This document shows positions 1 to 64,000 of a stretch of 64,000 nt of DNA, one piece after another. The position numbers and the translations under genes were made by a program. Origin of the DNA: Williamsia sp. DF01-3 (lineage in GTDB: Bacteria > Actinomycetota > Actinomycetes > Mycobacteriales > Mycobacteriaceae); assembly GCF_023051145.1 (NCBI RefSeq), contig NZ_JALKFS010000005.1, positions 744,001 through 808,000 of the forward strand. Direction: 5' to 3'. The notes under the pieces are model-generated. The model saw nothing but the letters and a program-made list of their open reading frames with translations. It had not been told where the DNA came from and did no database searches. The stretch's first letter is position 1. Every line of letters begins with the position of its first letter.

Positions 1-1
1 C

Positions 2-1186
2 ACCACCATCACTGCCGGCGATATCGGGACCACCACATCGACCATCACCGGTGTCGGCCCCGGTGCAGATCAGATCGTCCCTTCGCCGACCGTTCGCAGC
101 GTCCCGGATTCGGAGCTCGCGCGTGGGTCGGCAAACACGGCGTACAACAACCTTGCAGGTCAGGACGCGACCACACTCGGGGGCGTGGAACTCGGTGGAC
201 AGACTCTGTTCGGCGACACCTACGACACGGGCGGGGTACTGGGACTCACCGGCACGCTCACCCTGGACGGACAGGGTCGGAACGACTCGGTGTGGATTTT
301 CCAGAGCACCTCCGCGCTCACCACCGCTGCGAACAGCAGTGTGGTACTGACCAATGGCGCGCAGGCATGCAATGTCTTCTGGCAGATCCCCTCTGCCGCA
401 ACGATTGGTACCGGCACGGAATTTGTCGGAACGGTCATCACGAACAGTGAAGCCATCACCTTGGGTCAGGGAGCCACGGTCGACGGACGCCTCATCTCGC
501 TGAATGCCGCGGTGACGTTGAACAACAACACGATCTTCAATTCGGGGTGTGAGGACGAGCCGACGGAGACCACCACGACGACCACAACGACCACGACGGA
601 CGAGACGACGACCACGACGGACGAGACGACCACTACCACGGACGAGACGACGACTACCACGGACGGCACGACGACTACCACGGACGGTACGACGACCACC
701 ACGGACGGTACGACGACCACAACGGATGGCACGACGACCACAACAACGCTGCCAACCGCAGACACAACAACAACCATGCCGACGTTGCCGGCCATCCCGG
801 GACTGCCGAATATCCCTGGCCTGCCAGGCCTTCCGGGAGCACCGGGCGGACCGGGTCAGCCAGGAGCGCCGGGGGCACCGGGTGGACCGGGTCAGCCAGG
901 AGCGCCGGGAGCACCGGGCGGACCAGGACAGCCGGGTGGACCAGGACAACCGGGGACACCGGGTGGACCAGGGGCACCGGGACAGCCCGGAGCGCCGGGC
1001 TACAACCAGCCGGCACCGGAGTCGGGGGAGTACACCACACCCCAGGCGCCGTCACCGGGTCGTCAGGTTCCCAACGTGCCGCGTGGTTCGGTCAACACCG
1101 GCGACGGAAGCAGCGCAAGCGCCCTGAGTGTTCAGTGGCTCCAACAATTCAGCCGCGCAACGGCTTCCAGTGTCCAGGTCTCCTGA
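2..1186 (+). CDS. Secreted ice-binding-like (DUF3494) protein with Thr-rich spacer and collagen-like tail, 5' truncated
   Basis: The reading frame is open from the window edge, so the start and any signal peptide lie outside. The first 180 or so residues carry hallmarks of the DUF3494 ice-binding beta-solenoid family: an ITAGDIGTT-type opening, [40 protein letters not shown] and NGRL-like VDGRLIS. After a Cys near NSGCEDE comes a Thr-rich spacer with repeated [14 protein letters not shown] units, then a Gly-Pro-rich collagen-like stretch and a Ser/Gln-rich end. DUF3494 domains are known to bind ice or act as adhesins, so this looks like an exported surface or secreted protein. No LPXTG or LAXTG signal with a hydrophobic C-terminal anchor is present. 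The stop overlaps the start of the sortase gene (TGATG), which suggests translational coupling. Whether it binds ice cannot be told from sequence. Confidence 0.85.
599..745 (+). repeat. Seven tandem 21-bp units encoding (D/N)(E/G)TTTTT spacer
   Basis: Seven consecutive 21-bp units start with GACGAG, GACGGC or GACGGT followed by ACG/ACC/ACT threonine codons. They encode DETTTTT three times and DGTTTTT four times. The third codon positions vary between units while the amino acids hold, so the array is under coding constraint. It is a low-complexity linker, not a CRISPR array. Such arrays are prone to unit-number change. Confidence 0.9.
800..1003 (+). repeat. Collagen-like Gly-X-Y coding repeat
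   Basis: About 22 Gly-X-Y triplets with Pro in X or Y run almost without break, with motifs such as [16 protein letters not shown] recurring. Bacterial collagen-like tracts form rod-like triple helices on the cell surface. The antisense open frames over this stretch are composition artefacts. Confidence 0.85.
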
Positions 1187-1830
1187 TGATTCCGTCGGAC
1201 GCGTCGACCGGAAACGGCGGTAGACGCACAACACCTCGCCTGTCGGCGGTGCTCGCGGCTCTGCTGCTGGCGATCACGGTGCTGGCCACGGGATGTGCCG
1301 GTCAGTCGTCGCCTGGTGGCGTCGACGTACCGACCAGGGATGCCGCCGTCAATCCTGCGGTCAACGCAGCGGGGCTGACCAAGTCGATTCCCACCCGCAT
1401 CGAGGTTCCTTCGATCGGCGTCGACTCGTCGTTGATGGGACTCGGACTCGATGCACAAGGGGCGATGCAGGTTCCGGCAGAAGGCTTCCCAGCAGGCTGG
1501 TACACCGGGGCGCCGACACCGGGGGAGACGGGCCCGGCAGTCATTGCCGGACACGTGGACTGGGCCGGCGTTCCAGGCGTCTTCTTCGAGCTCGCCAACC
1601 TCGAGCCCGGTGCCGAGATCTCCGTGACCCGTGAAGACGGCAGCATCGCTCGATTCGAGGTCACCGAGGTGACGACGTTCCCCAAGGACGAGTTCCCGAC
1701 GGACCTCGTCTACGGCACGCTCGACTTCGCGGGTCTTCGCCTCATCACCTGTGGCGGCGCGTTCGATGAGAGCGCGAGCAGCTACCAGGACAATGTTGTT
1801 GCATTCGCGAAACTGGTGGGAACCGGCTGA
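1186..1830 (+). CDS. Class F-type sortase with N-terminal membrane/lipoprotein-like signal
   Basis: A 214-residue sortase. The catalytic His lies in VIAGHVDWAG and the catalytic Cys in RLITCGGAFDE, with an Arg-containing tail region; LITCGG is typical of actinobacterial class F sortases. An arginine pair precedes a hydrophobic segment (residues 19-36) ending LATGC, which could be a lipobox (Cys37) or simply a membrane anchor. I chose ATG 1186 because it overlaps the upstream TGA and gives a normal signal; a longer in-frame start at 1135 would lie inside the preceding gene. Sortases are transpeptidases that fix secreted proteins to the cell surface. The coupled upstream gene is the obvious candidate substrate, though it lacks a canonical sorting signal. 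Confidence 0.85.
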   Translation: MIPSDASTGNGGRRTTPRLSAVLAALLLAITVLATGCAGQSSPGGVDVPTRDAAVNPAVNAAGLTKSIPTRIEVPSIGVDSSLMGLGLDAQGAMQVPAEGFPAGWYTGAPTPGETGPAVIAGHVDWAGVPGVFFELANLEPGAEISVTREDGSIARFEVTEVTTFPKDEFPTDLVYGTLDFAGLRLITCGGAFDESASSYQDNVVAFAKLVGTG

Positions 1831-1849
1831 CCGATCACACGATCGCTGG

Positions 1850-1879
1850 GGCGCGGGACACTTGACGGTGTTCCGCGCC
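1850..1879. terminator. Hairpin between convergent sortase and ddl genes
   Basis: GGCGCGG and CCGCGCC form the outer stem, with CAC/GTG continuing it inside. The site lies in the 64-bp gap between two converging genes, fitting a bidirectional terminator. No clear T-run follows, as is common in high-GC actinobacteria. Confidence 0.45.
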
Positions 1880-1894
1880 TTATGCGGTGGTCTG

Positions 1895-2986
1895 TCAGTG
1901 TTCGGTGCTGAATCCGGCTCGCAGTGAGTGCCTTTCGCGGGCCAGCTCGACCAGCCTGTCGATCAGCGAGCTGTAGTCGAGCCCGGTGGCCTCCCACAGT
2001 TTCGGGTACATCGAGTGGGGTGTGAAGCCGGGGATCGTGTTGGCCTCGTTCAACAACCAGCCGCGCCCGCCCTCTTCGAAGAAGAAGTCGACCCGCGCCA
2101 TCCCTGAGCATCGCAGCGCGCGGAACGATTGCACAGCCAGCTCACGAACGCGTTCGGCCTCGTTGGCCGGTAGCTCGGCCGGAATCATCAGTGCCGCAGC
2201 ACCGTTGATGTACTTGTCTTCGTAGTCGTAGAACTCGGCACCCGGCCGCACCTCGCCCGGGACCGACGTCTCGGGCTCGTTGTTGCCCAGCACGGCCACT
2301 TCGATCTCGCGCCCGACAACGCCTTCTTCGATCACGACGACTTCGTCGTAGCGCAGCGCCAGCTCCACCGCAACAATGAGTTCGGCCTCGTCGTGCGCTT
2401 TCGAGATGCCCACGGAAGAACCGAGATTGGCAGGCTTGACGAACATCGGGAATCCGAGTTCGGCGACTGCGCGATCCACCAGCGTGCTGCGGTCCGACGC
2501 GCCCACCCGGTACTCGATCCACCGGCACTGCGGGATTCCGGCCTGCGCGGCAACGATTTTCGCGAGTGCCTTGTCCATGCAGACGGCCGACCCGAGAACA
2601 CCCGCCCCGACGTACGGGATCCCGGCCAGCTCCAACATCCCCTGGACGGTTCCGTCTTCGCCGTGGGGGCCGTGCAGCAACGGCAACACGACGACGGGCA
2701 GCCCGTCCGGTGACGCGAGCAGTTCGGAGAGCGGATCGACTTCGGTGCCGGCGGGCTCGAGGGCGTCGGGCAGCGAGACGTCAGGGTCGGACAGGGCCGC
2801 GATGGCCTTGTCGTTGCGGAACCAGGTGCCGTCTTTGGTGATGCCCACCGGCACCAGGTCGTACTTGGACCGGTCGGCCGCTGCGAGGACGTGCGCTGCT
2901 GTCACGCAGGACACATCGTGTTCGGCGGAGACACCGCCGAACAACACAACCAGGCGCAGGCGATCGGACTGTACGGGCGAAGACAT
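1895..2986 (-). CDS. ddl: D-alanine--D-alanine ligase
   Basis: A 363-residue ATP-grasp ligase that joins two D-alanines for peptidoglycan precursors in the cytoplasm. Visible motifs are FGGVSAEHDVS near the N-terminus, LHGPHGEDGTVQG, KPANLGSSVGISK, the EFYDYEDKY omega loop whose Tyr-Lys-Tyr pattern is typical of D-Ala-D-Ala rather than D-Ala-D-Lac enzymes, and RVDFFF..LNEANTIPGFT for metal binding. The longer frame to 3058 adds a weak Pro/Arg-rich leader, so ATG 2986 is preferred. It is divergent from a murF-like gene, with 92 bp between their starts. The gpsA neighbour usual for ddl in mycobacteria is absent, so this could be a second copy. Confidence 0.9.
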   Translation of the reverse strand: MSSPVQSDRLRLVVLFGGVSAEHDVSCVTAAHVLAAADRSKYDLVPVGITKDGTWFRNDKAIAALSDPDVSLPDALEPAGTEVDPLSELLASPDGLPVVVLPLLHGPHGEDGTVQGMLELAGIPYVGAGVLGSAVCMDKALAKIVAAQAGIPQCRWIEYRVGASDRSTLVDRAVAELGFPMFVKPANLGSSVGISKAHDEAELIVAVELALRYDEVVVIEEGVVGREIEVAVLGNNEPETSVPGEVRPGAEFYDYEDKYINGAAALMIPAELPANEAERVRELAVQSFRALRCSGMARVDFFFEEGGRGWLLNEANTIPGFTPHSMYPKLWEATGLDYSSLIDRLVELARERHSLRAGFSTEH

Positions 2987-3078
2987 GGCAGACACAATAC
3001 GGCCCGAAAGGGGTGGCAAACGACGCCCAGGTGCGGGAGGGGTCGTCTCGACACCCACGTTGCCGGTAGCGTCGACGC

Positions 3079-4398
3079 GTGCGATTCAAGGCGAGTGATG
3101 TGGCAGCGGCGACCGGTGGACGTCTGATCGGACCCGACACGACCATTGACGGTGCGAGCATCGATTCACGCAGCGTGCGTCCCGACCAGCTGTTCGTGCC
3201 GATCGTCGCCGACCGCGACGGCCACGACTTCATCGGCAAGGCGCGCGAGGCCGGGGTCACCACCTATCTGACCAGCCGGGGCGCCGGGCACGGCAGCGGA
3301 ACAGCCATCGAGGTTCGCGATACCGCGCTGGCTCTCGCCGACCTCGGACGGGCCGCGCGCGGCCGCTTGACCGGGCCCGTTGTCGGTGTCACCGGCTCGG
3401 TGGGCAAGACGTCCACCAAGGACCTGCTGGCGTCGGTGCTGACCACGTCGTACGTCACCGCGGCCAACGAGCGTTCTTTCAACAATGAACTCGGATTACC
3501 GTTGACCTTGCTGGGCGCACGCGACGACACCGAGGCCGTGGTTGTGGAGATGGGTGCACGCGGCGTCGGGCACATCGCCCTGCTGTGCGACATCGCGCGG
3601 CCCACAGTCGGGATCGTGACCAGGGTCGAAGGTGTGCACCTCGAACTCTTCGGCGACATCGAGTCGGTGGCCAGGGCGAAGGGCGAGTTGATCGAGGCAC
3701 TGCCCGACGACGGTCTGGCCGTACTGAACAACGACCATCCGCTGGTCGTGGCCATGGCCGACCGCACGTCGGCCACCGTGTTGCGTTACGGGTTCACCCC
3801 CGACGCTGACGTCTACGCCGACAACATCTCGCTGGACGACGAACTGCGAGGCAGTTTCACCCTGCACAGCCCCTGGGGAAGTACGGCCGTGACCCTTGCT
3901 GCCCGCGGGGAGCATCAGATTTCCAATGCGCTTGCGGCAGTGGCCGCTGCCGGCGGCATCGGCGTTCCGGTGGACAGGATCGCCGCAGGATTGGGACAGG
4001 CCGCGATCTCCGGCCTGCGTATGGAACTCACCCGCACCGAGGGTGGCGTGCTCATCCTCAACGACGCCTACAACGCCAACCCCACGTCGATGGCCGCAGC
4101 GCTGGACTCCCTGGCGACCCTGGCCGCGTCGCGCCGCGTCGCGGTACTCGGCGTGATGGCCGAACTCGGTGAGTCGGCGCCGGCAGAACATCTGACCATC
4201 ACCGAGCGTGCCCGTGCACTGGGCGTCGAGGTGATCGCCGTCGATGCACCCGACTACGGCCCGCACGCGCGGCACGTGGCGACCGTGGACCAGGCTGCGG
4301 CAGCGTTGTCCGATCTCGCCTCGGGCGACGCGGTGCTCGTCAAGGGCAGTCGTGTCGCCGCACTGGAACGGGTGGCCGCGGCTCTGACCGCCGGCTGA
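3079..4398 (+). CDS. murF: MurF-type UDP-N-acetylmuramoyl-tripeptide--D-alanyl-D-alanine ligase
   Basis: A Mur ligase of 439 residues starting with GTG. It has an N-terminal UDP-binding part (SIDSRSVRPDQLFVP), the P-loop GVTGSVGKTSTK near residue 105, the central NERSFNNELGLPLTLL and VEMGARGVGHI motifs typical of MurF, and a C-terminal domain with NDAYNANPTSM. MurF adds D-Ala-D-Ala to the UDP-MurNAc-tripeptide, so pairing with the divergent ddl makes metabolic sense. It lies outside any visible division/cell-wall cluster (no murE or mraY nearby), so it may be an additional copy. Confidence 0.88.
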   Translation: MRFKASDVAAATGGRLIGPDTTIDGASIDSRSVRPDQLFVPIVADRDGHDFIGKAREAGVTTYLTSRGAGHGSGTAIEVRDTALALADLGRAARGRLTGPVVGVTGSVGKTSTKDLLASVLTTSYVTAANERSFNNELGLPLTLLGARDDTEAVVVEMGARGVGHIALLCDIARPTVGIVTRVEGVHLELFGDIESVARAKGELIEALPDDGLAVLNNDHPLVVAMADRTSATVLRYGFTPDADVYADNISLDDELRGSFTLHSPWGSTAVTLAARGEHQISNALAAVAAAGGIGVPVDRIAAGLGQAAISGLRMELTRTEGGVLILNDAYNANPTSMAAALDSLATLAASRRVAVLGVMAELGESAPAEHLTITERARALGVEVIAVDAPDYGPHARHVATVDQAAAALSDLASGDAVLVKGSRVAALERVAAALTAG

Positions 4399-4414
4399 CC
4401 CGGCCGAACCGACC

Positions 4415-5551
4415 ATGACCGACGCCCCGGCAGTACGGTCCGCACCCGCCGGTCGAGTCGACTCGCTCACCGGGATCCGTTCTGTCGCAGCGTTACTGGT
4501 GTGCGCCACCCATGCGGCGTTCTGGACCGGCAAGTACACGAACGACGTCGAGGGCTGGTTCTTCGCGCGGCTCGAAGTGGGCGTCGCGATCTTCTTTGTC
4601 CTGTCGGGGTACCTGCTCTTCACCCCCTGGGTCACTGCGCTGCGCAAGTCCGGAGCGGCCCCCGATGTCGGCCGGTACTTCTGGCACAGGACCCGTCGTA
4701 TTCTTCCGGCGTACTGGCTCACCGTGCTCGGCGTCTATATCGTCTTCGTCTGGAAAGAGGACAACTCCACCCTCGGTCACGGAGCCGAGGGCCTGGTCCG
4801 CAACCTGACCCTCACCCAGACCTACGGCTTCGGCTACCTCCATTCCGGCCTCACGCACATGTGGAGCCTGGCCACCGAAGTCGTCTTCTATCTGTTGCTG
4901 CCCGTGTTCGGGTGGGTGATCTCCCGGCTGTGCGGCGGGCGGTGGCGTCCGGGCGTGATGATCGGCGCAGTGGTCGTGTTGATGCTGGTGTCGCCGGCCT
5001 GGGCAGTGGCCACTCATCACATCGCCGGGCTCGACGTCACAGCTCGGCTGTGGGCGCCGGCGTTCCTGATCTGGTTCGCCGGCGGGATGCTGCTGGCAAT
5101 CCTGGGTCAGCTAATGCGGAGCTGGCACCCGCTGCTGTCGGTGCTGGTGGCGGTGCTCGCATTCCAGTTGTCGTGCACGTCGCTCGCGGGGGAGCCGACC
5201 ATCACCCCGAACTCTCTCTCGGCGACCATCGTGAAGTCGGTGCTGTACCTCGTCATCGCGGTCGGACTGATCGCGCCGCTGGCCATCGGCTCACGGGACC
5301 ACTGGTGGAACCGGGTGATGTCGCGGCCGGCGGTGGTGTGGTTCGGGGAGATCTCCTACGAGTTCTTCCTCGTCCATCTGATCGTTCTCGAACTGGTGAT
5401 GGACATGCTCGGCTACCCGATCTTCTCCGGATCTGTTGTCGGGGTGTTCATCGTCACTGTGGTGCTGGCCACCCCCGTGGCCTGGGCGTTGCACCAGGTC
5501 ACCGCCCCTTTGTGGCACAAGAAGAAGTCGGTGGTCGTGAGCGTCCGGTAA
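4415..5551 (+). CDS. Membrane acyltransferase, acyltransferase-3 family
   Basis: A 378-residue protein with about ten hydrophobic segments. It begins with the family hallmark LTGIRSVAALLVCATHAAF and carries VGVAIFFVLSGYLLFTPW, RRILPAYWLT, a HMWSLATEVVFYLLLP segment and a late EISYEFFLVHL helix. The family O-acylates cell-envelope sugars or lipids at the membrane. It starts 17 bp after murF, so it may share its transcript and modify envelope glycans, but the substrate is unknown. Confidence 0.85.
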   Translation: MTDAPAVRSAPAGRVDSLTGIRSVAALLVCATHAAFWTGKYTNDVEGWFFARLEVGVAIFFVLSGYLLFTPWVTALRKSGAAPDVGRYFWHRTRRILPAYWLTVLGVYIVFVWKEDNSTLGHGAEGLVRNLTLTQTYGFGYLHSGLTHMWSLATEVVFYLLLPVFGWVISRLCGGRWRPGVMIGAVVVLMLVSPAWAVATHHIAGLDVTARLWAPAFLIWFAGGMLLAILGQLMRSWHPLLSVLVAVLAFQLSCTSLAGEPTITPNSLSATIVKSVLYLVIAVGLIAPLAIGSRDHWWNRVMSRPAVVWFGEISYEFFLVHLIVLELVMDMLGYPIFSGSVVGVFIVTVVLATPVAWALHQVTAPLWHKKKSVVVSVR

Positions 5552-5583
5552 TACTGGTTGAAAGCGCTTCACCGGGAGGTCAC

Positions 5584-6837
5584 ATGACCGACAGTTCTGC
5601 ATTCACCGCCGACGGTGGTGCTGCCGCGGATATCCGCCGTTGGTGCGACCAGGCCAAGATCCCCGGTCGTCATCCGGATCTGTCGGACGCTGCCTCGATC
5701 TTGATCGCCGCGGGCTTCCTCTCCGATTCGGCACGGGCGGTGCTGGTGCGTCGCGCGACGGCCGGTATGCCGATTCCCGCGATCGGCGGTTTCGGTGACT
5801 TGCGCCGACTGCACCGCGAGCTGGACCAACTCGACGACTACCTCCGTAATCCCCGAATGCCCCGGGTCGGCGCGATGGTGCTGCGATCGCGGATCATGAC
5901 CCTCACCCGTCGGCGAGAGACCGCCCGAAATCTTGTCACCGCCTCCAAGCCCGTGTTCGCCGGCACTGTGCGCGGCATCCGCCGGGAGCGTCGCGACGGT
6001 CTCTACCTCGACATTCCCGACCGCGAGCGGCTCTTCAACGCGCTGCTCTTCACCCCGACCCCCAACAGCCTCGACTCCGGTTATCTGCGCCGCGCAGGTG
6101 CGATGGCTGCGAACACCGCTGCCGGTGTGATCGGTCAGCTCACCGACGGGCGTTCACGTGCAGGCCAGTGGGTGGCGGAGAAGGCCGCGATCATCGAGGG
6201 CCCCGACGACGACAGTTCGTCGGCGGCACGGTTCGTCGACGGCTACGAGACGTTGCTCTACGTCGCGGGCAGTGCCTACGACCGGATCGTTCGGTCGCCC
6301 GTGTGGCGCAGCGACCACTTCTCGGTGCAGCGGACCCAGATCAATCTGCATGCCGAGCTGGCGGAGATCTCCGCCGACGTGATCAACCTCCGTACCGTCC
6401 GGATCGAGTTGGACCGGGTTCGTGTGGTGGCAGCATCCGATGAGCGTCTGGGTGAGCAGCTGCGTTCACGCGAGGCCGAGTTGCGTCCGGTGTGGTCGCA
6501 GCTGATCGCGCGGGTGGCCGCCCTCGCCGATGTCGCCGACGCGGTGGCTGCAGCGGCTCACGAACTGCGGATCCTCGAGCAGGTCAACTACGCCGGCACC
6601 ATCGACCATCGCATCGATCAACTGATAGGCCGCTCCGGCGAGCGAGAGCTGTCGGCCGAGAACACCCGACGTCTCAGCGAGCAACTCGGTATGGGCCGCA
6701 CACACCTTCGGGACTACCGGAACATATTGCAGGGCAACGTGACCGGTGTTCTGGGGCCGGCCTACGAGGAGCCGGTCGTGCCTGCGCCGAGTCGGGCGAT
6801 CACCAACCCGCGTCTGCGAAAAGAGACGGACAGCTGA
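5584..6837 (+). CDS. Conserved hypothetical protein, 417 aa
   Basis: I do not recognise this family. The open frame extends upstream over the acyltransferase gene, but that part is Arg-rich shadow; ATG 5584 is preceded by GGGAGGTCAC and gives a sensible soluble protein. It has no signal peptide or long hydrophobic segment, is rich in Ala/Arg/Glu/Leu, and seems mostly helical, with a heptad-like stretch around LDRVRVVAASDERLGEQLRS. It follows the acyltransferase by 32 bp and may be co-transcribed. It converges on the downstream thioesterase gene. Confidence 0.6.
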   Translation: MTDSSAFTADGGAAADIRRWCDQAKIPGRHPDLSDAASILIAAGFLSDSARAVLVRRATAGMPIPAIGGFGDLRRLHRELDQLDDYLRNPRMPRVGAMVLRSRIMTLTRRRETARNLVTASKPVFAGTVRGIRRERRDGLYLDIPDRERLFNALLFTPTPNSLDSGYLRRAGAMAANTAAGVIGQLTDGRSRAGQWVAEKAAIIEGPDDDSSSAARFVDGYETLLYVAGSAYDRIVRSPVWRSDHFSVQRTQINLHAELAEISADVINLRTVRIELDRVRVVAASDERLGEQLRSREAELRPVWSQLIARVAALADVADAVAAAAHELRILEQVNYAGTIDHRIDQLIGRSGERELSAENTRRLSEQLGMGRTHLRDYRNILQGNVTGVLGPAYEEPVVPAPSRAITNPRLRKETDS

Positions 6838-6849
6838 GGCATTCGGTCC

Positions 6850-7296
6850 TCAACGGTGCGACCACTCCTGAAGGTACGACTTCTCGGTATCGGTCAACCG
6901 TCGTAGTCGCTGCTTCTCGATGTCGACCACGGCCATCTGAGTGCTCGCAACGCAGGCGGGCTTGGAGTCCGGGCCGGCAGTCGCCGACCTCACCTCGTAA
7001 CCGATCGTGAAGTCGACTGACCGGAATCCCTTGATCCACATTGCAATTCGCAGTGGACTGTCCTCATGGCGCAGTTGGGCCTGATACCGGATCTCGACGG
7101 TGACGATCATGGCGCTCTTGATCAGCGGCGCGTACTGCTCGCCGACGCTCAGCAGCCAGGCGACGCGCGCCTCCTCCATCAGGGTGATCATCCGGGCGTG
7201 ATTGATGTGTCCGAAAGCATCCATGTCCGACCAGCGCACCGGCACATCTGCGACAAATGCGAAATCGCCTGTATCCCCACGCGTCTCGGTGCCCAT
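6850..7296 (-). CDS. Acyl-CoA thioesterase, 4HBT hotdog family
   Basis: A 148-residue single hotdog domain. The motif RWSDMDAFGHINHARMITLMEEAR is characteristic of YbgC/FadM-type 4-hydroxybenzoyl-CoA-like thioesterases, with the Asp in DMDAFGHINH as the likely catalytic residue. It would hydrolyse acyl-CoA thioesters in the cytoplasm. Length is typical. Substrate cannot be predicted. Confidence 0.85.
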   Translation of the reverse strand: MGTETRGDTGDFAFVADVPVRWSDMDAFGHINHARMITLMEEARVAWLLSVGEQYAPLIKSAMIVTVEIRYQAQLRHEDSPLRIAMWIKGFRSVDFTIGYEVRSATAGPDSKPACVASTQMAVVDIEKQRLRRLTDTEKSYLQEWSHR

Positions 7297-7464
7297 AGTT
7301 CATATCCTCCATGTCGGTCGGCGCAGGCCGGCAAGCCGCCTGGTTGAGGGTAGCCGTCGCCACAGGCGGCGAATATGTGAGGCTTCTGTCATTTCGTTGC
7401 TCTCAGTACTGACGCTGGGTAGTCTTCGCGGGTCAAGAAGTCGGCTATCTGAAGGAGTGGTCCC

Positions 7465-8457
7465 GTGCCTCGCACCATGTCTGTGGTCCGCTTGTTCGGT
7501 GCATTGGCCACGTGCGGAGCGCTCCTGGCGTCGACGTCCGTCATTGCCAACGCCACCCCAGCCGCCGGTGAGGCGACGATCGAGAAGGTCGTCAAGGTCG
7601 GCGACCAGCGTGAAGACCTGACCATCACGTCACCGGCAATGGGCGGGGACGTTCACGTCACCGTGCTGTTGCCCCGCGATCCGTCGTCCTCGCGGGGAAG
7701 CCTGTACCTGCTCGATGGTGCCGGGAGTAAGTCGTCGACGGTCAGTGACTGGATCGAAAAGGGCGGTGCCGACAAGTATTTCGCTGACAAAGACGTGAAC
7801 GTGGTCCTTCCCGCGGGGCGGGGTGCGTTCTACACCGACTGGCAGCGTCGCGATCCGGAGATGGGAAAGCCCAAGTGGGAGACGTTCCTGACAAAGGAAC
7901 TGCCTCCGCTGATCGACGAGACCTACAACGGCAATGGCAACAATGCGGTCGCCGGGCTGTCGATGGGTGGCCAGTCGGCGTTCGCGCTCGCAACCCGTCA
8001 TCCTTCGCTGTACACCGGCGTCGGATCCATGAGCGGCTGCCCGCCGGTGAGCGGCCCCATCAACGAGAGCTACGTTCGTGCAACCGTCGCCAAAGACGGC
8101 GGCGACGCCACCAACATGTGGGGACCGTGGGGTTCGCCCGGCTGGGCTGAACATGATCCTTCCGGACGCCTCGATGCCCTGCATGGCAAGCAGATCTACA
8201 TCTCTGCCGGGTCCGGTGTTCCCGGGCCCCTAGATCGGCGCACTGTGCCCGACCCTGGCCTCACCAAAGACCAAGCAGTTGCCGTCGGCGGCTACCTCGA
8301 GATCGGCGCCTACCGGTGCTCGATCGAGTTCGCCGTTCGGATGCGCGCCGCCGGGATCCCCGCCACCGAGAACTTTCAGGTGATCGGTACACATTCCTGG
8401 GCGTACTGGGCCGAGGACCTCAAGACGCTGTGGCCGACCCTGTCGCCCGGCCTCTGA
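7465..8457 (+). CDS. Secreted antigen-85-like esterase (mycolyltransferase-type alpha/beta hydrolase)
   Basis: A 330-residue exported alpha/beta hydrolase. GTG 7465 is preceded by GAAGGAG and gives a signal peptide (positively charged start, hydrophobic core, cleavage near NATPAAG). The nucleophile elbow is GLSMGG; LLDGAGSKSSTVSDW and GRGAFYTDWQ resemble the antigen-85/esterase D family, and the C-terminal GTHSWAYW supplies the catalytic His. Related proteins in mycolic-acid bacteria transfer mycolates to trehalose or arabinogalactan, or act as simple esterases. Cell-envelope location is inferred from the signal peptide. Confidence 0.82.
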   Translation: MPRTMSVVRLFGALATCGALLASTSVIANATPAAGEATIEKVVKVGDQREDLTITSPAMGGDVHVTVLLPRDPSSSRGSLYLLDGAGSKSSTVSDWIEKGGADKYFADKDVNVVLPAGRGAFYTDWQRRDPEMGKPKWETFLTKELPPLIDETYNGNGNNAVAGLSMGGQSAFALATRHPSLYTGVGSMSGCPPVSGPINESYVRATVAKDGGDATNMWGPWGSPGWAEHDPSGRLDALHGKQIYISAGSGVPGPLDRRTVPDPGLTKDQAVAVGGYLEIGAYRCSIEFAVRMRAAGIPATENFQVIGTHSWAYWAEDLKTLWPTLSPGL

Positions 8458-8470
8458 TTAGCGCGGCAGT

Positions 8471-9532
8471 TCAGCGGGACGCGCGGTCGCGGGCGAAAGC
8501 CAGGAACCGGTCGTTCTCCGCGGCATGGGTGACGGTGATCCGCACGCCTTCGCCAGCAAACGGGCGAATGATCACACCGGCGTCCATCGCCTCCTGGGCG
8601 AAACGCGTGGAGTCGTCGGCGAGGTCGATCCACACGAAGTTCGCCTGACTCGACGGCACGCTGTATCCGGCGGCGCGGAGTTCGCTCGTGACCCGCTCGC
8701 GCTCGGAGACCACCGAATCGGTCCGGGCCAGGAGTTCGTTTTTGGCATGCAGGCTAGCGATTGCCGCTGACTGGGCCAAGGAGTTCACGCTGAAGGGCAC
8801 ATGCACCTTGAGCAACGCGTTGGTGACTGCCGGGTCGGCGATTGCATAACCGACCCGTAGCCCGGCCAGACCGTAGGCCTTGGAGAACGTGCGCAGCACA
8901 ACGAGGTTCTTGTAGCGGCGGTGGAGTTCGATAGCGTCGTAGCGTTGGGCCTCGGTGGGCCTGACGTACTCGTAGTAGGCCTCGTCGAGCGCCACGAGCA
9001 CATCGGACGGGACCCGTTCCATGAAGTCGTGCAGGGCAGCTGAGTCGACGACGGTGCCAGTGGGGTTGTTCGGGTTGCAGATGAACACCAGTCGGGTGCG
9101 GTCGGTGATGGCATCGGCCATCGCAGGCAGATCGTGCACTCGTCTCGCGGTCAATGGCACTTGGACCGGTGTCGCACCGGCAACCCGGGTTGCCAACGGG
9201 TACGTCTCGAACGACCGCCACGCGAAGAGCACCTCGTCTCCAGGCTGCGTGGCGATGGTGATCAGGTTCTGGCAGAGGGTGACCGACCCGCAGCCGGTCT
9301 GGATGTTCTCCGGAGCAACATCGAGGTGCTTGGCCAGCTCGCTGGTCAGCTCCACCGCACCGTTGTCGGGGTAGCGGTTGACGCCGGCCGCGGCCTGGGC
9401 AATCGCGGCGGCAACACCCGGTAGGGGGCCGTCGGTGGTCTCGTTGCTCGCGAGTTTGAGGGCACCGGGCACGTTCTTGCCGGGCACGTAGGCGGGGACG
9501 TCGGCGAGATCGGGGCGGATATGCGGGGTCAC
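8471..9532 (-). CDS. Aminotransferase, HisC-like/aromatic amino acid aminotransferase (Pat type)
   Basis: A fold-type I PLP enzyme of about 353 residues. It shows LASNET, RYPDNGA, the CNPNNPTG motif, LDEAYYEY, the PLP lysine in TFSKAYGLAGLRVGYA, and the C-terminal Arg in GVRITV. Sequences of this form in mycolic-acid actinobacteria act as phenylalanine aminotransferase (Pat) or histidinol-phosphate aminotransferase; the two cannot be separated here. The start is either TTG 9541 or GTG 9532; the latter gives the usual VTPHIRPDLADVPAY opening. Confidence 0.85.
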   Translation of the reverse strand: MTPHIRPDLADVPAYVPGKNVPGALKLASNETTDGPLPGVAAAIAQAAAGVNRYPDNGAVELTSELAKHLDVAPENIQTGCGSVTLCQNLITIATQPGDEVLFAWRSFETYPLATRVAGATPVQVPLTARRVHDLPAMADAITDRTRLVFICNPNNPTGTVVDSAALHDFMERVPSDVLVALDEAYYEYVRPTEAQRYDAIELHRRYKNLVVLRTFSKAYGLAGLRVGYAIADPAVTNALLKVHVPFSVNSLAQSAAIASLHAKNELLARTDSVVSERERVTSELRAAGYSVPSSQANFVWIDLADDSTRFAQEAMDAGVIIRPFAGEGVRITVTHAAENDRFLAFARDRASR

Positions 9533-9671
9533 CCCAACCAATCTAGGGGAGGCCCGGGAATGCTCCCACCAGGGCCTCTTGCTGTCACGGAGGTGGCGCG
9601 ACGAGGCGGTTTGCTCTGGCTGCCGCGGACTGTGTAATCTTTTGCTTCGGCAGTTCGAAAGGACTCCACCA

Positions 9672-9763
9672 GGAGGCGTGCCAGAGCGGCCGAATGGGAC
9701 TCACTGCTAATGAGTTGTTCCGCTAAAACGGAACCGGAGGTTCAAATCCTCTCGCCTCCGCCA
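9672..9763 (+). tRNA. tRNA-Ser (anticodon GCU)
   Basis: The acceptor stem GGAGGCG pairs with CGCCTCC; discriminator G and an encoded CCA follow. The anticodon stem-loop ACTCA-CTGCTAA-TGAGT gives anticodon GCT. A long variable arm (GTTCCGCTAAAACGGAAC) and a T-loop TTCAAAT confirm a class II serine tRNA. Length is 92 nt. Confidence 0.95.
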
Positions 9764-9799
9764 GTGCAACCAGACTGACGTACAACTGAACACAAGCAC

Positions 9800-9872
9800 G
9801 CGCCCGTAGCTCAACGGATAGAGCACTTGACTACGGATCAAGAGGTTAGGGGTTCGAATCCCTTCGGGCGCA
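9800..9872 (+). tRNA. tRNA-Arg (anticodon ACG)
   Basis: Acceptor GCGCCCG pairs with CGGGCGC, the D-arm is GCTC..GAGC, the anticodon arm CTTGA-CTACGGA-TCAAG gives ACG, and the T-arm is AGGGGTTCGAATCCCT. CCA is not encoded. A tyrosine integrase lies right after the 3' end, so this gene is the likely chromosomal attachment site of the element that follows. Confidence 0.95.
9848..9872 (+). other. Putative attL at tRNA-Arg 3' end
   Basis: The T-arm and 3' acceptor half lie next to an integrase gene, the usual position of attL for tRNA-integrating elements. No direct repeat of TTCGAATCCC with the acceptor end is seen elsewhere in the window, so the exact core and the other end are unknown. Confidence 0.4.
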
Positions 9873-9877
9873 CTACA

Positions 9878-9917
9878 CGAAGGCCAGTACCAGCGGTGAC
9901 GCTGTTACTGGCCTTCG
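9878..9917. terminator. Hairpin terminator after tRNA-Arg and integrase
   Basis: CGAAGGCCAGTA and TACTGGCCTTCG form a perfect 12-bp stem with a 16-nt loop. The hairpin overlaps the integrase stop codon and sits 5 bp after tRNA-Arg, so it can end transcription from both sides. Confidence 0.7.
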
Positions 9918-11168
9918 TTGTTCGACGAGATCCGTTCCAAATCCATCACTTTGCCATCACTTTGCTCGAAAGCCAGTCCGTAAGTGGTGAGTGCTGCGCG
10001 AACGTCACGGGCGACACTGGCTCGCTCGATGTAGTGAGCCTCTGTGATAGCTGTACTGCCGTGCCCGAGTTGCTCCTGTGCGGCCTCGATGCCGTATTCG
10101 CGTTTTACCAAGGTCGCGACTGTCCGCCGACACGAGTGCGGTGTCACCCACGAAAGCTCCGGTCCCAGTGCCGCGCGCCACGAGCGGCGGAGGTTCGATG
10201 GGGATAGCCAGTTTCCGGTGCTCGTTACAAAGACGGCTCCGTGCGGGTTCGCGAAGGTGGGCTCGTTCATTCGGCGTTGCAACACTGCGGCAGCGAACTG
10301 CGGTAGCAAGACGGTGACATTGGGCGCTCCGCCTTTGCGGTGCGTCTGGCGATGGAGGGTCTCGCCCCGCTGTCGCGGAGTTACAAGCGTTCCGCATATC
10401 GTCAGCTGAGGGGGTGCGGTGTCTAAGTCCACGTCGTCATACTTGATCGCGAGCACTTCGCCGATTCTCGCCCCGGTCGCTAGCAAGAGGATTAGGGCGT
10501 CACGCAGGTCTGCCGACGGTCTTGGCCCGGGCCGTACGACGACTGAGCCGTCGGCTAATAGAGTCTCGCCGCGGGAGTACCGGTCTATCGCGCGTAGAAC
10601 CTCAGCGAAGACAGCGTCCGAAACCGCTCGCGTTGGTTCACGCTTCGCTGACTTTAGACGGCCGACTTCAAGAGCTGGGCTCCGATTGATTATGTCCAGG
10701 CGGACGGCCTCGCCGAAGATGCCGCGACACAACACTTTTGCGTGGCGTGCGAAGCTTGGAGTCCGACCATGTATTTCGCGCAGCAATCCGTCAATCTTCC
10801 CCACCGTTACCTCAGAGATTGTGAGCTCACCAATCCGCGGCTCGCAAAGTCGCCGCCAAACGTCGAGGTAATGATTGTAGGTCTGCTGCGAAACATTAGG
10901 CGGCTTCTTGAGCTCGAACCAGTGCGCGGCTAGCTCTTTCACCATGGACTTCTGGGTGAGGGCAGCCGCCCCTGTGTCGACATAAACGCGCGACTGCAGT
11001 TTCGACTGAAGAGTCCGCCGCGCAGAGTCGGCAGACGGACCGTTCGCCTCGACGAGTCTGGAGATGTCCATCAAGGTCGCGAAGTCTCGCCCGTGCAATA
11101 TGAACTCGGCCGCGCTTGTAGGTTAAGATTTTCCCCCACTCACCTGGTTTCAGGCGCTCTCTGCCCAC
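9905..11168 (-). pseudogene. int: Tyrosine recombinase (integrase), interrupted by +1 frameshift near 11054
   Basis: Catalytic motifs of a phage/plasmid integrase are present: Arg in LATGARIGEVLAI, HSCRRT, and LGHGSTAITEAHY with the nucleophile Tyr. The main frame (9905-11098) contains the whole core-binding and catalytic domains. The normal N-terminal start lies in another frame: ATG 11168 gives a family-like opening, GEWGKILTYK then ARARLRDLDGHLQ, which should continue into VEANGPSADSARRTL of the main frame. One extra base at about 11054 separates the two. If ATG 11098 is used instead, the protein lacks part of its arm-binding region. It is either an inactive integrase, a sequence error, or a rare recoding site. 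Position beside tRNA-Arg marks the element end. Confidence 0.75.
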
Positions 11169-11204
11169 GCGTCTACCCCCCAGTCGTTGTTCTCGAAACG
11201 AGCC

Positions 11205-11834
11205 CTATACCCCGGAATCGCCGTCGCCAGCTGGCATCCCAGCCGCTACCATCTCTTCGAACGCCCTTTCTGCTTGCTCCTTCGACGTCAGATAGACGTA
11301 TTGGAGCGTCTCGACCTCGTCAGTACCAGCGCCTCGTGAGACCGCACGACGTAGTTGAGACTGCGCTGCGCGCATCGCGCGCAACGCGAGCAACCATTCA
11401 CGAGTGGGCGAGACCCGATCGCGTTGAGATGCGAACACTTCTCGGACTTCAATCTGAACTGACCGCTCTGAGTCTGTCGATTCCTGCAAAGGACTGAACA
11501 ACGCACTGACACCAGAGAACCATTGAAGCGCCTCATGGGATTCGACGAACCGTCCAGGCAGCACCTCGACGTCGCCTTTCGGCAAGTCCGGGTAGACCAG
11601 TTGGACGGGAGCGACCTGCAGTGCTTGTGCGAGGACAAGCAACTCGGCAACGTCAAGACTTTTCTTTCTCCCGATTTCGAGATCGGCGATCACTGAGCGT
11701 GAAATGGGATGTCCTAGCGCCGCTGTCCGATCGGCCAACCCCGCTGCACTCATCTTGGCGTGGTCTTTCCCTCGGAGCCGCCGAACCTCACGGCCGACCC
11801 GCTCCACAATCTCCTCCGACCACTGCTGCGTCAC
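11205..11834 (-). CDS. XRE-family helix-turn-helix regulator
   Basis: A 209-residue protein with an N-terminal HTH (residues 10-75: VGREVRRLRGK..MSAAGLADRTAALGHPISRSVIADLEIGRK). The C-terminal part is helical and has no recognised domain. It lies next to the integrase and opposite the excisionase, the usual position of the element's repressor. It probably controls excision genes; the operator is not identified. Confidence 0.8.
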   Translation of the reverse strand: MTQQWSEEIVERVGREVRRLRGKDHAKMSAAGLADRTAALGHPISRSVIADLEIGRKKSLDVAELLVLAQALQVAPVQLVYPDLPKGDVEVLPGRFVESHEALQWFSGVSALFSPLQESTDSERSVQIEVREVFASQRDRVSPTREWLLALRAMRAAQSQLRRAVSRGAGTDEVETLQYVYLTSKEQAERAFEEMVAAGMPAGDGDSGV

Positions 11835-11967
11835 AAGAACGCAGTCTACCCGGATCTAAGCCCATATTGCGTTACTACAACGCCGAAGCTAGTCTGTGGT
11901 GCAGACCCGTGGACAACCCTGGATATCCATGTAAGTTGCGTTCCACGGCCGCAGAAATGGAGGCAAT

Positions 11968-12168
11968 GTGACACGCAGGTTGTACACAGTTAAAGAAGCC
12001 GCGTTGATGACGGGGCTGAGCCGAGCCAGCATCTACAACAGGTTGAGCGCTGGCGACATCCGATCCGTCAAGGTTGGAAGCCGCCGATTGTTCCCTGATA
12101 CAGCGATTGATGAGTTCATCGAGCGCTTAGAGGAACAAGCTGCTCGAGGTGGCAGCGGCGTCGCCTGA
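11968..12168 (+). CDS. xis: Excisionase-like MerR/HTH_17 DNA-binding protein
   Basis: A 66-residue protein starting with GTG after GGAGG (11959-11963). The sequence YTVKEAALMTGLSRASIYNRLSAGDIRSVKVG followed by RLFPDTAIDEFI is the classic winged-helix excisionase pattern. Such proteins bend DNA at att sites to direct the integrase towards excision. Divergent from the XRE regulator. Confidence 0.8.
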   Translation: MTRRLYTVKEAALMTGLSRASIYNRLSAGDIRSVKVGSRRLFPDTAIDEFIERLEEQAARGGSGVA

Positions 12169-12694
12169 CCTACAAATCCAACGTGAACGCCCCCGGCTGG
12201 AATGACTCGGTGTTACGAGCACCGGTCGTCGGGGGCGTTGAAACCTGCCAACCATGTGAACGGAGGTCTCTCCTCAAACGATAACGCGCCCTTTCGCGTA
12301 GAGCAACACATTTCCAGTTCTGACCGGGATGTGTCGAATTCCTCTGTGCTGCGCCCAGATTGCCGTCGTTTCTTCGCAAGGCCCGACGATAACCAGCCTG
12401 CCGCCGTTGCCTGTGCACCCTTTGTAATTCCTCGGTGACCGGCCCCGAGGCGCCACTGCTCTGACTGATCATCGGAGATGTGGTGATACCGATAGCCACG
12501 CGCCAAGTGAGGCGCGGGGCTAGAGGGCGTGGAGCGGACAACGTGGGTGCGGAAAATTGGGGTTGCCATGGGGGGTCCGGATCAGACCGCACGAAGTTCG
12601 ATGTATTAGCCGGCAATCGGTACGCCCCGGTTACAACAGTCGCAAGTATCAGTCCGAAGTAGCCGCTTAGCGGCGAAGCACACGGAGGTTGGAA
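12169..12694. other. Non-coding 526-bp region between xis and parA
   Basis: No frame here looks like a real protein. It contains a long perfect inverted repeat just after xis and a short GCCGC-TTA-GCGGC palindrome (12662-12674) just before the parA ribosome-binding site. In plasmid-like elements this is where an origin, centromere or promoter would sit, but no iteron array is visible. Confidence 0.5.
12186..12239. repeat. Perfect 10-bp inverted repeat, 34-nt loop
   Basis: AACGCCCCCG at 12186-12195 and CGGGGGCGTT at 12230-12239 are exact reverse complements. The hairpin starts 17 bp after the xis stop and could be its terminator, or a protein- or RNA-level control structure. Confidence 0.5.
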
Positions 12695-13390
12695 ATGTCG
12701 GTCCATGTAGTGATGAATCAAAAAGGCGGAGTGGGAAAATCAACTCTCGCAATGAATCTGGCGGCCGTGAAAGCGGACGTAATGACGACCCCAGGGACGA
12801 ACGATGGCGTCTCGCCCGTCTTGGCAGTATCGATCGACCCCCAAGGGTCGGCAGTTTGGTGGGCGGAGCGCGTCAGCGAGCTCCCCTTCCGCATCGCCCA
12901 GGCGCATGACAATGCAGATATCCTCCGCGGCCTAAGTGACCTGCCCGGGGTCGAGCATGTTGTCGTGGACACCCCGGGTTGGATCGGTGATACCCCAGGA
13001 AGCACCGAGAATGGCGCCTCGGGGGCTGCGCTTGACGCGGTGCTGTCCTCTGCTGACCTGGTTATCGTGCCGATCATTCCTGAGCCGCTGGCCTTTGATC
13101 CCACGGCCAGGACAATTCTGAAAGTCCTTCAGCCAAGGGGTATCCCGTTCATCGTCGTCATCAATGACTGGGATCCGCGTGACAGTAGGATCGATCTCGA
13201 GCAGACCCAAGCGTTCGTCAAATCTCAAGGTTGGCCGTTGGCGAACACGGTGGTGCGTCACTATAAAGTGCACTCTCGGGCCGCAGCAGAAGGCAAGGTC
13301 GTTACCGAGTACGCGGCGAATCGCGTAGGCCTCCAGGCTCGCGAAGACTTTCAGCGCCTCTGCTTGGAGCTCGAAGTAGGAACTCGGTGA
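12695..13390 (+). CDS. parA: ParA-family partition ATPase
   Basis: A 231-residue Walker-type partition ATPase. VVMNQKGGVGKSTLAMNLA is the deviant Walker A, SIDPQGSAVWW the Walker A-prime region and VVVDTPGWIGD the Walker B. It lacks an N-terminal HTH, so it is a small plasmid-type ParA. ATG 12695 follows CGGAGG with normal spacing; a TTG two codons earlier is possible. The stop overlaps the parB start. Partition genes on an integrated element suggest it can, or once could, exist as a plasmid. Confidence 0.88.
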   Translation: MSVHVVMNQKGGVGKSTLAMNLAAVKADVMTTPGTNDGVSPVLAVSIDPQGSAVWWAERVSELPFRIAQAHDNADILRGLSDLPGVEHVVVDTPGWIGDTPGSTENGASGAALDAVLSSADLVIVPIIPEPLAFDPTARTILKVLQPRGIPFIVVINDWDPRDSRIDLEQTQAFVKSQGWPLANTVVRHYKVHSRAAAEGKVVTEYAANRVGLQAREDFQRLCLELEVGTR

Positions 13391-14255
13391 TGGCACGCAA
13401 GGGAGGGCGAGTCGACCTCGCAAGCCTGGCCACGTCAGTTGGGGATAGATCCCCTGTTGATGTCACTGTTGCCCCGTCCGATGGACATTTTCGCGCGAAT
13501 GTCCCACTGACGCAGCTGGTAGCGAACCCGCGAAATCCTAGGGCGGCCATTCGTAATCTCGATGACCTGGAGTCGATCAAGTTTCGTCAGCTCCAGCCTG
13601 GAACTGTTGTCAGCCGGTCAGCCTGGCTCGCATTGTGGCCCGAGGATGAGCAGCACCTTGACCAAGCGCAGTGGGTGGTGGTCAACGGGTGTCGCCGGCT
13701 GGCTGCCGCGCGCAAGTTTGGCCGGGACGGCTTAGATGTGGTGATTCGCGACAGCCTTGCAGCAGATCGGGAAACGGTCCTGTGGGCGGCGGTCGTGGAG
13801 AACATCGACCGAGAAGACTTCGATGTACTCGAAGAGGCACATGCAGTCGAACTGATGGTCGCCGAGCTCGGGGGAGCAGGTATCGCTGCCAAGCGGCTCG
13901 GAAGGAGTGAAGGCTGGGTCTCGCAACGCCGTGCTCTACTCAAGCTCGCGCCCGAACTGCAAGAGTCGTTGCGGGCGGCGAACTCGCTTTGCGAGATGCC
14001 CGATCGCTGGCCACGGTGCCACAAGCAGACCAAGTCGCAGCCTGGCAAGCTGCCCAGGAGCGTGAGGAGCAACCGAAAGACGATAAGGCGGGCAAGCCCA
14101 CTCCAGCGCCTGCCGACCCGCCGTCCCCGAAAGCTGCTGTTCGTGCGCTTCGGCGTTTACGCACAGATCCCGCGACGCTGGCGACAGCAGTTCGTGATGT
14201 GTTCTCACCCGAGCAGATTGAAGAGTTGGTGTCCGCTCTGTCACGTGACGAATGA
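13390..14255 (+). pseudogene. parB: ParB-like partition protein, frameshifted near 13977
   Basis: ATG 13390 overlaps the parA stop. The first 195 residues read as a plasmid-type ParB: LTQLVANPRNPR, VVNGCRRLAAARKFG, VVIRDSLAADRETVLW, ENIDREDFDVLEEAHAVE and an HTH with AAKRLGRSEGWVSQRRALLKLAPELQ. At about 13977 the family sequence moves into the next frame (GELALRDARSLATVPQADQVAAWQ), which then runs to 14255 and ends PEQIEELVSAL. Losing one G from a GGG explains the shift. The uncorrected frame continues to 14259 with unrelated Arg-rich sequence. It is either broken or a base-calling error. Confidence 0.8.
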
Positions 14256-14411
14256 GTAGGTGATGAAGCCTGGTGCGTCTTTACCGCGGTAAAGACGCAC
14301 CAGCTTCGGGATGTATTGCACTAGCTCAACTGGCGTGTCCCCGGTAGATGAGTCCACGAGGTTTTAGAGTCTTTGTTGCCCCGACCTGGGGTTGGAAGGA
14401 CGATGAACATC

Positions 14412-14693
14412 ATGGCTGGACGGAAACGGCACTCCGCGGAGCAGATCGTGCGCAAGTTGCGCCAGGGCGACGAGCTGGAGGCGGCCGGAAAGACCTCTGA
14501 GGAGATCGCTGCCGAACTCGAGGTGTCGGTGGCAACGCTGTTCAACTGGCGCCGCCAGTACGGCGGTATGGACACCGACGCGGCCAAGGAGCTCAAAGAG
14601 CTCCGCGAGCAGAACAGCCGACTCAAACGTCTGCTCGCCGACGCCGAGCTCGAGAAGGACGCGCTGCGTGAGGTGGCCAAGGGAAAATTCTGA
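14412..14693 (+). CDS. IS3-family transposase OrfA, copy 1
   Basis: A 93-residue HTH protein: RKRHSAEQIVRKLRQGDELEAAGKTSEEIAAELEVSVATLFNWRRQYGG, then a leucine-zipper-like tail. It binds the IS ends. ATG 14412 follows GGAAGGA with 10-nt spacing. The frame ends just after the slippery heptamer G GGA AAA (14681-14687), which is correctly phased for -1 slippage into OrfB, giving the OrfAB transposase. Confidence 0.88.
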   Translation: MAGRKRHSAEQIVRKLRQGDELEAAGKTSEEIAAELEVSVATLFNWRRQYGGMDTDAAKELKELREQNSRLKRLLADAELEKDALREVAKGKF

Positions 14694-14722
14694 GCCCAGC
14701 TGCCAAACGCCGCGCCGTCGAC

Positions 14723-15556
14723 ATGCTCGTGGAAACACTGGGCGTGTCGAAGCGGTTGGCGTGCAAAGCTGTTGGGCTTGCCCGCTCTACCTACAGTCGT
14801 ACCCCGATCGCGCAAACCACAGCCGACCCGGACGCCGAACTGCGTGGCTGGTTGCGCACATACGCCACCAAACACCCGCTGCACGGGTTCCGGCGGGCCT
14901 GGGCGGCGTTGCGCTTCGACGAGCACCGTGAGGTGAACAAGAAGAAAGTGCACCGCCTCTGGAAGGAAGAAGGCCTGCAGGTCCGCATCCACCATCCCCG
15001 CAAACGGGCCGGCCAATCCTCGGTTCCATTCGTGGACGCAGATGCACCGAAGGTGGTGTGGGCACTGGACTTTCAGTTCGATTCCACCATCGACGGCAAA
15101 GCGGTCAAGATCGCGTCGATGATCGACGAACACACCCGACTGTCGGTCCTGAACATCGTCGAGCGATCGATCACGAGCGACCGGTTGGTCGTCGAGCTGG
15201 GCAAAGCGTTCGCGCTGTGGGGTGGGCCGCCGCAAGTGCTGCGAATGGACAACGGACCGGAGTTCATTTCCCATGCGCTGCAACAGTTCTGCGACAAGAA
15301 GGTAGGTATCTCTTACATCCCTCCGGGCACGCCGTGGAACAACGGGCACATCGAATCGTTCAACAATCGCCTACGGAAGGAATGCCTGAACCGCAACCAC
15401 TGGACCAACCTGCTCGAGGCACGCGTGGTCATCGAAGACTTCAAAGACGACCATAACCACCGACACCGGCACTCATCGCTCGGCTACCGAACACCGGCCG
15501 AGTATGCTGCCCAATGCACCCACCGGCATCATCCCGTGGAATGCGAGATCGACTAA
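14723..15556 (+). CDS. IS3-family transposase OrfB (DDE integrase domain), copy 1
   Basis: A 277-residue rve-type catalytic domain: ALDFQFDSTIDGK (first Asp), LRMDNGPEFIS (second Asp) and NNGHIESFNNRLRKECLN (Glu), followed by HRHRHSSLGYRTPAEYA. The frame is open upstream to the OrfA slippery site, so the natural product is an OrfAB fusion made by -1 frameshifting; independent initiation at ATG 14723 is possible. The gene is intact and identical to copy 2. Confidence 0.9.
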   Translation: MLVETLGVSKRLACKAVGLARSTYSRTPIAQTTADPDAELRGWLRTYATKHPLHGFRRAWAALRFDEHREVNKKKVHRLWKEEGLQVRIHHPRKRAGQSSVPFVDADAPKVVWALDFQFDSTIDGKAVKIASMIDEHTRLSVLNIVERSITSDRLVVELGKAFALWGGPPQVLRMDNGPEFISHALQQFCDKKVGISYIPPGTPWNNGHIESFNNRLRKECLNRNHWTNLLEARVVIEDFKDDHNHRHRHSSLGYRTPAEYAAQCTHRHHPVECEID

Positions 15557-15604
15557 TTACCCGTGGCTCTACAACCACGTGGCCCGACTATCGGGGACCT
15601 GCCA

Positions 15605-16429
15605 GACGACCCAATTCTCGTTCACTCGGCGGAGCACGTGCGTGATCCCGCGCCCGAGGCGGTTCCCTTTGCGCTTCTTGCGCCGCTCAGGGGGTGTCGT
15701 TGAGGAGCACGTTCAGCTCACGAAGTGCCTCGGAAATGTTCGGGTCCTCGAAACGGTCGAGGTCCTCGAAGATGACGATGTCCTTCGGCTCTTGCGAGAA
15801 GTAGTGCACGATCTCATCGATGTACTTATCGAAGAACGTTTGCGGCTTCTCTGAGAGCGTGAGCGCGGCGCCACCGGCTGACACGTCCTCCACGTCGTAG
15901 CGACCATGAGTCAACAGCCGGACCACGGCCCCCAGTAACGTCACCAGCCCAACAGCAACGACCCAGGCAGCCACCCGTAGCCACGTATCATCGTGCGCCG
16001 TGGGCACTCCAATGGTGGCAGCAGGCCGAACACATACGCCAGGCCCACCAGCGTTAGTACGACTGCCGCGGACTGTATGAACGCCCGGCGCCGGCTCAGG
16101 ACCGCGATCTTGTTGAACCGTGAGTTCTTCCCGACCTTCTCCGAGGCGCCATAGAGCAACTGCTTAACGGTCTCTTTCTGGCGAACCTGTTTAGTGCCAA
16201 CCGAGAGTAGGTTGCCGTCATGGCGCGCCAGAGTGACCTGATCTCCTATTTCTTCGACGATGGTCTCGGAGGTGGTGGTGGTGACCCGGCCATACCGGGG
16301 CTCGCGACGATTGGCGACCGGGGCGATACCAATCATCGGGCCACGCACGACGAACGGTTCGACATGCTCTATGAGGTGGAGTGAGGTACCTCTGGGGGTT
16401 CCCAATGAGGCGAATGCCGTCCGCCACAC
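15605..16429 (-). pseudogene. YobI-family P-loop NTPase remnant, cut by IS copy 1
   Basis: On the minus strand a membrane segment (AAVVLTLVGLAYVFGLLPPLE) continues after a frameshift near 16004 into VPTAHDDTWLRVAAWVVAVGLV and then FFDKYIDEIVHYF, DIVIFEDLDRFEDPNISEALRELN. This Walker-B-like segment is typical of large YobI-type NTPases, which are linked to phage defence and membrane roles. A second one-base loss near 15689 (C run) hides the continuation ERRKKRKGNRLGRG.., and the frame then runs straight into the IS. The N-terminal P-loop domain and most of the C-terminus are missing. Confidence 0.6.
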
Positions 16430-16770
16430 CGCTGATCATGGACTTCATCGGGTGTCGATTCGATGTGCACTGTTGTTCTTGAACATTCACATCGCGCCTT
16501 CTAAATACGGTATTCACCTCGACAGAGTCCCGTCGGCGCGAATGTTCGACTGACGCCCAGATCATCGAGAGTCGGATGTCTTGCGCACACTCGTTGTGCG
16601 GGGCCACGACTGCAACTCGCATTCACTCATCTGTCCTCCTAAAGTGTTGGTCTCTTCCCCCCGCGGGGGATGCCTGCCTGCGATCGCGGACATACTGTGA
16701 GCCCTGTCACCCGAACCCTTCGAGGTGGACAGCACAGCCGGTTCTTTCAACGAGGTAGCAAGGAGACGTC
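16430..16770. other. Intergenic, 341 bp
   Basis: No gene can be supported. The stretch is lower in GC than its surroundings and has no family-like frame. The end contains AAGGAGACGTC just before the next start codon, a strong ribosome-binding site. Possible remnants of the YobI-like gene's 5' part are not recognisable. Confidence 0.5.
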
Positions 16771-17652
16771 ATGGGAGGCATTCCATCTGAGGTGATGCAA
16801 CACGAGCTGAGCCTGATTTGGCAGGACGTCTTCACCTGGCTCAGCTGGAGCATTGTGGCTGTGATGTTGGTAATCGCCGGCCGGATGTGCATTCAGCAGC
16901 GGACACCGTTTTACGTCATTGCGTGTCTCGCTGCCGGGGTCGCTGCCTTCGGTGAGCCGTTATACGATGTTGCGTTCGACCTGTGGTTCTACGACGTTCA
17001 TGACGGTAGGTCAGGCGCAATGTATTCGCATTTCTCAGCGTTCGGCATTGTTCAACCGAACTGGACTCACAGCGGTTACATCATCCTTTACGCGAGCGCG
17101 TGTCTCTACGCCGGCAGACGAATGTACGAAGGCCGGCTTGGCCGTAGGGGTATATTCCTCGTCTGGGCCGCCGAGATTGTCACCTCATGCGTGTTTGAAA
17201 TAATAGGTACTGGCACGGGCGTTTACACATACTACGGGGAGCATGTGCTCAGAATATGGGAGTACCCGTTGGTGATCGGTGTTCTTGAAGGCACTCAGGT
17301 CGTGTTGTTCACCGTGTTGGCCGTGCAGCTCTGGCGGCGGGTCTCAACTGCGTGGGGGCTTCTGAGTCTCTTCGTGCTGTTCCCGATGACCATGTTCGGG
17401 GCAAACTTCGGGCTGGGCGCCCCGATCATCGTTGCCCTTCATCTCGACGGCGGTGCGACTGCCTGGATCGTGTGGACAGCAACATTGTTGACGGGAGCGC
17501 TATGTGTGATCGCGGTCAATGGTGCTGCCAAGTTCTTGCCAGATCCGCCAGGCGGGCACACAGCGGACCAAGCGTCCTCATCAGACTCGTCCGCCGATTC
17601 GATACCGGACAACGCAGAAGGTGTGATTGCCGTTGGTCGCGCCGCCGTATAG
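16771..17652 (+). CDS. Seven-helix membrane protein of unknown function
   Basis: ATG 16771 is preceded by AAGGAGACGTC. The 293-residue protein has about seven hydrophobic segments and a hydrophilic Ser/Asp-rich tail. Notable polar motifs lie between helices: EPLYDVAFDLWFYD, QPNWTHSGY and EYPLVIGVLEGTQ. The general plan, with aromatic-acidic loops and paired helices, resembles AveC-like and related cyclase-like membrane proteins, and a clear AveC-family gene occurs at 34973, but I see no direct homology strong enough to name it. It is intact, although surrounded by transposase remnants between the two IS copies. Confidence 0.7.
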   Translation: MGGIPSEVMQHELSLIWQDVFTWLSWSIVAVMLVIAGRMCIQQRTPFYVIACLAAGVAAFGEPLYDVAFDLWFYDVHDGRSGAMYSHFSAFGIVQPNWTHSGYIILYASACLYAGRRMYEGRLGRRGIFLVWAAEIVTSCVFEIIGTGTGVYTYYGEHVLRIWEYPLVIGVLEGTQVVLFTVLAVQLWRRVSTAWGLLSLFVLFPMTMFGANFGLGAPIIVALHLDGGATAWIVWTATLLTGALCVIAVNGAAKFLPDPPGGHTADQASSSDSSADSIPDNAEGVIAVGRAAV

Positions 17653-17689
17653 GGCGTATCTCGTGGGTCCGCCCCGTGGTCGTCTGGGT

Positions 17690-18180
17690 GACCGGGGTCG
17701 GCCTGCAGGCGGAGCGGGCAAGCCCAACAGCCGAGGGCGGATTTCGACATGAGGAGGCTTTCTCGATTCGCCGCAGCCGGTGATAGGAATCGACCACCGA
17801 ATTGTGGTGTCGGAGAGCTGGTATTGGCCAAGGTTCGGGCCTTGTTTTCGAAGTCGCCGTTCACGATTTTGGTGGCACCTTTGAGCGCATGGCTGAGTCA
17901 ACACGAGCCGATCCGGTGGGGTCGATCTGGATTATCCCTGTGCCACTTGCCGATCAGGTAGGGAACGATCGGAATCTTGTCACCGAGGATGAACGAGAGG
18001 CCGGCGGTGATGTGCGGCTCCAGACGGCGTTCTTTGGAGAATCCAGGTTCGCAGAAGCCGTCAGCGTTGTCGGTCTCGAAGTAGAGCGTGGCGACGCCGT
18101 AGAGGGCACAGCGTGGCCGGGCCAAGGCCGGCATGCGCTGCGTATGGCGCCGCGAGGTTTCCATCTGCCTCGCCCTGCGT
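17690..18180 (-). pseudogene. IS1634-family transposase remnant
   Basis: Pieces in three minus-strand frames match the order of an IS1634-type transposase: ALYGVATLYFETDNADGF, GFSKERRLEPH, then directly AGLSFILGDKIPIVPYLIGKW, VNGDFENKARTLAN and VDSYHRLRRIEKA, MSKSAL. The jump from LEPH to AGLSFILGD indicates an internal deletion of the central catalytic part, and frame changes separate the rest. It is a non-functional relic. Confidence 0.6.
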
Positions 18181-18569
18181 GTCAGGGGAGTTGAGTCCAG
18201 CGGTTCATAACAACCCCGTCTGATGCGGGCGAGGTACGGAAGGCAACAGAGCTTGTGCTCATGTTGATCAGCGAATGGCGCAAGCACCGCGACGCGGGCG
18301 TTCTCGAGGGCAAAGGCTCACGCGCTCACGCGCTCTTGAAGAGTCTCTCCGAGAACGCGGATTCGGGCGACAAGAACAACAAACGATGGTCGTCGCCTAC
18401 GATGACCTGCTTGGCGTCAGGGTCAGCACCCGGACCGCGAGCGTGTTGACCGGGATGGTTCGCTCGACCGCGGCACGACGCCACGTGGCCGCGGCTGCGC
18501 CACCGCCGCAGATTTACGCAGCGCACCGACCCAGTCAACTAACTCGACCTCACCGAACATCTACGTATC
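18181..18569. other. Unassigned region between transposase remnants
   Basis: Frames here are short and show no family I recognise. It probably holds further eroded mobile-element DNA. No RNA gene or clear regulatory site is seen. Confidence 0.4.
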
Positions 18570-19414
18570 CTGCAGGTCCTCAACAGTGACCGGTTCGCTG
18601 ATCAGGTGCCGTTGTAGATCTACGCCCAGCTCCTCGACGAAGGCACCTACCTGTGCTCGGTATCCACAATGTATCGGGTGCTGGGCGAGAACAAGCAGGT
18701 CAAAGACCGGCGACGACAAGCACGGCATCGAGCCAGAGCCTGCCCGGAGTTGGTTGGGACCGCCCCGCGGCAGGTGTACTCGTGGGACATCACCACACTT
18801 GCCGGCCCGGTCAAAGGCCAGTACTTCGACGCCTACGTCATGATCGACATCTACTCCCGCTACATCGTCGGAGTGCACGTCCACAACCACGAATCAGGGG
18901 TGCTGGCAGAGGAATTGATGGAACACATCTTCAACGTTCACGGCATCCCACAAGTTGTTCACGCCGACCGCGGGGCATCGATGACCAGCAACACCGTGGC
19001 AACGCTATGCGCTGACCTCGAGGTCACCCGAAGCCACTCACGGCCGAGGGTATCGAACGACAATCCGTATTCAGAATCACTGTTCAAGCCCTCAAATACG
19101 GTCCAACCTTCACAGAACGATTCCAATCACTGAGTCATGCAGGGGATTTCATGGACCAGTTCACGCAGTGGTACAACCACAAACACCGGCACAGCGGGAT
19201 CGGCCTACATACCCCCGCCGATATCTACTACGGTTTGGCCGACGACAAAGCCGCACAGCGCCGAGCCGTGCTCGAAAACGCACGTGCCCAGCATCCATAC
19301 CGATTCAGCACAGCCCGGGTAGCACCGAGAATTCTTGCGCTACCGGACGCCGCCTGGATCAATCAGCCCGCCGACCAACCTGACACCGACACGGAGACCA
19401 TGACCGCCACCTAA
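18570..19414 (+). pseudogene. IS3-type transposase OrfB remnant (second, unrelated IS)
   Basis: The frame NSDRFADQVPL-stop-IYAQLLDEGTYLCSVSTMYRVLGEN has an internal TAG at 18615. It continues with QVYSWDITTLAGP, VMIDIYSRYIVG, VHADRGASMTS and RSHSRPRVSNDNPYSESLFK, the DDE domain of a different IS3 subgroup. A one-base loss near 19088 (AAGGCC to AAGCC) shifts the frame; the remainder (DQFTQWYNHKHRHSGIGLHTPADIYYG) reads to 19414. Two disabling lesions mark it as dead. Confidence 0.8.
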
Positions 19415-19529
19415 CACTAAACACCCGCTGGACTCGGACACCTTGACAAGTTCCGCCTGTCGCCGCCCAGTTGAGCAACGCTACAGCGACGTTCCCGGCT
19501 CTCCAGGCCCTAAGGCAAATCGAATTGGA

Positions 19530-19661
19530 TCGACCAACGTGCTCGACGTACCGATGGTGCAGCCAGAGGACACCACCGATACGGTTTTCCTTGTCTCTGA
19601 CCAGGCCAAGTGGATCACCGGTACCGAGACCAAAGCGGACGCCGGGTTCAGTCTTAAGTAG
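19530..19661 (+). pseudogene. C-terminal fragment of a short-chain dehydrogenase
   Basis: The last 44 residues before the stop read VQPEDTTDTVFLVSDQAKW then ITGTETKADAGFSLK, which is the C-terminal pattern of classical SDRs (ASDEARYVTG..VDAGF). Nothing upstream of it matches an SDR. It is a scrap left by rearrangement beside IS copy 2, and resembles the SDRs of the catabolic region further right. Confidence 0.6.
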
Positions 19662-19838
19662 GCCGCGACTGCCAATCAGGCGCGGTTGCAGCTCGACTAT
19701 CCCTATCGCGATGCACAATTACAATCTAGTTACCTATGTCGGTACTGTTCTTGCTAATGGCGTGTCCCCGGTAGATGAGTCCACGAGGTTTTAGAGTCTT
19801 TGTTGCCCCGACCTGGGGTTGGAAGGACGATGAACATC

Positions 19839-20120
19839 ATGGCTGGACGGAAACGGCACTCCGCGGAGCAGATCGTGCGCAAGTTGCGCCAGGGCGACGA
19901 GCTGGAGGCGGCCGGAAAGACCTCTGAGGAGATCGCTGCCGAACTCGAGGTGTCGGTGGCAACGCTGTTCAACTGGCGCCGCCAGTACGGCGGTATGGAC
20001 ACCGACGCGGCCAAGGAGCTCAAAGAGCTCCGCGAGCAGAACAGCCGACTCAAACGTCTGCTCGCCGACGCCGAGCTCGAGAAGGACGCGCTGCGTGAGG
20101 TGGCCAAGGGAAAATTCTGA
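19839..20120 (+). CDS. IS3-family transposase OrfA, copy 2
   Basis: Identical to the OrfA of copy 1, including the HTH segment (TSEEIAAELEVSVATLFNWRRQ) and the G GGA AAA slippery site, here at 20108-20114. Confidence 0.88.
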   Translation: MAGRKRHSAEQIVRKLRQGDELEAAGKTSEEIAAELEVSVATLFNWRRQYGGMDTDAAKELKELREQNSRLKRLLADAELEKDALREVAKGKF

Positions 20121-20149
20121 GCCCAGCTGCCAAACGCCGCGCCGTCGAC

Positions 20150-20983
20150 ATGCTCGTGGAAACACTGGGCGTGTCGAAGCGGTTGGCGTGCAAAGCTGTT
20201 GGGCTTGCCCGCTCTACCTACAGTCGTACCCCGATCGCGCAAACCACAGCCGACCCGGACGCCGAACTGCGTGGCTGGTTGCGCACATACGCCACCAAAC
20301 ACCCGCTGCACGGGTTCCGGCGGGCCTGGGCGGCGTTGCGCTTCGACGAGCACCGTGAGGTGAACAAGAAGAAAGTGCACCGCCTCTGGAAGGAAGAAGG
20401 CCTGCAGGTCCGCATCCACCATCCCCGCAAACGGGCCGGCCAATCCTCGGTTCCATTCGTGGACGCAGATGCACCGAAGGTGGTGTGGGCACTGGACTTT
20501 CAGTTCGATTCCACCATCGACGGCAAAGCGGTCAAGATCGCGTCGATGATCGACGAACACACCCGACTGTCGGTCCTGAACATCGTCGAGCGATCGATCA
20601 CGAGCGACCGGTTGGTCGTCGAGCTGGGCAAAGCGTTCGCGCTGTGGGGTGGGCCGCCGCAAGTGCTGCGAATGGACAACGGACCGGAGTTCATTTCCCA
20701 TGCGCTGCAACAGTTCTGCGACAAGAAGGTAGGTATCTCTTACATCCCTCCGGGCACGCCGTGGAACAACGGGCACATCGAATCGTTCAACAATCGCCTA
20801 CGGAAGGAATGCCTGAACCGCAACCACTGGACCAACCTGCTCGAGGCACGCGTGGTCATCGAAGACTTCAAAGACGACCATAACCACCGACACCGGCACT
20901 CATCGCTCGGCTACCGAACACCGGCCGAGTATGCTGCCCAATGCACCCACCGGCATCATCCCGTGGAATGCGAGATCGACTAA
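20150..20983 (+). CDS. IS3-family transposase OrfB, copy 2
   Basis: Identical to OrfB of copy 1, with all DDE residues intact (ALDFQFD, RMDNGPEF, GHIESFNN). Produced as an OrfAB fusion through the -1 slippery site or alone. Confidence 0.9.
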   Translation: MLVETLGVSKRLACKAVGLARSTYSRTPIAQTTADPDAELRGWLRTYATKHPLHGFRRAWAALRFDEHREVNKKKVHRLWKEEGLQVRIHHPRKRAGQSSVPFVDADAPKVVWALDFQFDSTIDGKAVKIASMIDEHTRLSVLNIVERSITSDRLVVELGKAFALWGGPPQVLRMDNGPEFISHALQQFCDKKVGISYIPPGTPWNNGHIESFNNRLRKECLNRNHWTNLLEARVVIEDFKDDHNHRHRHSSLGYRTPAEYAAQCTHRHHPVECEID

Positions 20984-21102
20984 TTACCCGTGGCTCTACA
21001 ACCACGTGGCCCGACTATCGGGGACCTGCCACTAACAGTGGCCGTCTCCCGACCGAATGGTCGCAATAAGACTGGCTCAGTTCCCGCAGATTGGACCGAT
21101 TG

Positions 21103-21621
21103 ATGAAAGCTCCGCGCTCTATGGCTCGAGACAGATCGGATAGTGCAGGTGTGGCCCTACTGCTCCGCGTCGCAGTGGGCGGAACAATGTTGGCGCACGG
21201 GCTGACGCACGCTAGGTCCCTCGCAGGAACGGCCGGCTGGTTCGAATCGATCGGTTTTCGGCAGCCCAGAGCGCAGGCCCGAGCCAGCGCAGTCGTCGAG
21301 ATGGGCGCGGGTGCGGCGATTCTCGCCGGGGCTGCCACACCCGTGGCTGCGGCCGCTGTGGTCGGCACCATGGCGGTGGCCGCTCGTTCGGTTCACCTGT
21401 CGAACGGGTTCTTTATCACGGCAGAGGGATGGGAATATGTCGCGAATATGGCCGTCGGAGCGGTAGCGCTTGCGGGCGTAGGTCCCGGCCCCTGGAGCGT
21501 AGACAAAGCACTTGGGCTGGAACAAAAGTTCAGCGGCAACAGCGTGGCGACCCTGACGGCCGGTGTGGGGATCGCAGCTGCCGCTGGACAGTTGGCGCTG
21601 TTCTACCGACCTTCCAAATAA
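21103..21621 (+). CDS. DoxX-family membrane protein
   Basis: About 172 residues with four hydrophobic helices: ALLLRVAVGGTMLAHGLTHARSL (first DoxX motif), VVEMGAGAAILAGAATPVAA, WEYVANMAVGAVALAGVGPGPWSVDKALGL (the conserved G-P-G-x-x-S-x-D loop) and a C-terminal helix. DoxX-like proteins sit in the membrane and some work with thiol or sulfur redox systems. Starts at 21091 (TTG), 21103 or 21121 are all possible. It begins 72 bp after IS copy 2 and could be driven from it. Confidence 0.8.
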   Translation: MKAPRSMARDRSDSAGVALLLRVAVGGTMLAHGLTHARSLAGTAGWFESIGFRQPRAQARASAVVEMGAGAAILAGAATPVAAAAVVGTMAVAARSVHLSNGFFITAEGWEYVANMAVGAVALAGVGPGPWSVDKALGLEQKFSGNSVATLTAGVGIAAAAGQLALFYRPSK

Positions 21622-22399
21622 GCTCAGGTATGGCTAGTCGCGGAAGCAGAACATCGTGCCTGTTCTATTGCCGACGACGGGGACCGATATGTCAGGGGAT
21701 TGACGATGGTCGATGTCACCGATCCGGCCGCTGTGGCAGCCGACGGGTGGTCGCCACCTGATCCCACAGCTGTCGTGGTTGAGGCGGCGTCCTCGGTACC
21801 GACAGCGCAGGCCGGTGGCTCGAGCGCGGGAGACCCTTTGGGTCCGCCCTTCTGATAATGAACGTCTTGCGTTCTGGGTCGGCCCCCGGTAGCACACCCC
21901 CGGTGGATTGATCACCGAGTCGCTGGCCTACTCGAGCTCGCCGGCCGAGGCCGAGTTCGGTAGGTGCCTGTTGGCCCAGGGCCCGCGGCGTCGTCACGAG
22001 CAGGATGATGCAGTGCTGTTGTCTCGCAATGGTTGAGCCTCGACATCTCGTCAACCGCCCGAACGTTACAACGCATTCAGTAATGCGCTGCGCGCCGAGT
22101 CAATTGATGTCTGACGGTGGCCCTGGCGGACCCGTCGGTCGAGTCGGTGAAACTGAATGGCCGGGGCCGGTCGTTTGTAGCGGTGGTGATATGTCGAAGT
22201 TCGGGACGTTCTCTGATCCGGCCGCCGCCCACCTCGCCTGTACGCGGCACAGCCCGGCCTTACTCCTTGACGCCCTGACTCGTCGATTGGGAGCGAGTTG
22301 CCGGACTGATGTTCATGGCGCTGTTCTGGGCAGTGGGATGGAGATGCGACCGACTTCCCCGACGGGTATGGCCCCGCCGCCTTGCTATCGTCAGATCTG
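21622..22399. other. Intergenic 778 bp with one possible 49-aa reading frame
   Basis: I can support no firm gene. A plus-strand frame at 21706-21855 (ATG, 49 codons, ending GDPLGPPF) has a plausible amino-acid mix but no known domain; it may be a small protein or the tail of a lost gene. The rest has no family-like frame. Confidence 0.4.
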
Positions 22400-23610
22400 C
22401 TACAGCACAGCGGATTTTATCTTAAGGTCGATGATTTGCTCCTCGGTGAGGCCAAGTTCGGTGAGGACGATGTCGGTGTGTTCGCCGTGGGTGGGGGCGC
22501 GGTGTACTTGCAGGGGTGTTTCATTGAATTGGACTGGGCTGGCGGCGAGGGCGAATTCGTTGTTGTTGGTGTCGGTGGTGCGGGGTAAGTAGCCGTTGGC
22601 GATTGCTTGGGGGTCGCTGTGGACCTCGAGGGGGGTGCGGAGAATGTCCCACACGCCATCGAAGCCGTCGAACGCCTCTTCCCAGTGTTTGAGTGGTTCG
22701 GATTCGAAGGCGCCGCGGAGTTCGGCGACACAGTCGGTCCGGTTCTGGAAGCGTGCTACGGCAGTGGCGTAGCGTTCGTCGTCGGTGAGGTCGGGGCGGC
22801 CGAGTCGGGTGCAGAACTCTGCCCAGAAGCGATCGGACTGGAGTAGCACAAAGCTGATGAACCGGCCGTCTTGGGTTTTGTAGATGTTGGCCACCGGGTT
22901 GGGCATGGAGCTGAGGTCGAATCTGGGGATGTCGGTGCCGAGGACGCCGGCACCGACGATGTCGGGCCCTAGTTGCCAGATAGCCGCGTTCAGAAGCGAG
23001 ACGTCCACGACGGAACCCTCTCCGGTTCGGAAGCGTTTCACCAGCGCTGCGGCGATGCCGGCGGCGATGGCCAGGCCGCCGTAGGAGTCGCCGAAGGCGG
23101 GCCGTTGCACGGGGGGTAGTCGCCGTTGCCGGCTGCGTAGGCTTCGGCGATGCCGCCGCGGGACCAGTATGCAGCGAGGTCGAAGCCGCCTTGTTCGGCG
23201 AGGTCGCCTTTGGTGCCGTAGCCGTGGCCTCGGGCGTAGATTATCTGGGGGTTGCGGGCTCGTATTGCGTCGACGTCGACTCCCATGCGCGCGCGGGAGT
23301 CGGGAAGCAGGTTGGTGACGAAGACGTCTGCATTTTCGACCAGTTTCATCAGCACTTCGAGTCCTTCGGGCGTTGCGGTGTCGATGCCGACGCTACGTTT
23401 GCCGCGGTTGGGTTGTTCGATGAAATGATTGACTCCGCCGGCGCCGGTGACCACACCGGAACTGATCAGTCCGCGCTGGGGGTCTCCGGTTTCAGGGTGT
23501 TCGATCTTGATCACGTCGGCGCCCCAGTCGGCCAGCACTGCTCCGGCCGCGGGTACGAATGTCCAGGCGGCGAGTTCGACCACACGGATGCCTTCGAGAA
23601 CGTCGTTCAT
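22400..23610 (-). pseudogene. CaiB/BaiF-family CoA-transferase, frameshifted in a C run at 23111-23116
   Basis: The N-terminal part from ATG 23610 reads as a class III CoA-transferase: GIRVVELAAWTFVPAAGAVLADWGADVIKIEHPETGDP, NRGKRSVGIDT and IIYARGHGYG. At the run of six Cs the sequence jumps frame, and QRPAFGDSYGGLAIAAGIAAALVKR.. continues to 22400 (total about 403 residues, normal for the family). Seven Cs would restore one frame. Such enzymes move CoA between acids in catabolism of steroids and other substrates. The active-site Asp region lies in the first part. It could be intact if the run is misread. Confidence 0.8.
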
Positions 23611-23943
23611 GTCATTTCCTTTCGCGCCGTGGTTGTCCGGCGTATGTGTTTGGTATGGCCGTGTCCTGCCGGGGCCTCACTTGGCGCTCTGCGTCCGTTC
23701 CGATCTCTCATTGCGCAGGTCGGACGATCCGGCGCCGCCAGTGTATAGCCCGAACGTCATATTATTTAGCTGATTCCGTTAAATCGGACATTCTTCTGTT
23801 ATCGGCAGTAGGGCCGGGTCGGCACCTTGCGAGGTCTGTCAGTAACGTCCGAGAAGTCATCACGGATCGGCTGATGGTGGTGAGTAGAGGGTCGTCCGGA
23901 CGCGCGACCCCGGTGCGGATGCCAGTTACACGGTGGAGGGTTG
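23611..23943. other. Divergent promoter region, 333 bp
   Basis: Lies between two genes reading outward, so both promoters must be here. It holds an AT-rich box ATTATTTAGCTGATTCC near 23760, similar to part of the motif before the gene at 30937. No gene is seen. Confidence 0.4.
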
Positions 23944-24753
23944 ATGAAGGACCCGAAGTCGGCGGTGATGCCCCATTCGGTGGAACGCAGGTTCGGGGTG
24001 GAGATCGTCCAGGCCGATCACGACACGGGAGACACGGTCCTGACGATGAACCTCGACGATCTCCTCGACCCGGTGACCGGAACACGCTCGCTGGGACCTG
24101 CGGCGCTGCTGCTCGACGGCTCCGGCGGCTTGAACAATCACCTGATCAGGCCTCCGGACATGTGGTCGCTGACCAGTGAGTTGTCGATGGACCTGGACCG
24201 CACGGCGATGACCGGCGACGGTGAAGTGGTTGCCTCGGCACGGTCGATCAGCCGCGATCCGAGGTAAGCGCTGTCGCTGACCACATTCCGCATCGCGCGA
24301 CAGAAATCGGAACCGGGCTGGTCCGGTCCTTCTTCATCCCTGCAGACGGCGTCGACTCCGATCGCCCCCACGACCCCGTGCACATCACCCGAGGAGACAA
24401 CGCTCATGGAACGGGTGTCGGTGCGACCGGAGGCCGATGCGGACGGCTGGACCCTGACACCTCTAGCGGACCCGATACTGAACAACGACTTGGCGATGGT
24501 GCACGGCGGTGTGGTCGCCCCTGCGACTAAAGTGGTCGCGCACGGGTCTTTGCATATGGCCCACCACGTTTCGGACTCCAAGTACACCGGCAGCATGCGA
24601 GTCAACTATCTGCGTCCGATGCGGGTCGGCGGGTCGACGCGATACACCGCGAGCCCTGTCCAGATCGGGCGCGGCACGGCGGTGATGGACAGCGTGGCCG
24701 TCGGCGACGATGGACGAACATCAGCGGTCGCCCGCGTCACCAGCTACCTCTGA
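23944..24753 (+). pseudogene. Double-hotdog PaaI-like acyl-CoA thioesterase, disrupted between its halves
   Basis: ATG 23944 opens a domain with LDDLLDPVTGTRSLGPAALL, DGSGGLNNHL and SLTSELSMDL, the first hotdog of a two-domain thioesterase-like protein, which stops at 24267. The next 140 bp make sense only in another frame (GTGLVRSFFIPADGVD..), and from ATG 24406 the first frame resumes with a second hotdog (NNDLAMVHGGVVAPATK, GSMRVNYLRPMRVG). At least two indels, the first explained by one missing G at about 24263, break a single gene. Alternatively two separate proteins are made. Confidence 0.6.
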
Positions 24754-25137
24754 CCGATCGAGCGATCCGCAGTCAGCGCCACGCCGCTGTGAGCGGCAAC
24801 GCGAGTACTACGATCGCAGGGCGAACGACCCGGCGGACCGATGGGCCAGCAGCGGGTGGCGTACCTGACAGATGATCCCGGCATGCCCGACTTCTCGCGT
24901 GCCCCGATTCTGCACCGGGCCGATGTATTGGCGACGAAGTTCGGCGTGGACGCCGAGGAGCTGATCGCCGGGCAATGCGGCCCTGTCTTCTCGACATTCC
25001 ACGGAGAATCTCCCTCGTTCGGTTGACTAGTGGAGAATAACGTTCTCGGCATGAGTGGTCTACGTTCTCGATGCACATCGTCCAGATTCCTGCCGTTGTG
25101 CGCGCCGAGCGGGTTGTGACCTCGGCCGGCGGATGGG
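24754..25137. other. Intergenic 384 bp with one possible 61-aa frame
   Basis: A plus-strand frame at 24841-25026 (ATG, 61 codons) has the sequence type TDDPGMPDFSRAPILHRAD..ELIAGQCGPVF and a natural-looking composition, but no known family and no strong ribosome-binding site. It may be the tail of a decayed gene. Nothing else is apparent. Confidence 0.35.
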
Positions 25138-25749
25138 TCACTGTTCGCTGAATCCGTTGCGTACCAGCGTGAAGGCATCAACCAATAGTCGTTCTGGCCG
25201 GGGCTCGTCGGATGCGGCCCATACGGTCATCGCGGTCCAGCCCGCACTGAGAAGGCTCTGTGTCAGCAGCTTGGTGTACAGGCCATCGGCACCGTGCCGG
25301 GTGCGCTCGGTGATGAAGCGGGCGACCACCGACTCCCACGGGGCGAACCGCGCCGATCCGAGTGGCCAGCCCTCGGCGGATTCGCCGATGATCCTGACCT
25401 GGGTGCGCAAGAGGTCGACCTCGGAGTCGTCGTAGGCGAGCATTGCCGGAAGCTCGGTGCACAGGACGGACACGGCGTCGGCAGAGCCCGGAGCTTGCTG
25501 CAATCGTGCGGTAAGTGCCGACACCTCGTCGTCCGAACGATCCCAGACGATGTCCACCTTGGAGGCAAAGTATCGCAGCAGAGTGGTGCGGCCGATGTCG
25601 CAGGCATCGGCGATCTCGGCCATGGTGACTGCGTCGTAACCGCGTTCGGCGAAAAGGCGCAAGCCGACAGCCGCGATCGCGGTCTTGTCGGTTACGCGCG
25701 GCCGCCCACCCCGATTGCGTTGTCCCAAGTCAGGCATCTGTCCTTCCAT
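25138..25749 (-). CDS. TetR-family regulator
   Basis: A 203-residue protein with an N-terminal HTH (AAVGLRLFAERGYDAVTMAEIADACDIGRTTLLRYFASK) and a variable ligand-binding C-terminus. It is divergent from the mycofactocin-type SDR at 25969, which it may repress. Ligand unknown; the acyl-CoA-rich surroundings suggest an acyl-CoA or the parent substrate. Confidence 0.88.
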   Translation of the reverse strand: MEGQMPDLGQRNRGGRPRVTDKTAIAAVGLRLFAERGYDAVTMAEIADACDIGRTTLLRYFASKVDIVWDRSDDEVSALTARLQQAPGSADAVSVLCTELPAMLAYDDSEVDLLRTQVRIIGESAEGWPLGSARFAPWESVVARFITERTRHGADGLYTKLLTQSLLSAGWTAMTVWAASDEPRPERLLVDAFTLVRNGFSEQ

Positions 25750-25968
25750 GTGGTGGACGATACTATGAACGGGTGGTTGTGGACCTCAGTGCCAAAATGT
25801 AGCGTGAGTGGCGCGGAGCACAACCCGGCGGCATATCTAGGCGCGCGAGCGGAGGACGTAGATGTCGGCGGCGCAATCGATTCCGGCCGGTCACGTAGAG
25901 CCGATCACGAACCGATTCGGCGGTTGTTCCTCAGAGTTCGTTTGTCAAAAATCAGCGAGGAGAAGATC

Positions 25969-26832
25969 ATGACGGGACGAGTTGAGGGCAAGGTTGCTTT
26001 CATCACCGGAGCGGCGCGTGGGCAGGGTCGCAGCCATGCGGTGCGGTTGGCTGAGGAGGGTGCCGACATCATTGCGGTGGACATCTGTGAGCAGATCGAG
26101 TCCAATCCGTATCCTCTTGCCTCTGAGGCGGATCTGGCGGAGACGGCTGCTTTGGTGGAGAAGTTGGATCGCCGGATCGTGACGGTGAAGGCTGATGTGC
26201 GGGATCGGGGTCAGCTCAGGTCTGCGTTGGATGAGGGGCTGGCGGCGTTGGGGCATGTGGATGTGGTGGTAGCCAATGCGGGGATTCTGCCGATGTCGAT
26301 GGGTGATCCGCACGCGTCGGATTTCATCGATGCGGTGGATGTCGACCTTCTCGGAGTGATGAATGCGGTGGCGGTGGCCTTACCGCATTTGGGCCGTAAT
26401 GGGTCGGTGATCATCACCGGATCGACTGCCGCGATGCTGCCGAACACGACGGACAACCCGAACATGGGGCCTGGGTCGGCTGGTTATGGCTGGGCGAAGA
26501 AGACGTTGATGGGGTACGCCGAGCAACTCGCTTTGCAGTTGGCTCCGGAGTTCATCCGAGTCAATGTGATACATCCGACCAATGTGAACACGCATTTGTT
26601 GCACAACGATGGTTTGTACAGTGTGTTCCGGCCGGATCTGGAGAATCCGACCCGTGAGGATGTTGAGCCGGCGTTCACGATGTTCCAGGCGATGCCGATC
26701 CCGTATGTCGAGCCTGTGGACATCTCCAATGCGGTGTTGTTCTTCGCCTCGGACGAGTCTAGGTATGTCACCGGGCAGCAGTTGCGGGTTGATGCCGGAT
26801 CACTTCTGAAGGTGCCAGGCGGCCCAGCCTAG
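25969..26832 (+). CDS. Mycofactocin-coupled SDR family oxidoreductase
   Basis: A 287-residue classical SDR. ATG 25969 follows GCGAGGAGAAGATC; the frame upstream is shadow. It shows TGAARGQGRSHAVRLAEEGADIIAVDI, NAGI, ITGSTAAM, the YGWAKKTL catalytic Tyr/Lys and the C-terminal ASDESRYVTG. The GQGRSHAV..DICEQIESNPYPLAS pattern with an insert after beta-2 is the signature of the group whose tightly held NAD is thought to be reoxidised by mycofactocin. Such enzymes oxidise alcohols such as carveol. The following thioesterase may be co-transcribed. Confidence 0.87.
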   Translation: MTGRVEGKVAFITGAARGQGRSHAVRLAEEGADIIAVDICEQIESNPYPLASEADLAETAALVEKLDRRIVTVKADVRDRGQLRSALDEGLAALGHVDVVVANAGILPMSMGDPHASDFIDAVDVDLLGVMNAVAVALPHLGRNGSVIITGSTAAMLPNTTDNPNMGPGSAGYGWAKKTLMGYAEQLALQLAPEFIRVNVIHPTNVNTHLLHNDGLYSVFRPDLENPTREDVEPAFTMFQAMPIPYVEPVDISNAVLFFASDESRYVTGQQLRVDAGSLLKVPGGPA

Positions 26833-26886
26833 GCGGTCCCTGATATAGATGGCTGATCTGACCGATCAACAGGGACGGGTACCGCA

Positions 26887-27765
26887 GTGGAGGACCTGGC
26901 CGAGCAGGCGTCGCTGACGCAGATCCTCGACCTCGCGGAGTTGGGCGACAACACCTTCCGAGCGCGAGCGCGTTCGGGCCTGCGCGCTCACGTCTTTGGT
27001 GGCCAGCTCTTGGGTCAGTCGGTGGTCGCTGCCGGCCGCACCGTTGCGGCCGGTCAGCTGCCTCATTCCCTGCACGCCTATTTCGAACGGTCGGGTGGTT
27101 GGGCGCAACCGATCACCTACCACGTGGAAGTCACGCGAGACGGCCGGTCGAGTGCGCGGCGCCGAGTTGTGGCAGTTCAGGGGTCTGTTCGGCTGGCCAC
27201 CGTAGAACTGTCATTCCATCTCGGTGGTGGGGTGTCGGGGACACCCGCTCGACCACAGGTCGATGCGAACGAGGCATCGTGGAGCCCCGACGCGGTCGGA
27301 GAAGAGCTGGCGGTGCAGCTGCGGTCGTGGCTCGCCGGGCTGACTCAGATGATGCGGCTGGAGGTCCGGTTTTTCGAGGAACCGGTCCGGTCACGCACTC
27401 TGCGCACCGGGTGGGCGCCGCCCGGTCAGCGCTTTCTGGTGAGGTCTGCCGACGCGCTACCCGATGATCCACTGATCCAGGCGGCGGCCGTGGCTTACCT
27501 GTCGGACTTGTTCTTGCTCGCAGGGTCGTTGGGGCCTCGGGGAATCGTGATGGGAGACAGTCGGCTTCGCGCGGTCAGTCTCGACCATGCGCTGTGGTTC
27601 TCCCCGGCTGCGCATGCTCGCACCTGGTTGCTGCACGAGACATCGACGGTCAGGTCGTCGGCCGATCGCGCGCTGTGTCGCGGCGCGATCTACGACCTGA
27701 CCGGGACCCCGGTTGCCGACACAACGCAGGAAGGTCTGGTCCGGATCACCGATGACACACAGTGA
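26887..27765 (+). CDS. tesB: Acyl-CoA thioesterase II (TesB-like)
   Basis: A 292-residue double hotdog. GTG 26887 begins it. RAHVFGGQLLGQSVVAAGRTV is the N-terminal TesB motif, LHAYFERSG..ITYHVEVTRDGRSSARRRVVAVQ the next, and SLDHALWFSPAAHARTWLLHETS the C-terminal one containing the usual Asp-His region. It releases free acids from acyl-CoA and may stop CoA being trapped during growth on the island's substrate. Confidence 0.88.
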   Translation: MEDLAEQASLTQILDLAELGDNTFRARARSGLRAHVFGGQLLGQSVVAAGRTVAAGQLPHSLHAYFERSGGWAQPITYHVEVTRDGRSSARRRVVAVQGSVRLATVELSFHLGGGVSGTPARPQVDANEASWSPDAVGEELAVQLRSWLAGLTQMMRLEVRFFEEPVRSRTLRTGWAPPGQRFLVRSADALPDDPLIQAAAVAYLSDLFLLAGSLGPRGIVMGDSRLRAVSLDHALWFSPAAHARTWLLHETSTVRSSADRALCRGAIYDLTGTPVADTTQEGLVRITDDTQ

Positions 27766-27858
27766 GGTGCAGACGCCACCCCGATTCGGCATCTTCTGCC
27801 TCAGATCGGCCGTCGGTGTGACCGCACACATGGCCCGGCCGGCTTGCCGGTCTGCTGA

Positions 27859-28860
27859 TCAGGTGCTCAACGCAGTGAACTTCCAGTCCAGTACCGGCAC
27901 CGGGTCCGTGTCACCCCCGACGACCTCGGCGATCGACCGCAGCCTGAGCAATGTGCTTGCGCCGCCAAGGGATTCGGCCGACTCCACCCGCACTCGGCTG
28001 CTGATGGTGTCACCCTCGTACACCGGCCCGAGATGATCGCAGGCCTGCCAACCGAGCACGGTGACCAGGTTCGACAGGGCCCGGGTCGCCTGTGCCAGCG
28101 CGATGCCGATGGTGTGGCCGCCGTAGACGAGTCGGCGCCCCCGTTCACACGTGAATCATATTGGGTGGCAGCAATATTCAAGGTGAGTCGGCCCAGTTCG
28201 GGAGCGCTGGAGACCACGTCGGCGCTGGAGGCGAACGTGACCCCGGACAGACCGGCCGCGCTCGTGCCTCCCGATGGCAGCGCGGAGCGGTCCCAGCCCT
28301 ACGGGACCGCGTACTCGGGTTCGTCCGCCGGTCCGATGGCCGCCAGGTCGTCCCGGGCGGGTGGGCGGTTGTCGTCCGCGGTACCGGAGAACGGGATCAT
28401 CGCGCACCGGAGGAAGTCGAGGATCTTGCGGCCGTCCTGATCGGTGGTCTCCATCCGCAGCTCGGCGAGCCCGGTCGGACGGCGTCCGGGTTTGACCGAG
28501 TTGGCGTAGACGAACCACTTCCGTGTACGTGTACAGCGTTCCCCGATATGTGGAAACGTGTCGAACCTCAGTCCGCGGTAGAACAGGTTGGCCTTGACGT
28601 GATGGGTGGCCAGGGTGGACTGGCCGATGGCCACATCGCAGACCAGACCCGGATGGGCAACGGCCGCAGAGCGGTCGGTGACCTTGGCCGACAGGTGCGC
28701 GTCGAGCGGCAGCCGCAGGCGGTCACCGAGAATGGACTGGTGCAGGGCGGCCGACCGCTGGACAACGTAACGACGGAGCGGAGTCGAAGACCTGTCCCAC
28801 CGAGAGTTCGTGGAAGTACGATCCGCCGACGGCAATTGACTCGCCCTGGAGTTCGGTCAT
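27859..28860 (-). pseudogene. MaoC-like double-hotdog dehydratase with several frameshifts
   Basis: ATG 28860 follows GAGGAG and the CitE stop. The frame gives SYFHELSVGQVFDSAPSL; restoring single bases near 28766 and 28751 gives TLSSGRAALHQSILGDRLRLPLD, a MaoC/hydratase pattern. Further one- or two-base losses at about 28541 (C run), 28508 and 28136 (five Cs on the plus strand) link HTFPHIG, NSVKPGRRPTGLAELRM, LNIAATQYDSR and RLVYGGHTIGIALAQATRALSNLVTVLG up to the stop at 27859. Five or more lesions in 1 kb argue for decay, but all are base losses. The intact enzyme would hydrate enoyl-CoA. Confidence 0.75.
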
Positions 28861-28864
28861 CGTT

Positions 28865-29144
28865 TCACTGCTCCTCTGCCTGTGCCAGCACCCGGGGCGC
28901 CGACACCGCGATCGCCTCGTCGACCATCTGTCCGTCGAGCGCCGCGGCCCCGGCCCCGCGGGCCTCGGCGTCGGAAAAGGCGTCCAGGATTCGCTTGCCT
29001 GCGTCGCCGCGTCCTCGGTCGGGGTGAATCCCCGAATCGTGGTGGCGATCTGTGCGGGATGGATGACCCACTTGTCGACGAAGCCGTTTTTCCGGGCTCA
29101 CCGGGCGGCAGTCTGGAACTCTTCGTGGTCGGAGAGGAGTACTG
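28865..29144 (-). pseudogene. C-terminal fragment of a CitE/HpcH-family CoA-ester lyase
   Basis: Minus-strand pieces VLLSDHEEFQTAAR-stop-ARKNG, FVDKWVIHPAQIATTIRGFTP and, after a one-base loss near 28998, RILDAFSDAEARGAGAAALDGQ..VDEAIAV match the last 90 residues of the citrate-lyase-beta/malyl-CoA-lyase family. The internal stop replaces a Trp common in the family. The rest of the gene is gone: at about 29140 the sequence changes abruptly into an acyl-CoA dehydrogenase on the opposite strand. Confidence 0.7.
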
Positions 29145-30011
29145 CTCACCCTGTTCGGTACCGACGAGCAGAAGAGCAAGTATCTGCCCCTGATGGCAAC
29201 CGGGGAGCTGCGCGCCACGATGGCGCTGACGGAGCCGGGTGGCGGGTCGGATCTGCAGGCCATGGCCACCGTGGCCAAGACCGACGGTGACGACCTGGTC
29301 ATCAACGGCGCCAAGACCTGGATCAGCAACGCCCGCCGGTCGGGTCTCATCGCACTGCTGTGCAAGACCGATCCCACCGCGACCCTGCGGCACAAGGGCA
29401 TCTCCATCGTGCTGGTCGAGCACGGGCCCGGGCTGACCATCTCGCGCGATCTCCCGAAGCTCGGCTACAAGGGTGTGGAGTCCTGCGAGCTGTCGTTCGA
29501 CAACTACCGCATCGCACCCTCGGCCATCCTGGGTGCAACCCCCGGCAAGGGATTCGGGCAGATGATGAAGGGTCTGGAGACCGGCCGAATCCAGGTCGCC
29601 TCGCGTGCCCTCGGTGTGGCGACGGCGGCGCTCGAAGACGCGCTGGCGTACGCGCAGCAGCGGGAGAGCTTCGGGCAACCGATCTGGAAGCACCAGTCCA
29701 TCGGCAACTACCTCGCCGACATGGCCACCAAACTCACCGCCGCGCGCCAGTTGACGCGTTATGCGGCCGAGAAGTTCGACTCCGGCGAACGCTGTGACAT
29801 AGAGGCCGGAATGGCCAAGCTGTTCGCCTCGGAGATAGCAATGGAGATCGCACTCAACGCGGTCCGGATCCATGGCGGTTACGGTTACTCGACCGAGTAC
29901 GACGTGGAGCGCTACTTCCGCGACGCCCCGCTGATGATCGTCGGTGAGGGCACCAACGAGATCCAGCGCAACGTCATTGCCGCCCAACTCGTGTCACGGG
30001 GCGGGCTGTAG
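29136..30011 (+). pseudogene. Acyl-CoA dehydrogenase lacking its N-terminal third
   Basis: Coding resemblance starts at about 29136 with VLLTLFGTDEQKSKYLPLMATGE and continues intact through MALTEPGGGSDLQ, WISNARRSG, the QRESFGQPIWKHQSI flavin/tetramer region, RIHGGYGYSTEYDVERYFRD and the IVGEGTNEIQRNVIA end. The first 100 or so residues, which form the N-terminal helical domain, are missing; the preceding DNA is an inverted CitE piece. An internal start at ATG 29193 would give 272 residues, too short for a working enzyme. The fragment marks a rearrangement joint. Confidence 0.8.
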
Positions 30012-30028
30012 ACACCGCGCCCTGCATC

Positions 30029-30748
30029 GTGGGAACCACGACCGGCAAGAAACGCGAGACCGAGCCCGCCTACCAGGCGCTGTCCAAGCAGTTGCGACAC
30101 GAGATCGCCGCCGGTCTCTACGACAACGGGACACGGTTGCCCAACGAGTCGGAGCTGTCCGAGCGGTACGAGGTCAGCAGACAGACGGTGCGCCGGGCCT
30201 TTGTCGATCTTGTTGCCGCGGGCATCGTGTACCGGGTTCCCGGCCGTGGCACCTTTGTCAATGAATCGGGCGGCAGGTACCTGCGCCAGCAGGGTTCCAT
30301 CCAGGACCTGATGAACCTGTCGTCGGATACGACCATGGAAGTCGTCAGCGCCCTGCAACGCCGGGTCGACGTCGAGGCGGCAAGCAGGCTCAGGCTCGAG
30401 AGCGATGTCGTCTACACGGTGATCTTCCGGCGTTTCCACGAAGGTGTTCCCTTTGTCCTCACCACGGTGCACCTACCCGAGGACACCGCGCGCCTGGTTC
30501 TGCAAGCACCGGAGGTGACCGCGGGTGCGGTCAGCACGTACACCATGATCGGACTTCTGGAACCACATCTGGAATCGCCGATATCCGAGGCGGCACAATC
30601 GATCACGGTTGATGCCGCAAGCGGGCTCGACGCCACCCATCTGGGTTGCCCGCAGGGCCACCCGATCCTGCGGATCGACCGTCTCTACAGTGACGAGTCC
30701 GGCGTTGCGCGTGAGCTGTCGGTGAGTCACTTCCTGCCCGAGCACTAG
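30029..30748 (+). CDS. GntR-family regulator with UTRA ligand domain
   Basis: A 239-residue HutC-type regulator. GTG 30029 starts 17 bp after the dehydrogenase stop. The winged HTH is PAYQALSKQLRHEIAAGLYDNGTRLPNESELSERYEVSRQTVRRAF..VPGRGTFV, and the UTRA domain ends with HPILRIDRLYSDESGVARELSVSHFLP. It may control the NTF2-like/SDR/LLM operon that follows. No operator is proven. Confidence 0.88.
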   Translation: MGTTTGKKRETEPAYQALSKQLRHEIAAGLYDNGTRLPNESELSERYEVSRQTVRRAFVDLVAAGIVYRVPGRGTFVNESGGRYLRQQGSIQDLMNLSSDTTMEVVSALQRRVDVEAASRLRLESDVVYTVIFRRFHEGVPFVLTTVHLPEDTARLVLQAPEVTAGAVSTYTMIGLLEPHLESPISEAAQSITVDAASGLDATHLGCPQGHPILRIDRLYSDESGVARELSVSHFLPEH

Positions 30749-30877
30749 ACCTATCGCGTGACCCTGCACCGGGTCTGAGGCTGATCGGGCCTGTACCGCC
30801 GAGGTGTGCGCTGAGTTCGGCCCGACTTCTCGGCAAACCGGCCCCGTCGTAGCACGATGAGAGCTAGTTTAAGGGGA

Positions 30878-30898
30878 CTTTCATTTAGCTATTTGCTC
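30878..30898 (+). promoter_or_regulatory. AT-rich motif before the NTF2-like operon
   Basis: CTTTCATTTAGCTATTT plus GCTC lies 39-59 bp before the TTG start at 30937. A near copy (CTTTCATATAACTATTT then AGCTC) occurs on the minus strand at 45839-45860. It is a candidate promoter or operator; the GntR gene next door is one possible binder. Confidence 0.4.
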
Positions 30899-30936
30899 TA
30901 CTAGGGTGCGAAGAAACGTATACGGAGGTAGCGCGA

Positions 30937-31395
30937 TTGAAGGTCGAAGAGCTCGTCGCAAGGGAACTCGTTCGTGATCGATATGCCCGATACAACCGCG
31001 CCGGCGACAAGGGTCGCCTGGACGAACTCGCGGCATGCTTCACCGAGGACGGAGCCTTGGAGGCTCGGAATTCGTTTGCCGCCAAGGGGCGTCCGGATAT
31101 CGTCGACACGTTGACCGCGGTCTCTGCGGACCTGATCGCCCACGCGACCGCGCAGGCCGCGACGACACGGCCCATCGTCAGGCATTTCGTAGCCAGTCTC
31201 CGATTCGATTCGATCACGCCCGAACACATCGAATCATCGGCCTACTTCACCGTTTTCCACGCCGACGCCCCCGACCACTGGGGAACCTACCGCGACGTTC
31301 TGGTGCCCGTGGGCGACGAGTGGCTGTTCGAGCATCGCCTGGTTGTGATCGACGGAGCGCGGCCGGGGTCGTCGGCCCGGCCGTCGATCGGCTGA
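30937..31395 (+). CDS. NTF2-like (SnoaL/ketosteroid-isomerase fold) protein
   Basis: A 152-residue single-domain protein: ARELVRDRYARYNRAGDKGRLDELAACFTEDG is the standard N-terminal helix/loop of SnoaL-4 proteins, and the WGTYRD..DEWLFEHRLV end completes the cone-shaped fold. TTG 30937 is chosen because GGAGGTA lies 6 bp upstream. Members include isomerases, dehydratases and non-catalytic subunits. It heads an operon with an SDR and an LLM oxidoreductase (15 and 17 bp gaps). Confidence 0.8.
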   Translation: MKVEELVARELVRDRYARYNRAGDKGRLDELAACFTEDGALEARNSFAAKGRPDIVDTLTAVSADLIAHATAQAATTRPIVRHFVASLRFDSITPEHIESSAYFTVFHADAPDHWGTYRDVLVPVGDEWLFEHRLVVIDGARPGSSARPSIG

Positions 31396-31409
31396 GGAGA
31401 GGATTCGAC

Positions 31410-32219
31410 ATGGATTTACAGCTGAAGGGCAAGCGTGCGCTGGTCACCGGGAGCAATGGCGGCATCGGCGCCGCGATTGCCCGGTCGCTCGCCGACGAAG
31501 GTGTCTCGGTGGTGCTCCACGGTCGAAACGAGGCCAAACTGGCCGAGGCAAAGGCCGATATCTCCGGGCGTGGTGGTGCTGTCGCGTCGGCGGCCGGTGA
31601 CCTGTCGACCGATGAGGGCGCACACGACGTCGCCACCAAGGCGCTCGATGCGTTCGGCGGCATCGACATCCTGGTGAACAACGCCGGCGGCGCCTCGGAG
31701 TCCGGCAAGGGATCGTGGTTCGACCTACCGCCCGATGACTGGGCCGCGACCTACCAGAGCAACGTGATCTCGGCCGGGCGGCTGATCCACCGTGTCGTGC
31801 CGGGCATGAAGGCCGACGGCTGGGGGCGGATCATCCAGATCTCCAGTGCCGCAGGCATCATCCCGACATCTGGTCAGCCCGACTACGGTCCGTCCAAGGC
31901 GGCGTTGGTGAACATGTCGATGGGTCTGTCGAAAGCCCTTGCCGGAACGGGGATCACCGTGAACACGGTGTCGCCGGGCATGATCATGACTGACAAACTG
32001 GTCGAGTTCCTCCGCGAGTTCTCCGAGAAGCGTGGGTGGGGCGACGATGTCGATCGCGCAGCGGAATACGTACTCAAGGGCACCGGTCAAACCGTCACCC
32101 GAATCGGGCAGGTCGACGACATCGGGTATGCGGTGACCATGCTCGCAAGCCCCAATTCCGGCTTCATCAACGGGGTGAACCTTCATCTCGATGGCGGCGG
32201 TACCGGATCCATCTATTAG
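31410..32219 (+). CDS. Short-chain dehydrogenase/reductase
   Basis: A 269-residue classical SDR starting at ATG 31410 after GAGGAGAGGATTCGAC. Motifs are VTGSNGGIGAAIARSL (cofactor), NNAGGAS, the Ser in IQISSAAG, PDYGPSKAAL (catalytic Tyr and Lys) and NTVSPGMI. The HGRNEAKL after beta-2 suggests NADPH. Substrate unknown, likely a keto or hydroxy intermediate of the island's pathway. Confidence 0.88.
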   Translation: MDLQLKGKRALVTGSNGGIGAAIARSLADEGVSVVLHGRNEAKLAEAKADISGRGGAVASAAGDLSTDEGAHDVATKALDAFGGIDILVNNAGGASESGKGSWFDLPPDDWAATYQSNVISAGRLIHRVVPGMKADGWGRIIQISSAAGIIPTSGQPDYGPSKAALVNMSMGLSKALAGTGITVNTVSPGMIMTDKLVEFLREFSEKRGWGDDVDRAAEYVLKGTGQTVTRIGQVDDIGYAVTMLASPNSGFINGVNLHLDGGGTGSIY

Positions 32220-32235
32220 CGGTCGGAGACCCGAT

Positions 32236-33150
32236 ATGAAACTGAACTACCAATTCGCCACCGGCGCGGTCAAGCATTGGGAAACCTGGATCGGCGCGCA
32301 CGAGTTCGCCGAGATCGCCGTGGCGGCGGAGGCGAATGGGTTCGATGTCGTGTCGACAACCGACCATCCGTTTCCCTCGGAGGACTGGCTGGTAGGAGGC
32401 GGACATCACTCGTTTGATCCTTTTGTGGCGCTGTCCTTCATGGCGGCAGCAACATCTCGGATCCGGCTGCTGACCTTCATTCTCGTTGCGGGATACCGGA
32501 ACCCGTTCACAACCGCCAAGTCGGCCGCGTCATTGGACCTTCTGTCCGGCGGCCGGCTCGTCGTCGGGATGGGAGCGGGCTACCAGGCGAACGAGTTCGA
32601 GGTGCTGGGGGCGTCGTTCGACGATCGAGGCCCACGCTTCGACGAGGCCATCGTGGCGATGCAACAAGCGTGGACCGGCGAGGTGATCGATCGGGACGGA
32701 CCGTTCTTCCCCGCCCATGGCCATCGGATGCTGCCGCGTCCGACGCAGCGTCCGGGCCCGCCGATCTGGATCGGCGGCAACAGCAAGGCGTCGATACGCC
32801 GCGTGGCCGAGGTCGCCGACGGATGGTTGCCGTTCGAGCAATCGGCGGCGATGTCGGCGATCACCAACACACCGCAGCTGCAGACCGGCCAGCTCGCCGA
32901 GCGAATCGCACAGATCCGGGACAGGAGGATTGCACTCGGTCGACCGGCGGACTTCGAGGTGTGTTTCACCCCGACCGCCCGGCGCGATGCCGACGAGATG
33001 GCCGACACCCTCGGGGAGCAGATCGGTCCGTTGTCCGAGGCGGGTGTCACCCACATCTCCGTGGAGTCGAAAACGCGCAGCATGGATGCCTGCCTGGCGG
33101 AGATCGAGCTGCTGGGAACCCGTTTGGCCGGTGTTGGAACCACTGGGTGA
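32236..33150 (+). CDS. LLM-class (F420-dependent type) oxidoreductase
   Basis: A 304-residue luciferase-like TIM barrel: FVVST-like FDVVSTTDHPFPSEDW, LLTFILVAGYRNPFTTAKSAASLDLLSGGRLVVGMGAGY, LPRPTQRPGPPIWIGGNS and the C-terminal GVTHISV. The pattern is that of the F420-binding group common in mycolic-acid actinobacteria. ATG 32236 lies 17 bp after the SDR stop. A frameshifted paralogue lies at 38007-38923. Confidence 0.85.
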   Translation: MKLNYQFATGAVKHWETWIGAHEFAEIAVAAEANGFDVVSTTDHPFPSEDWLVGGGHHSFDPFVALSFMAAATSRIRLLTFILVAGYRNPFTTAKSAASLDLLSGGRLVVGMGAGYQANEFEVLGASFDDRGPRFDEAIVAMQQAWTGEVIDRDGPFFPAHGHRMLPRPTQRPGPPIWIGGNSKASIRRVAEVADGWLPFEQSAAMSAITNTPQLQTGQLAERIAQIRDRRIALGRPADFEVCFTPTARRDADEMADTLGEQIGPLSEAGVTHISVESKTRSMDACLAEIELLGTRLAGVGTTG

Positions 33151-33184
33151 CCCGCCACCGTCGCCCGCCTGGCGCCGCCAGAGT

Positions 33185-33198
33185 GACATATTTGTCAT
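33185..33198. promoter_or_regulatory. Palindrome TGACATATTTGTCA
   Basis: Perfect 5-bp arms with a 4-bp centre lie in the 181-bp gap between the LLM gene and the amidohydrolase gene. It could be an operator; no second copy is seen. Confidence 0.3.
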
Positions 33199-33261
33199 CC
33201 AGATCAGGAGAACAGTATGCCCATGTCACAACGTATTTTGTGCTCGACTACAAGATGGGTC

Positions 33262-33277
33262 TTGACGTTTTCGTCAA
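33262..33277. promoter_or_regulatory. Operator-like palindrome TTGACGTTTTCGTCAA
   Basis: Six-base arms TTGACG and CGTCAA are perfect around TTTT. It ends 54 bp before the amidohydrolase ATG. Related sites precede both KshA-like genes (52406 and 63849-63886), suggesting one TetR-type regulator for all three. Confidence 0.55.
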
Positions 33278-33331
33278 ACTGATGCAAGCTGGTACGCAGA
33301 CTCCAGCCCAGCACACAGAGAAGGCGGACCC

Positions 33332-34564
33332 ATGGTCGACTTGAACGACATCCCGATTTTCGACGCCGATACGCACATGTACGAGACGCCCGACGCCCTG
33401 ACCAAGTTCTTACCTGAGAAGTTCGCTCCGGCAGTGCAATTCGTGCAGGTCGGCAAGCGGACGCGGATCGCGATCCTGAACAAGATCACCGAGTTCATCC
33501 CCAACCCGACGTTCGAGAAGGTCGCGGCACCGGGAGCGCACGAGAAGTTCTACTCGGGCCAGAATGTCGAGGGTCTGACGCTGCGCGAAATGCAGGGAAC
33601 GGCCATCGAGGCCCCGCCCGCGTCACGCGAGCCTCGCGCACGAATCGCAGAGATCGATCGTCAGGGCGTCGACGCTGCGCTCGTCTATCCGACGCTGGCC
33701 AACCTGGTCGAGCATTCTGCCGCCGAGGACCCGGAACTCACCGTGGCGATGATCCACGCGCTGAACCAGTGGATGCTGGAGACCTGGGGCTTCACCCACG
33801 AGAACCGGTTGTTCATGACGCCGGTCATCACCTGTGCGCTTGTCGATGAGGCACGTCGCGAGTTGGAGTACCTCATCGACAACGGTGCCAAGGTGGTGCT
33901 CATCAAGCCCGCGCCGGTCAACGGCTACAAGGGCTGGCGCTCGCCGGCACTCCCCGAGTTCGACCCGTTCTGGAAGGACGTCGAGGACGCCGGTATGCCG
34001 GTTGTGCTGCACGCCAGTCAGCCGCCACTCGACGAGTACGTGAACAAGTGGGAACCGCCGTCCACCAACAACTTCATGACGATGAGCTCGTTCCGTTGGC
34101 TTGCGCTGGGACATCGTGAGATCTCGGACATGCTGGGCTCGCTCATCTGCCACGGCACCTTGACCCGATTCCCGAAGCTGCGCATCGCCTCGGTGGAGAA
34201 CGGCAGCGCCTGGATCCATCCGCTGTTCCACGACCTGGCGGACCTCAACAAGAAGATGCCCCAGAACTTCCCAGAGGATCCGCTCGAGGTCTTCCGCCGG
34301 AACGTGTGGGTGAGCCCGTTCTGGGAGGGTTCGGTTGCCGACGTCGTCGAGACGGTCGGCTGGGACAAGGTGATGTTCGGTTCGGACTACCCGCATCCCG
34401 AGGGGCTGACCGAGCCGAAGGGCTTCTACAAGTACGCCGAAGGTATGAACGAGCGGCGAGCCTACGACTTCATGGGCGACAATGCGCGCCGGTTCTTGGG
34501 GCTGCCGTTGCGCAATCCGAGCCCGGACGCCGCCCAGGCTCCTGCGGACTCGCTCTCGGTCTGA
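33332..34564 (+). CDS. Amidohydrolase-2 family metal-dependent hydrolase
   Basis: A 410-residue TIM-barrel hydrolase. Metal-site motifs are DADTHMYE near residue 11, VVLHAS in the middle and VMFGSDYPHPEG near the C-terminus. The group is related to ACMSD/LigW decarboxylases and is frequent in actinobacterial steroid- and aromatic-degradation loci, where functions are mostly unproven. Its separate operator and the strong terminator behind it make it a single-gene unit. Confidence 0.88.
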   Translation: MVDLNDIPIFDADTHMYETPDALTKFLPEKFAPAVQFVQVGKRTRIAILNKITEFIPNPTFEKVAAPGAHEKFYSGQNVEGLTLREMQGTAIEAPPASREPRARIAEIDRQGVDAALVYPTLANLVEHSAAEDPELTVAMIHALNQWMLETWGFTHENRLFMTPVITCALVDEARRELEYLIDNGAKVVLIKPAPVNGYKGWRSPALPEFDPFWKDVEDAGMPVVLHASQPPLDEYVNKWEPPSTNNFMTMSSFRWLALGHREISDMLGSLICHGTLTRFPKLRIASVENGSAWIHPLFHDLADLNKKMPQNFPEDPLEVFRRNVWVSPFWEGSVADVVETVGWDKVMFGSDYPHPEGLTEPKGFYKYAEGMNERRAYDFMGDNARRFLGLPLRNPSPDAAQAPADSLSV

Positions 34565-34587
34565 CCGCACGCCGCCCCTGAGGCACT

Positions 34588-34616
34588 AGGGCCCGAGCAC
34601 ATTGTGCTCGGGCCCT
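34588..34616 (+). terminator. Strong hairpin terminator after amidohydrolase
   Basis: AGGGCCCGAGCAC and GTGCTCGGGCCCT form a perfect 13-bp stem with a 3-nt loop, 24 bp after the stop codon. No T-run follows, as is usual for high-GC actinobacterial terminators. Confidence 0.8.
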
Positions 34617-34972
34617 GATCTCATCTCGGGAGTCCTCGCCGGCGTTTCGGGTCACTGTCGGGCATCAGACTGTAGGGAATGTTCACATCCGGATGTCGAA
34701 CCCGACTCCAGCACTGGTGGCGACCGTTACGATGGCAGTCGACTGCCAAATTGGGGCAAGCCTTCGACCGCTGGAAAGGCTGGGGCATGATCGCTTCGAT
34801 CAGATCAGTGCTGGGCACACCCGAAGACCTCGCTCCTGAGGTGGTGGGTTTGCGATTGCCACAACACAATCCGACGCGTTCCCCGTAGGGGGCTGCGACA
34901 TGCGGGCCATCATGGCATCCGATCAGACGTACTCCGAGGCCACGGTGGCCGCGGTCCTGGCACGCTTCGCAC
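34617..34972. other. Regulatory/intergenic stretch before the AveC-like gene
   Basis: No convincing gene. It carries the perfect palindrome at 34733. A 35-codon frame at 34900-35007 (ATG, ending DLDTRRL) overlaps the start region of the next gene and might be a leader peptide or chance. Confidence 0.4.
34733..34748. promoter_or_regulatory. Operator-like palindrome TGGCAGTCGACTGCCA
   Basis: A perfect 16-bp palindrome upstream of the AveC-family gene. Near copies lie before the P450 (36767), the LLM pseudogene (38978) and the EthD-like gene (39397). The TetR at 36045 is the likely binder. Confidence 0.6.
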
Positions 34973-36058
34973 GTGCGTACTCCGACCTGGACACGCGGCG
35001 GCTCTGATGACCAGATCGGCCGCGGCACGTCGGACGGGCCGGTTCGGCAGACGGCGGGACAGTCGGCGGTCAACCGTCGGCGGGTTCGTCCGGTGCTGGT
35101 CTGGGCAGGGATCGGAGCGATCTGCGTCGTCTTCGCTGCCTATGTGTATCTCTCCTGGATACTTTCGGGGAACGCGTCTGCGGTGGGTCCCGGTTCGGAT
35201 CCGGTCCCCACCCGAGCGACCGTGGGCGCCTGGGTGTTTCAATGCGCAACCCCGGTCCTGGCTCTGAGCGCTTTGTTCTTCGTCGTCCGCAAGAGCCTCC
35301 TCGAACACAGGCTCTGCGCTGAAGCGATGGTGGTCATCGGTTCGATGATCGCGTGGTTGCACGACCTCCTCATCAACTGGCTACAGCCCGTGGTGTTCTA
35401 CAACGCCACGCTTGTGAACTTCGGCGCCTGGACCGAGAACATCCCGGGATGGATCAGTCCGAATGGGCGATTCCTGGCTGAGCCGGTACTGATGATCGGC
35501 CTTCCCTACATCTGGATGCCGCTCTACCTCGGTCTGCTCGGCCGATGGGCGATGGGCCGAGCGCACACCGCGCGGCCCGCGCTGGGTGTGCCGGGCACGT
35601 TCGCCGCCGGTTGGGTGGCGGTGTTCGGCGTCGAGTTCTGTTGTGAACTCCTGGCGGTGCACACGGGACTGGTCGGTTACCCGGCCGGGATCCCGAACCT
35701 GACCCTCTGGTCCGGCAACACCCACCAGGTACCGATGTACGGACCGCTGATCTGGTCGACCGTACTGACCTGCTCGGGCGCGCTGCTCTTCTTCCGGGAC
35801 ACAAACGATCTCACCGTCGTCGAACGCGGAATGGAACGTGTGCGCTGGGCCGGCGACCGCACGCGGACGATGTTGAGCGTTCTGGCCATCACGGGATTCA
35901 TCCACATCGTCGCCATCGTCGGCTACGACATCCCGATGAACCTCGAAGGACTGTATGCCGGATCGACTCAGACGTATCCGACCTACCTGCGGACCGAGCT
36001 CTGCGGTCCGGGGACGCCCGTAGGATGTCCGGACGGGACCGTGTTCAGGGGGAACTGA
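34973..36058 (+). CDS. AveC-family (spirocyclase-like) membrane protein
   Basis: A protein of up to 361 residues with about seven membrane helices. It matches the AveC family: RRRVRPVLVWAGIGAICVVF at the start, INWLQPVVFYNATLVNFGAW, ENIPGWISP, LAEPVLMIGLPYIW, LLFFRDTNDLTVVERG and the C-terminal LRTELCGPGTPVGCPDG. AveC acts in spiroketal formation in avermectin synthesis, but most homologues occur in degraders with no known role. GTG 34973 is used; the first 30 residues are uncertain and an ATG at 35007 lies in another frame. The 3' end overlaps the convergent TetR gene by 14 bp. Confidence 0.85.
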   Translation: MRTPTWTRGGSDDQIGRGTSDGPVRQTAGQSAVNRRRVRPVLVWAGIGAICVVFAAYVYLSWILSGNASAVGPGSDPVPTRATVGAWVFQCATPVLALSALFFVVRKSLLEHRLCAEAMVVIGSMIAWLHDLLINWLQPVVFYNATLVNFGAWTENIPGWISPNGRFLAEPVLMIGLPYIWMPLYLGLLGRWAMGRAHTARPALGVPGTFAAGWVAVFGVEFCCELLAVHTGLVGYPAGIPNLTLWSGNTHQVPMYGPLIWSTVLTCSGALLFFRDTNDLTVVERGMERVRWAGDRTRTMLSVLAITGFIHIVAIVGYDIPMNLEGLYAGSTQTYPTYLRTELCGPGTPVGCPDGTVFRGN

Positions 36059-36659
36059 CCCTGCGGATGCCCATCAGCTCACGAAGACTGGCGAACTCGG
36101 TGCGGACCACGTCCTCGGGTGGTGTACCGGCAGGCATGCGGATCCACCGGTCGATCGAGCGTTCGACGACAAGCATGCCAACCGATCCCAGCAGGAGGCA
36201 TTCCTCGTCGGGTTCCCGGATCTGTCGCCGTAGAGCGATCGCCTCGGCGACCGTCCTGGCACTCGCGTCGTGGTTCTTGCGTTCTTGGCCGATCAGCTTG
36301 ACCGACGAGGCGACGGCTTCGCGGTAGAGCGTGATCCGTTTGCGCATTCTGGCCAGACCTGGCGCGAGGGTGACAAACGCATTGGTCATCGCATCCAGTT
36401 CGGACACAGCGTCAGGCTGTGCCAGGTACACGCCGCTGAACGCCCGCACGAAGTCGTACTCGCCGAAGAAGAGGACGGACTCCTTCGTCGGGAAGTACCG
36501 AAAGAAGGTGCGGGGCGACACCCCGGCACCCTCAGCGATCTGATCCGTTGTGGTCTGATCGAAACCGTTGGTGCTGAACAGGTTCAGCGCCACGTCGACC
36601 AGTGCCAACCGCGTGTGGGTGGCACGATCTTGTCGCCGTGACCGGTCGCCGGATTGCAT
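36045..36659 (-). CDS. TetR-family regulator
   Basis: A 204-residue regulator: LALVDVALNLFSTNGFDQTTTDQIAEGAGVSPRTFFRYFPTKESVLF is a typical HTH with FFRYFPTK recognition helix. The C-terminal domain carries MRKRITLYREAVASS. It is divergent from the P450 gene, and the palindrome at 36767-36780 lies between them, so it probably represses the P450 and itself, plus the three other genes with similar sites. Confidence 0.88.
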   Translation of the reverse strand: MQSGDRSRRQDRATHTRLALVDVALNLFSTNGFDQTTTDQIAEGAGVSPRTFFRYFPTKESVLFFGEYDFVRAFSGVYLAQPDAVSELDAMTNAFVTLAPGLARMRKRITLYREAVASSVKLIGQERKNHDASARTVAEAIALRRQIREPDEECLLLGSVGMLVVERSIDRWIRMPAGTPPEDVVRTEFASLRELMGIRRVSSP

Positions 36660-36766
36660 CGCTGTGGTGGCCCTTTCGCCGGTACGGATGTAGACGCGAC
36701 TCTAACCGCCGGTGGCGGTCACCAGAGTGTTGACAAGGTCACGTGGTCACAACGATACTCGCCGGA

Positions 36767-36780
36767 GACAGTCAACTGTC
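36767..36780. promoter_or_regulatory. Operator-like inverted repeat GACAGTCAACTGTC
   Basis: Arms GACAGT and ACTGTC are perfect around CA. It lies 55 bp before the P450 start and 107 bp before the TetR start. It matches the palindrome at 34733 in its core (CAGTC-ACTG). Confidence 0.6.
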
Positions 36781-36834
36781 ATCTTGCTAGGCACGATCGA
36801 CGTTGCCTACGCCACCGGACAAAGGATCTTCCCA

Positions 36835-38049
36835 GTGACCAACGAATTATCCGAGCGCGATGATGTCGACATCGACGCCCTGCCGCTGGCGCAGGACCGC
36901 GGCGTTGGATGGCAGGCACTGCGTGACGCCGGAGCAGTCTGTCCCGCGGGGGAATCGTTCATCCTCACCAGCGCTGATGCCGTGGACGAGGCGGCCAAGG
37001 CGCCGACGGTGTTCTCGTCTCGGCGTGCTTTCGATCGGCTGGGCAGCCCGCTGGCCCTGATCCCAATCGGCACGGACCCGCCCGACCACACTCGTTACCG
37101 ACGGCTTCTCGACCCGTTCTTCAGTCCCAAGCGGATGGCGGAGCGTGAACCGCAGTTGCGGCAGTCCGCCGCCGAATTGATCGATGCGATCGCGGTACGC
37201 GGGCAGTGCGAGTTGATCACCGATCTGGCGACGCCGTATCCCTCGGATGTGTTCCTCGGCCTGTTCGGACTACCACTCCGAGACCGGGACCGACTCAACC
37301 AGTGGAAGGACTCGATCCTCGAGTTCACCAGTCCGTCGGCCACCAAGCCGTCACCGGAGGTGCTGACACATGCGTTGGAACTGTTCACCTATCTGTCTGA
37401 ACACATCACCCGGCGTCGCCAGGACAACAGTGGCGACGATCTGCTCACGCGGTTGATCAAGACCAGGGACGAGGGGGGTCTGTCCGACGAGGACATCCTC
37501 GGGTTGTGTTTCCTCTTCGTGTTGGCCGGCCTCGACACCGTCACCGCCGCCCTGGGGTTCGCTTTCGGCCGATTGGCGCAGGATCCGTCGTTGAGGAGGC
37601 AATTGGCCGAGGACGAGAGCCTCATCCCGGCGTTCATCGAAGAGTTGCTCCGAACAGACGGCCCGGTCCCGTTCGCGCCGCGCGTCACCACCGAAGACGT
37701 CGAGGTCGACGGCATCTTGCTGCCCAAGGACACCACCGTGCTGATGAGTTATGGGTGCGCCAACCGCGATCCGGACCGCTACGACGACGCCGATGAACTC
37801 CATGTCGGTGAACGAGTGCCGCACTTCGCCTTCGGCAAGGGCCCGCATCGCTGCCTCGGGTCGCACTTGGCGCGCATGGAGCTACGCATCATCCTCGAGG
37901 AGTGGCACCGCCGAATTCCGGAGTACTCACTGGCAGACGGCTTCGAGCCGCAGGTGCTGTGGCCCAGCGGCACCCTCGGCCTGGACGCGGTCCCCCTCGT
38001 GTTCATGCCACCTTCGGAAATGACCTCGTCGGCCACCCAACGCAGGTGA
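36835..38049 (+). CDS. Cytochrome P450
   Basis: A 404-residue soluble bacterial P450. The I-helix is LFVLAGLDTVTAALG, the ExxR-like pair lies in EELLRTDGP, and the haem loop is FAFGKGPHRCLGSHLAR with the Cys ligand. GTG 36835 follows AAAGGA; the longer frame to 36712 is unlikely because it would run through the operator. The last residues (PPSEMTSSATQRR) are unlike normal P450 ends and lie over the 3' end of the opposing LLM gene, so a small deletion may have joined the two genes. It needs ferredoxin partners, which occur further right. Confidence 0.88.
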   Translation: MTNELSERDDVDIDALPLAQDRGVGWQALRDAGAVCPAGESFILTSADAVDEAAKAPTVFSSRRAFDRLGSPLALIPIGTDPPDHTRYRRLLDPFFSPKRMAEREPQLRQSAAELIDAIAVRGQCELITDLATPYPSDVFLGLFGLPLRDRDRLNQWKDSILEFTSPSATKPSPEVLTHALELFTYLSEHITRRRQDNSGDDLLTRLIKTRDEGGLSDEDILGLCFLFVLAGLDTVTAALGFAFGRLAQDPSLRRQLAEDESLIPAFIEELLRTDGPVPFAPRVTTEDVEVDGILLPKDTTVLMSYGCANRDPDRYDDADELHVGERVPHFAFGKGPHRCLGSHLARMELRIILEEWHRRIPEYSLADGFEPQVLWPSGTLGLDAVPLVFMPPSEMTSSATQRR

Positions 38050-38923
38050 TCGAGGTAGGCGTCGAACCCCGACACAGGTGGTGGGGTGATCCATGTATCG
38101 GTGACTCCGAGATCGGCAAGCCGCGCGCACTGATCGATCACTTCAGCCGCATTCTGGCCGAATCGGGACGAGGTGTCGTCGAGGACAGCGTGTTCGGCAC
38201 CCGCCGCCAGTGCGGCCAGGCTGTAGAACAACGAGAACGGCCGATCGTCGAAGCCCGGCTGCGACCGCAAGAAGTCCAGCCGGGCCGGGAGATCCTCGGG
38301 ACGGGTGAGCCAGGGGGCCCAGCCGTCACCGAACCTGGCCGCGCGCCGCAACGTGGCGTCGGCGTCTCCGCCGACCCACAACTCCGGATGCGGTGAGCGA
38401 ATCCCTTTGGGACCGAAGGCCACGTCATCGAATGAGACGAACTCGCCCGAGAAACTCGGGGTGTCGCTGTGCCACAATTCGAACATCGCGGCAAGGTACT
38501 CATCGGCCATCCCCCGCGTCGATGGAACGGCACTCCGAGTGCGTCGAATTCGGCTTTATGCCAGCCGACCCCGACGGTGGTCAGGGAACGGACGCCGCTG
38601 AGCCAGTCGAGGGTCGAGACAGCCTTGGCCAACAGTACGGGGTGGTGCAGCGGCAAGAGGGTGACCAACGAGCCCAATCTGATGCGCTCGGTCGCTCCGG
38701 CGACAAAGCCCTGCGCCGTGCTCGCGTGTAGGTAGTGATCGCCGGACAACTCGACATCTGCGGTCGGGATCAAGAAGTGCTCCGGCAGGAAGGTCGTCGA
38801 GTAGCCGAGTTCATCGGCCACACGTGCGACGGTCGCGATGTCGCGGCCGGTCAGCTCATGTTCCCACGGCTGAGTCAAGGCGCGGACGTGCATGCAGTGG
38901 GGGAGATAGACCGCGAACTTCAT
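38007..38923 (-). pseudogene. LLM-class oxidoreductase, frameshifted in a C run at 38511-38515
   Basis: ATG 38923 opens KFAVYLPHCMHVRALTQPW, FLPEHFLIP, LLPLHHPVLLAKAVSTLDWLSG and GVGWHKAEFDALGVPFHRRG. At a run of five Cs (plus strand) the frame shifts; the continuation MADEYLAAMFELWHSD, GIRSPHPELWVGG and FGDGWAPWL ends near 38007. Six bases in the run would restore it. No natural stop precedes the overlap with the P450 gene, whose frame it would enter. Paralogous to the gene at 32236. Confidence 0.8.
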
Positions 38924-38977
38924 CGTTGTCTCCGATCGTGTCGCCGGGCGGGCACTGTGCTGGGCACATGCAGATGG

Positions 38978-38993
38978 TGGCAGTGAACTGACT
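38978..38993. promoter_or_regulatory. Degenerate operator TGGCAGTGAACTGACT
   Basis: Matches the TGGCAGT-N2-ACTG core of the palindromes at 34733 and 39397 at 12 of 16 positions (read against the complement of the latter). It lies 55-70 bp before the LLM start at 38923, the same spacing as the other sites. Confidence 0.45.
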
Positions 38994-39396
38994 GCCTGTG
39001 GGCCGACTGGATATTCTGCGAGCCTTCGCAGAACTCGAAAAGCGGGGCCATCGGCGGCATCGACAGGGAGTTCAGCATGGGTGACACGCTGCACTGTGGC
39101 AGTTCGCTGACAAATGTGGTTTGGCGATCCGGCGGTCCACGTATGCGGCCCTGCCGACGGCCTCGAAGACGACCGGTGGCAAATGAGTCGGTGCTACCGG
39201 GTCCGGCCTCGCGGTCACCACTCGGCCGGCGTGGGCCACGGTCCGTGTAGTGTCCGCGAGCCCAATGCTGCTCGCCTGTAACAAATTCAGTGCGGTCGAA
39301 CCTGCGGTGAGGCGGCCCGATCGTGCCGGGCTGTCGGCAGTCGGGTGACACACCGTCGGCACCGTAGGATGGGCAACGTGCATCATCGTTGACGTG

Positions 39397-39412
39397 TGAC
39401 AGTCAACTGCCA
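39397..39412. promoter_or_regulatory. Operator-like inverted repeat TGACAGTCAACTGCCA
   Basis: Differs from the perfect palindrome at 34733 at two positions only. It lies 40-55 bp before the ATG at 39452, fitting an operator that overlaps the promoter of the EthD-like/nitroreductase/dehydrogenase operon. Confidence 0.6.
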
Positions 39413-39451
39413 TAACATCGAGCAAACGCATCAAGCGAAAGTGGGCGCCGC

Positions 39452-39826
39452 ATGGCGGACAGTTATCTGTTTGTCTTCTCAAATCCAACGCAGGGCAACG
39501 ACGACGAGTTCAACAGCTGGTATGAGACCAGGCACGTGCCCGATGTTCTCCAGGTCGACGGGGTGATCGCGGCACAGCGCTATGAATTGGCCCCGATGAC
39601 CCCGCCGGAAGCCGACGGAATCGCCGCCCCTCCGGCGCCGGCGCACCGCTATCTCGCCGTCTACGAACTCGATGACGATCCCGACACCGTGATGGGATCG
39701 TTTCTCGAGCGAGTCGGTTCGGGACAGATGGCGCTGAGCGATTCTCTCGACCTCGCCGGGGTGTCGATGGCGGTGTGGCGACCGCGTGGTGAACGAAAAA
39801 CCGCGGAAGCGCGTACGCGTGGGTGA
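39452..39826 (+). CDS. EthD/dimeric alpha-beta barrel-like protein
   Basis: A 124-residue protein: YLFVFSNPTQGNDDEFNSWYETRHVPDVLQVDGVIAAQRYEL is the typical first half of small ferredoxin-like barrel proteins that handle reactive intermediates, and YLAVYELDDDPDTVM the second. The function of this subgroup is unknown. It heads an operon with nitroreductase, acyl-CoA dehydrogenase, thiolase and DUF35 genes, each overlapping or nearly so. Confidence 0.75.
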   Translation: MADSYLFVFSNPTQGNDDEFNSWYETRHVPDVLQVDGVIAAQRYELAPMTPPEADGIAAPPAPAHRYLAVYELDDDPDTVMGSFLERVGSGQMALSDSLDLAGVSMAVWRPRGERKTAEARTRG

Positions 39827-40418
39827 TCTCCAGACGATCCAGCGTACGCAGCGAGCGTGCCGCCGTTTCGATCCGGATCAGGCGGTGCAGGACAGCGACC
39901 TCCAGGAGATGCTCGAGGCGGCGGTGCATGCTCCGAGCGCCGAGAACACCCAGCCGTGGCGGTTCGTGGTGGTCCGAGATCCCCGGTCACGTGGCCTTCT
40001 GGCATCGTGGTGGTCCGAATCCTGGCGAGCCGACTATGTCCGTCAGAACGTTTCCGACGACGTGCTCTATAACGATCTCGAATTCGGTTTGGCGGGAGGC
40101 GGATTCGCCTCTGCCCCGGTCATCGTCGTGGTGTGCGCCGACGTAGGGCGGGTTCCGGAGGATTTCGCCCCGGCGTCGATCTTCCCGGCCGTACAGAACA
40201 TGCTCCTGGCCGCCAACGACCTCGAGTACGGGTCGTGCCTGACGACCGGTCTGACAATCATGTATGCCGAGCAGGTCCGGCAGTTGCTCGGATTGCCCGA
40301 CGAACTGCTGCCGATGGCTGCCGTCTACATCGGTAGACCGGCACGGACACTGGCGCCCCCGCGACGAACCCCTGCAGCTGCGGTCACCTTCCGCGAAAGG
40401 TATGGATCCCCATGGTGA
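39819..40418 (+). CDS. Nitroreductase-family FMN oxidoreductase
   Basis: About 199 residues: TQRACRRFDPDQAVQDSDLQEMLEAAVHAPSAENTQPWRFVVV is the nitroreductase FMN-binding start, and GSCLTTGLTI..LLGLPDELLPMAAVYIGRP the C-terminal half. GTG 39819 gives an 8-bp overlap with the preceding gene; GTG 39786 is an alternative with a basic leader. Members reduce nitro groups, quinones or conjugated systems with NAD(P)H. The natural substrate here is unknown. Confidence 0.82.
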   Translation: MGDLQTIQRTQRACRRFDPDQAVQDSDLQEMLEAAVHAPSAENTQPWRFVVVRDPRSRGLLASWWSESWRADYVRQNVSDDVLYNDLEFGLAGGGFASAPVIVVVCADVGRVPEDFAPASIFPAVQNMLLAANDLEYGSCLTTGLTIMYAEQVRQLLGLPDELLPMAAVYIGRPARTLAPPRRTPAAAVTFRERYGSPW

Positions 40419-42576
40419 TCGGAGGACTGGCGATCGCGGAAGAACACCGTCAGCTGGCCGACGTCGCGCGCTCGATCGTCGCGAACAGGGTCGGCACGAC
40501 AGGTGCCCGCCGGGTTCTCCTCGACGCCGACGACAGCATCCGATGGTGGGAGTCCGACGCTCTGTGGAAAGAGATCGTCAGCACGGGGTGGCTCGGACTG
40601 CACGTCGATGAGCGTTGTGGTGGGCAAGGTTTCGGCCTGGCAGAGCTCATCGTGGTTCTCGAGCAACTGGGACGGGCCGCAGTTGCCGGGCCCTTCCTGC
40701 CGTCGACCCTGGCCGCGGCGGTGATCGCAGACATCGGAACCGACGAGCAACGTGGCCGTTGGCTACCACGGCTGACGTCGGGAGACATGGTCGCGGCTGT
40801 CGTCGGAAAGGCGGCTGACGCCGAACGTGCCGACGCTGCGCTCACGGTGCCATCGTGCCCGGCGCTGGGGGAGACGTTGTCCGATGTTTTCCTCATCCCC
40901 GTCGGCGACGACCTCCTGCTGGAAGCTGGACCGACTCTCGAGACCTCCCGCAGCAACACCGCGGACCAGGTGGTGCGACCGGTCACCGTTGTCCGCTGCC
41001 ACCAGACACCGATTGTGGAGGTGTTCGCCGACGGCGCGGCGGCGCTACAGAGGCTGACCAGACTGCTCTGCGCAGCCGAAGCGGCCGGCGGGCTGGCGGC
41101 CTGCACCGAGATGGCCACCACCTACGCCGCCGCACGTGAGCAGTTCGGCCGACCCATCGGCTCGTTCCAGGCGGTCAAACACCACTGCGCCAACATGCTG
41201 GTCGACACCGAGCTCGCAACTGCGGCGACCTGGGAGGCCATCCGCGCGAACCCCGGGACAAGCGAAGCGGAGCTGGCAGCGGCGATGGCCGCCGGGCAGG
41301 CGTTGGACAGCTACGTGAGTGCTGCGCTGCTCAACATCCAGATCCACGGGGGCATCGGATACACGTGGGAGCACGATGCGCATCTGTTTCTGCGCCGGGC
41401 ACTTGTGCTCAGCTCCTTTGTCGGCACCCTGGAGGAACTTCGCGAACAAACCGCCCGCTGGCAGCTCGTCGGGGTGCGACGAGATCCATCTCTCGACCTC
41501 CCGGCCGAGGCGGACGAGTTCGCCGTTCAGGTTCGACAGTTCCGCGCCGAGCTGGCGGCGGCGAAACCCGAACACCGTCAAAAGCTCTATGCGCGTTCGG
41601 GGTATCTGGTCCCGCACTGGCCGCAGCCCTATGGTCGGGCGGCGGGAGCCGTTGAGCAATTGGTCATCGACCGCGAGCTCGATGGAATCGACCGGCCCAG
41701 TCTCGGCCTCGGCGAATGGGTACTGCCCACGATCTTGCAACACGGGACACCCGAGCAACTCGAACGGCTGATGCAGCCGAGTCTCGATGGCGACCTGCGC
41801 TGGTGCCAGCTGTTCAGTGAGCCCGGCACCGGGTCGGATGCGGCCGCGCTCTCCACCAAGGCCATTCGCGTCGAAGGAGGTTGGTCCGTGTCGGGCCAGA
41901 AGGTCTGGACAAGCGATGCGGTCAATTGTCAACGCGGTCTGGCGACTGTGCGCACCGACACCACGGTGGTCAAACACAAGGGCATCACCGCGATGATCAT
42001 CAATCTCGGCGCGCCGGGGGTCGAGGTGAGGCCACTTCGTGAGCTGACAGGTGCGGCATTCTGCAACGAGGTCTTCTTTGACGACGTGTTTGTCCCCGAC
42101 ATCGATGTCGTGGGCCAGGTGAACAACGGATGGCGCGTCGCCATGGCCACATTCGGCAACGAGCGCCTGTCCATCGGCGGGGGTCGGTGACCATGAACGC
42201 CGACGACGCGTTGGACGTCTTCGACCGGCATCGTGCCGGCGACACCGGATTTCTCCGCGACGTCGGCGAGCTCCTCATTGAGGCATACGCACTCAAAGCG
42301 CTCAACCTCCGCATCGCGGCCCGCGCCGTGCAAGGGGGCGTGGCCGGAGTCGAGGGCAATGTCGCAAAGCTCGTCGGATCCGAACACGCCCAGAGGATCG
42401 CAGAACTGAGTGTGCGGATGGTGTCGCCGGCGATCCTTGTCGGCGCTGAGCCCGAGGTGATGCACGACCTGCTGTACAGCCGGTGCCTCACGATCGCGGG
42501 CGGAACGTCGGAGATCGTCCGAAACCTGTTGGCCGAGCGGATCCTCGGATTGCCTCGCGAACCGATGGCCAGTTGA
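40412..42576 (+). pseudogene. Double-domain acyl-CoA dehydrogenase, frameshifted in a G run at 42179-42183
   Basis: ATG 40412 overlaps the nitroreductase end. Domain one (residues 1-350) shows GWLGLHVDERCGGQGFG, REQFGRPIGSFQAVKHHCANM and NIQIHGGIGYTWEHDAHL; domain two begins near residue 370 and shows SEPGTGSDAAALSTKA, KVWTSDAVNC and GQVNNGWRVAM. At the run of five Gs the frame breaks; SVTMNADDALDVFDRH then continues to LTIAGGTSEIVRNLLAERILG and stops at 42576. Six Gs restore a 721-residue fused enzyme. Steroid side-chain dehydrogenases are heteromeric, so a fusion of two unlike domains is plausible. Confidence 0.8.
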
Positions 42577-42602
42577 ACAAACAGATTGGAAATGACAGTC
42601 AG

Positions 42603-43739
42603 ATGAATTGTGCAATCGCCGGGATCGGACGAACCGACTACTCGCGCCGATCGAACCGAACACCATTGGCGATGGCCATCGAGGCGTGCCGAGGTGCCAT
42701 CGATGATGCGGGATTGAAACCTGCTGACGTGGACGGCATCTGCACCTTCATGGTGAACGACTCGGCCCAGCCGATCACGGTGGGTTGGGGATTGGGTATC
42801 GACGAGTTGTCGTGGGCCAACGCCATGTATGGCGGCGGGAACCTGGTGGCCGACCAGATCGCCACGGCAGCAGCGGTGATCGAGGCCGGAATGTGCCGGG
42901 CGGTGTTGATCTACCGGTCGCTGAACGGTCGGTCGGGACACCGCTTCGGAACCGTCGAGGGTCCACTGCTGGTCGATCAACAAGATCAGTTCGATGCCCC
43001 GTCCGGATTCCTGGTGCCACCACAGTGGTTTGCGATGTGGGCGCGACGGCATCAGCACGAATACGGGTCCACCGAAGAGGATCTCGGGCACATCGCGATC
43101 ACCCAACGAGCGCACGCTGTACCCAACGAGCACGCGTTGCGACGCGAGCCGCTGACGATGGACGAATATCTTGCGGCCCGGTGGATCAATGAACCGTTCC
43201 GGGTGCTGGACTGTACCTCCGAGGTCGACGGCGCGGTGGCCATCCTGCTGGTGGCCGAAGACGTGGCTGCCGACGGGGCGCACGACCCGGTGTGGCTCGT
43301 CGGGTCGAGCAATTCGCAGAGCGGTTCGGGCTGGACGCAGTGGGATGATCCTGCGGCGATGTACTCGCGTTCGGCCGGGCCGAAGCTCTGGGAGCGTACC
43401 GGGCTCGGGCCGTCCGACATGGACGTCGCGTGCATGTACGACTGCTTCACGTACACGGTGATGGCAACGATGGAGGGATATGGATTTTGCGAAAAGGGTG
43501 AGGTGGGAGAGTTTTTCGCGACCGGAAGGGCATCCTACGGCGGGGACGTGGTGGTCAATCCGCACGGCGGACTGCTGTCGGAGGGATACATACACGGTCT
43601 CAACCATCACTTCGAGGCCGTGACACAGCTCCGGCACGCGGCGGGCGCCCGGCAGGTCGACAACGCAGAACTCGCCTTGGTCACCGCAGGCGGTGGCCCG
43701 TTCGGCGGAGCCAACATCTACAGCAGGGAACGCCCGTGA
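42603..43739 (+). CDS. Thiolase-like lipid-transfer protein (Ltp2/retro-aldolase type)
   Basis: A 378-residue thiolase-fold protein. It has CAIAGIGRTDYSRRS at the start, GICTFMVND and, instead of a clear thiolase nucleophile Cys, the segment CMYDCFTYTVMATMEGYGF and NPHGGLLSEGYIHGLNH, as in Ltp2-like aldolases that use Tyr/Asp chemistry to cleave tertiary beta-hydroxyacyl-CoAs in sterol side-chain breakdown. The next gene encodes a DUF35 partner, as required for Ltp2, with a 4-bp overlap (GTGA). I infer a retro-aldolase heterocomplex rather than a thiolytic enzyme. Confidence 0.82.
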   Translation: MNCAIAGIGRTDYSRRSNRTPLAMAIEACRGAIDDAGLKPADVDGICTFMVNDSAQPITVGWGLGIDELSWANAMYGGGNLVADQIATAAAVIEAGMCRAVLIYRSLNGRSGHRFGTVEGPLLVDQQDQFDAPSGFLVPPQWFAMWARRHQHEYGSTEEDLGHIAITQRAHAVPNEHALRREPLTMDEYLAARWINEPFRVLDCTSEVDGAVAILLVAEDVAADGAHDPVWLVGSSNSQSGSGWTQWDDPAAMYSRSAGPKLWERTGLGPSDMDVACMYDCFTYTVMATMEGYGFCEKGEVGEFFATGRASYGGDVVVNPHGGLLSEGYIHGLNHHFEAVTQLRHAAGARQVDNAELALVTAGGGPFGGANIYSRERP

Positions 43740-44161
43740 CCGATTCACTCATGCTTGCCCCGTTGCCGGTTCCGGATCCCGACTCGGCGCCGTACTGGAA
43801 CGCCCTCGCCGAGGGAAAACTCAAGATCTGCCGGTGCGTCGACACCGGAACGTGGATCCATCCGCCGCTAGAACGCAGCCGGATCACCGGTGGCCCGGTG
43901 CGGTTCGACGAAGTCAGTGGCTTCGGAACCATCTTCAGCTACATCGTGATCCGTCAGGTGACCGTGCCGGGTCACCAGCCGCCCTACGTGACGGCCATCA
44001 TCGAACTGGACGAACAACCGGGGCTTCGCATGACCGGTGTGGTGGTCGCCGAACCCCAGGCCCTCCGGATCGGCCAACGAGTCAAGGCCCGGATCGTGGA
44101 CATCGGTGAAAGTGGTGTGAAAGCGCCGGAATTCGTACTTGTCGACACCGACGAGGCCTGA
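43736..44161 (+). CDS. DUF35 OB-fold (acyl-CoA-associated) protein
   Basis: A 141-residue OB-fold protein starting with GTG in the overlap with the thiolase-like gene. The opening PLPVPDPDSAPYWNALAEGKLKICRC and the later VSGFGTIFSYIVIRQVTVPG and GQRVKARIV are typical of DUF35 partners. Only one Cys pair (CRC) remains where a CxxC..CxxC zinc ribbon normally occurs, so zinc binding is probably lost. It should stabilise the Ltp2-like enzyme. Confidence 0.83.
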   Translation: MTDSLMLAPLPVPDPDSAPYWNALAEGKLKICRCVDTGTWIHPPLERSRITGGPVRFDEVSGFGTIFSYIVIRQVTVPGHQPPYVTAIIELDEQPGLRMTGVVVAEPQALRIGQRVKARIVDIGESGVKAPEFVLVDTDEA

Positions 44162-44291
44162 ACGGGATCTCATCGAAACGTCACCTCCAGCCCCTCGTGC
44201 GCTGTGGCTCGCACAGGACTCAAACGTGGCCCAGTCAACGTGTCCACCGAAGCGGCGGGCAGTGCGACCGATCTTCTCGCGGCGACCACCA

Positions 44292-45440
44292 TCAATGCAG
44301 ATAATCTCTCAGCGCGTCCGCGACTTTGAGGTCCGCGACCGCGGCATTGGCCCTGCGGAAGCCCTCGGTGACGGTTTCCTCTGACTGCATCCCTGGCCAC
44401 GCAACACCGAATGCGATGGAATCCCACGCATCAAAGGCGAAGAACCGGTAGTCGGCCCATGCTTCTTGGTATGTCGGCGGCTTGGCAACCCCGCTGGCCG
44501 CCAGCCCTTCGAGATAGCGTGAGATCAGATGTGACTCGTGTTCGCGACGCAGTTCGGTGGGTACCGACCAGACCAGCGTGTAAGCGACCTCGCGCATCGA
44601 CGGCGCGCGGTGAACCAGTTGCCAATCCAGCAAGCCGGCACGACCATCTGTGGTCTCGAATGTGTTGCCCAGGTGTGTATCACCGTGGATCAGTGTCAAC
44701 GGACCCTGATCCCATCGTCGGTACAAGTCAGCGTCGTGCTGATTCACGAACTCGCACATGCGGTGCACCTCGACGGGGAGCGACAGGTCTGAACGTTCGG
44801 TGAGCGATACACGCATTTTCCGGAACTGCCACGCCAGGGCCTTGAAACCGACCCGGTGACTGAGCGGTGTCACCCATGACAAGTCGGTGCCGAATCGCGG
44901 GCTTTCCCAATGCTGCCCGTGCAAAGCGGCGAAAGTGTCCATCGGCCCTCCGCGAACGACAGTGTGCAATCCTCGGTCAGTTCGCACGGTCGTCCGCCAT
45001 TGCTCCTGATGTCCTCCAGGATGATCAGATGTCGTGCCCTGCTCCGGATGCGGCGAAATAACACTCCGGCGCGGTGACCTTCGCGAGGCCAGGTCGGCAG
45101 CTCTTGTAGAAGGTCGTTTCCATGCGGCCGAGACCGGTGACCGCTGACATCAAGCGGTTCTTCAACATCGACGGCGTTGACCTCACGAAGATCGAGGTCG
45201 GCAGGGACTCGCTGGTACCGACGTCGTTCCAGCGGATCGTGACCTGCTGACGATCGGTGGTTCCGCTTGTGCCACTCCCGAGTTCAACGGACTCCACTCG
45301 CGCGTCGGCGGAGCAAGGAACGGACCGCTCAGCAGTTCAGGGTTTGCGTCTGTGATGCGATGAAGCGGGGCCTTTGGGACCCAGGGAGACAGTGCGGCTG
45401 CTGCCTCGCTCACCGACTTCAGGTTGGCTGTGATGGTCAC
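44292..45440 (-). pseudogene. Aminoglycoside-phosphotransferase-like kinase, three one-base losses
   Basis: GTG 45440 follows GGGGAG. The reading line is DANPELLSGPFLAPPTRE, then VESVELGSGTSGTTDRQQV after a loss near 45297, PECYFAASGAGHD, then HLIILEDIRSNGG after a loss near 45031, CTLSFAEG, and then PMDTFAALHGQHW after a loss near 44947. The catalytic loop LIHGDTHLGNTF and the metal site AGLLDWQL are intact. With all three bases restored it gives a normal APH-fold kinase of about 380 residues. Such genes are common in CoA-ester catabolic clusters and may phosphorylate alcohol substrates rather than drugs. Confidence 0.75.
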
Positions 45441-46148
45441 TTGGTTGTCTCCCCGTATCGAGTGTTCGGGTTTCGGGGCACCCTGCGGCTGGACGTCTAC
45501 GTGCAGCCGGGTGGCCGAGCGGCCGGTGCCAGTACCGGAGCCGCGTAGAGGTTCTATGTCTGGCAGATGCTCAGCGGCAGCTGATGATTCGGATGGGCGA
45601 ATCGCCGCAGCGGACGCCGCCACCGGACTCGGAGCAGGCTCGATCGGCGGCACGGGGCGGCGGGATCTGCGTCGCAGCGTCGACTACAGCGCATCGCCGA
45701 GTGTCCGGCGTCACTCGCTCTGAATGTATACGGCGAGGCAACAACAAGCAATGGTCCGTGTCGTTTCTGCCGCCTCGCAGCGGCGCCCTCTGCGGTCCGA
45801 GGTGGCCACGGAGAGTTCTAGGACAGGATGGTTCGAATGAGCTAAATAGTTATATGAAAGAACTCTTCATACTTTTTCTAAAACGCTGTCAGGCCTGCTG
45901 GACCTGTCCTATGGTCGGTTGGTGATCGAAAGTCGACGGCGGTTCCACGGACCGGCACCGATGGTCGACGTCGGCTCTCGATCATGCAGCCCGCCCCAGT
46001 CATCAAGCAGATGTGCCGTTGGAAGCCCCGGATTCTGCGTCAGGGTCTTCGGTTCGACGGATGACCTGACCACCCGGATGCGACCCGACAGTTCTCGACC
46101 CACCCAAGCATCTCGATGACGGGCGGGGTCCAACCCAAAGGAGACAAA
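45441..46148. other. Divergent intergenic region, 708 bp
   Basis: No gene is supported. It includes a local AT-rich island (45835-45890) that carries a copy of the motif found before the gene at 30937, and the ribosome-binding site AAAGGAGAC before the next ATG. A minus-strand frame upstream of the phosphotransferase has no recognised domain. Confidence 0.45.
45839..45860 (-). promoter_or_regulatory. Second copy of the AT-rich CTTTCATWTARCTATTT motif
   Basis: On the minus strand CTTTCATATAACTATTT is followed by AGCTC, matching the 30878 site at nearly every position with one extra base. It lies about 400 bp before the phosphotransferase start. The sharp drop in GC supports a regulatory role. 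Confidence 0.35.
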
Positions 46149-47408
46149 ATGAAGTTCGACGGACGCCGACGGCGAATCGCTGCGGCGATGATCGCGGGGG
46201 TAATGGTGGCGAGTCTCGCCGCGTGTGGGTCAGATGACGACTCAGGCGGTTCTGCTGAGGCGAGTGTGGACGAATCGTCGCTGGGCACCCCCAACAAGGC
46301 GACCGGTACCCCCATCACCTTGGGCTTCATCAGTGAAGGCGCCGGCGCGACGATCAACAACGAAGACGAGATCAAGGGTGCACAGGCGGCAGCGTCGTAC
46401 GTGAACGAGTACCTCGGTGGCCTAGGGGGGCACCCGATCACACTGAAGGTGTGCGAGACGCTGGGTGTGCCGGCGACGGCCACCGACTGTGCCAACCAGA
46501 TGGTGGCCGCCAAGGTGCCGGCCGTGCTCGGCGGCACACTCGGAACGCTGGACTCGGTCATCACCGTCCTTGCTCCCACCGGTATCCCGCTGGTCATGTA
46601 CATCGCGCCCACCCAGATGGGACTGACGACTCCCGGCGTCTTCTCCCTCTTCAACGGGTTGTCCTTCTTCGGTGGACCCGCCGCGTGGGCGCAGAAGCAG
46701 GGATTCAAGAAGGTCGACCAGGTGATCATCGGCGTTCCGGCGGCCGAGGGTGCGGCCAAGATCGCCGAGATATTCTTCAAGAACGCCGGACTCTCTGTCA
46801 GCACGACCTCGGTCCCGCCCGGCACGGCCGACATGACACCCCAGATCACCAGTGCGGCCGAAAACGATCCGGATTTCTACCACATCGCCGGCTCTGCTGA
46901 CTTCTGCACCAGTGCCCTGAAGGCGATCAAGACCGTGGCACCGGACGCCAAAACAGTGATCATCGAGCGTTGCATAGAACCGGGGACGAGCTCTTCGATC
47001 CCGGGGGGCTATGAAGGTGTCGAGGTCGCGGCATCGGCCGACCTCAATCCCGATCTGGAATCGGTCAAACTGTTCACTGCGGCCCTGAGCAAGTGGGGTG
47101 ACGGTGCCGGCGTCTCGACGACGACGAATACCGGCTACTCGCCGGTTGTCGGTTTCGCCAACGCGCTAAACGCAGCGAACATCACGGACACCTCGGCAGC
47201 GGGAATTCTGGCCGCCCTCAAGTCTGCGCCGCCGACAGAACTGCCGAACTCGGACGGAATCATGTTCCAGTGCAACGGCAAGCAGCTGTCGTTCTCGCCG
47301 AACACCTGCAGTGCAGACGGCATCCTTGCTACGGCCGACAAAGAAGGGAATCTGACGGAGTTCGAGCGTATGCCGGCCGACCCCGCGCTGTACTCGATGG
47401 GCGGCTGA
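46149..47408 (+). CDS. ABC-transporter substrate-binding lipoprotein (branched-chain amino acid type)
   Basis: A 419-residue exported binding protein. ATG 46149 follows AAAGGAGACAAA; the signal peptide has RRRR, a hydrophobic core and the lipobox SLAAC, then a linker DDDSGGSAEA. The Peripla_BP_6-type body starts PITLGFISEGAGATINNEDEIKGAQAAASYVNEYLGGLGG, an arrangement of the Leu/Ile/Val-binding family, which in actinobacteria often binds aromatic or steroid-like acids. No permease or ATPase lies in the window, so it is an orphan here. Surface location is inferred. Confidence 0.87.
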   Translation: MKFDGRRRRIAAAMIAGVMVASLAACGSDDDSGGSAEASVDESSLGTPNKATGTPITLGFISEGAGATINNEDEIKGAQAAASYVNEYLGGLGGHPITLKVCETLGVPATATDCANQMVAAKVPAVLGGTLGTLDSVITVLAPTGIPLVMYIAPTQMGLTTPGVFSLFNGLSFFGGPAAWAQKQGFKKVDQVIIGVPAAEGAAKIAEIFFKNAGLSVSTTSVPPGTADMTPQITSAAENDPDFYHIAGSADFCTSALKAIKTVAPDAKTVIIERCIEPGTSSSIPGGYEGVEVAASADLNPDLESVKLFTAALSKWGDGAGVSTTTNTGYSPVVGFANALNAANITDTSAAGILAALKSAPPTELPNSDGIMFQCNGKQLSFSPNTCSADGILATADKEGNLTEFERMPADPALYSMGG

Positions 47409-47438
47409 ACGGCTGAAGGAATGAGTTGATCGGATGAG

Positions 47439-47474
47439 CTGTGCGCACCGGCGTCGAATTGCCGGTGCGCACAG
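47439..47474 (+). terminator. Strong hairpin terminator after the binding-protein gene
   Basis: CTGTGCGCACCGGC and GCCGGTGCGCACAG form a perfect 14-bp stem with an 8-nt loop, followed by TTCTGTCT. It ends transcription 31 bp after the stop. Confidence 0.85.
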
Positions 47475-47593
47475 TTCTGTCTCGCTCAGGCCGGGTTTGC
47501 GTGCGTGCTCGCTCCGAACGCCTGGTGTCGTGCCCACCCGAGTCGCCACCGAGAACCGAATATGCTGCGGCTGAACGTCTTTTGTAAGCTTGC

Positions 47594-48520
47594 CTAGCGA
47601 GCAGAACTGAGTCGGTGCCGGCGCCACCCTCCTGGCGACCACACGTCCTGATCTTCACCCCACGCAATTTGTCCGTTGAGGTCCCACTCGATCAGACCGG
47701 TCCAGCAGATCATGCCCGGGTATCCCTCGAAGAGGTGTCGGTCGGTGGCTTTTCCGCTGACCGACAGTTCGCGACCCAGTTCGTCCCGGCCTGCTATCTC
47801 GACGTGAGTGACCTGGCCGGCATCGTTACGGCGCACCCGGCGTTCTCCGCTGACGACTGGCGACCACTTTCCATGACGCATGAAGAATCCGGTGGTCAAC
47901 GTGTCGACGCCATCGCGGTGTATGCCGGCGGTGAGAAAGTACTCGTCCGCAGAAGCGGCACCCCACGAATAGTGAACGCGCGGCTGCCTGCCGTCCTGCC
48001 TGACCCCCCACGCCGCCCGATCTCGGATGGACAGGCAATCGACGGCGATGGTTTCCGAGTCCAGAGTCATGTGACCGGTGACGTGGCACATCTGGTCGAC
48101 GTGGCCGGCTCCCAGAGGTGGTGTGGCCGACCGGGTCACGAGCGCAGGCCCTGCGGTTCGGACGGTCAGATCGAACTCCGTGTCGCGACCCGAATACTGA
48201 ACTCGATACAGTTCGCCGGGCTTTTCCACCCGGATGGACAGGCCACTGGCCAGCGTCATGTCGCGCAGGTCCAGGTCTGGCGGGAGCGGTTGATGCCAGT
48301 CGAACGCATTCACCGGTTCTTCCCACGGCGAAACGGCTTTGTCCCCGAACACCACCACGCCACCGAATTGAATGCCGACGTTGGGCCGGAACACGGGGTA
48401 GACATAAGCGATCAGTCCGCGCTCCGGAACGATCCACGAGAACCAGACGGTTTCGGTCCACCACCGGCTGTCGTCGGGCGTGTGGAACGCGTCGTCCATG
48501 GGAGTCGAGGCTTCCGTCAT
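47594..48520 (-). CDS. Unknown 308-aa protein, WWTETVWFSW family (DUF7064/7065-like)
   Basis: ATG 48520 overlaps the stop of the homologous gene upstream (ATGA). The protein opens with FHTPDDSRWWTETVWFSWIVPERGL, has GGVVVFGDKA, FDWHQPLP, GHVDQMCHVTGHM..DCLSIRDRAAWG and ends ICWTGLIEWDLNGQIAWGEDQDVW. It has no signal peptide. The beta-rich pattern with two similar halves recalls the lipocalin-like/CrtC fold, which is only an inference. Family members cluster with CoA-ester and steroid catabolism genes, but no function is established to my knowledge. The upstream paralogue shares about the same motifs in order. Confidence 0.7.
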   Translation of the reverse strand: MTEASTPMDDAFHTPDDSRWWTETVWFSWIVPERGLIAYVYPVFRPNVGIQFGGVVVFGDKAVSPWEEPVNAFDWHQPLPPDLDLRDMTLASGLSIRVEKPGELYRVQYSGRDTEFDLTVRTAGPALVTRSATPPLGAGHVDQMCHVTGHMTLDSETIAVDCLSIRDRAAWGVRQDGRQPRVHYSWGAASADEYFLTAGIHRDGVDTLTTGFFMRHGKWSPVVSGERRVRRNDAGQVTHVEIAGRDELGRELSVSGKATDRHLFEGYPGMICWTGLIEWDLNGQIAWGEDQDVWSPGGWRRHRLSSAR

Positions 48521-49458
48521 GCGATCGTGCTCCTCTGTAAGCCCTCTCTGAACTGACGCCACTTCCGCGGATGCCAGGTGTCTTGATCCTCGCCCCAGCA
48601 TCGTTCGCCGTCGACGGTCCACTCCACCAGGCTGTTCTAGCAGAGCATGGACGAATACACCGGCAGCACTTGCTGACTGACAACACGGCCGTGGACGACC
48701 AAAGATCGTCGGTCCTCGTCGACGGCATCGATGTGGATGGCGGTGGGCCGACCGTCGCCGTCCCGCTCGACCTCGCGGGTGCCCGACGTCAGACGATGCT
48801 GAGTCCCGTCGCGATGGAGGAAGCCGGTCGTGATCTCGCGAGCGTGGTCTTTGGACATCCCGACGGCCAAGAAGGCGGTGCCCCCGGGCAGGGCACCGTA
48901 GCTGTACCCGGCACGTGGCTGAGGTCCCTCCGGACGCGGGCCCCATGAACGGTCACGCATCGCGAGGCAATCGATGGGGAGAACCTCGCCATCGAGCACC
49001 ATGGTGCCCGTGACATGACCGATCTGGTCCAGGTGGCCATGGATGAAGGGCGGCACCTGAAGACTCAGCAGCGGCGGACAGGTGGCGGTGTAGTGCATGT
49101 CCAGGCTCAGCCCACGGCGGTGCTCGTAGGTGAGGTGGTAGCGGGTGCCGGGTTCTTCGGCGATGATGCCCATGCCGTTCTCGAGTTCGGCATTCCTCAG
49201 GTCGAGCCCCTCGGGGATCGCCTGGTGCCAGTCCCAGTTGTGAAAAGGCAATTCCCACGGGAGTTCGGCTGATGCGTCGAAGACGGTGACCCCACCGGAA
49301 TACACGCCGAGGTTGGGACGAAACGCCACGTAGTAGTAGCCGAGCAGTTGTCGCTCGGGGATCATCCAGGCGAACCACACCGTTTCGGTCCACCACGGAT
49401 CGTTGTCGTCCTTCGGGAGATGGAAGGTGTCGTCGGCCGTCGTCAATACCGATGTCAC
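48517..49458 (-). pseudogene. Paralogue of the preceding gene, with in-frame TAG at a Trp position
   Basis: GTG 49458 follows AGGAGGATATC and overlaps the phosphotransferase stop. The frame gives FHLPKDDNDPWWTETVWFAWMIPERQLLG, FHNWDWHQAIP, GHLDQIGHVTGTM..DCLAMRDRSWG. At 48637-48639 a TAG interrupts at SMLC-stop-NSLVEW, exactly where the paralogue has Trp (ICWTGLIEW). The same frame then continues through EWTVDGERCWGEDQDTWHP to a TGA that overlaps the next ATG. A single G-to-A change explains the stop; read-through or a sequence error are alternatives. Confidence 0.75.
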
Positions 49459-50540
49459 GAGAGATATCCTCCTGCTCGGGCACGTTCGAGTACCCGGATC
49501 ACTGTGCTGTTGGACTGGGCGGCCTTCTCGAATGCGGCCGACAGATCGGACAGCTCCGCGATCACCTCGTCGGCCTTGGGTGAGGAGACGTCGGCGTCGG
49601 CGAGAACACTCAACAGCAGTTCGGACAGCAGCGGCTGATAGGCGGCCGCGACAATTCGCGACGTCTGCACCACGAACGTCTCCCGCCCTCCGCCCTGACG
49701 CAGGGTGCGGTCCACGGCCACCAGGGACTTCCAGGTCACGTAGGCCTTGTACCAGGACAGTCTTGGCGCCACAACAGTACGGCCACTGGCCTTCTCGTAG
49801 CCGATGAGGCGTTGTTGCGGTGAGCCGAACGGAGTGAAGACCATCCGCATGCAGACCCAGGCCACGTCCTCGTGGAAGTCACCGGTATGTGCCATCTCCC
49901 AGTCGATGAGGCCGGCGAGGTGACCGTCGGCAACCAGGAAATTGCCGGCACCGGCATCGCCGTGCAGGAAGACCGCCTGTGGGTCGGGTTCAGGCTTCGA
50001 CAGACGGAGCGCGCGTAGAACGAGGTCCAGATAGGCCGAGGCATCGGCGCTGTCGTTGTTCAGTTCGGTCCACCAGTCCAGGTCGGCCTGTTGTGCTGCC
50101 GATCCGTCCAGCGGCGCGTCGGTGAGCACCCCGGTCGGATGGATCCGATGAATTCTGGCCAGTACGTCCAGGTATTCGGGCCCCACCTGCTCGGCCAGCT
50201 CCTTGTTCAGCTTCGTCTGGTCGGCAAGGAATTCCATGAGCAGTGCCGGCGGCTCGGCGTTCTGCCCAGCACGCCCGGCACCGGGATGGCGTTCGCACGC
50301 ATGGTTGCGATCACCTTTGCCTCGCGGGCGAGTGTGAAGGAGGTGTTGCTCAGCCCGCCTCGCCCCTCGTCGACCCGTAGGAAGGCGATGGGGTCGTCGT
50401 CACCTTTTGATTGAACAAGGAACGATCCCCGGAAGGCGCCGCCAGGTAATCGCCGCAGCCGTACCGCATCGCGCCCGAGTCTGCGCGGCGAATCGCGCAA
50501 CACGGTCGGTTGCGTCCGTGGTCCCAAGTGCTTCAGTCAC
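49455..50540 (-). pseudogene. Aminoglycoside-phosphotransferase-like kinase, frameshifted near 50264
   Basis: The C-terminal 260 residues are intact: LLMEFLADQTKLN, FLHGDAGAGNFLVADGHLAGLIDWEMAHTGD with the catalytic and metal loops. The N-terminal lobe lies in another frame (RLRRLPGGAFRGSFLV, REAKVIATMRANAIPVPGVLG); one missing C near 50264 links them. The start is uncertain: GTG 50540 or TTG 50527, with a possible further shift near 50470. It leads the operon of the two WWTET-family genes. Confidence 0.7.
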
Positions 50541-50634
50541 AGGCTCACACAAGTTCGTAATTGATGGGCTGTCAAGTCCTCCCACCGGTATGGCAAATGA
50601 TGGCAGACTGGGCGGGTGACCTGGTGGTTGAACA

Positions 50635-51242
50635 ATGACTAATTCGGCCCGCACCAGCGCGGGAACGGCTGCCGGACGCAAGGGGCGCGAAACACGCCAG
50701 CGGATACTCGATGCCGTCGAGGAACGGTGCCTGCATGTCCACCATCGCGAGATCGCCGTGGGGGAGATCGCACGCTCGGCGAACGTGTCACCCGCTACCT
50801 TCTACACGTACTTCCCCGATCTGGTCTCGGCGACCGCCGAGATCGCCCAACGTCATCTGGACTTGTTCTCCCCGGTGGTCCATGCCGCCTCCAGGCTGTC
50901 GAATCCCGCTGTCGAAGAAAGGACTACCAAGAATTCGTCACCCTGTTCTATGAGTTCTGGAGTGGTCGGCGGGGATTGCTGGAGACGATCGTCGCTGCAG
51001 AGGTGGACGAGGACCCACGGTATTTCAGAGTGCTGCTGCGGTTGATGATGTCGGTGACGTATGCACTGGCGCCGGCTGTTCGAACCGGCCACGCGGTCGG
51101 CGTCGCCGGCTCGCTGGTGGTGATGCTGACCAGTTCCGCCGCCCGCGTCGACGGTTTCGCCCGCGACGGCGTGCCCTTCGACGACCTGGTCTCCGCCCAG
51201 GTCTTGATCCTGCGTGCCTCGCTGCAGTCCGCGATCGGCTGA
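50635..51242 (+). pseudogene. TetR-family regulator, frameshifted in an A run near 50928
   Basis: ATG 50635 opens GRETRQRILDAVEERCLHVHHREIAVGEIARSANVSPATFYTYFPDLV, a normal TetR HTH. After NPAVEE the sequence changes frame; KDYQEFVTLFYEFWSGRRGLLETIVAAEV.. continues to the stop at 51242. Four instead of three As would restore it. It is divergent from the kinase/WWTET operon and probably regulates it if intact. Confidence 0.78.
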
Positions 51243-51351
51243 ACCCGCGGAATTATTCGTGCCGAATTGACGCTGCATCAGTTTTGAAGGTCACCCCCGT
51301 CATGACCTGTTCCGCTGTGAGGAGGGTTCCGTGGGCTCTGGCCGGAGCTGT

Positions 51352-52149
51352 TCAGAAGGCCGAGCGGTGGTGTGCCCCGTCGACACAGATGTAGTGGCCG
51401 TTCAGGTAGCCGGCCTGGTCTGAGCACAGGTAGGCGATGGTGGAGGCGATCTCTTCGGGATCTCCGGCACGGCCGGCCGGCACGCCGGCCTTCTCCATGA
51501 GCCATTGCTTACCTGCTGCGTCGTCGGTGAGCCCCTCGTGTGTCGAGAGATACCAGTTGGTGGTCTTGGTGGCGATCCAGCCCGGTGCCACGGTGTTGAT
51601 GGTGATGCCGAACTGGGCGTATTCGTCTGCCACGCTCTTGAGAAGCCCGACCGTCGAGGGGCGGGTGGCGTTTGCGACCGTGTGCGGTGGAAGACTCTGG
51701 GGTTCTTTGGCCGTTCCTGACCCGATGTGGACGAATCGGCCCCAGCCGGCCTCACGCATGGAGGGCAGTACGGCGTGCAGCATGTGCACCTGACTGAGCG
51801 TGTAGGTGCGGTACGAGTCCACGTAGTCCTCGGCACGGGTGATCTCCTCGAAAAAACCACGCACATGGAAGTCGGCCTGCGTCACCACGATCAGCGGTGC
51901 GCCCAGTCGCTCGGTCACGGTCGCGACCGCCGACTCGATGCCTTCCTGCGAACTCATGTCCGCCGGGACGCCGATCGCATCCCCGCCGGCGGCCGTGATC
52001 TCTTCCACGGCGCGGTCGATGTGTTTTTGGGTACGGGCCACGATCGCGACTCTGCTGCCTTCGGCGGCGAGCATCTTGGCCGTTTCCTTGCCGATGCCCT
52101 TGCTGCCGCCGACGACAAGCGCCACACGTCCCTTGATCCGGTAATCCAT
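51352..52149 (-). CDS. SDR-family protein lacking the usual YxxxK
   Basis: A 265-residue SDR: VVGGSKGIGKETAKMLAAEGSRVAIVARTQ (cofactor site), PADMSS, HIGSGTAKEP (Ser region) and INTVAPGWIATK. Where the catalytic Tyr-x3-Lys belongs there is PPHTVANATRPS, so the usual proton donor is missing, as in some divergent SDR subgroups. It ends with CSDQAGYLNGHYICVDGAHH. It is either mechanistically different or not a dehydrogenase. It is divergent from the KshA-like gene. Confidence 0.8.
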   Translation of the reverse strand: MDYRIKGRVALVVGGSKGIGKETAKMLAAEGSRVAIVARTQKHIDRAVEEITAAGGDAIGVPADMSSQEGIESAVATVTERLGAPLIVVTQADFHVRGFFEEITRAEDYVDSYRTYTLSQVHMLHAVLPSMREAGWGRFVHIGSGTAKEPQSLPPHTVANATRPSTVGLLKSVADEYAQFGITINTVAPGWIATKTTNWYLSTHEGLTDDAAGKQWLMEKAGVPAGRAGDPEEIASTIAYLCSDQAGYLNGHYICVDGAHHRSAF

Positions 52150-52456
52150 GGAGGTTTCCTTTTTGATCGATGGTGGAGCTCGGCGGACGAGCCAGGGCCT
52201 GAGCGGCCGCCTATGACGTATATCACCATTGAGTTAGATGAATCAACGACTTGTGTGTTCCGAGGATTCGAGTTCTCATCGGTGGGGAGTTCGGAACCGG
52301 TTGCGGTGCAATGCGATTACCGAGAAAGCTTCGTTTTGACGCTTCCGGACCTGGCCATGTCTGGACAGCGGACGGTAGCCAGGCGTATCGTCGGGTTATC
52401 AATTTTTGACGCCTGCGCCAAAAAAGTGGCGGGCCCGGTTTCTCAGGAGGTTCTCG
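52150..52456. other. Divergent promoter region, 307 bp
   Basis: Holds the promoters of the SDR and the KshA-like gene, the operator-like site at 52406 and the AGGAGG ribosome-binding site at 52445. No gene. Confidence 0.55.
52406..52421. promoter_or_regulatory. Operator-like site TTGACGCCTGCGCCAA
   Basis: A near-palindrome (TTGACGC / GCGCCAA) matching TTGACG-N4-CGTCAA at 12 of 16 positions. It lies 35-51 bp before the KshA-like ATG, like the sites before the amidohydrolase and the second KshA-like gene. Confidence 0.45.
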
Positions 52457-53461
52457 ATGGGTCAGCTCAGCATGCACCCGACCGGATGGTTTCAGGTCGC
52501 CTGGTCGGCCGACCTGGCGATCGGCGATGTTGTCCCTCTCCACTACTTCAGTTCCGAACTGGTCGCCTTTCGCGGCAAGGACGGCCAGGTGCACGTGCTC
52601 GACGCACACTGCCAGCATCTCGGTGCCAATCTGGCCGTCGGTGGATGCGTCGTGGACGACGGGATCCAGTGCCCGTTTCACGGGTGGGTCTGGGATGGGC
52701 GGGGCCGGAACGTGCGAATCCCGTACGAGGCGAAGCCGAATCGCGCCCGCAAGGTGCGCAGTTGGCCGGTCAGCGAGCGAAACGACTCCGTCTACATCTG
52801 GCACGACGTCCTCGGCCGGGATCCGATGTGGGAGGTGCCCGACGCCCTGCGAAGTCTCGGCGACCACATCAGTGCCACGACGTTCCGGCCCGTCGATGCC
52901 AACGCACGCGCCCTGACCAAGAACGTGCGCGTTCACCCGCAGACCATCGCCGAGAATGCCGTCGACCCGCATCACTTCCGGTATGTGCACCACACGCCGA
53001 TCAGCCCGGTGGTGTTGCGCGAGACCTCGGACAACGCCTCGTGGGCGGCCAAGGTCGGCTTCGGCAAGAAGTGGCAGCACGGAATCGACGACCCGCAGGA
53101 CACCATCAATACACTCGAAATCCTGTGGAGTGGAGTCGGATTGAGCTTCAGTGGTGAGCACATGCGCAACGGCATCCGGGTCACCGGCATCTGCCCGACC
53201 CCGGTCGATGACCAGGTGAGTGACATCTTCGGCACCTACTGGATCGATGAGGGCAGCGAAGATCCCGAAGGATTCATCGCGAACGGCAAGGCCGCGCTCG
53301 TCGATGACGTCAACATCTGGAATCACCAGCGCTACATGGATCCTCCCGGGCTCTCACCATCGGAGGCGGCAGGCTTTCGTAAGCTGCGTACCTGGGCCCG
53401 TGACTTCTATCCGCCGGTCGAGGATGCGGACACCAAGAGCCTGTCGGTATCTGCCCGATAG
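52457..53461 (+). CDS. KshA-like Rieske non-haem iron oxygenase
   Basis: A 334-residue oxygenase. ATG 52457 follows AGGAGG; the frame upstream is not coding. It opens MHPTGWFQVAWSADLAIGDV, has the Rieske cluster ligands in CQHLGANLAVGG and CPFHGW, and the mononuclear iron ligands in ENAVDPHHFRYVHH. The size and plan are those of 3-ketosteroid 9-alpha-hydroxylase oxygenase (KshA). It would use electrons from the KshB-like reductase at 54090. A paralogue starts at 63928. The exact steroid or terpenoid substrate is unknown. Confidence 0.88.
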   Translation: MGQLSMHPTGWFQVAWSADLAIGDVVPLHYFSSELVAFRGKDGQVHVLDAHCQHLGANLAVGGCVVDDGIQCPFHGWVWDGRGRNVRIPYEAKPNRARKVRSWPVSERNDSVYIWHDVLGRDPMWEVPDALRSLGDHISATTFRPVDANARALTKNVRVHPQTIAENAVDPHHFRYVHHTPISPVVLRETSDNASWAAKVGFGKKWQHGIDDPQDTINTLEILWSGVGLSFSGEHMRNGIRVTGICPTPVDDQVSDIFGTYWIDEGSEDPEGFIANGKAALVDDVNIWNHQRYMDPPGLSPSEAAGFRKLRTWARDFYPPVEDADTKSLSVSAR

Positions 53462-53470
53462 GGCTTGTGC

Positions 53471-54103
53471 GTGAAACTGAGTGAGGCCAAGCTCCCGAAG
53501 TCGGCCGTGACCCGGCAAGCGTTCCTGGATGCAGCCCGGGATGTGTTCGAGCGCAAGGGATATTCCGGCACACAGGTGAAGGACATCACCGACCGACTCC
53601 AGGTTGCCCGTGGCAGTTTCTACTACTATTTTCGCGACAAGCGGCACATCTTCATCGAACTGGGCACCGTGACCACGCAGGAGACGGCCGCGGCGGTGCG
53701 ATCGCTGGAACAAATCGAGATAGGCGCCGGCAAGGGAGAGTTCGAGGCGTGGGTTCGTCAGTTGTTCGACTACCTCGACCGTACCGGGGCGTTCTCGATC
53801 CGGTCGGTCGACGACTCGCCACCAGACGCCCGATTCCAAGCGGCGGTGGCAAAAGTCCACGCCGAGACCGCCGGTGTCATCGGCCGCGAACTCGAACGCT
53901 TGTCCGGGCGCACCATGCAGGACGCTGCCACCACGGGTGTGTGTGTCATGGCGATGATGGAACGGTCCTGGTTCCTGGTGCGCAACACCAAAGCTCGGTT
54001 GACGCGGGAAGGAACGATCGCCGCCCTCACCGACCTCATCTACTCGATGGTCGCTTCGCCGTCCACCGAATACCCACTGGAGGCAGCCCGTGCCATCGAC
54101 TGA
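53471..54103 (+). CDS. TetR-family regulator
   Basis: About 210 residues with the HTH RQAFLDAARDVFERKGYSGTQVKDITDRLQVARGSFYYYFRDKRHIF. Starts at TTG 53465 or GTG 53471 are both possible. It lies between the oxygenase and reductase genes, overlapping the latter by 14 bp, so it is in the same operon as the oxygenase and is the best candidate to bind the TTGACG-type palindromes. Confidence 0.87.
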   Translation: MKLSEAKLPKSAVTRQAFLDAARDVFERKGYSGTQVKDITDRLQVARGSFYYYFRDKRHIFIELGTVTTQETAAAVRSLEQIEIGAGKGEFEAWVRQLFDYLDRTGAFSIRSVDDSPPDARFQAAVAKVHAETAGVIGRELERLSGRTMQDAATTGVCVMAMMERSWFLVRNTKARLTREGTIAALTDLIYSMVASPSTEYPLEAARAID

Positions 54104-55172
54104 CCAGGTCCGAGAACGCACTCTGGAAGAACCGGGGTCTGCTGTGAACGGCTCGGTCGCACTGACGGTCCGGGAGGTCATCACCGAGACCCCCGACGCC
54201 AAGACGATCGTTTTCGACCACCCGGGCGACGGGCTCAGATACCGGCCCGGGCAATTCCTCACGCTGCGGATCCCGAGTGAGCGCACCGGGTCGGTCGCAC
54301 GATGCTATTCGCTCTCGAGCGCACCGGGGCACGACGACGCGCTCAGGGTGACGGTGAAGCGAACGGTCGACGGTTACGGGTCGAATTGGTTGTGCGACAA
54401 CGTCGCCGCGGGCCATGTCATCGAGAGTCTGGTCTCTGCGGGCGCTTTCACACCGAAGGATCTCGACCGGGATCTGTTGCTGGTCGGCGCCGGCAGCGGA
54501 ATCACCCCGTTGCTCTCCATCGTCAAGACGGCATTGTTCGATGGCACCGGTCGAGTGGTGCTCTTTTACGCCAATCGTGACCCCGCTTCGGTGATCTTCG
54601 CTGCCACCCTGCGTGAACTGTTCGCCGAACATCCCGACCGTCTGACCATCCTGCACTGGCTCGAGAACGTGCAGGGGTTGCCGACAACCGCAGCGCTGCA
54701 GTCGATGTTGCAGCCGTACGACGGTTTCGAGGCGTTCATCTGTGGGCCCAAGCCCTTCATGCGAGGTGCGCGACTGGCCCTCGAGCAGATCGGGTTGCCC
54801 CGCGGGCAGATTCACATCGAGAACTTCGTGTCGCTGTCGGAAGACCCGTTCACGCAACCGGCGACGATCGTCACCGCACGCGGCGACGAGGACGAGGCAG
54901 ACTCGGCAGGCGTCACCGTTCTGCTCGACGGTGTGACTCATGAGTTCGATTGGCCCAGATCGAAAACGCTGATCGACGTGCTACTCGAACGAGGCGTCGA
55001 CGCGCCCTACTCGTGCCGAGAAGGTGAATGCGGTTCGTGCCAGGCCACGGTGCTGTCCGGACAGATCGAGATGACGAGTGTGGGAGCACTCGACGAGGAG
55101 GACATCGCGGACGGGCTGATACTCGGCTGTCAGGCACGGCCGGTGTCGGACCAGGTGTCCATCGAATTCTGA
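54090..55172 (+). CDS. KshB-like ferredoxin-NAD(P)H reductase
   Basis: A 360-residue three-domain reductase. FAD domain: YRPGQFLTLRIP and ARCYSLSSAPG; NAD domain: LLLVGAGSGITPLLSI and FICGPKPFM; C-terminal plant-type [2Fe-2S] domain: YSCREGECGSCQATV and LGCQA. This order (FAD, NAD, 2Fe-2S) is that of KshB and related reductases that feed Rieske oxygenases. GTG 54090 overlaps the TetR end. Confidence 0.9.
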   Translation: MPSTDQVRERTLEEPGSAVNGSVALTVREVITETPDAKTIVFDHPGDGLRYRPGQFLTLRIPSERTGSVARCYSLSSAPGHDDALRVTVKRTVDGYGSNWLCDNVAAGHVIESLVSAGAFTPKDLDRDLLLVGAGSGITPLLSIVKTALFDGTGRVVLFYANRDPASVIFAATLRELFAEHPDRLTILHWLENVQGLPTTAALQSMLQPYDGFEAFICGPKPFMRGARLALEQIGLPRGQIHIENFVSLSEDPFTQPATIVTARGDEDEADSAGVTVLLDGVTHEFDWPRSKTLIDVLLERGVDAPYSCREGECGSCQATVLSGQIEMTSVGALDEEDIADGLILGCQARPVSDQVSIEF

Positions 55173-56814
55173 CCTGCCTCCGCGCGACACACGCGACCCG
55201 TATGAGTCGGGCAGACCCCTCGGACCGGGCGTGTTCTCCGCGCGGTCGATCTCTGCCCGACGCCGCGGGTAAGATGTTCGTCGCCGCGGTGACCGTTTGT
55301 GTGGTGATGACCGTCTTCATGAGTTTGCCCATCGGGCTGCGGGGTAGTTCGCTCCGATAGTGGAGTTGCTCGATGCGTTTGAAGGGTGCCAGCCCAGCGG
55401 CGACACATGTCTGGTTGAGTGCGTCTTTGGTGGGCGGGTGGGTGGCGTCGGCCGGGACGACGACTGCGCAGATGAGTTCGCCCTTGATGGGATGGGGTAG
55501 TCCGATGACGGCGACGTCGGCAACGCCGGGGTGGACGGCGAGAGCGGATTCGAGTTCGGCGGTGGAGATGTTCTCCCCGTTGCGAATGATGATCTCCTTG
55601 AGCCGGCCGGTGATGGTGACGTGGCCGTCGCTGTCTTCAATGGCCAGGTCGCCGGTCCGGACGTAACCGTCGGCGTCGTGGCTGGTGGCGGCGAGGGCGG
55701 GGTTGAGGAATCCGGTGAACATCTGCGGCCCGCGCAAGCGTAGTTCTCCTTGGGTGCCGGGTGGTAGGTCGTGGCCGTCGGGGTCGGTGATACGGACCGA
55801 GACGTCACGGCCGGGCAGGAATGCCGAGGCGTCGAGCATGGTGTTGTTGTCGTCCCAGCCGGGGTAGCCGACGATGGGGCATTCGGTGAGTCCATAGCCG
55901 TTGAAGATGCCGCGGCCGCCGAGTTCTTCTTGGAGTCGGGCGTTGAGGCCGGGTGGGATCGGGCCGCCGCCACCCATGCAGAAGCGCAGGTGCGGAAAGA
56001 GGGGCCCGGACCCGTGTTCCTGTTGGGCGTTGAGGTAGGCGATCATGAAAGGCGTGGCGCTGCCGAGGATGGTCGCGCCGTGGCGGGCCATCACGTAAGG
56101 GCTGGTGGCGGGGTCGAATTGGTCGATCAGGACCAGTGAGCAGCCGGTGCGCCAGGCGGCGGCAAGCCAGGAGATGCCGCCGATGTGGGCGATGGGGAAG
56201 GCCATGGGAAACACGTCGTCGGAGCCCAGTGGCATCTGTTCGACGGTGGCGTTGGAGGTGGCGGCGACAGAGGCGTCGGTGTGGGCGATGGCTTTGGGGG
56301 TGGCGGTGGAGCCGGAGGTGGTGTAAATCCAGCGCACCGGTCCGCCTGGTGCGGGCGGTGGCAGGGTGGCCGGGTCGCCTCGAGGCAGATCGATGGTCTC
56401 GCTGAGCGTGTGGTCGCACAGGACGACCTGAGCGTGGTGGCCGGCGGCGAGGGTACGTGCCATCTCGGCGTGGTCATGGCCGCGGAAGGAGGGGGGCACG
56501 ATGATCAGATCGGGTGCGATGTCGGTGAACAGCGGTACCAGTTCGCCTTCGCGCAGGACCGGTATCAGGGGGTTCTGAATGAGGTCGGCGCGCGCCAGTG
56601 CGCCGATCAGGACCGCTGATTCCACGCTGGTCGGTAGTTGCCAGCTCACGGTCGACCCCGGGCTCAGTCCGAGATCGAGGAGTCCGGCGGCGACCGATTC
56701 GGCAACGTCACGGTACTGGGCGAACGTCAGTGTCCGCCCACGCTCATCGACGAGCATCGGGGCGTCGGGGGTGTCCTGGGCACGTGATTCGACCAGGGTC
56801 CAGATTTCTCCCAT
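54913..56814 (-). CDS. AMP-dependent acyl-CoA synthetase/ligase
   Basis: ATG 56814 follows GAGGAG. The ANL-family motifs are present: IYTTSGSTATPKAIAHT (P-loop), FNGYGLTE, YVRTGDLAIEDSDGHVTITGRLKEIIIRNGENIS and the C-terminal lysine region LPRSPMGKLMKTV. The ligase activates a carboxylic acid to its CoA ester through an acyl-adenylate. The natural end should lie near 55250 (after KLMKTV), but the frame stays open and runs 260 bp over the 3' end of the KshB-like gene with Arg-rich sequence, so a stop may have been lost by an indel. It lies downstream of the TetR gene of the same strand. Confidence 0.85.
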   Translation of the reverse strand: MGEIWTLVESRAQDTPDAPMLVDERGRTLTFAQYRDVAESVAAGLLDLGLSPGSTVSWQLPTSVESAVLIGALARADLIQNPLIPVLREGELVPLFTDIAPDLIIVPPSFRGHDHAEMARTLAAGHHAQVVLCDHTLSETIDLPRGDPATLPPPAPGGPVRWIYTTSGSTATPKAIAHTDASVAATSNATVEQMPLGSDDVFPMAFPIAHIGGISWLAAAWRTGCSLVLIDQFDPATSPYVMARHGATILGSATPFMIAYLNAQQEHGSGPLFPHLRFCMGGGGPIPPGLNARLQEELGGRGIFNGYGLTECPIVGYPGWDDNNTMLDASAFLPGRDVSVRITDPDGHDLPPGTQGELRLRGPQMFTGFLNPALAATSHDADGYVRTGDLAIEDSDGHVTITGRLKEIIIRNGENISTAELESALAVHPGVADVAVIGLPHPIKGELICAVVVPADATHPPTKDALNQTCVAAGLAPFKRIEQLHYRSELPRSPMGKLMKTVITTQTVTAATNILPAASGRDRPRGEHARSEGSARLIRVACVARRQVRIRWTPGPTPAVPDSRVSARPRCPPRRVLPHSSSRSVRTAPWPGTNRIHLLGTSRARRRLVRVARRSAFSIWANRTHESHRRAER

Positions 56815-56908
56815 GGCACGACCAACTCCTCTGTCAAAAGTCTTGTGGAGTAACATATTTCGTACGTAGTGATTCTCACGCCGGATCGTGGCGCGGGTTG
56901 TCCGCGGG

Positions 56909-57571
56909 CTAGGTGAGTTCGGTGTAGTTGAACAACTGGCCGCGGATGAGCAGTTTCGCCGACCGCAGTGTGCTGTGATAATCGTCCGGCGAGGCGGTCG
57001 CAGCGGTTTCCACCAGTCCTCGCAGCAGTGCGTAGAGGACGTTCACGGTGCCGTCGACATCGGTGGTGAGAGCGTGCGGGCCACCACTGGTCACGATCTG
57101 CTCGAGCAGCCCTCGCATCGTCGTGAAGATCGAATTGCTGGCGACCTGGAGGTTGAGGTGCTGGGCTCCCTCGACGCGCACTGCCTGTTCGAATGCGGCG
57201 ATGTGGGGGAACTCCCGCATCACCTGATCGGCTTCGTCAAGGACCGCTACGAGGTTGTCCAACAAGGTGTTGCCGGTCAACGCAGCTTCGGCCATTCTGG
57301 TGACCGCTGTCCCGGCGAACTCGTTGAAGGTGGTTCTGACGAGCTCGGACTTGTTCGGGAAGTAGTGGTACAGAGTGCCGCTGGTCATCTCGGCTTCGCG
57401 GGCGACCTCGCGGATCGTCGCTCGGGTGTATCCCACTTCTGCGACCAGGCGCATCGCCGCGAACATGATGCGTTTGCGAGTCTCCTCGCTGTTCGCGCCG
57501 ATAGGGCGACCGAGCTGGTTTGCCGTCGTGGTCACGTGTTCCTCGAGGTCGATGATGGCCTGCACCGACAT
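56909..57571 (-). CDS. TetR-family regulator
   Basis: About 220 residues from ATG 57571: RKRIMFAAMRLVAEVGYTRATIREVAREAEMTSGTLYHYFPNKSELV is the HTH. It begins 12 bp after the flavoprotein stop and so is the seventh gene of the E1/Rieske operon, which it probably controls. Confidence 0.87.
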   Translation of the reverse strand: MSVQAIIDLEEHVTTTANQLGRPIGANSEETRKRIMFAAMRLVAEVGYTRATIREVAREAEMTSGTLYHYFPNKSELVRTTFNEFAGTAVTRMAEAALTGNTLLDNLVAVLDEADQVMREFPHIAAFEQAVRVEGAQHLNLQVASNSIFTTMRGLLEQIVTSGGPHALTTDVDGTVNVLYALLRGLVETAATASPDDYHSTLRSAKLLIRGQLFNYTELT

Positions 57572-57582
57572 TATGGTCCACG

Positions 57583-59223
57583 TTACGTCTCGCTGGAAAC
57601 GGAGGCCGGATGACGGGCGTCCTGTGCCGGTGAATCGCCGACCACCGAGAGCGCGGCGTGCTGACCTGCACGTTGGCCGGAGAACACACAGTCGGCCAGT
57701 GCCAGTCCGCTGACGTAGGACCTCGAACAGATCCCCACCGCGGTCCGTCCGGCTGCGTAGAGCCCCGCGATCGGCGAATCGTGGCGGTCGAGAACGAGAC
57801 CACTCGTTCCGGCAACTCGCAAGCCCCCGAGGGTGAGGCCCGGGACAAAATATGCCAGCGACTCGCGCAGAGATATGTCGATGCCGTAGAACGGGCCCTC
57901 TTCGATCGGGGCACACATCTGTGCGGCCTTGTGCGCGGGATCTCCTGTCCCCGAAGCGATTGCGTCGTTGTACTCGGCGACACTGGCGGCCAGCCCGGAG
58001 GCGGAGATGCCGAGCTTGTCTGCCAGTTCAGACAGCGAGTTGGCTTTGCGGTGCCCGGTGGTGAACACCGAGGCGAGCTGGGCTCGCTGGAAAAGCAGTG
58101 TCTGCGTGCGTACTTGCGCTCGCGCGCGCCGCCAGATGGCCGAGTCCGCGATCAAGTAACCCTTGCCGCCGTGCTCGGTGACCATGATCTCGGCGTGGGT
58201 TGCTCCGTACAGGTCCTCGTTCGCGATTCGCTTGCCGTTGACCCCGACCGCGATTCCTTCGAGCATGGCCGCGGGCGGGGACAAGAATCGCCAGGCGGTG
58301 ACACGTTCCATCTGTGCGGTGGTACCGCCGGCACTGACCCCCAGAGCGATGCCTTTGCCGTCGTCCCCCTCTGTGCCCAATGGTGAGATCAGGTTGTAGG
58401 CGGGGGCGAGTTCGCGCGTCATGTCACGGTTGAACACAAATCCGCCTGCCGAGAGGATCACGGTCGGCGACCGAACGGTCAGGACCTCGGCCGACGCCGC
58501 CCACTCACGTTCTGCGAGCCGGTTGAGGGACTTTCCGACGGCGGGTACCCAGTTGGTCAACTTGGCACCGAGATAGGCCAGCCTGCGATACCGGTGTGCC
58601 TCGTCGTTGTCGATGGGCATCGTCCGGCCGCGGATGCCTCGCACCTGGCCGTCCTCGATGATCAGTTCGTCGACCCGGGTCGCTGGTAGCACGGTGACGC
58701 CGAGCCCCAGTGCCGCGTCGCGCAGTCTCTCCCAGAGGACGCGGCCCGAATTCATTCCTTTGGCCACCTGCCGATGTCCGCGCGGTGCGGGCGTGGCGTA
58801 CTGGTTGTAGGGGTACGCCTTCTCGTTACCCGAGTAGTAGAGGTAGTGGCGATCGGTCGGATACGACGTCTTGTATTCGCATAGTGATGAATCAAACTGT
58901 GCGCCGTGCTTTTCCAGCCAGCTCAGGCGTTCCACACTGCCGTCACAGAATTGGCGGAGGGTCTCGTCGTCCACCACACCCTGCACCTCTTGACGCAGGT
59001 ACTCGAACATGTTCTCGGCATCGTCGGGACACCCGGCCTCCTGCTGATACCGAGTTCCCCCACCTGCGTACACCACACCTCCGGACAACGCCGACGCCCC
59101 ACCACCGAGGGCGCGATCGACAACCAGGACCTTGGCGCCGCTCTCTGCCGCCGCGATGGCGGCACAGGCGCCGGCAGCGCCGAACCCGACGATCACAACG
59201 TCGTAGTCATAAGGGGTGTTCAT
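57583..59223 (-). CDS. FAD-dependent dehydrogenase, KstD/fumarate-reductase flavoprotein family
   Basis: A 546-residue flavoprotein from ATG 59223. The FAD fingerprint is YDVVIVGFGAAGACAAIAAAESGAKVLVVD, then GGASALSGGVVYAGGGT, SPTVILSAGGFVFN, the active-site-like region RSYVSGLALADCVFSGQRAG and GLYAAGRTAVGICS. The plan is that of 3-ketosteroid delta-1-dehydrogenases and related ketone dehydrogenases that insert a ring double bond. The start overlaps the ferredoxin stop by 4 bp. In this operon it may act before or after the Rieske enzyme on the same ring. Confidence 0.85.
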   Translation of the reverse strand: MNTPYDYDVVIVGFGAAGACAAIAAAESGAKVLVVDRALGGGASALSGGVVYAGGGTRYQQEAGCPDDAENMFEYLRQEVQGVVDDETLRQFCDGSVERLSWLEKHGAQFDSSLCEYKTSYPTDRHYLYYSGNEKAYPYNQYATPAPRGHRQVAKGMNSGRVLWERLRDAALGLGVTVLPATRVDELIIEDGQVRGIRGRTMPIDNDEAHRYRRLAYLGAKLTNWVPAVGKSLNRLAEREWAASAEVLTVRSPTVILSAGGFVFNRDMTRELAPAYNLISPLGTEGDDGKGIALGVSAGGTTAQMERVTAWRFLSPPAAMLEGIAVGVNGKRIANEDLYGATHAEIMVTEHGGKGYLIADSAIWRRARAQVRTQTLLFQRAQLASVFTTGHRKANSLSELADKLGISASGLAASVAEYNDAIASGTGDPAHKAAQMCAPIEEGPFYGIDISLRESLAYFVPGLTLGGLRVAGTSGLVLDRHDSPIAGLYAAGRTAVGICSRSYVSGLALADCVFSGQRAGQHAALSVVGDSPAQDARHPASVSSET

Positions 59224-59648
59224 CGTCTGGACTCCTTGTCCGTAGGTACTTGGGATCCGGCTTCGGTTGTCGCGGTGGTTGATTCCACGTTCTCGGTGAC
59301 ACGCACGCCGGGCTTGCGGATCGTCGCGTCGCCCGTCAGGAAGAGCTGGCACGCCAGTCGCACCCGCCGCGGATTGGCCCGCCGTTTGCGTCTGCCGAGG
59401 TCACCCAGCATGTGCTCCTCGGCTTCGGTTCGCGGCGAGAGGTTGTCGAGGCCGTCGAGAACCTCGCATTGACAGGCCGTACAGGTGCCCATCCCGTAGC
59501 AGAGTGTGGGCCATTGGTAGCCGGCCCGCCACGCAGCCTCGATGAGGGACTCACCCGCGCGAACCTCGATGTCGTGTTCACCGGGATCAACTCTCACGAC
59601 CACCGCTGCGGTGGCAGGCTGCACCCGACGGTTGGGGGGTCGGCTCAT
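59220..59648 (-). CDS. [2Fe-2S] plant-type ferredoxin
   Basis: A 142-residue ferredoxin with VRAGESLIEAAWRAGYQWPTLC and cluster ligands in CYGMGTCTACQCEV and LACQL. It has a longer, polar C-terminal tail than usual. It overlaps both neighbours by 4 bp (ATGA), so it is made together with the Rieske oxygenase and the flavoprotein and is the likely electron donor to the former. Confidence 0.88.
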   Translation of the reverse strand: MSRPPNRRVQPATAAVVVRVDPGEHDIEVRAGESLIEAAWRAGYQWPTLCYGMGTCTACQCEVLDGLDNLSPRTEAEEHMLGDLGRRKRRANPRRVRLACQLFLTGDATIRKPGVRVTENVESTTATTEAGSQVPTDKESRR

Positions 59649-61069
59649 TTCGACGCGATGTACCGGTCGATCTCGTTGTGCAGACTGTAGATCATTGGTT
59701 CGTACCGAGGTGACATCGTGGCCTCACCGAAGGCGTCGGACCGATATCCCACCTGCTGTCGGCTGATGTTCTCGACATCCTGGCGGAGAACGAACGGCCA
59801 CTCCTCCACGGCGAGGGGGCCTTCCGGACGAGCCGGCGCATTGTCCACGTCGTCTTCCCTGGGTATCTGCATTGCCAGGGCCTCGAAGATGCACGAGTTG
59901 GGATCGGTCCCGTTCGGCCGCGCCCGGTAGAAGAGCATGTTGCCGGTGATTCCCAAGATCACCATGTTCGGAAAGAGGAAGCCGAATGTCGCGGCGTTGG
60001 GATCGGGATCGGGTAGTGGGATGTCGGCGTCCGCTGCGTATTTGTACAGTTCCTCGTAGTAGCGGGGGAAGAGCTGTTCGTCGGGCAGGTCCCGGATCCG
60101 GTCCGCGATGAACTCGTCACGTGCGGTGCTCACGGCATCCGTTCCCTCGAACAGGACGCGATTCTGCTCGATGAAGTAGCGGCCGAAACTCATTCCCTTG
60201 ACGGGGGAGTTGGTCATCGCGAAGGTGCTTGTCGGATTCTCGGGGTCGAACGGGGGTGTGGTGTCGACATGGCCCATCCCGTGGTGGTAGAAGTTCAGAC
60301 CGTCGATGTTGTAGTCGTCACCCGTGGCGCCGAGCGCCAGTTCCGGGTGGGCCTGCATGATGTGATATGCCTCCATGAACGCTTCGATGGCGACCTTCCA
60401 GTTCGACGGCAGCACAGCGTATTTCCACCACCGCACCCGCATTCTGTCCATACCCGTCGGTGCCAGGTGGTTGTCGTAGCTGCCGAAGAACTCCTCTAGT
60501 GAGGGCGCGTCATCGTCGAAGTTGAGCCAGACGAACCCGTATTTCACCACCGAGCGCACCTCGCGTAGGCCCATCTTGTCCGGATCGATTGTGCCGGAGA
60601 CAAACCCGGTCTTGCCATAGATGTAAGACTGGGTACCGTCGGTGTTCCATCGCCAGCCATGGAAGGGACAGACGATCTGTCCGCCACCGAACGTTCCACA
60701 CGATGTCGTGGGGACCAGCTGGGTCGCACGGTGCGGGCAGACGTTGTGGAATGCCTTGATGGTGTGTTCGTCGACCCGCACGATCATCACCGACTGCTCG
60801 ATGATCGTGTATTCAATGTAGTCACCCGGCAGCGGGATGTCTTCTGGCCTCGCGGCCCACTGCCAGGTGTGCATCCACATCTTCTTGTTCTCGAGGTCGG
60901 CGAACTCCTTGTCGTAGTAGCGCTCGGAGCGTATGTGGATCCCGTCGGCCATCCGATGGGGAACACTCGACGTGTCGATCGCATCGTCGGGGATGCAGGG
61001 CTTCACCTGTGCCGCCGCGGTGTCCGGCGTTTCGGTGTGGGCTTCGGGACGGTTCAGTTGCGTTGTCAT
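59645..61069 (-). CDS. Rieske aromatic-ring-hydroxylating-type dioxygenase alpha subunit
   Basis: A 474-residue oxygenase subunit from ATG 61069. The Rieske ligands are in NVCPHRATQLV and IVCPFHGWRWN; the catalytic iron ligands are in EAFMEAYHIMQAHPE. The N-terminal part (RYYDKEFADLENKKMWMHTWQWAARPEDIPLPGDYIEY) is typical of the alpha-subunit family that works without a beta subunit. None is encoded nearby. Electrons probably come from the overlapping ferredoxin gene product. Confidence 0.88.
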   Translation of the reverse strand: MTTQLNRPEAHTETPDTAAAQVKPCIPDDAIDTSSVPHRMADGIHIRSERYYDKEFADLENKKMWMHTWQWAARPEDIPLPGDYIEYTIIEQSVMIVRVDEHTIKAFHNVCPHRATQLVPTTSCGTFGGGQIVCPFHGWRWNTDGTQSYIYGKTGFVSGTIDPDKMGLREVRSVVKYGFVWLNFDDDAPSLEEFFGSYDNHLAPTGMDRMRVRWWKYAVLPSNWKVAIEAFMEAYHIMQAHPELALGATGDDYNIDGLNFYHHGMGHVDTTPPFDPENPTSTFAMTNSPVKGMSFGRYFIEQNRVLFEGTDAVSTARDEFIADRIRDLPDEQLFPRYYEELYKYAADADIPLPDPDPNAATFGFLFPNMVILGITGNMLFYRARPNGTDPNSCIFEALAMQIPREDDVDNAPARPEGPLAVEEWPFVLRQDVENISRQQVGYRSDAFGEATMSPRYEPMIYSLHNEIDRYIASK

Positions 61070-61147
61070 GGGCGGTTCTCCAAAGGAGTTGCGGGGCGGC
61101 AGACACTCTGCGCGCACCGGGATGTGGATCAGGTCAGAGGGCGGCGG

Positions 61148-61381
61148 TCACGCCTCGACGGACGCGACGACCGTGCCGACGGGGTAGGTCTCGTCGACCT
61201 CTCCGATGATCGTGATGATGCCGTTCACGGGAGATTCGATCTCGGACTCGGCTTTGTCGGTGGCAAGTGTGTAGATCACTTGACCGGGCTTGACGGTGTC
61301 ACCGGTCTCGACATGCCATTCGACGATCGATCCTTCGTTCATGGCCACACCGAGTTTGGGAATCTTGAGCTTGTGCTTCAT
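61148..61381 (-). CDS. Free-standing lipoyl (biotinyl/lipoyl-attachment) domain protein
   Basis: A 77-residue protein that is only a lipoyl domain: IPKLGVAMNEGSIVEWHVETGDTVKPGQ and the lipoylation motif TLATDKAESEIESPVNG with the Lys. There is no peripheral-subunit-binding or acyltransferase domain, which normal E2 proteins carry. It lies 24 bp after E1 beta in the same operon. It would be acylated by the E1 pair, but the acyl acceptor enzyme is not in the window. Confidence 0.88.
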   Translation of the reverse strand: MKHKLKIPKLGVAMNEGSIVEWHVETGDTVKPGQVIYTLATDKAESEIESPVNGIITIIGEVDETYPVGTVVASVEA

Positions 61382-61405
61382 ACGAAGTCGCCGTTCTCGT
61401 CGCGG

Positions 61406-62404
61406 TCAGCCGACCAGAGCCCGCACGGCTGCCTCGATGCGGCTGCCGGGGAGGAACTGCTGTTCCAGCGACGACGCGTAGGGTACGGGTGTGTTGGCTC
61501 CGCCCACCCGCCCCACCGGGCCGGCGAGGTCACCGAAGAGCTCACTGTGGATCTGGGCTGAGAGTTCCGCGCCGAAGCCGCCGCGGGTGACCGCTTCGTG
61601 GACCACAACGGCACGCCGGGTTTTGGCCACCGACTTGAAAATGGTGTCCGTATCGAGCGGCTGCAGGGACCGCAGATCGACCACCTCGAGTGAGATTCCC
61701 TCGCCGGCGAATTGTTCGGCAACCGCAAGCGATTCCACCACCTGGCGACCGTAGGTGATGATGCTCAGGTCGGTGCCTTCGCGGGCAATCCGGGCCGATC
61801 CGATCGGTACGCGGTAGTCGCCCTCGGGCACATTGTCTTTGGCCGAGAAGTAGAGGCTGTTCATCTCGATGAACACGCACGGGTCGTCATCGAAGATGCT
61901 GGACAGCAGAAGGCCTTTGGCGTCTGCGGCGGTACTGGGAACGATGACCTTGAGTCCCGGCGTGTGGATGAGCTGGGCCTCGAGCATGTCCGAATGCTGT
62001 GCACCGAACCCGGCGCCGGCGCCGGTGGTGGTGCGCACCGTGATCGGCACAGGTGTTCTGCCGCCGGACATGTAGCGCAATTTGGCGGCATGGTTGATCA
62101 ACTGATCCGATGCCACGGTCAGGAAGTTCATCAGCATGATCTCGGCGACCGGTCGCATCCCTGCGATGGCTGCCCCGATGGCGGCGCCCATGATCGCCTG
62201 CTCGGTGATGGGTGTGCGGCGAACACGGTCGGACCCGTATTTGGTCTCGAGGCCTTTGTGGATACCGAATCCACCGCCTTTCGGATCTTGGATGTCCTCG
62301 CCGAGCTCGAACACCGAGCTGTCCAGACCCAAGGCCACGTCCAGCGCATCGTTGATCGCCGCGGCCATCATCAGTTTTCGGTCGGTGACGGTATCGACAC
62401 TCAT
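61406..62404 (-). CDS. 2-oxoacid (pyruvate/acetoin-type) dehydrogenase E1 beta subunit
   Basis: A 332-residue transketolase-like beta subunit: AINDALDVALGLDSSVFELGEDI, TPITEQAIMGAAIGAAIAGMRPVAEIM, TGAGAGFGAQHSDMLEAQLIHTPGLKVIVPS and HEAVTRGGFGAELSAQI. With the alpha subunit it forms the thiamine diphosphate site. Its start overlaps the alpha stop. The closest general pattern is acetoin/pyruvate dehydrogenase; the true 2-oxo substrate is unknown. Confidence 0.9.
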   Translation of the reverse strand: MSVDTVTDRKLMMAAAINDALDVALGLDSSVFELGEDIQDPKGGGFGIHKGLETKYGSDRVRRTPITEQAIMGAAIGAAIAGMRPVAEIMLMNFLTVASDQLINHAAKLRYMSGGRTPVPITVRTTTGAGAGFGAQHSDMLEAQLIHTPGLKVIVPSTAADAKGLLLSSIFDDDPCVFIEMNSLYFSAKDNVPEGDYRVPIGSARIAREGTDLSIITYGRQVVESLAVAEQFAGEGISLEVVDLRSLQPLDTDTIFKSVAKTRRAVVVHEAVTRGGFGAELSAQIHSELFGDLAGPVGRVGGANTPVPYASSLEQQFLPGSRIEAAVRALVG

Positions 62405-63396
62405 CGGGCGATCTCCTCTGCGTAAACATCCGTGGTCAGTTCGGAAATGTCGGGAAGGGGCTGTTCGAGTGCCCAGCCGGCAGCATCATCGACCTCGTCG
62501 CGAGCGGCCTGGTCGATTGCATCGAGTTCTGCTGCGCTGGCGATGGATTCGGCGATCAGCCGGGATCGGTACAGGGGTACTGGGTCGGCTTCGAGCGCCG
62601 CGGCGAACTCGTCTTCGGGAATGTACTCACCGTTGTCACCGAAGTTGTGCCCGCAGAACCGGTAGGTCACAGCTTCGAGCAGGGTAGGGCCCTCGCCGCG
62701 GCGTGCGCGATCGATGGCGTCCGCGGAGGCCTTGTACAGCGCGATCGGATCGTTTCCGTCCACTGTCACCCCGGGCATCGAGTACGCGACCGCGCGGTCG
62801 GCGACGTCGGTCACGGATGTCCCGCCGGCAAGGGGCGTGTATTCGGCCCACTTGTTGTTCTGACAGACGAACACCACCGGGAGTTTCCAGATGGTCGCCA
62901 GGTTCAGGCTCTCGTGGAATGCGCCGATGTTGCTGGCACCGTCACCGAAGTTGACCACTGTGACCTGGTCTGTTCCGCGCATCTGTGATGCCAGGGCCAA
63001 CCCGTTTGCGATGGGCAGGCCCGATCCGACCACTCCGGTGGTCACCATCAGCCCGTGCTGAGGCGAGGTGACGTGCATCGGCCCGCCCTTGCCCCTGCAG
63101 GTACCGGTGGCCCGGCCGAGGTATTCGGCCCAGAGATCGCGCAGCGGAATGCCTTTGGCGACCTGATCGTGCAGGCCGCGGTAGGTGGTGACGACGTAAT
63201 CGTCGGCACGCAGGTGTGCGGCGACGGACGCGGCCGCGAACTCTTGCCCGCGCGGCGAGTAGTACATGCCGCTGATCTCGCCGCTCAACATCAGCGAGCG
63301 ATACTTCTCGTCGAACGCCAGGATCCGTACCGCCGTTCGGTACAGACCGATGGCCGTGTCGACGTCGACATCGACGCCGGATTCGGTCGTGGTCAT
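62401..63396 (-). CDS. 2-oxoacid (pyruvate/acetoin-type) dehydrogenase E1 alpha subunit
   Basis: A 331-residue thiamine-diphosphate subunit. Motifs include GQEFAAASVAAHLRADDYVVTTYRGLHDQVAKG, GTCRGKGGPMHVT, GSGLPIANGLALA and the ThDP/Mg site GDGASNIGAFHESLNLATIW..QNNKWAEYTP. It heads a six-gene overlapping operon (E1 alpha, E1 beta, lipoyl domain, Rieske alpha, ferredoxin, KstD-like). Start ATG 63396 follows AGGAGGCACT. Confidence 0.9.
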   Translation of the reverse strand: MTTTESGVDVDVDTAIGLYRTAVRILAFDEKYRSLMLSGEISGMYYSPRGQEFAAASVAAHLRADDYVVTTYRGLHDQVAKGIPLRDLWAEYLGRATGTCRGKGGPMHVTSPQHGLMVTTGVVGSGLPIANGLALASQMRGTDQVTVVNFGDGASNIGAFHESLNLATIWKLPVVFVCQNNKWAEYTPLAGGTSVTDVADRAVAYSMPGVTVDGNDPIALYKASADAIDRARRGEGPTLLEAVTYRFCGHNFGDNGEYIPEDEFAAALEADPVPLYRSRLIAESIASAAELDAIDQAARDEVDDAAGWALEQPLPDISELTTDVYAEEIAR

Positions 63397-63524
63397 AGTG
63401 CCTCCTGCTCAGATGGGCTGGGAACCACCGAGGCTCGGTCATGACCGAGCGGCCTTCGACGGGGTCTCACCGCGCCGAGAGCGCGGTTACCGGTCGGGAT
63501 GCCGGCGGATCCAAGCAATCAATC

Positions 63525-63554
63525 AATCGATCGATTACATAGTGGAATCTATGT
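63525..63554. promoter_or_regulatory. Two adjacent palindromes before the E1 operon
   Basis: AATCGATCGATT (63525-63536) is a perfect 12-bp palindrome and is followed directly by ACATAG-TGGAAT-CTATGT (63537-63554), an inverted repeat with perfect 6-bp arms. They lie 130-160 bp before the E1 alpha start and may be the operator of the operon's TetR. Confidence 0.45.
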
Positions 63555-63848
63555 GACCCGGGTCATAGAAGTCAAGTACTCGTGACCGGCTCACTTGTCG
63601 CGGCCGGGCGAGTCCCATCGGTGATCGCGGTTGCGAAAGCGCGACGGGTTCGTGGGAGGCGCGGCGTGCCGGGCTCGCGCGATGGCCGGGCGCTCATCGG
63701 CAACCACTGTCGCTCAATGGTTCTACCCGAGCGCCGATCGCCTGGTGTTGATCGATCGTGGGCACACGTGTTGGACGGAAAGGGTCCCCAAGGTGCAATC
63801 ATCTGATTCTTTGCCCTGTATTGCTGTCGTGCGCAGCGGGTCTTCTTT

Positions 63849-63886
63849 TTGACACTTTCGACAAAAAAATTTGACGAAAGTGTTTA
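63849..63886. promoter_or_regulatory. Double operator-like site before second KshA-like gene
   Basis: TTGACACTTTCGACAA (63849-63864) and TTGACGAAAGTGTTTA (63871-63886) each match the TTGACG-N4-CGTCAA pattern. Together ACACTTTCG and CGAAAGTGT also form a 9-bp inverted repeat. The pair ends 41 bp before the ATG. Confidence 0.5.
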
Positions 63887-63927
63887 AATCGATGATCAGT
63901 ACACCGACTCAATGAAGGGCGTCCGCG

Positions 63928-64000
63928 ATGGGACAGATACCGAGCATGCAACCGACTGGCTGGTTCCAGGTCGGCTGGAGTACTGACCTCGCTCCTGGCG
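63928..64000 (+). CDS. Second KshA-like Rieske oxygenase, 3' truncated by window end
   Basis: ATG 63928 opens GQIPSMQPTGWFQVGWSTDL, closely matching the N-terminus of the KshA-like protein at 52457 (GQLSMHPTGWFQVAWSADL). Only 24 codons are inside the window, so the Rieske and iron motifs are not visible. Confidence 0.75.
   Translation, partial: MGQIPSMQPTGWFQVGWSTDLAPG

Follow-up and report, generated by a model that had tools for sequence, protein, structure and literature searches.

A conserved operon joining a clade of E1 subunits and a detached lipoyl domain to a Rieske oxygenase and a KstD-like flavoprotein in Williamsia sp. DF01-3

Six adjacent genes of Williamsia sp. DF01-3 combine a two-subunit E1, a lipoyl domain standing alone and a ring-oxygenation set, and sequence comparison across genomes indicates that they are a conserved unit in which the E1 is a separate clade accompanying a detached lipoyl domain. 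Our preferred reading, which we place slightly below an even chance, is that the operon serves to degrade a hydrophobic alicyclic (terpenoid- or steroid-like) compound and that oxygenase-primed cleavage of an alpha-ketol C-C bond yields acyl-CoA. That this is a widespread and so far undescribed strategy, with a Rieske oxygenase and a KstD4-like flavoprotein making a terpenoid or steroid alpha-ketol and a ThDP E1 with a free lipoyl protein cleaving it to acyl-CoA, is a more tentative proposal.

All six genes lie on the minus strand, overlapping or closely packed, in the window (the whole 64-kb stretch of DNA analysed), where the preliminary description had placed them. The first encodes the ThDP-binding E1-alpha (331 aa, 62401-63396), a member of the free-lipoyl clade, and is overlapped by 4 nt by the gene for E1-beta (332 aa, 61406-62404). 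After a gap of 24 nt follows the free-standing lipoyl domain protein (77 aa, 61148-61381) and, after another 78 nt, the alpha subunit of a Rieske non-haem iron oxygenase (59645-61069); an alternative in-frame start of the latter at 61117 would leave a gap of 30 nt. Overlaps of 4 nt then connect the Rieske gene to that of a [2Fe-2S] ferredoxin (142 aa, 59220-59648) and the ferredoxin gene to that of a KstD-like FAD protein (546 aa, 57583-59223), for which the start at 59223 was chosen over a longer frame from 59352. All six products fit their Pfam/NCBIfam families, and coordinates and family matches together bear out the earlier claim of six genes joined by overlaps or short gaps.

In a bootstrapped tree of 61 rows (88 rows less 27, mainly near-copies), the E1 of the operon fell into a distinct clade with support of 100/100. 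Its members come from Actinobacteria and Proteobacteria, and 48 loci were sampled. Within 13 kb of the clade E1, a free-standing lipoyl protein was found at 45 of the 48 loci, a Rieske oxygenase at 37 and the flavoprotein at 30, whereas 40 E1 pairs outside the clade had one free lipoyl protein, one Rieske oxygenase and no flavoprotein. The 11 clade loci that lack a Rieske oxygenase and the 18 that lack a KstD-like protein within this distance include some whose context ends at a contig edge. E1-alpha, E1-beta, free lipoyl, Rieske and FAD proteins occur together within 13 kb at 26/48 loci and all six genes at 13/48. Eleven of these 13 are contiguous and fall into two orders, known besides Williamsia from Mycolicibacterium, Nocardia and one Streptomyces plasmid, one shared by the window and L046-L049 and the other by L039 and L050-L054; the remaining two are L128 and L041. 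The same gene order had been suggested as something to look for in other genomes, and its recovery supports the earlier view of the operon as an unusual module.

The reverse comparison gave a similar picture. A similar Rieske oxygenase (E<=1e-58) was present in 6 of 397 genomes, and in all six a clade E1-beta lay on the same contig at a distance of 0.3 to 18 kb. Since the gene set recurs across genera, the adjacency is not by chance; accidental proximity of the Rieske genes was ruled out by this recurrence together with the reverse linkage. A plain pyruvate or acetoin dehydrogenase with Rieske genes beside it by accident, the outcome that would have spoken against the preliminary description, is thus not what the clade counts and the reverse comparison show. 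No E1-beta match was found on viral contigs. Among the literature matches listed, titles and abstract openings gave no account of the module; PMC12239570 and PMC10653915 deal with different steroid routes.

Some loci suggest a looser association. L136, L139 and L144 encode the E1, the free lipoyl protein and crotonases with neither a Rieske oxygenase nor a KstD-like protein, so the E1/lipoyl pair can work without them, and in L121-L126 the lipoyl gene stands at a distance of ~6-7 kb, beyond genes for ligase, acyl-CoA dehydrogenase, ferredoxin and thiolase-like proteins. Both arrangements would suit a general acyl-CoA-forming dehydrogenase acting on a late small product (e.g. an acyloin or diketone), the Rieske oxygenase and flavoprotein taking part in other steps of that pathway and sharing no more than regulation with the pair. 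We consider this unlikely: the 4-base overlaps and kept gene order that are a trait of window-type loci, and the 6/6 reverse linkage, favour closely connected, though not necessarily consecutive, steps.

The E1 pair exceeds the Pfam cut-offs of PF00676, PF02779 and PF02780, and ThDP dependence is predicted. E1-alpha carries the motifs YYSPRGQE, YRGLHD and VTTGVVG, and its active-site region differs from those of the pyruvate and acetoin types. Typical of the clade are H, D, T and T at the positions of human G93, F94, G134 and N135 and Tyr or Trp at that of human His63, and these changes argue, at the level of sequence, for a substrate other than pyruvate. They bear on another route, alpha-oxidation, in which the Rieske oxygenase would alpha-hydroxylate a branched or ring-bearing acid, a dehydrogenase would form the 2-oxoacid, and the E1 and lipoyl protein would release an acyl-CoA one carbon shorter. 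The best models of both subunits are indeed of the pyruvate dehydrogenase type, E1-beta almost reaching the cut-off (NF006667, 317.2 vs 321), and AMP-dependent CoA ligases are found in or near many loci. E1-alpha, however, stays far below the cut-offs (TIGR03182, 293.9 vs 393.85; TIGR03181, 241.3 vs 411.35), the replacements near human active-site residues are clade-wide, and the flavoprotein is nearest a ketosteroid desaturase rather than a hydroxyacid oxidase. We regard alpha-oxidation as doubtful but not far-fetched.

The public annotations examined call the module E1s generic dehydrogenase E1 subunits or acetoin:DCPIP oxidoreductase. Like the AcoABC acetoin dehydrogenase, the module has separate E1-alpha and E1-beta subunits, ThDP and a lipoyl carrier. 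Unlike it, the module has E1s of a separate clade plus a Rieske oxygenase and a flavoprotein, and its lipoyl domain stands alone, whereas the AcoC-type domain carries ~290 further residues, which we take to be an alpha/beta-hydrolase-type domain. In our reference set, E1-betas encoded beside AcoC-type genes had 46-49% identity to the nearest module E1-beta, and the AcoC-linked E1s (L179-L184, three of which were retained in the bootstrapped tree) fell outside the clade.

The 77-aa lipoyl protein scored 60.5 bits against PF00364 (cut-off 22.1). Its best model was the AcoC-type NF011457, matched over the lipoyl part alone (67.8 bits vs a cut-off of 307). The lysine of its TDKAE motif, the predicted lipoylation site, is kept in every aligned free lipoyl protein. 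As previously noted, neither E2 nor E3 is encoded in the operon; genes of both kinds lie elsewhere in the genome. Four frames there match the E2-type family PF00198 (510, 655, 597 and 1303 aa), and the E3 gene ends an E1a-E1b-E2-E3 run near C5:582000. As all four frames are at least 510 aa long, a stand-alone E2 elsewhere in the genome was ruled out. Several relatives have a separate E2 catalytic domain (E2cat) at the locus itself, in the order E1a-E1b-lipoyl-E2cat in L041, L042, L043 and L055 and E1a-E1b-lipoyl-E3-E2cat in L138, the sole relative with a confirmed E3 (429 bits vs a cut-off of 408.8). In a rough test counting frames from stop to stop, a short stand-alone E2 frame was absent from 12 of 16 module-bearing genomes, as from that of Williamsia; the other four had E2-type frames below 300 aa, local to the module in G093 and G200 and of 266 and 265 aa in G585 and G586, the last near a contig end.

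Because E2cat has a gene of its own in some relatives, and E3 in one, we interpret the lipoyl protein most readily as a lipoyl domain that has become detached within a split complex. It had earlier been left open whether this protein serves an unusual step as an acyl or reducing-equivalent carrier or borrows E2 and E3 from the housekeeping complex. The E2cat and E3 of relatives, and the lack of a short E2 in most module-bearing genomes, favour borrowing in Williamsia sp. DF01-3, and the split-complex evidence makes an unusual role as reducing-equivalent carrier superfluous. The module thus resembles pyruvate and branched-chain 2-oxoacid dehydrogenase complexes in its type of E1-alpha/beta and its lipoyl domain, and in some relatives also in an E2 catalytic domain and in one an E3; it differs from them in the operon without E2 and E3, the detached lipoyl domain and the changes in the active-site region. 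A second short lipoyl/biotin-type frame of the genome (84 aa, near C5:4159535) is presumably a biotin carrier; none of its neighbours matched our reference set.

The window Rieske protein has the CXH...CXXH cluster ligands (C111/H113/C134/H137), a bridging acid (Glu233) and the iron-binding histidines that follow it (H236/H241), and these seven residues are invariant in 15 aligned module Rieske proteins. The best solved and best named matches were carnitine monooxygenase/glycine betaine monooxygenase, of which only the alpha subunit is comparable; the solved match covers only residues 55-253 of 474. The bridging Glu is common to carnitine monooxygenase, so amine chemistry is possible for the module Rieske, whose score against the NCBIfam model of that class is, however, far below the cut-off (117.5 vs 670). 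Module Rieske proteins do not form a single clade: a tree of 48 rows, 25 of them module proteins, required 8 changes, with 12 more module Rieskes left out by the length filter. The Rieske proteins nearest L138 and L143 come from a group common without the E1, and by their tree position these two links may be accidental; another Rieske, of window type, is found ~18 kb from the E1-beta in these genomes. The ferredoxin is the probable electron donor of the oxygenase.

The FAD protein exceeds the NCBIfam cut-offs of two PRK07121 models of unnamed function. Its closest solved structure is 4AT0, 3-ketosteroid delta4-(5alpha)-dehydrogenase, whose Tyr319, Tyr466 and Ser468, which we take to be catalytic, correspond to Y339, Y503 and S505 in the window protein. 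The columns of Tyr319 and Ser468 align only in the flavoproteins of the window, Mycolicibacterium, Nocardia and Streptomyces, the others keeping only that of Tyr466. 4AT0 was named a steroid enzyme by its depositors. Predicted structures were of moderate quality (mean pLDDT 69.8 for the flavoprotein and 69.9 for the Rieske protein), and no conclusion was drawn from either.

Three plus-strand genes of the window have counterparts linked to the module elsewhere. The product of 25969-26832 is a mycofactocin-coupled SDR (TIGR03971, 355.9 bits vs a cut-off of 300) that reaches 61% identity with the SDR whose gene immediately precedes E1-alpha in L135 and other loci, and is a candidate upstream alcohol dehydrogenase. 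An Amidohydrolase_2 family enzyme (33332-34564) is 74% identical to one ~2 kb downstream of the module in L049, and a cytochrome P450 (36784-38049) is 58% identical to one just upstream of the module in the same locus. Mce-type genes adjoin L047 and L123, and MMPL/DUF1302/DUF1329/YCF48 genes adjoin L041-L043; these neighbours and the mycofactocin-coupled SDR point to a hydrophobic substrate.

In the pathway that we propose, the P450 and the SDR would produce a ring or side-chain ketone, the KstD4-like flavoprotein would desaturate it alpha,beta to the carbonyl, and the ferredoxin-fed Rieske oxygenase would hydroxylate beside the carbonyl to give an alpha-ketol, which oxidation could turn into an alpha-diketone. 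E1-alpha/beta would then place ThDP on the carbonyl and cut the alpha-ketol C-C bond in the manner of acetoin dehydrogenase, and the free lipoyl protein would receive the acyl group in an oxidative transfer. From there an E2 acyltransferase, which Williamsia would borrow and some relatives encode for the purpose, would shift the group to CoA, and a housekeeping E3 would reoxidise the lipoyl moiety. Overall, oxygenase-primed C-C cleavage would deliver acyl-CoA directly and take over from a Baeyer-Villiger or retro-aldol reaction. The flavoprotein residues, the neighbouring genes and the chemistry of acetoin dehydrogenase make ketone/alpha-ketol chemistry a somewhat better fit than the removal of a 2-oxoacyl side chain, which had been suggested at first.

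Precedents exist for parts of this chemistry. Passages of PMC12247030 report that acetoin:DCPIP oxidoreductase cleaves acetoin, passing a two-carbon unit to lipoamide, and accepts methyl acetoin, a tertiary alpha-ketol, as donor. DesAB, the steroid-17,20-desmolase of Clostridium scindens, is in excerpts of PMC3735941 a split, two-subunit transketolase-like enzyme proposed to cut the C17-C20 bond of cortisol, a steroid alpha-ketol, with ThDP. The likeness is one of chemistry only: DesAB is annotated as a transketolase, and its four-gene operon has, as described there, a dehydrogenase and a transporter and no lipoyl or Rieske gene. Related ThDP enzymes also run in the other direction, and the module could be biosynthetic, its E1 acting as a carboligase that builds a tertiary alcohol, as E1-type enzymes from natural-product clusters do (PMC12247030, in part). 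The lipoyl carrier, joined by E2 and E3 in some relatives, implies oxidative acyl transfer instead, and the neighbouring genes, for acyl-CoA dehydrogenases, crotonases, CoA ligases and importers, are of a catabolic kind, which makes a biosynthetic role very improbable.

The E1s form a clear subfamily linked with the detached lipoyl domain and in many loci with oxygenases, and it extends over Mycolicibacterium, Nocardia, a Streptomyces plasmid and several Proteobacteria. If the proposed mechanism is true, C-C cleavage by ThDP and lipoyl group joins aerobic terpenoid/steroid catabolism and provides acyl-CoA without ATP. The module would also be of practical use for finding such pathways in genomes, and biocatalysts that cleave or form alpha-ketols might be drawn from it.

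A TetR-family regulator (220 aa, 56909-57571, minus strand) starts 11 nt past the stop of the FAD gene. A TetR gene is likewise downstream in three Mycolicibacterium loci, and identity to the same-position TetR of L046, L047 and L048 is 47-48%. The regulator may control the operon through a candidate operator palindrome, AATCAATCAATCGATCGATT (63517-63536), ~120 bp upstream of the E1-alpha start, and the two offer a direct route to the inducer. The palindrome is the sole site within 3 mismatches of the pattern in the 5.59-Mb genome and is also found upstream of E1-alpha in L046, L047 and L048.

The six minus-strand genes of the module were confirmed at 57583-63396, where the preliminary description had placed them, and neighbouring genes overlap by 4 nt or are separated by 24 or 78 nt. 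A domain search assigned E1_dh (PF00676) to E1-alpha, Transket_pyr/Transketolase_C to E1-beta, Biotin_lipoyl to the 77-residue lipoyl protein, Rieske/Ring_hydroxyl_A to the oxygenase, Fer2 to the ferredoxin and FAD_binding_2 to the KstD-like flavoprotein. The search for the same gene set in other genomes that the preliminary description had proposed recovered complete six-gene sets in Streptomyces sp. NBC_00564, at four Mycolicibacterium loci and at five Nocardia loci. The window and Mycolicibacterium share the order E1a-E1b-lipoyl-Rieske-Fd-FAD; Nocardia and Streptomyces have Rieske-Fd-FAD-E1a-E1b-lipoyl. Related sets read Rieske-E1a-E1b-lipoyl-ligase-FAD in Azospirillum sp. B510, Rieske-FAD-E1a-E1b-lipoyl-E2 catalytic domain-ligase in Paraburkholderia sprentiae, and SDR-E1a-E1b-lipoyl-crotonase-ligase-Rieske-FAD in group g29, a common type among genomes of the same family.

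Our E1-beta search covered 397 genomes of the same order as the window genome. Contexts of up to 20 kb were taken for 28 of the 30 listed E1-beta places that lie outside the window genome and reach 53% identity or more, and 12 weaker matches were fetched as controls. Using profiles built from reference proteins, we placed 88 E1 pairs on a tree, a free lipoyl protein being defined as one with at most 10 residues after the lipoyl domain. The window side of the branch held 48 rows from 48 different loci, and this clade had 100/100 support in a fully bootstrapped tree of 61 rows (33 in the clade). A free lipoyl protein was present in 45/48 clade loci, a Rieske protein within 13 kb in 37, a KstD-like protein within that distance in 30 and all three in 26; these counts are associations within our sample and not prevalences, because rows were picked by similarity to the window, near-copies are included and some contexts end at contig ends. 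Chance may account for some of these neighbours (L045, L057, L138 and L143). Among the 40 rows outside the clade the corresponding counts were 1 (lipoyl), 1 (Rieske) and 0 (KstD-like), and lipoyl domains followed by at least 289 residues occurred only there. The sole exception was a second, distant E1 pair inside locus L124, near the Rieske gene of the neighbouring pair. This second pair (~17.1-19.9 kb of the locus) has its own free lipoyl protein, with identities to the reference set of 38% (E1b), 37% (E1a) and 42% (lipoyl), and would be an independent or very divergent case outside the main clade.

The association also held when approached from the Rieske gene. Of the 397 genomes, 6 had a Rieske protein at E≤1e-58, and in all six (G000, G301, G140, G084, G102 and G093) the contig with this gene also encoded a clade E1-beta, at a distance of 0.3 to about 18 kb. 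At the G301 locus (L120), a free lipoyl protein was not found in the DNA examined. The best Rieske matches in eight sampled genomes of the same genus had 30-35% identity (E 9.4e-55 or weaker), so no close copy was seen in those eight.

The window lipoyl protein is a bare lipoyl domain for which an AcoC-type model scored best, and the lysine is kept in all aligned free lipoyl proteins. G093 (locus L138) reads E1a-E1b-lipoyl-E3-E2 catalytic domain; its E3 lies above the dihydrolipoyl dehydrogenase cut-off (429 vs 408.8), and PF00198 is the only match of its E2. By BLAST, locus L143 appears to have the same arrangement, with a putative E3, and four Proteobacterial loci (L041, L042, L043 and L055) read E1a-E1b-lipoyl-E2 catalytic domain. 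Because these partners accompany E1 and the lipoyl protein in relatives, the latter is most plausibly a detached lipoyl domain belonging to a split complex. The four E2-type frames of the window genome are all long and an E3 stands at the end of an E1a-E1b-E2-E3 run, so the operon would have to share its E2 and E3. Of the two alternatives offered in the preliminary description, an unusual carrier or borrowed E2/E3, it is thus the second that gains.

In E1-alpha, comparison of 20 core clade members with 17 others identified H, D, T and T as clade-typical at human G93, F94, G134 and N135 (20, 20, 18 and 20 of the 20), and Tyr or Trp occupies the position of human His63. We take these positions to surround the ThDP site. 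The clade is unlike both the human pyruvate enzyme and AcoC-linked enzymes here, which suggests that it acts on another substrate; counting against this, E1-beta fell just short of the cut-off of a pyruvate-dehydrogenase subfamily model (317.2 vs 321).

Acetoin:DCPIP oxidoreductase, an enzyme of the same kind as the module E1, is described in PMC12247030 as cleaving acetoin with transfer of the two-carbon unit to lipoamide, and as accepting the tertiary alpha-ketol methyl acetoin as a donor. For DesAB, ThDP-dependent cleavage of a steroid alpha-ketol has been proposed (PMC3735941). The Rieske monooxygenase could hydroxylate beside a ketone to give an alpha-ketol for ThDP-dependent cleavage, and we infer that attack of E1/lipoyl on this product would tie all module parts together. 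The main rival is alpha-oxidation, the oxidative decarboxylation of a 2-oxoacid. We rate the module, for which we favour alpha-ketol cleavage, as a variant within ThDP/lipoyl oxidative acyl-transfer systems. Judged by titles and the start of abstracts, none of the papers listed in our literature search described the gene set; with three of the listings truncated and subscription journals mostly outside the search, this negative does not prove absence from print.

The flavoprotein exceeds the cut-off of two NCBIfam 'FAD-binding protein' models without a named function. Among solved structures its best match is 4AT0, which bears the name 3-ketosteroid delta4-(5alpha)-dehydrogenase, whose catalytic residues we take to be Tyr319, Tyr466 and Ser468. 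Window Tyr339, Tyr503 and Ser505 align with these, and the Mycolicibacterium, Nocardia and Streptomyces flavoproteins carry the same residues. Other types retain the Tyr466 column alone; most have a Tyr one column off Tyr319, possibly an alignment shift. The Rieske protein shares its bridging Glu with carnitine monooxygenase.

A TetR gene begins 11 nt after the flavoprotein gene, and TetR genes with 47-48% identity to it follow the same genes in M. vaccae (L046), M. pyrenivorans (L047) and M. peregrinum (L048). Upstream of E1-alpha, a palindrome at 63517-63536 fits AATCAATCAATTGATTGATT, a pattern drawn up after inspecting the window and L046, with 2 mismatches; it is the sole match with at most 3 mismatches in the 5.59-Mb genome (backward-read control, 0). 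The palindrome also lies upstream of E1-alpha in L046, L047 and L048, each with two or three extra sites close to genes for an SDR and a CoA ligase, a distribution that suggests a regulon. In L047 this may also take in a divergent run of sulfotransferase, alkylsulfatase-like, SDR and Rieske genes adjoining Mce genes. The site was absent from L049, where no TetR match was seen, from L050 despite its TetR gene, and from L134.

Neighbouring genes point to a hydrophobic alicyclic compound as substrate. The window encodes a mycofactocin-coupled SDR (25969-26832; up to 61% identity to the SDR whose gene immediately precedes E1-alpha in g29-type loci), and an amidohydrolase (33332-34564; 74%) and a P450 (36784-38049; 58%) for which only L049 has counterparts next to the module. 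Mce-type genes adjoin the module loci L047 and L123, and MMPL/DUF1302/DUF1329/YCF48 genes adjoin L041-L043.

In three clade loci (L136, L139 and L144), E1 and a free lipoyl protein lie near several crotonases and a P450, with neither a Rieske nor a KstD-like gene within 13 kb; the pair may serve another use there. A separate ten-row E1a/E1b clade, mostly from Acidimicrobiia bins (L059-L065, L068, L070 and L073), had no lipoyl, E2 or Rieske gene in the DNA examined, partly just 3-5 kb. Elsewhere in the window, a thiolase-like gene is followed by a ChsH2-type zinc-ribbon/OB-fold gene (42672-44161); such a pair forms an aldolase in steroid side-chain degradation. A KshA-like Rieske gene lies at 52457-53461 and a second, 66% identical, begins just past the right end of the window (8003-8929 of L029). 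A two-gene element, presumably encoding IS3-type transposases, occurs twice (14403-15556 and 19830-20983), ~4.3 kb apart, with equal predicted lengths and the same N-termini.
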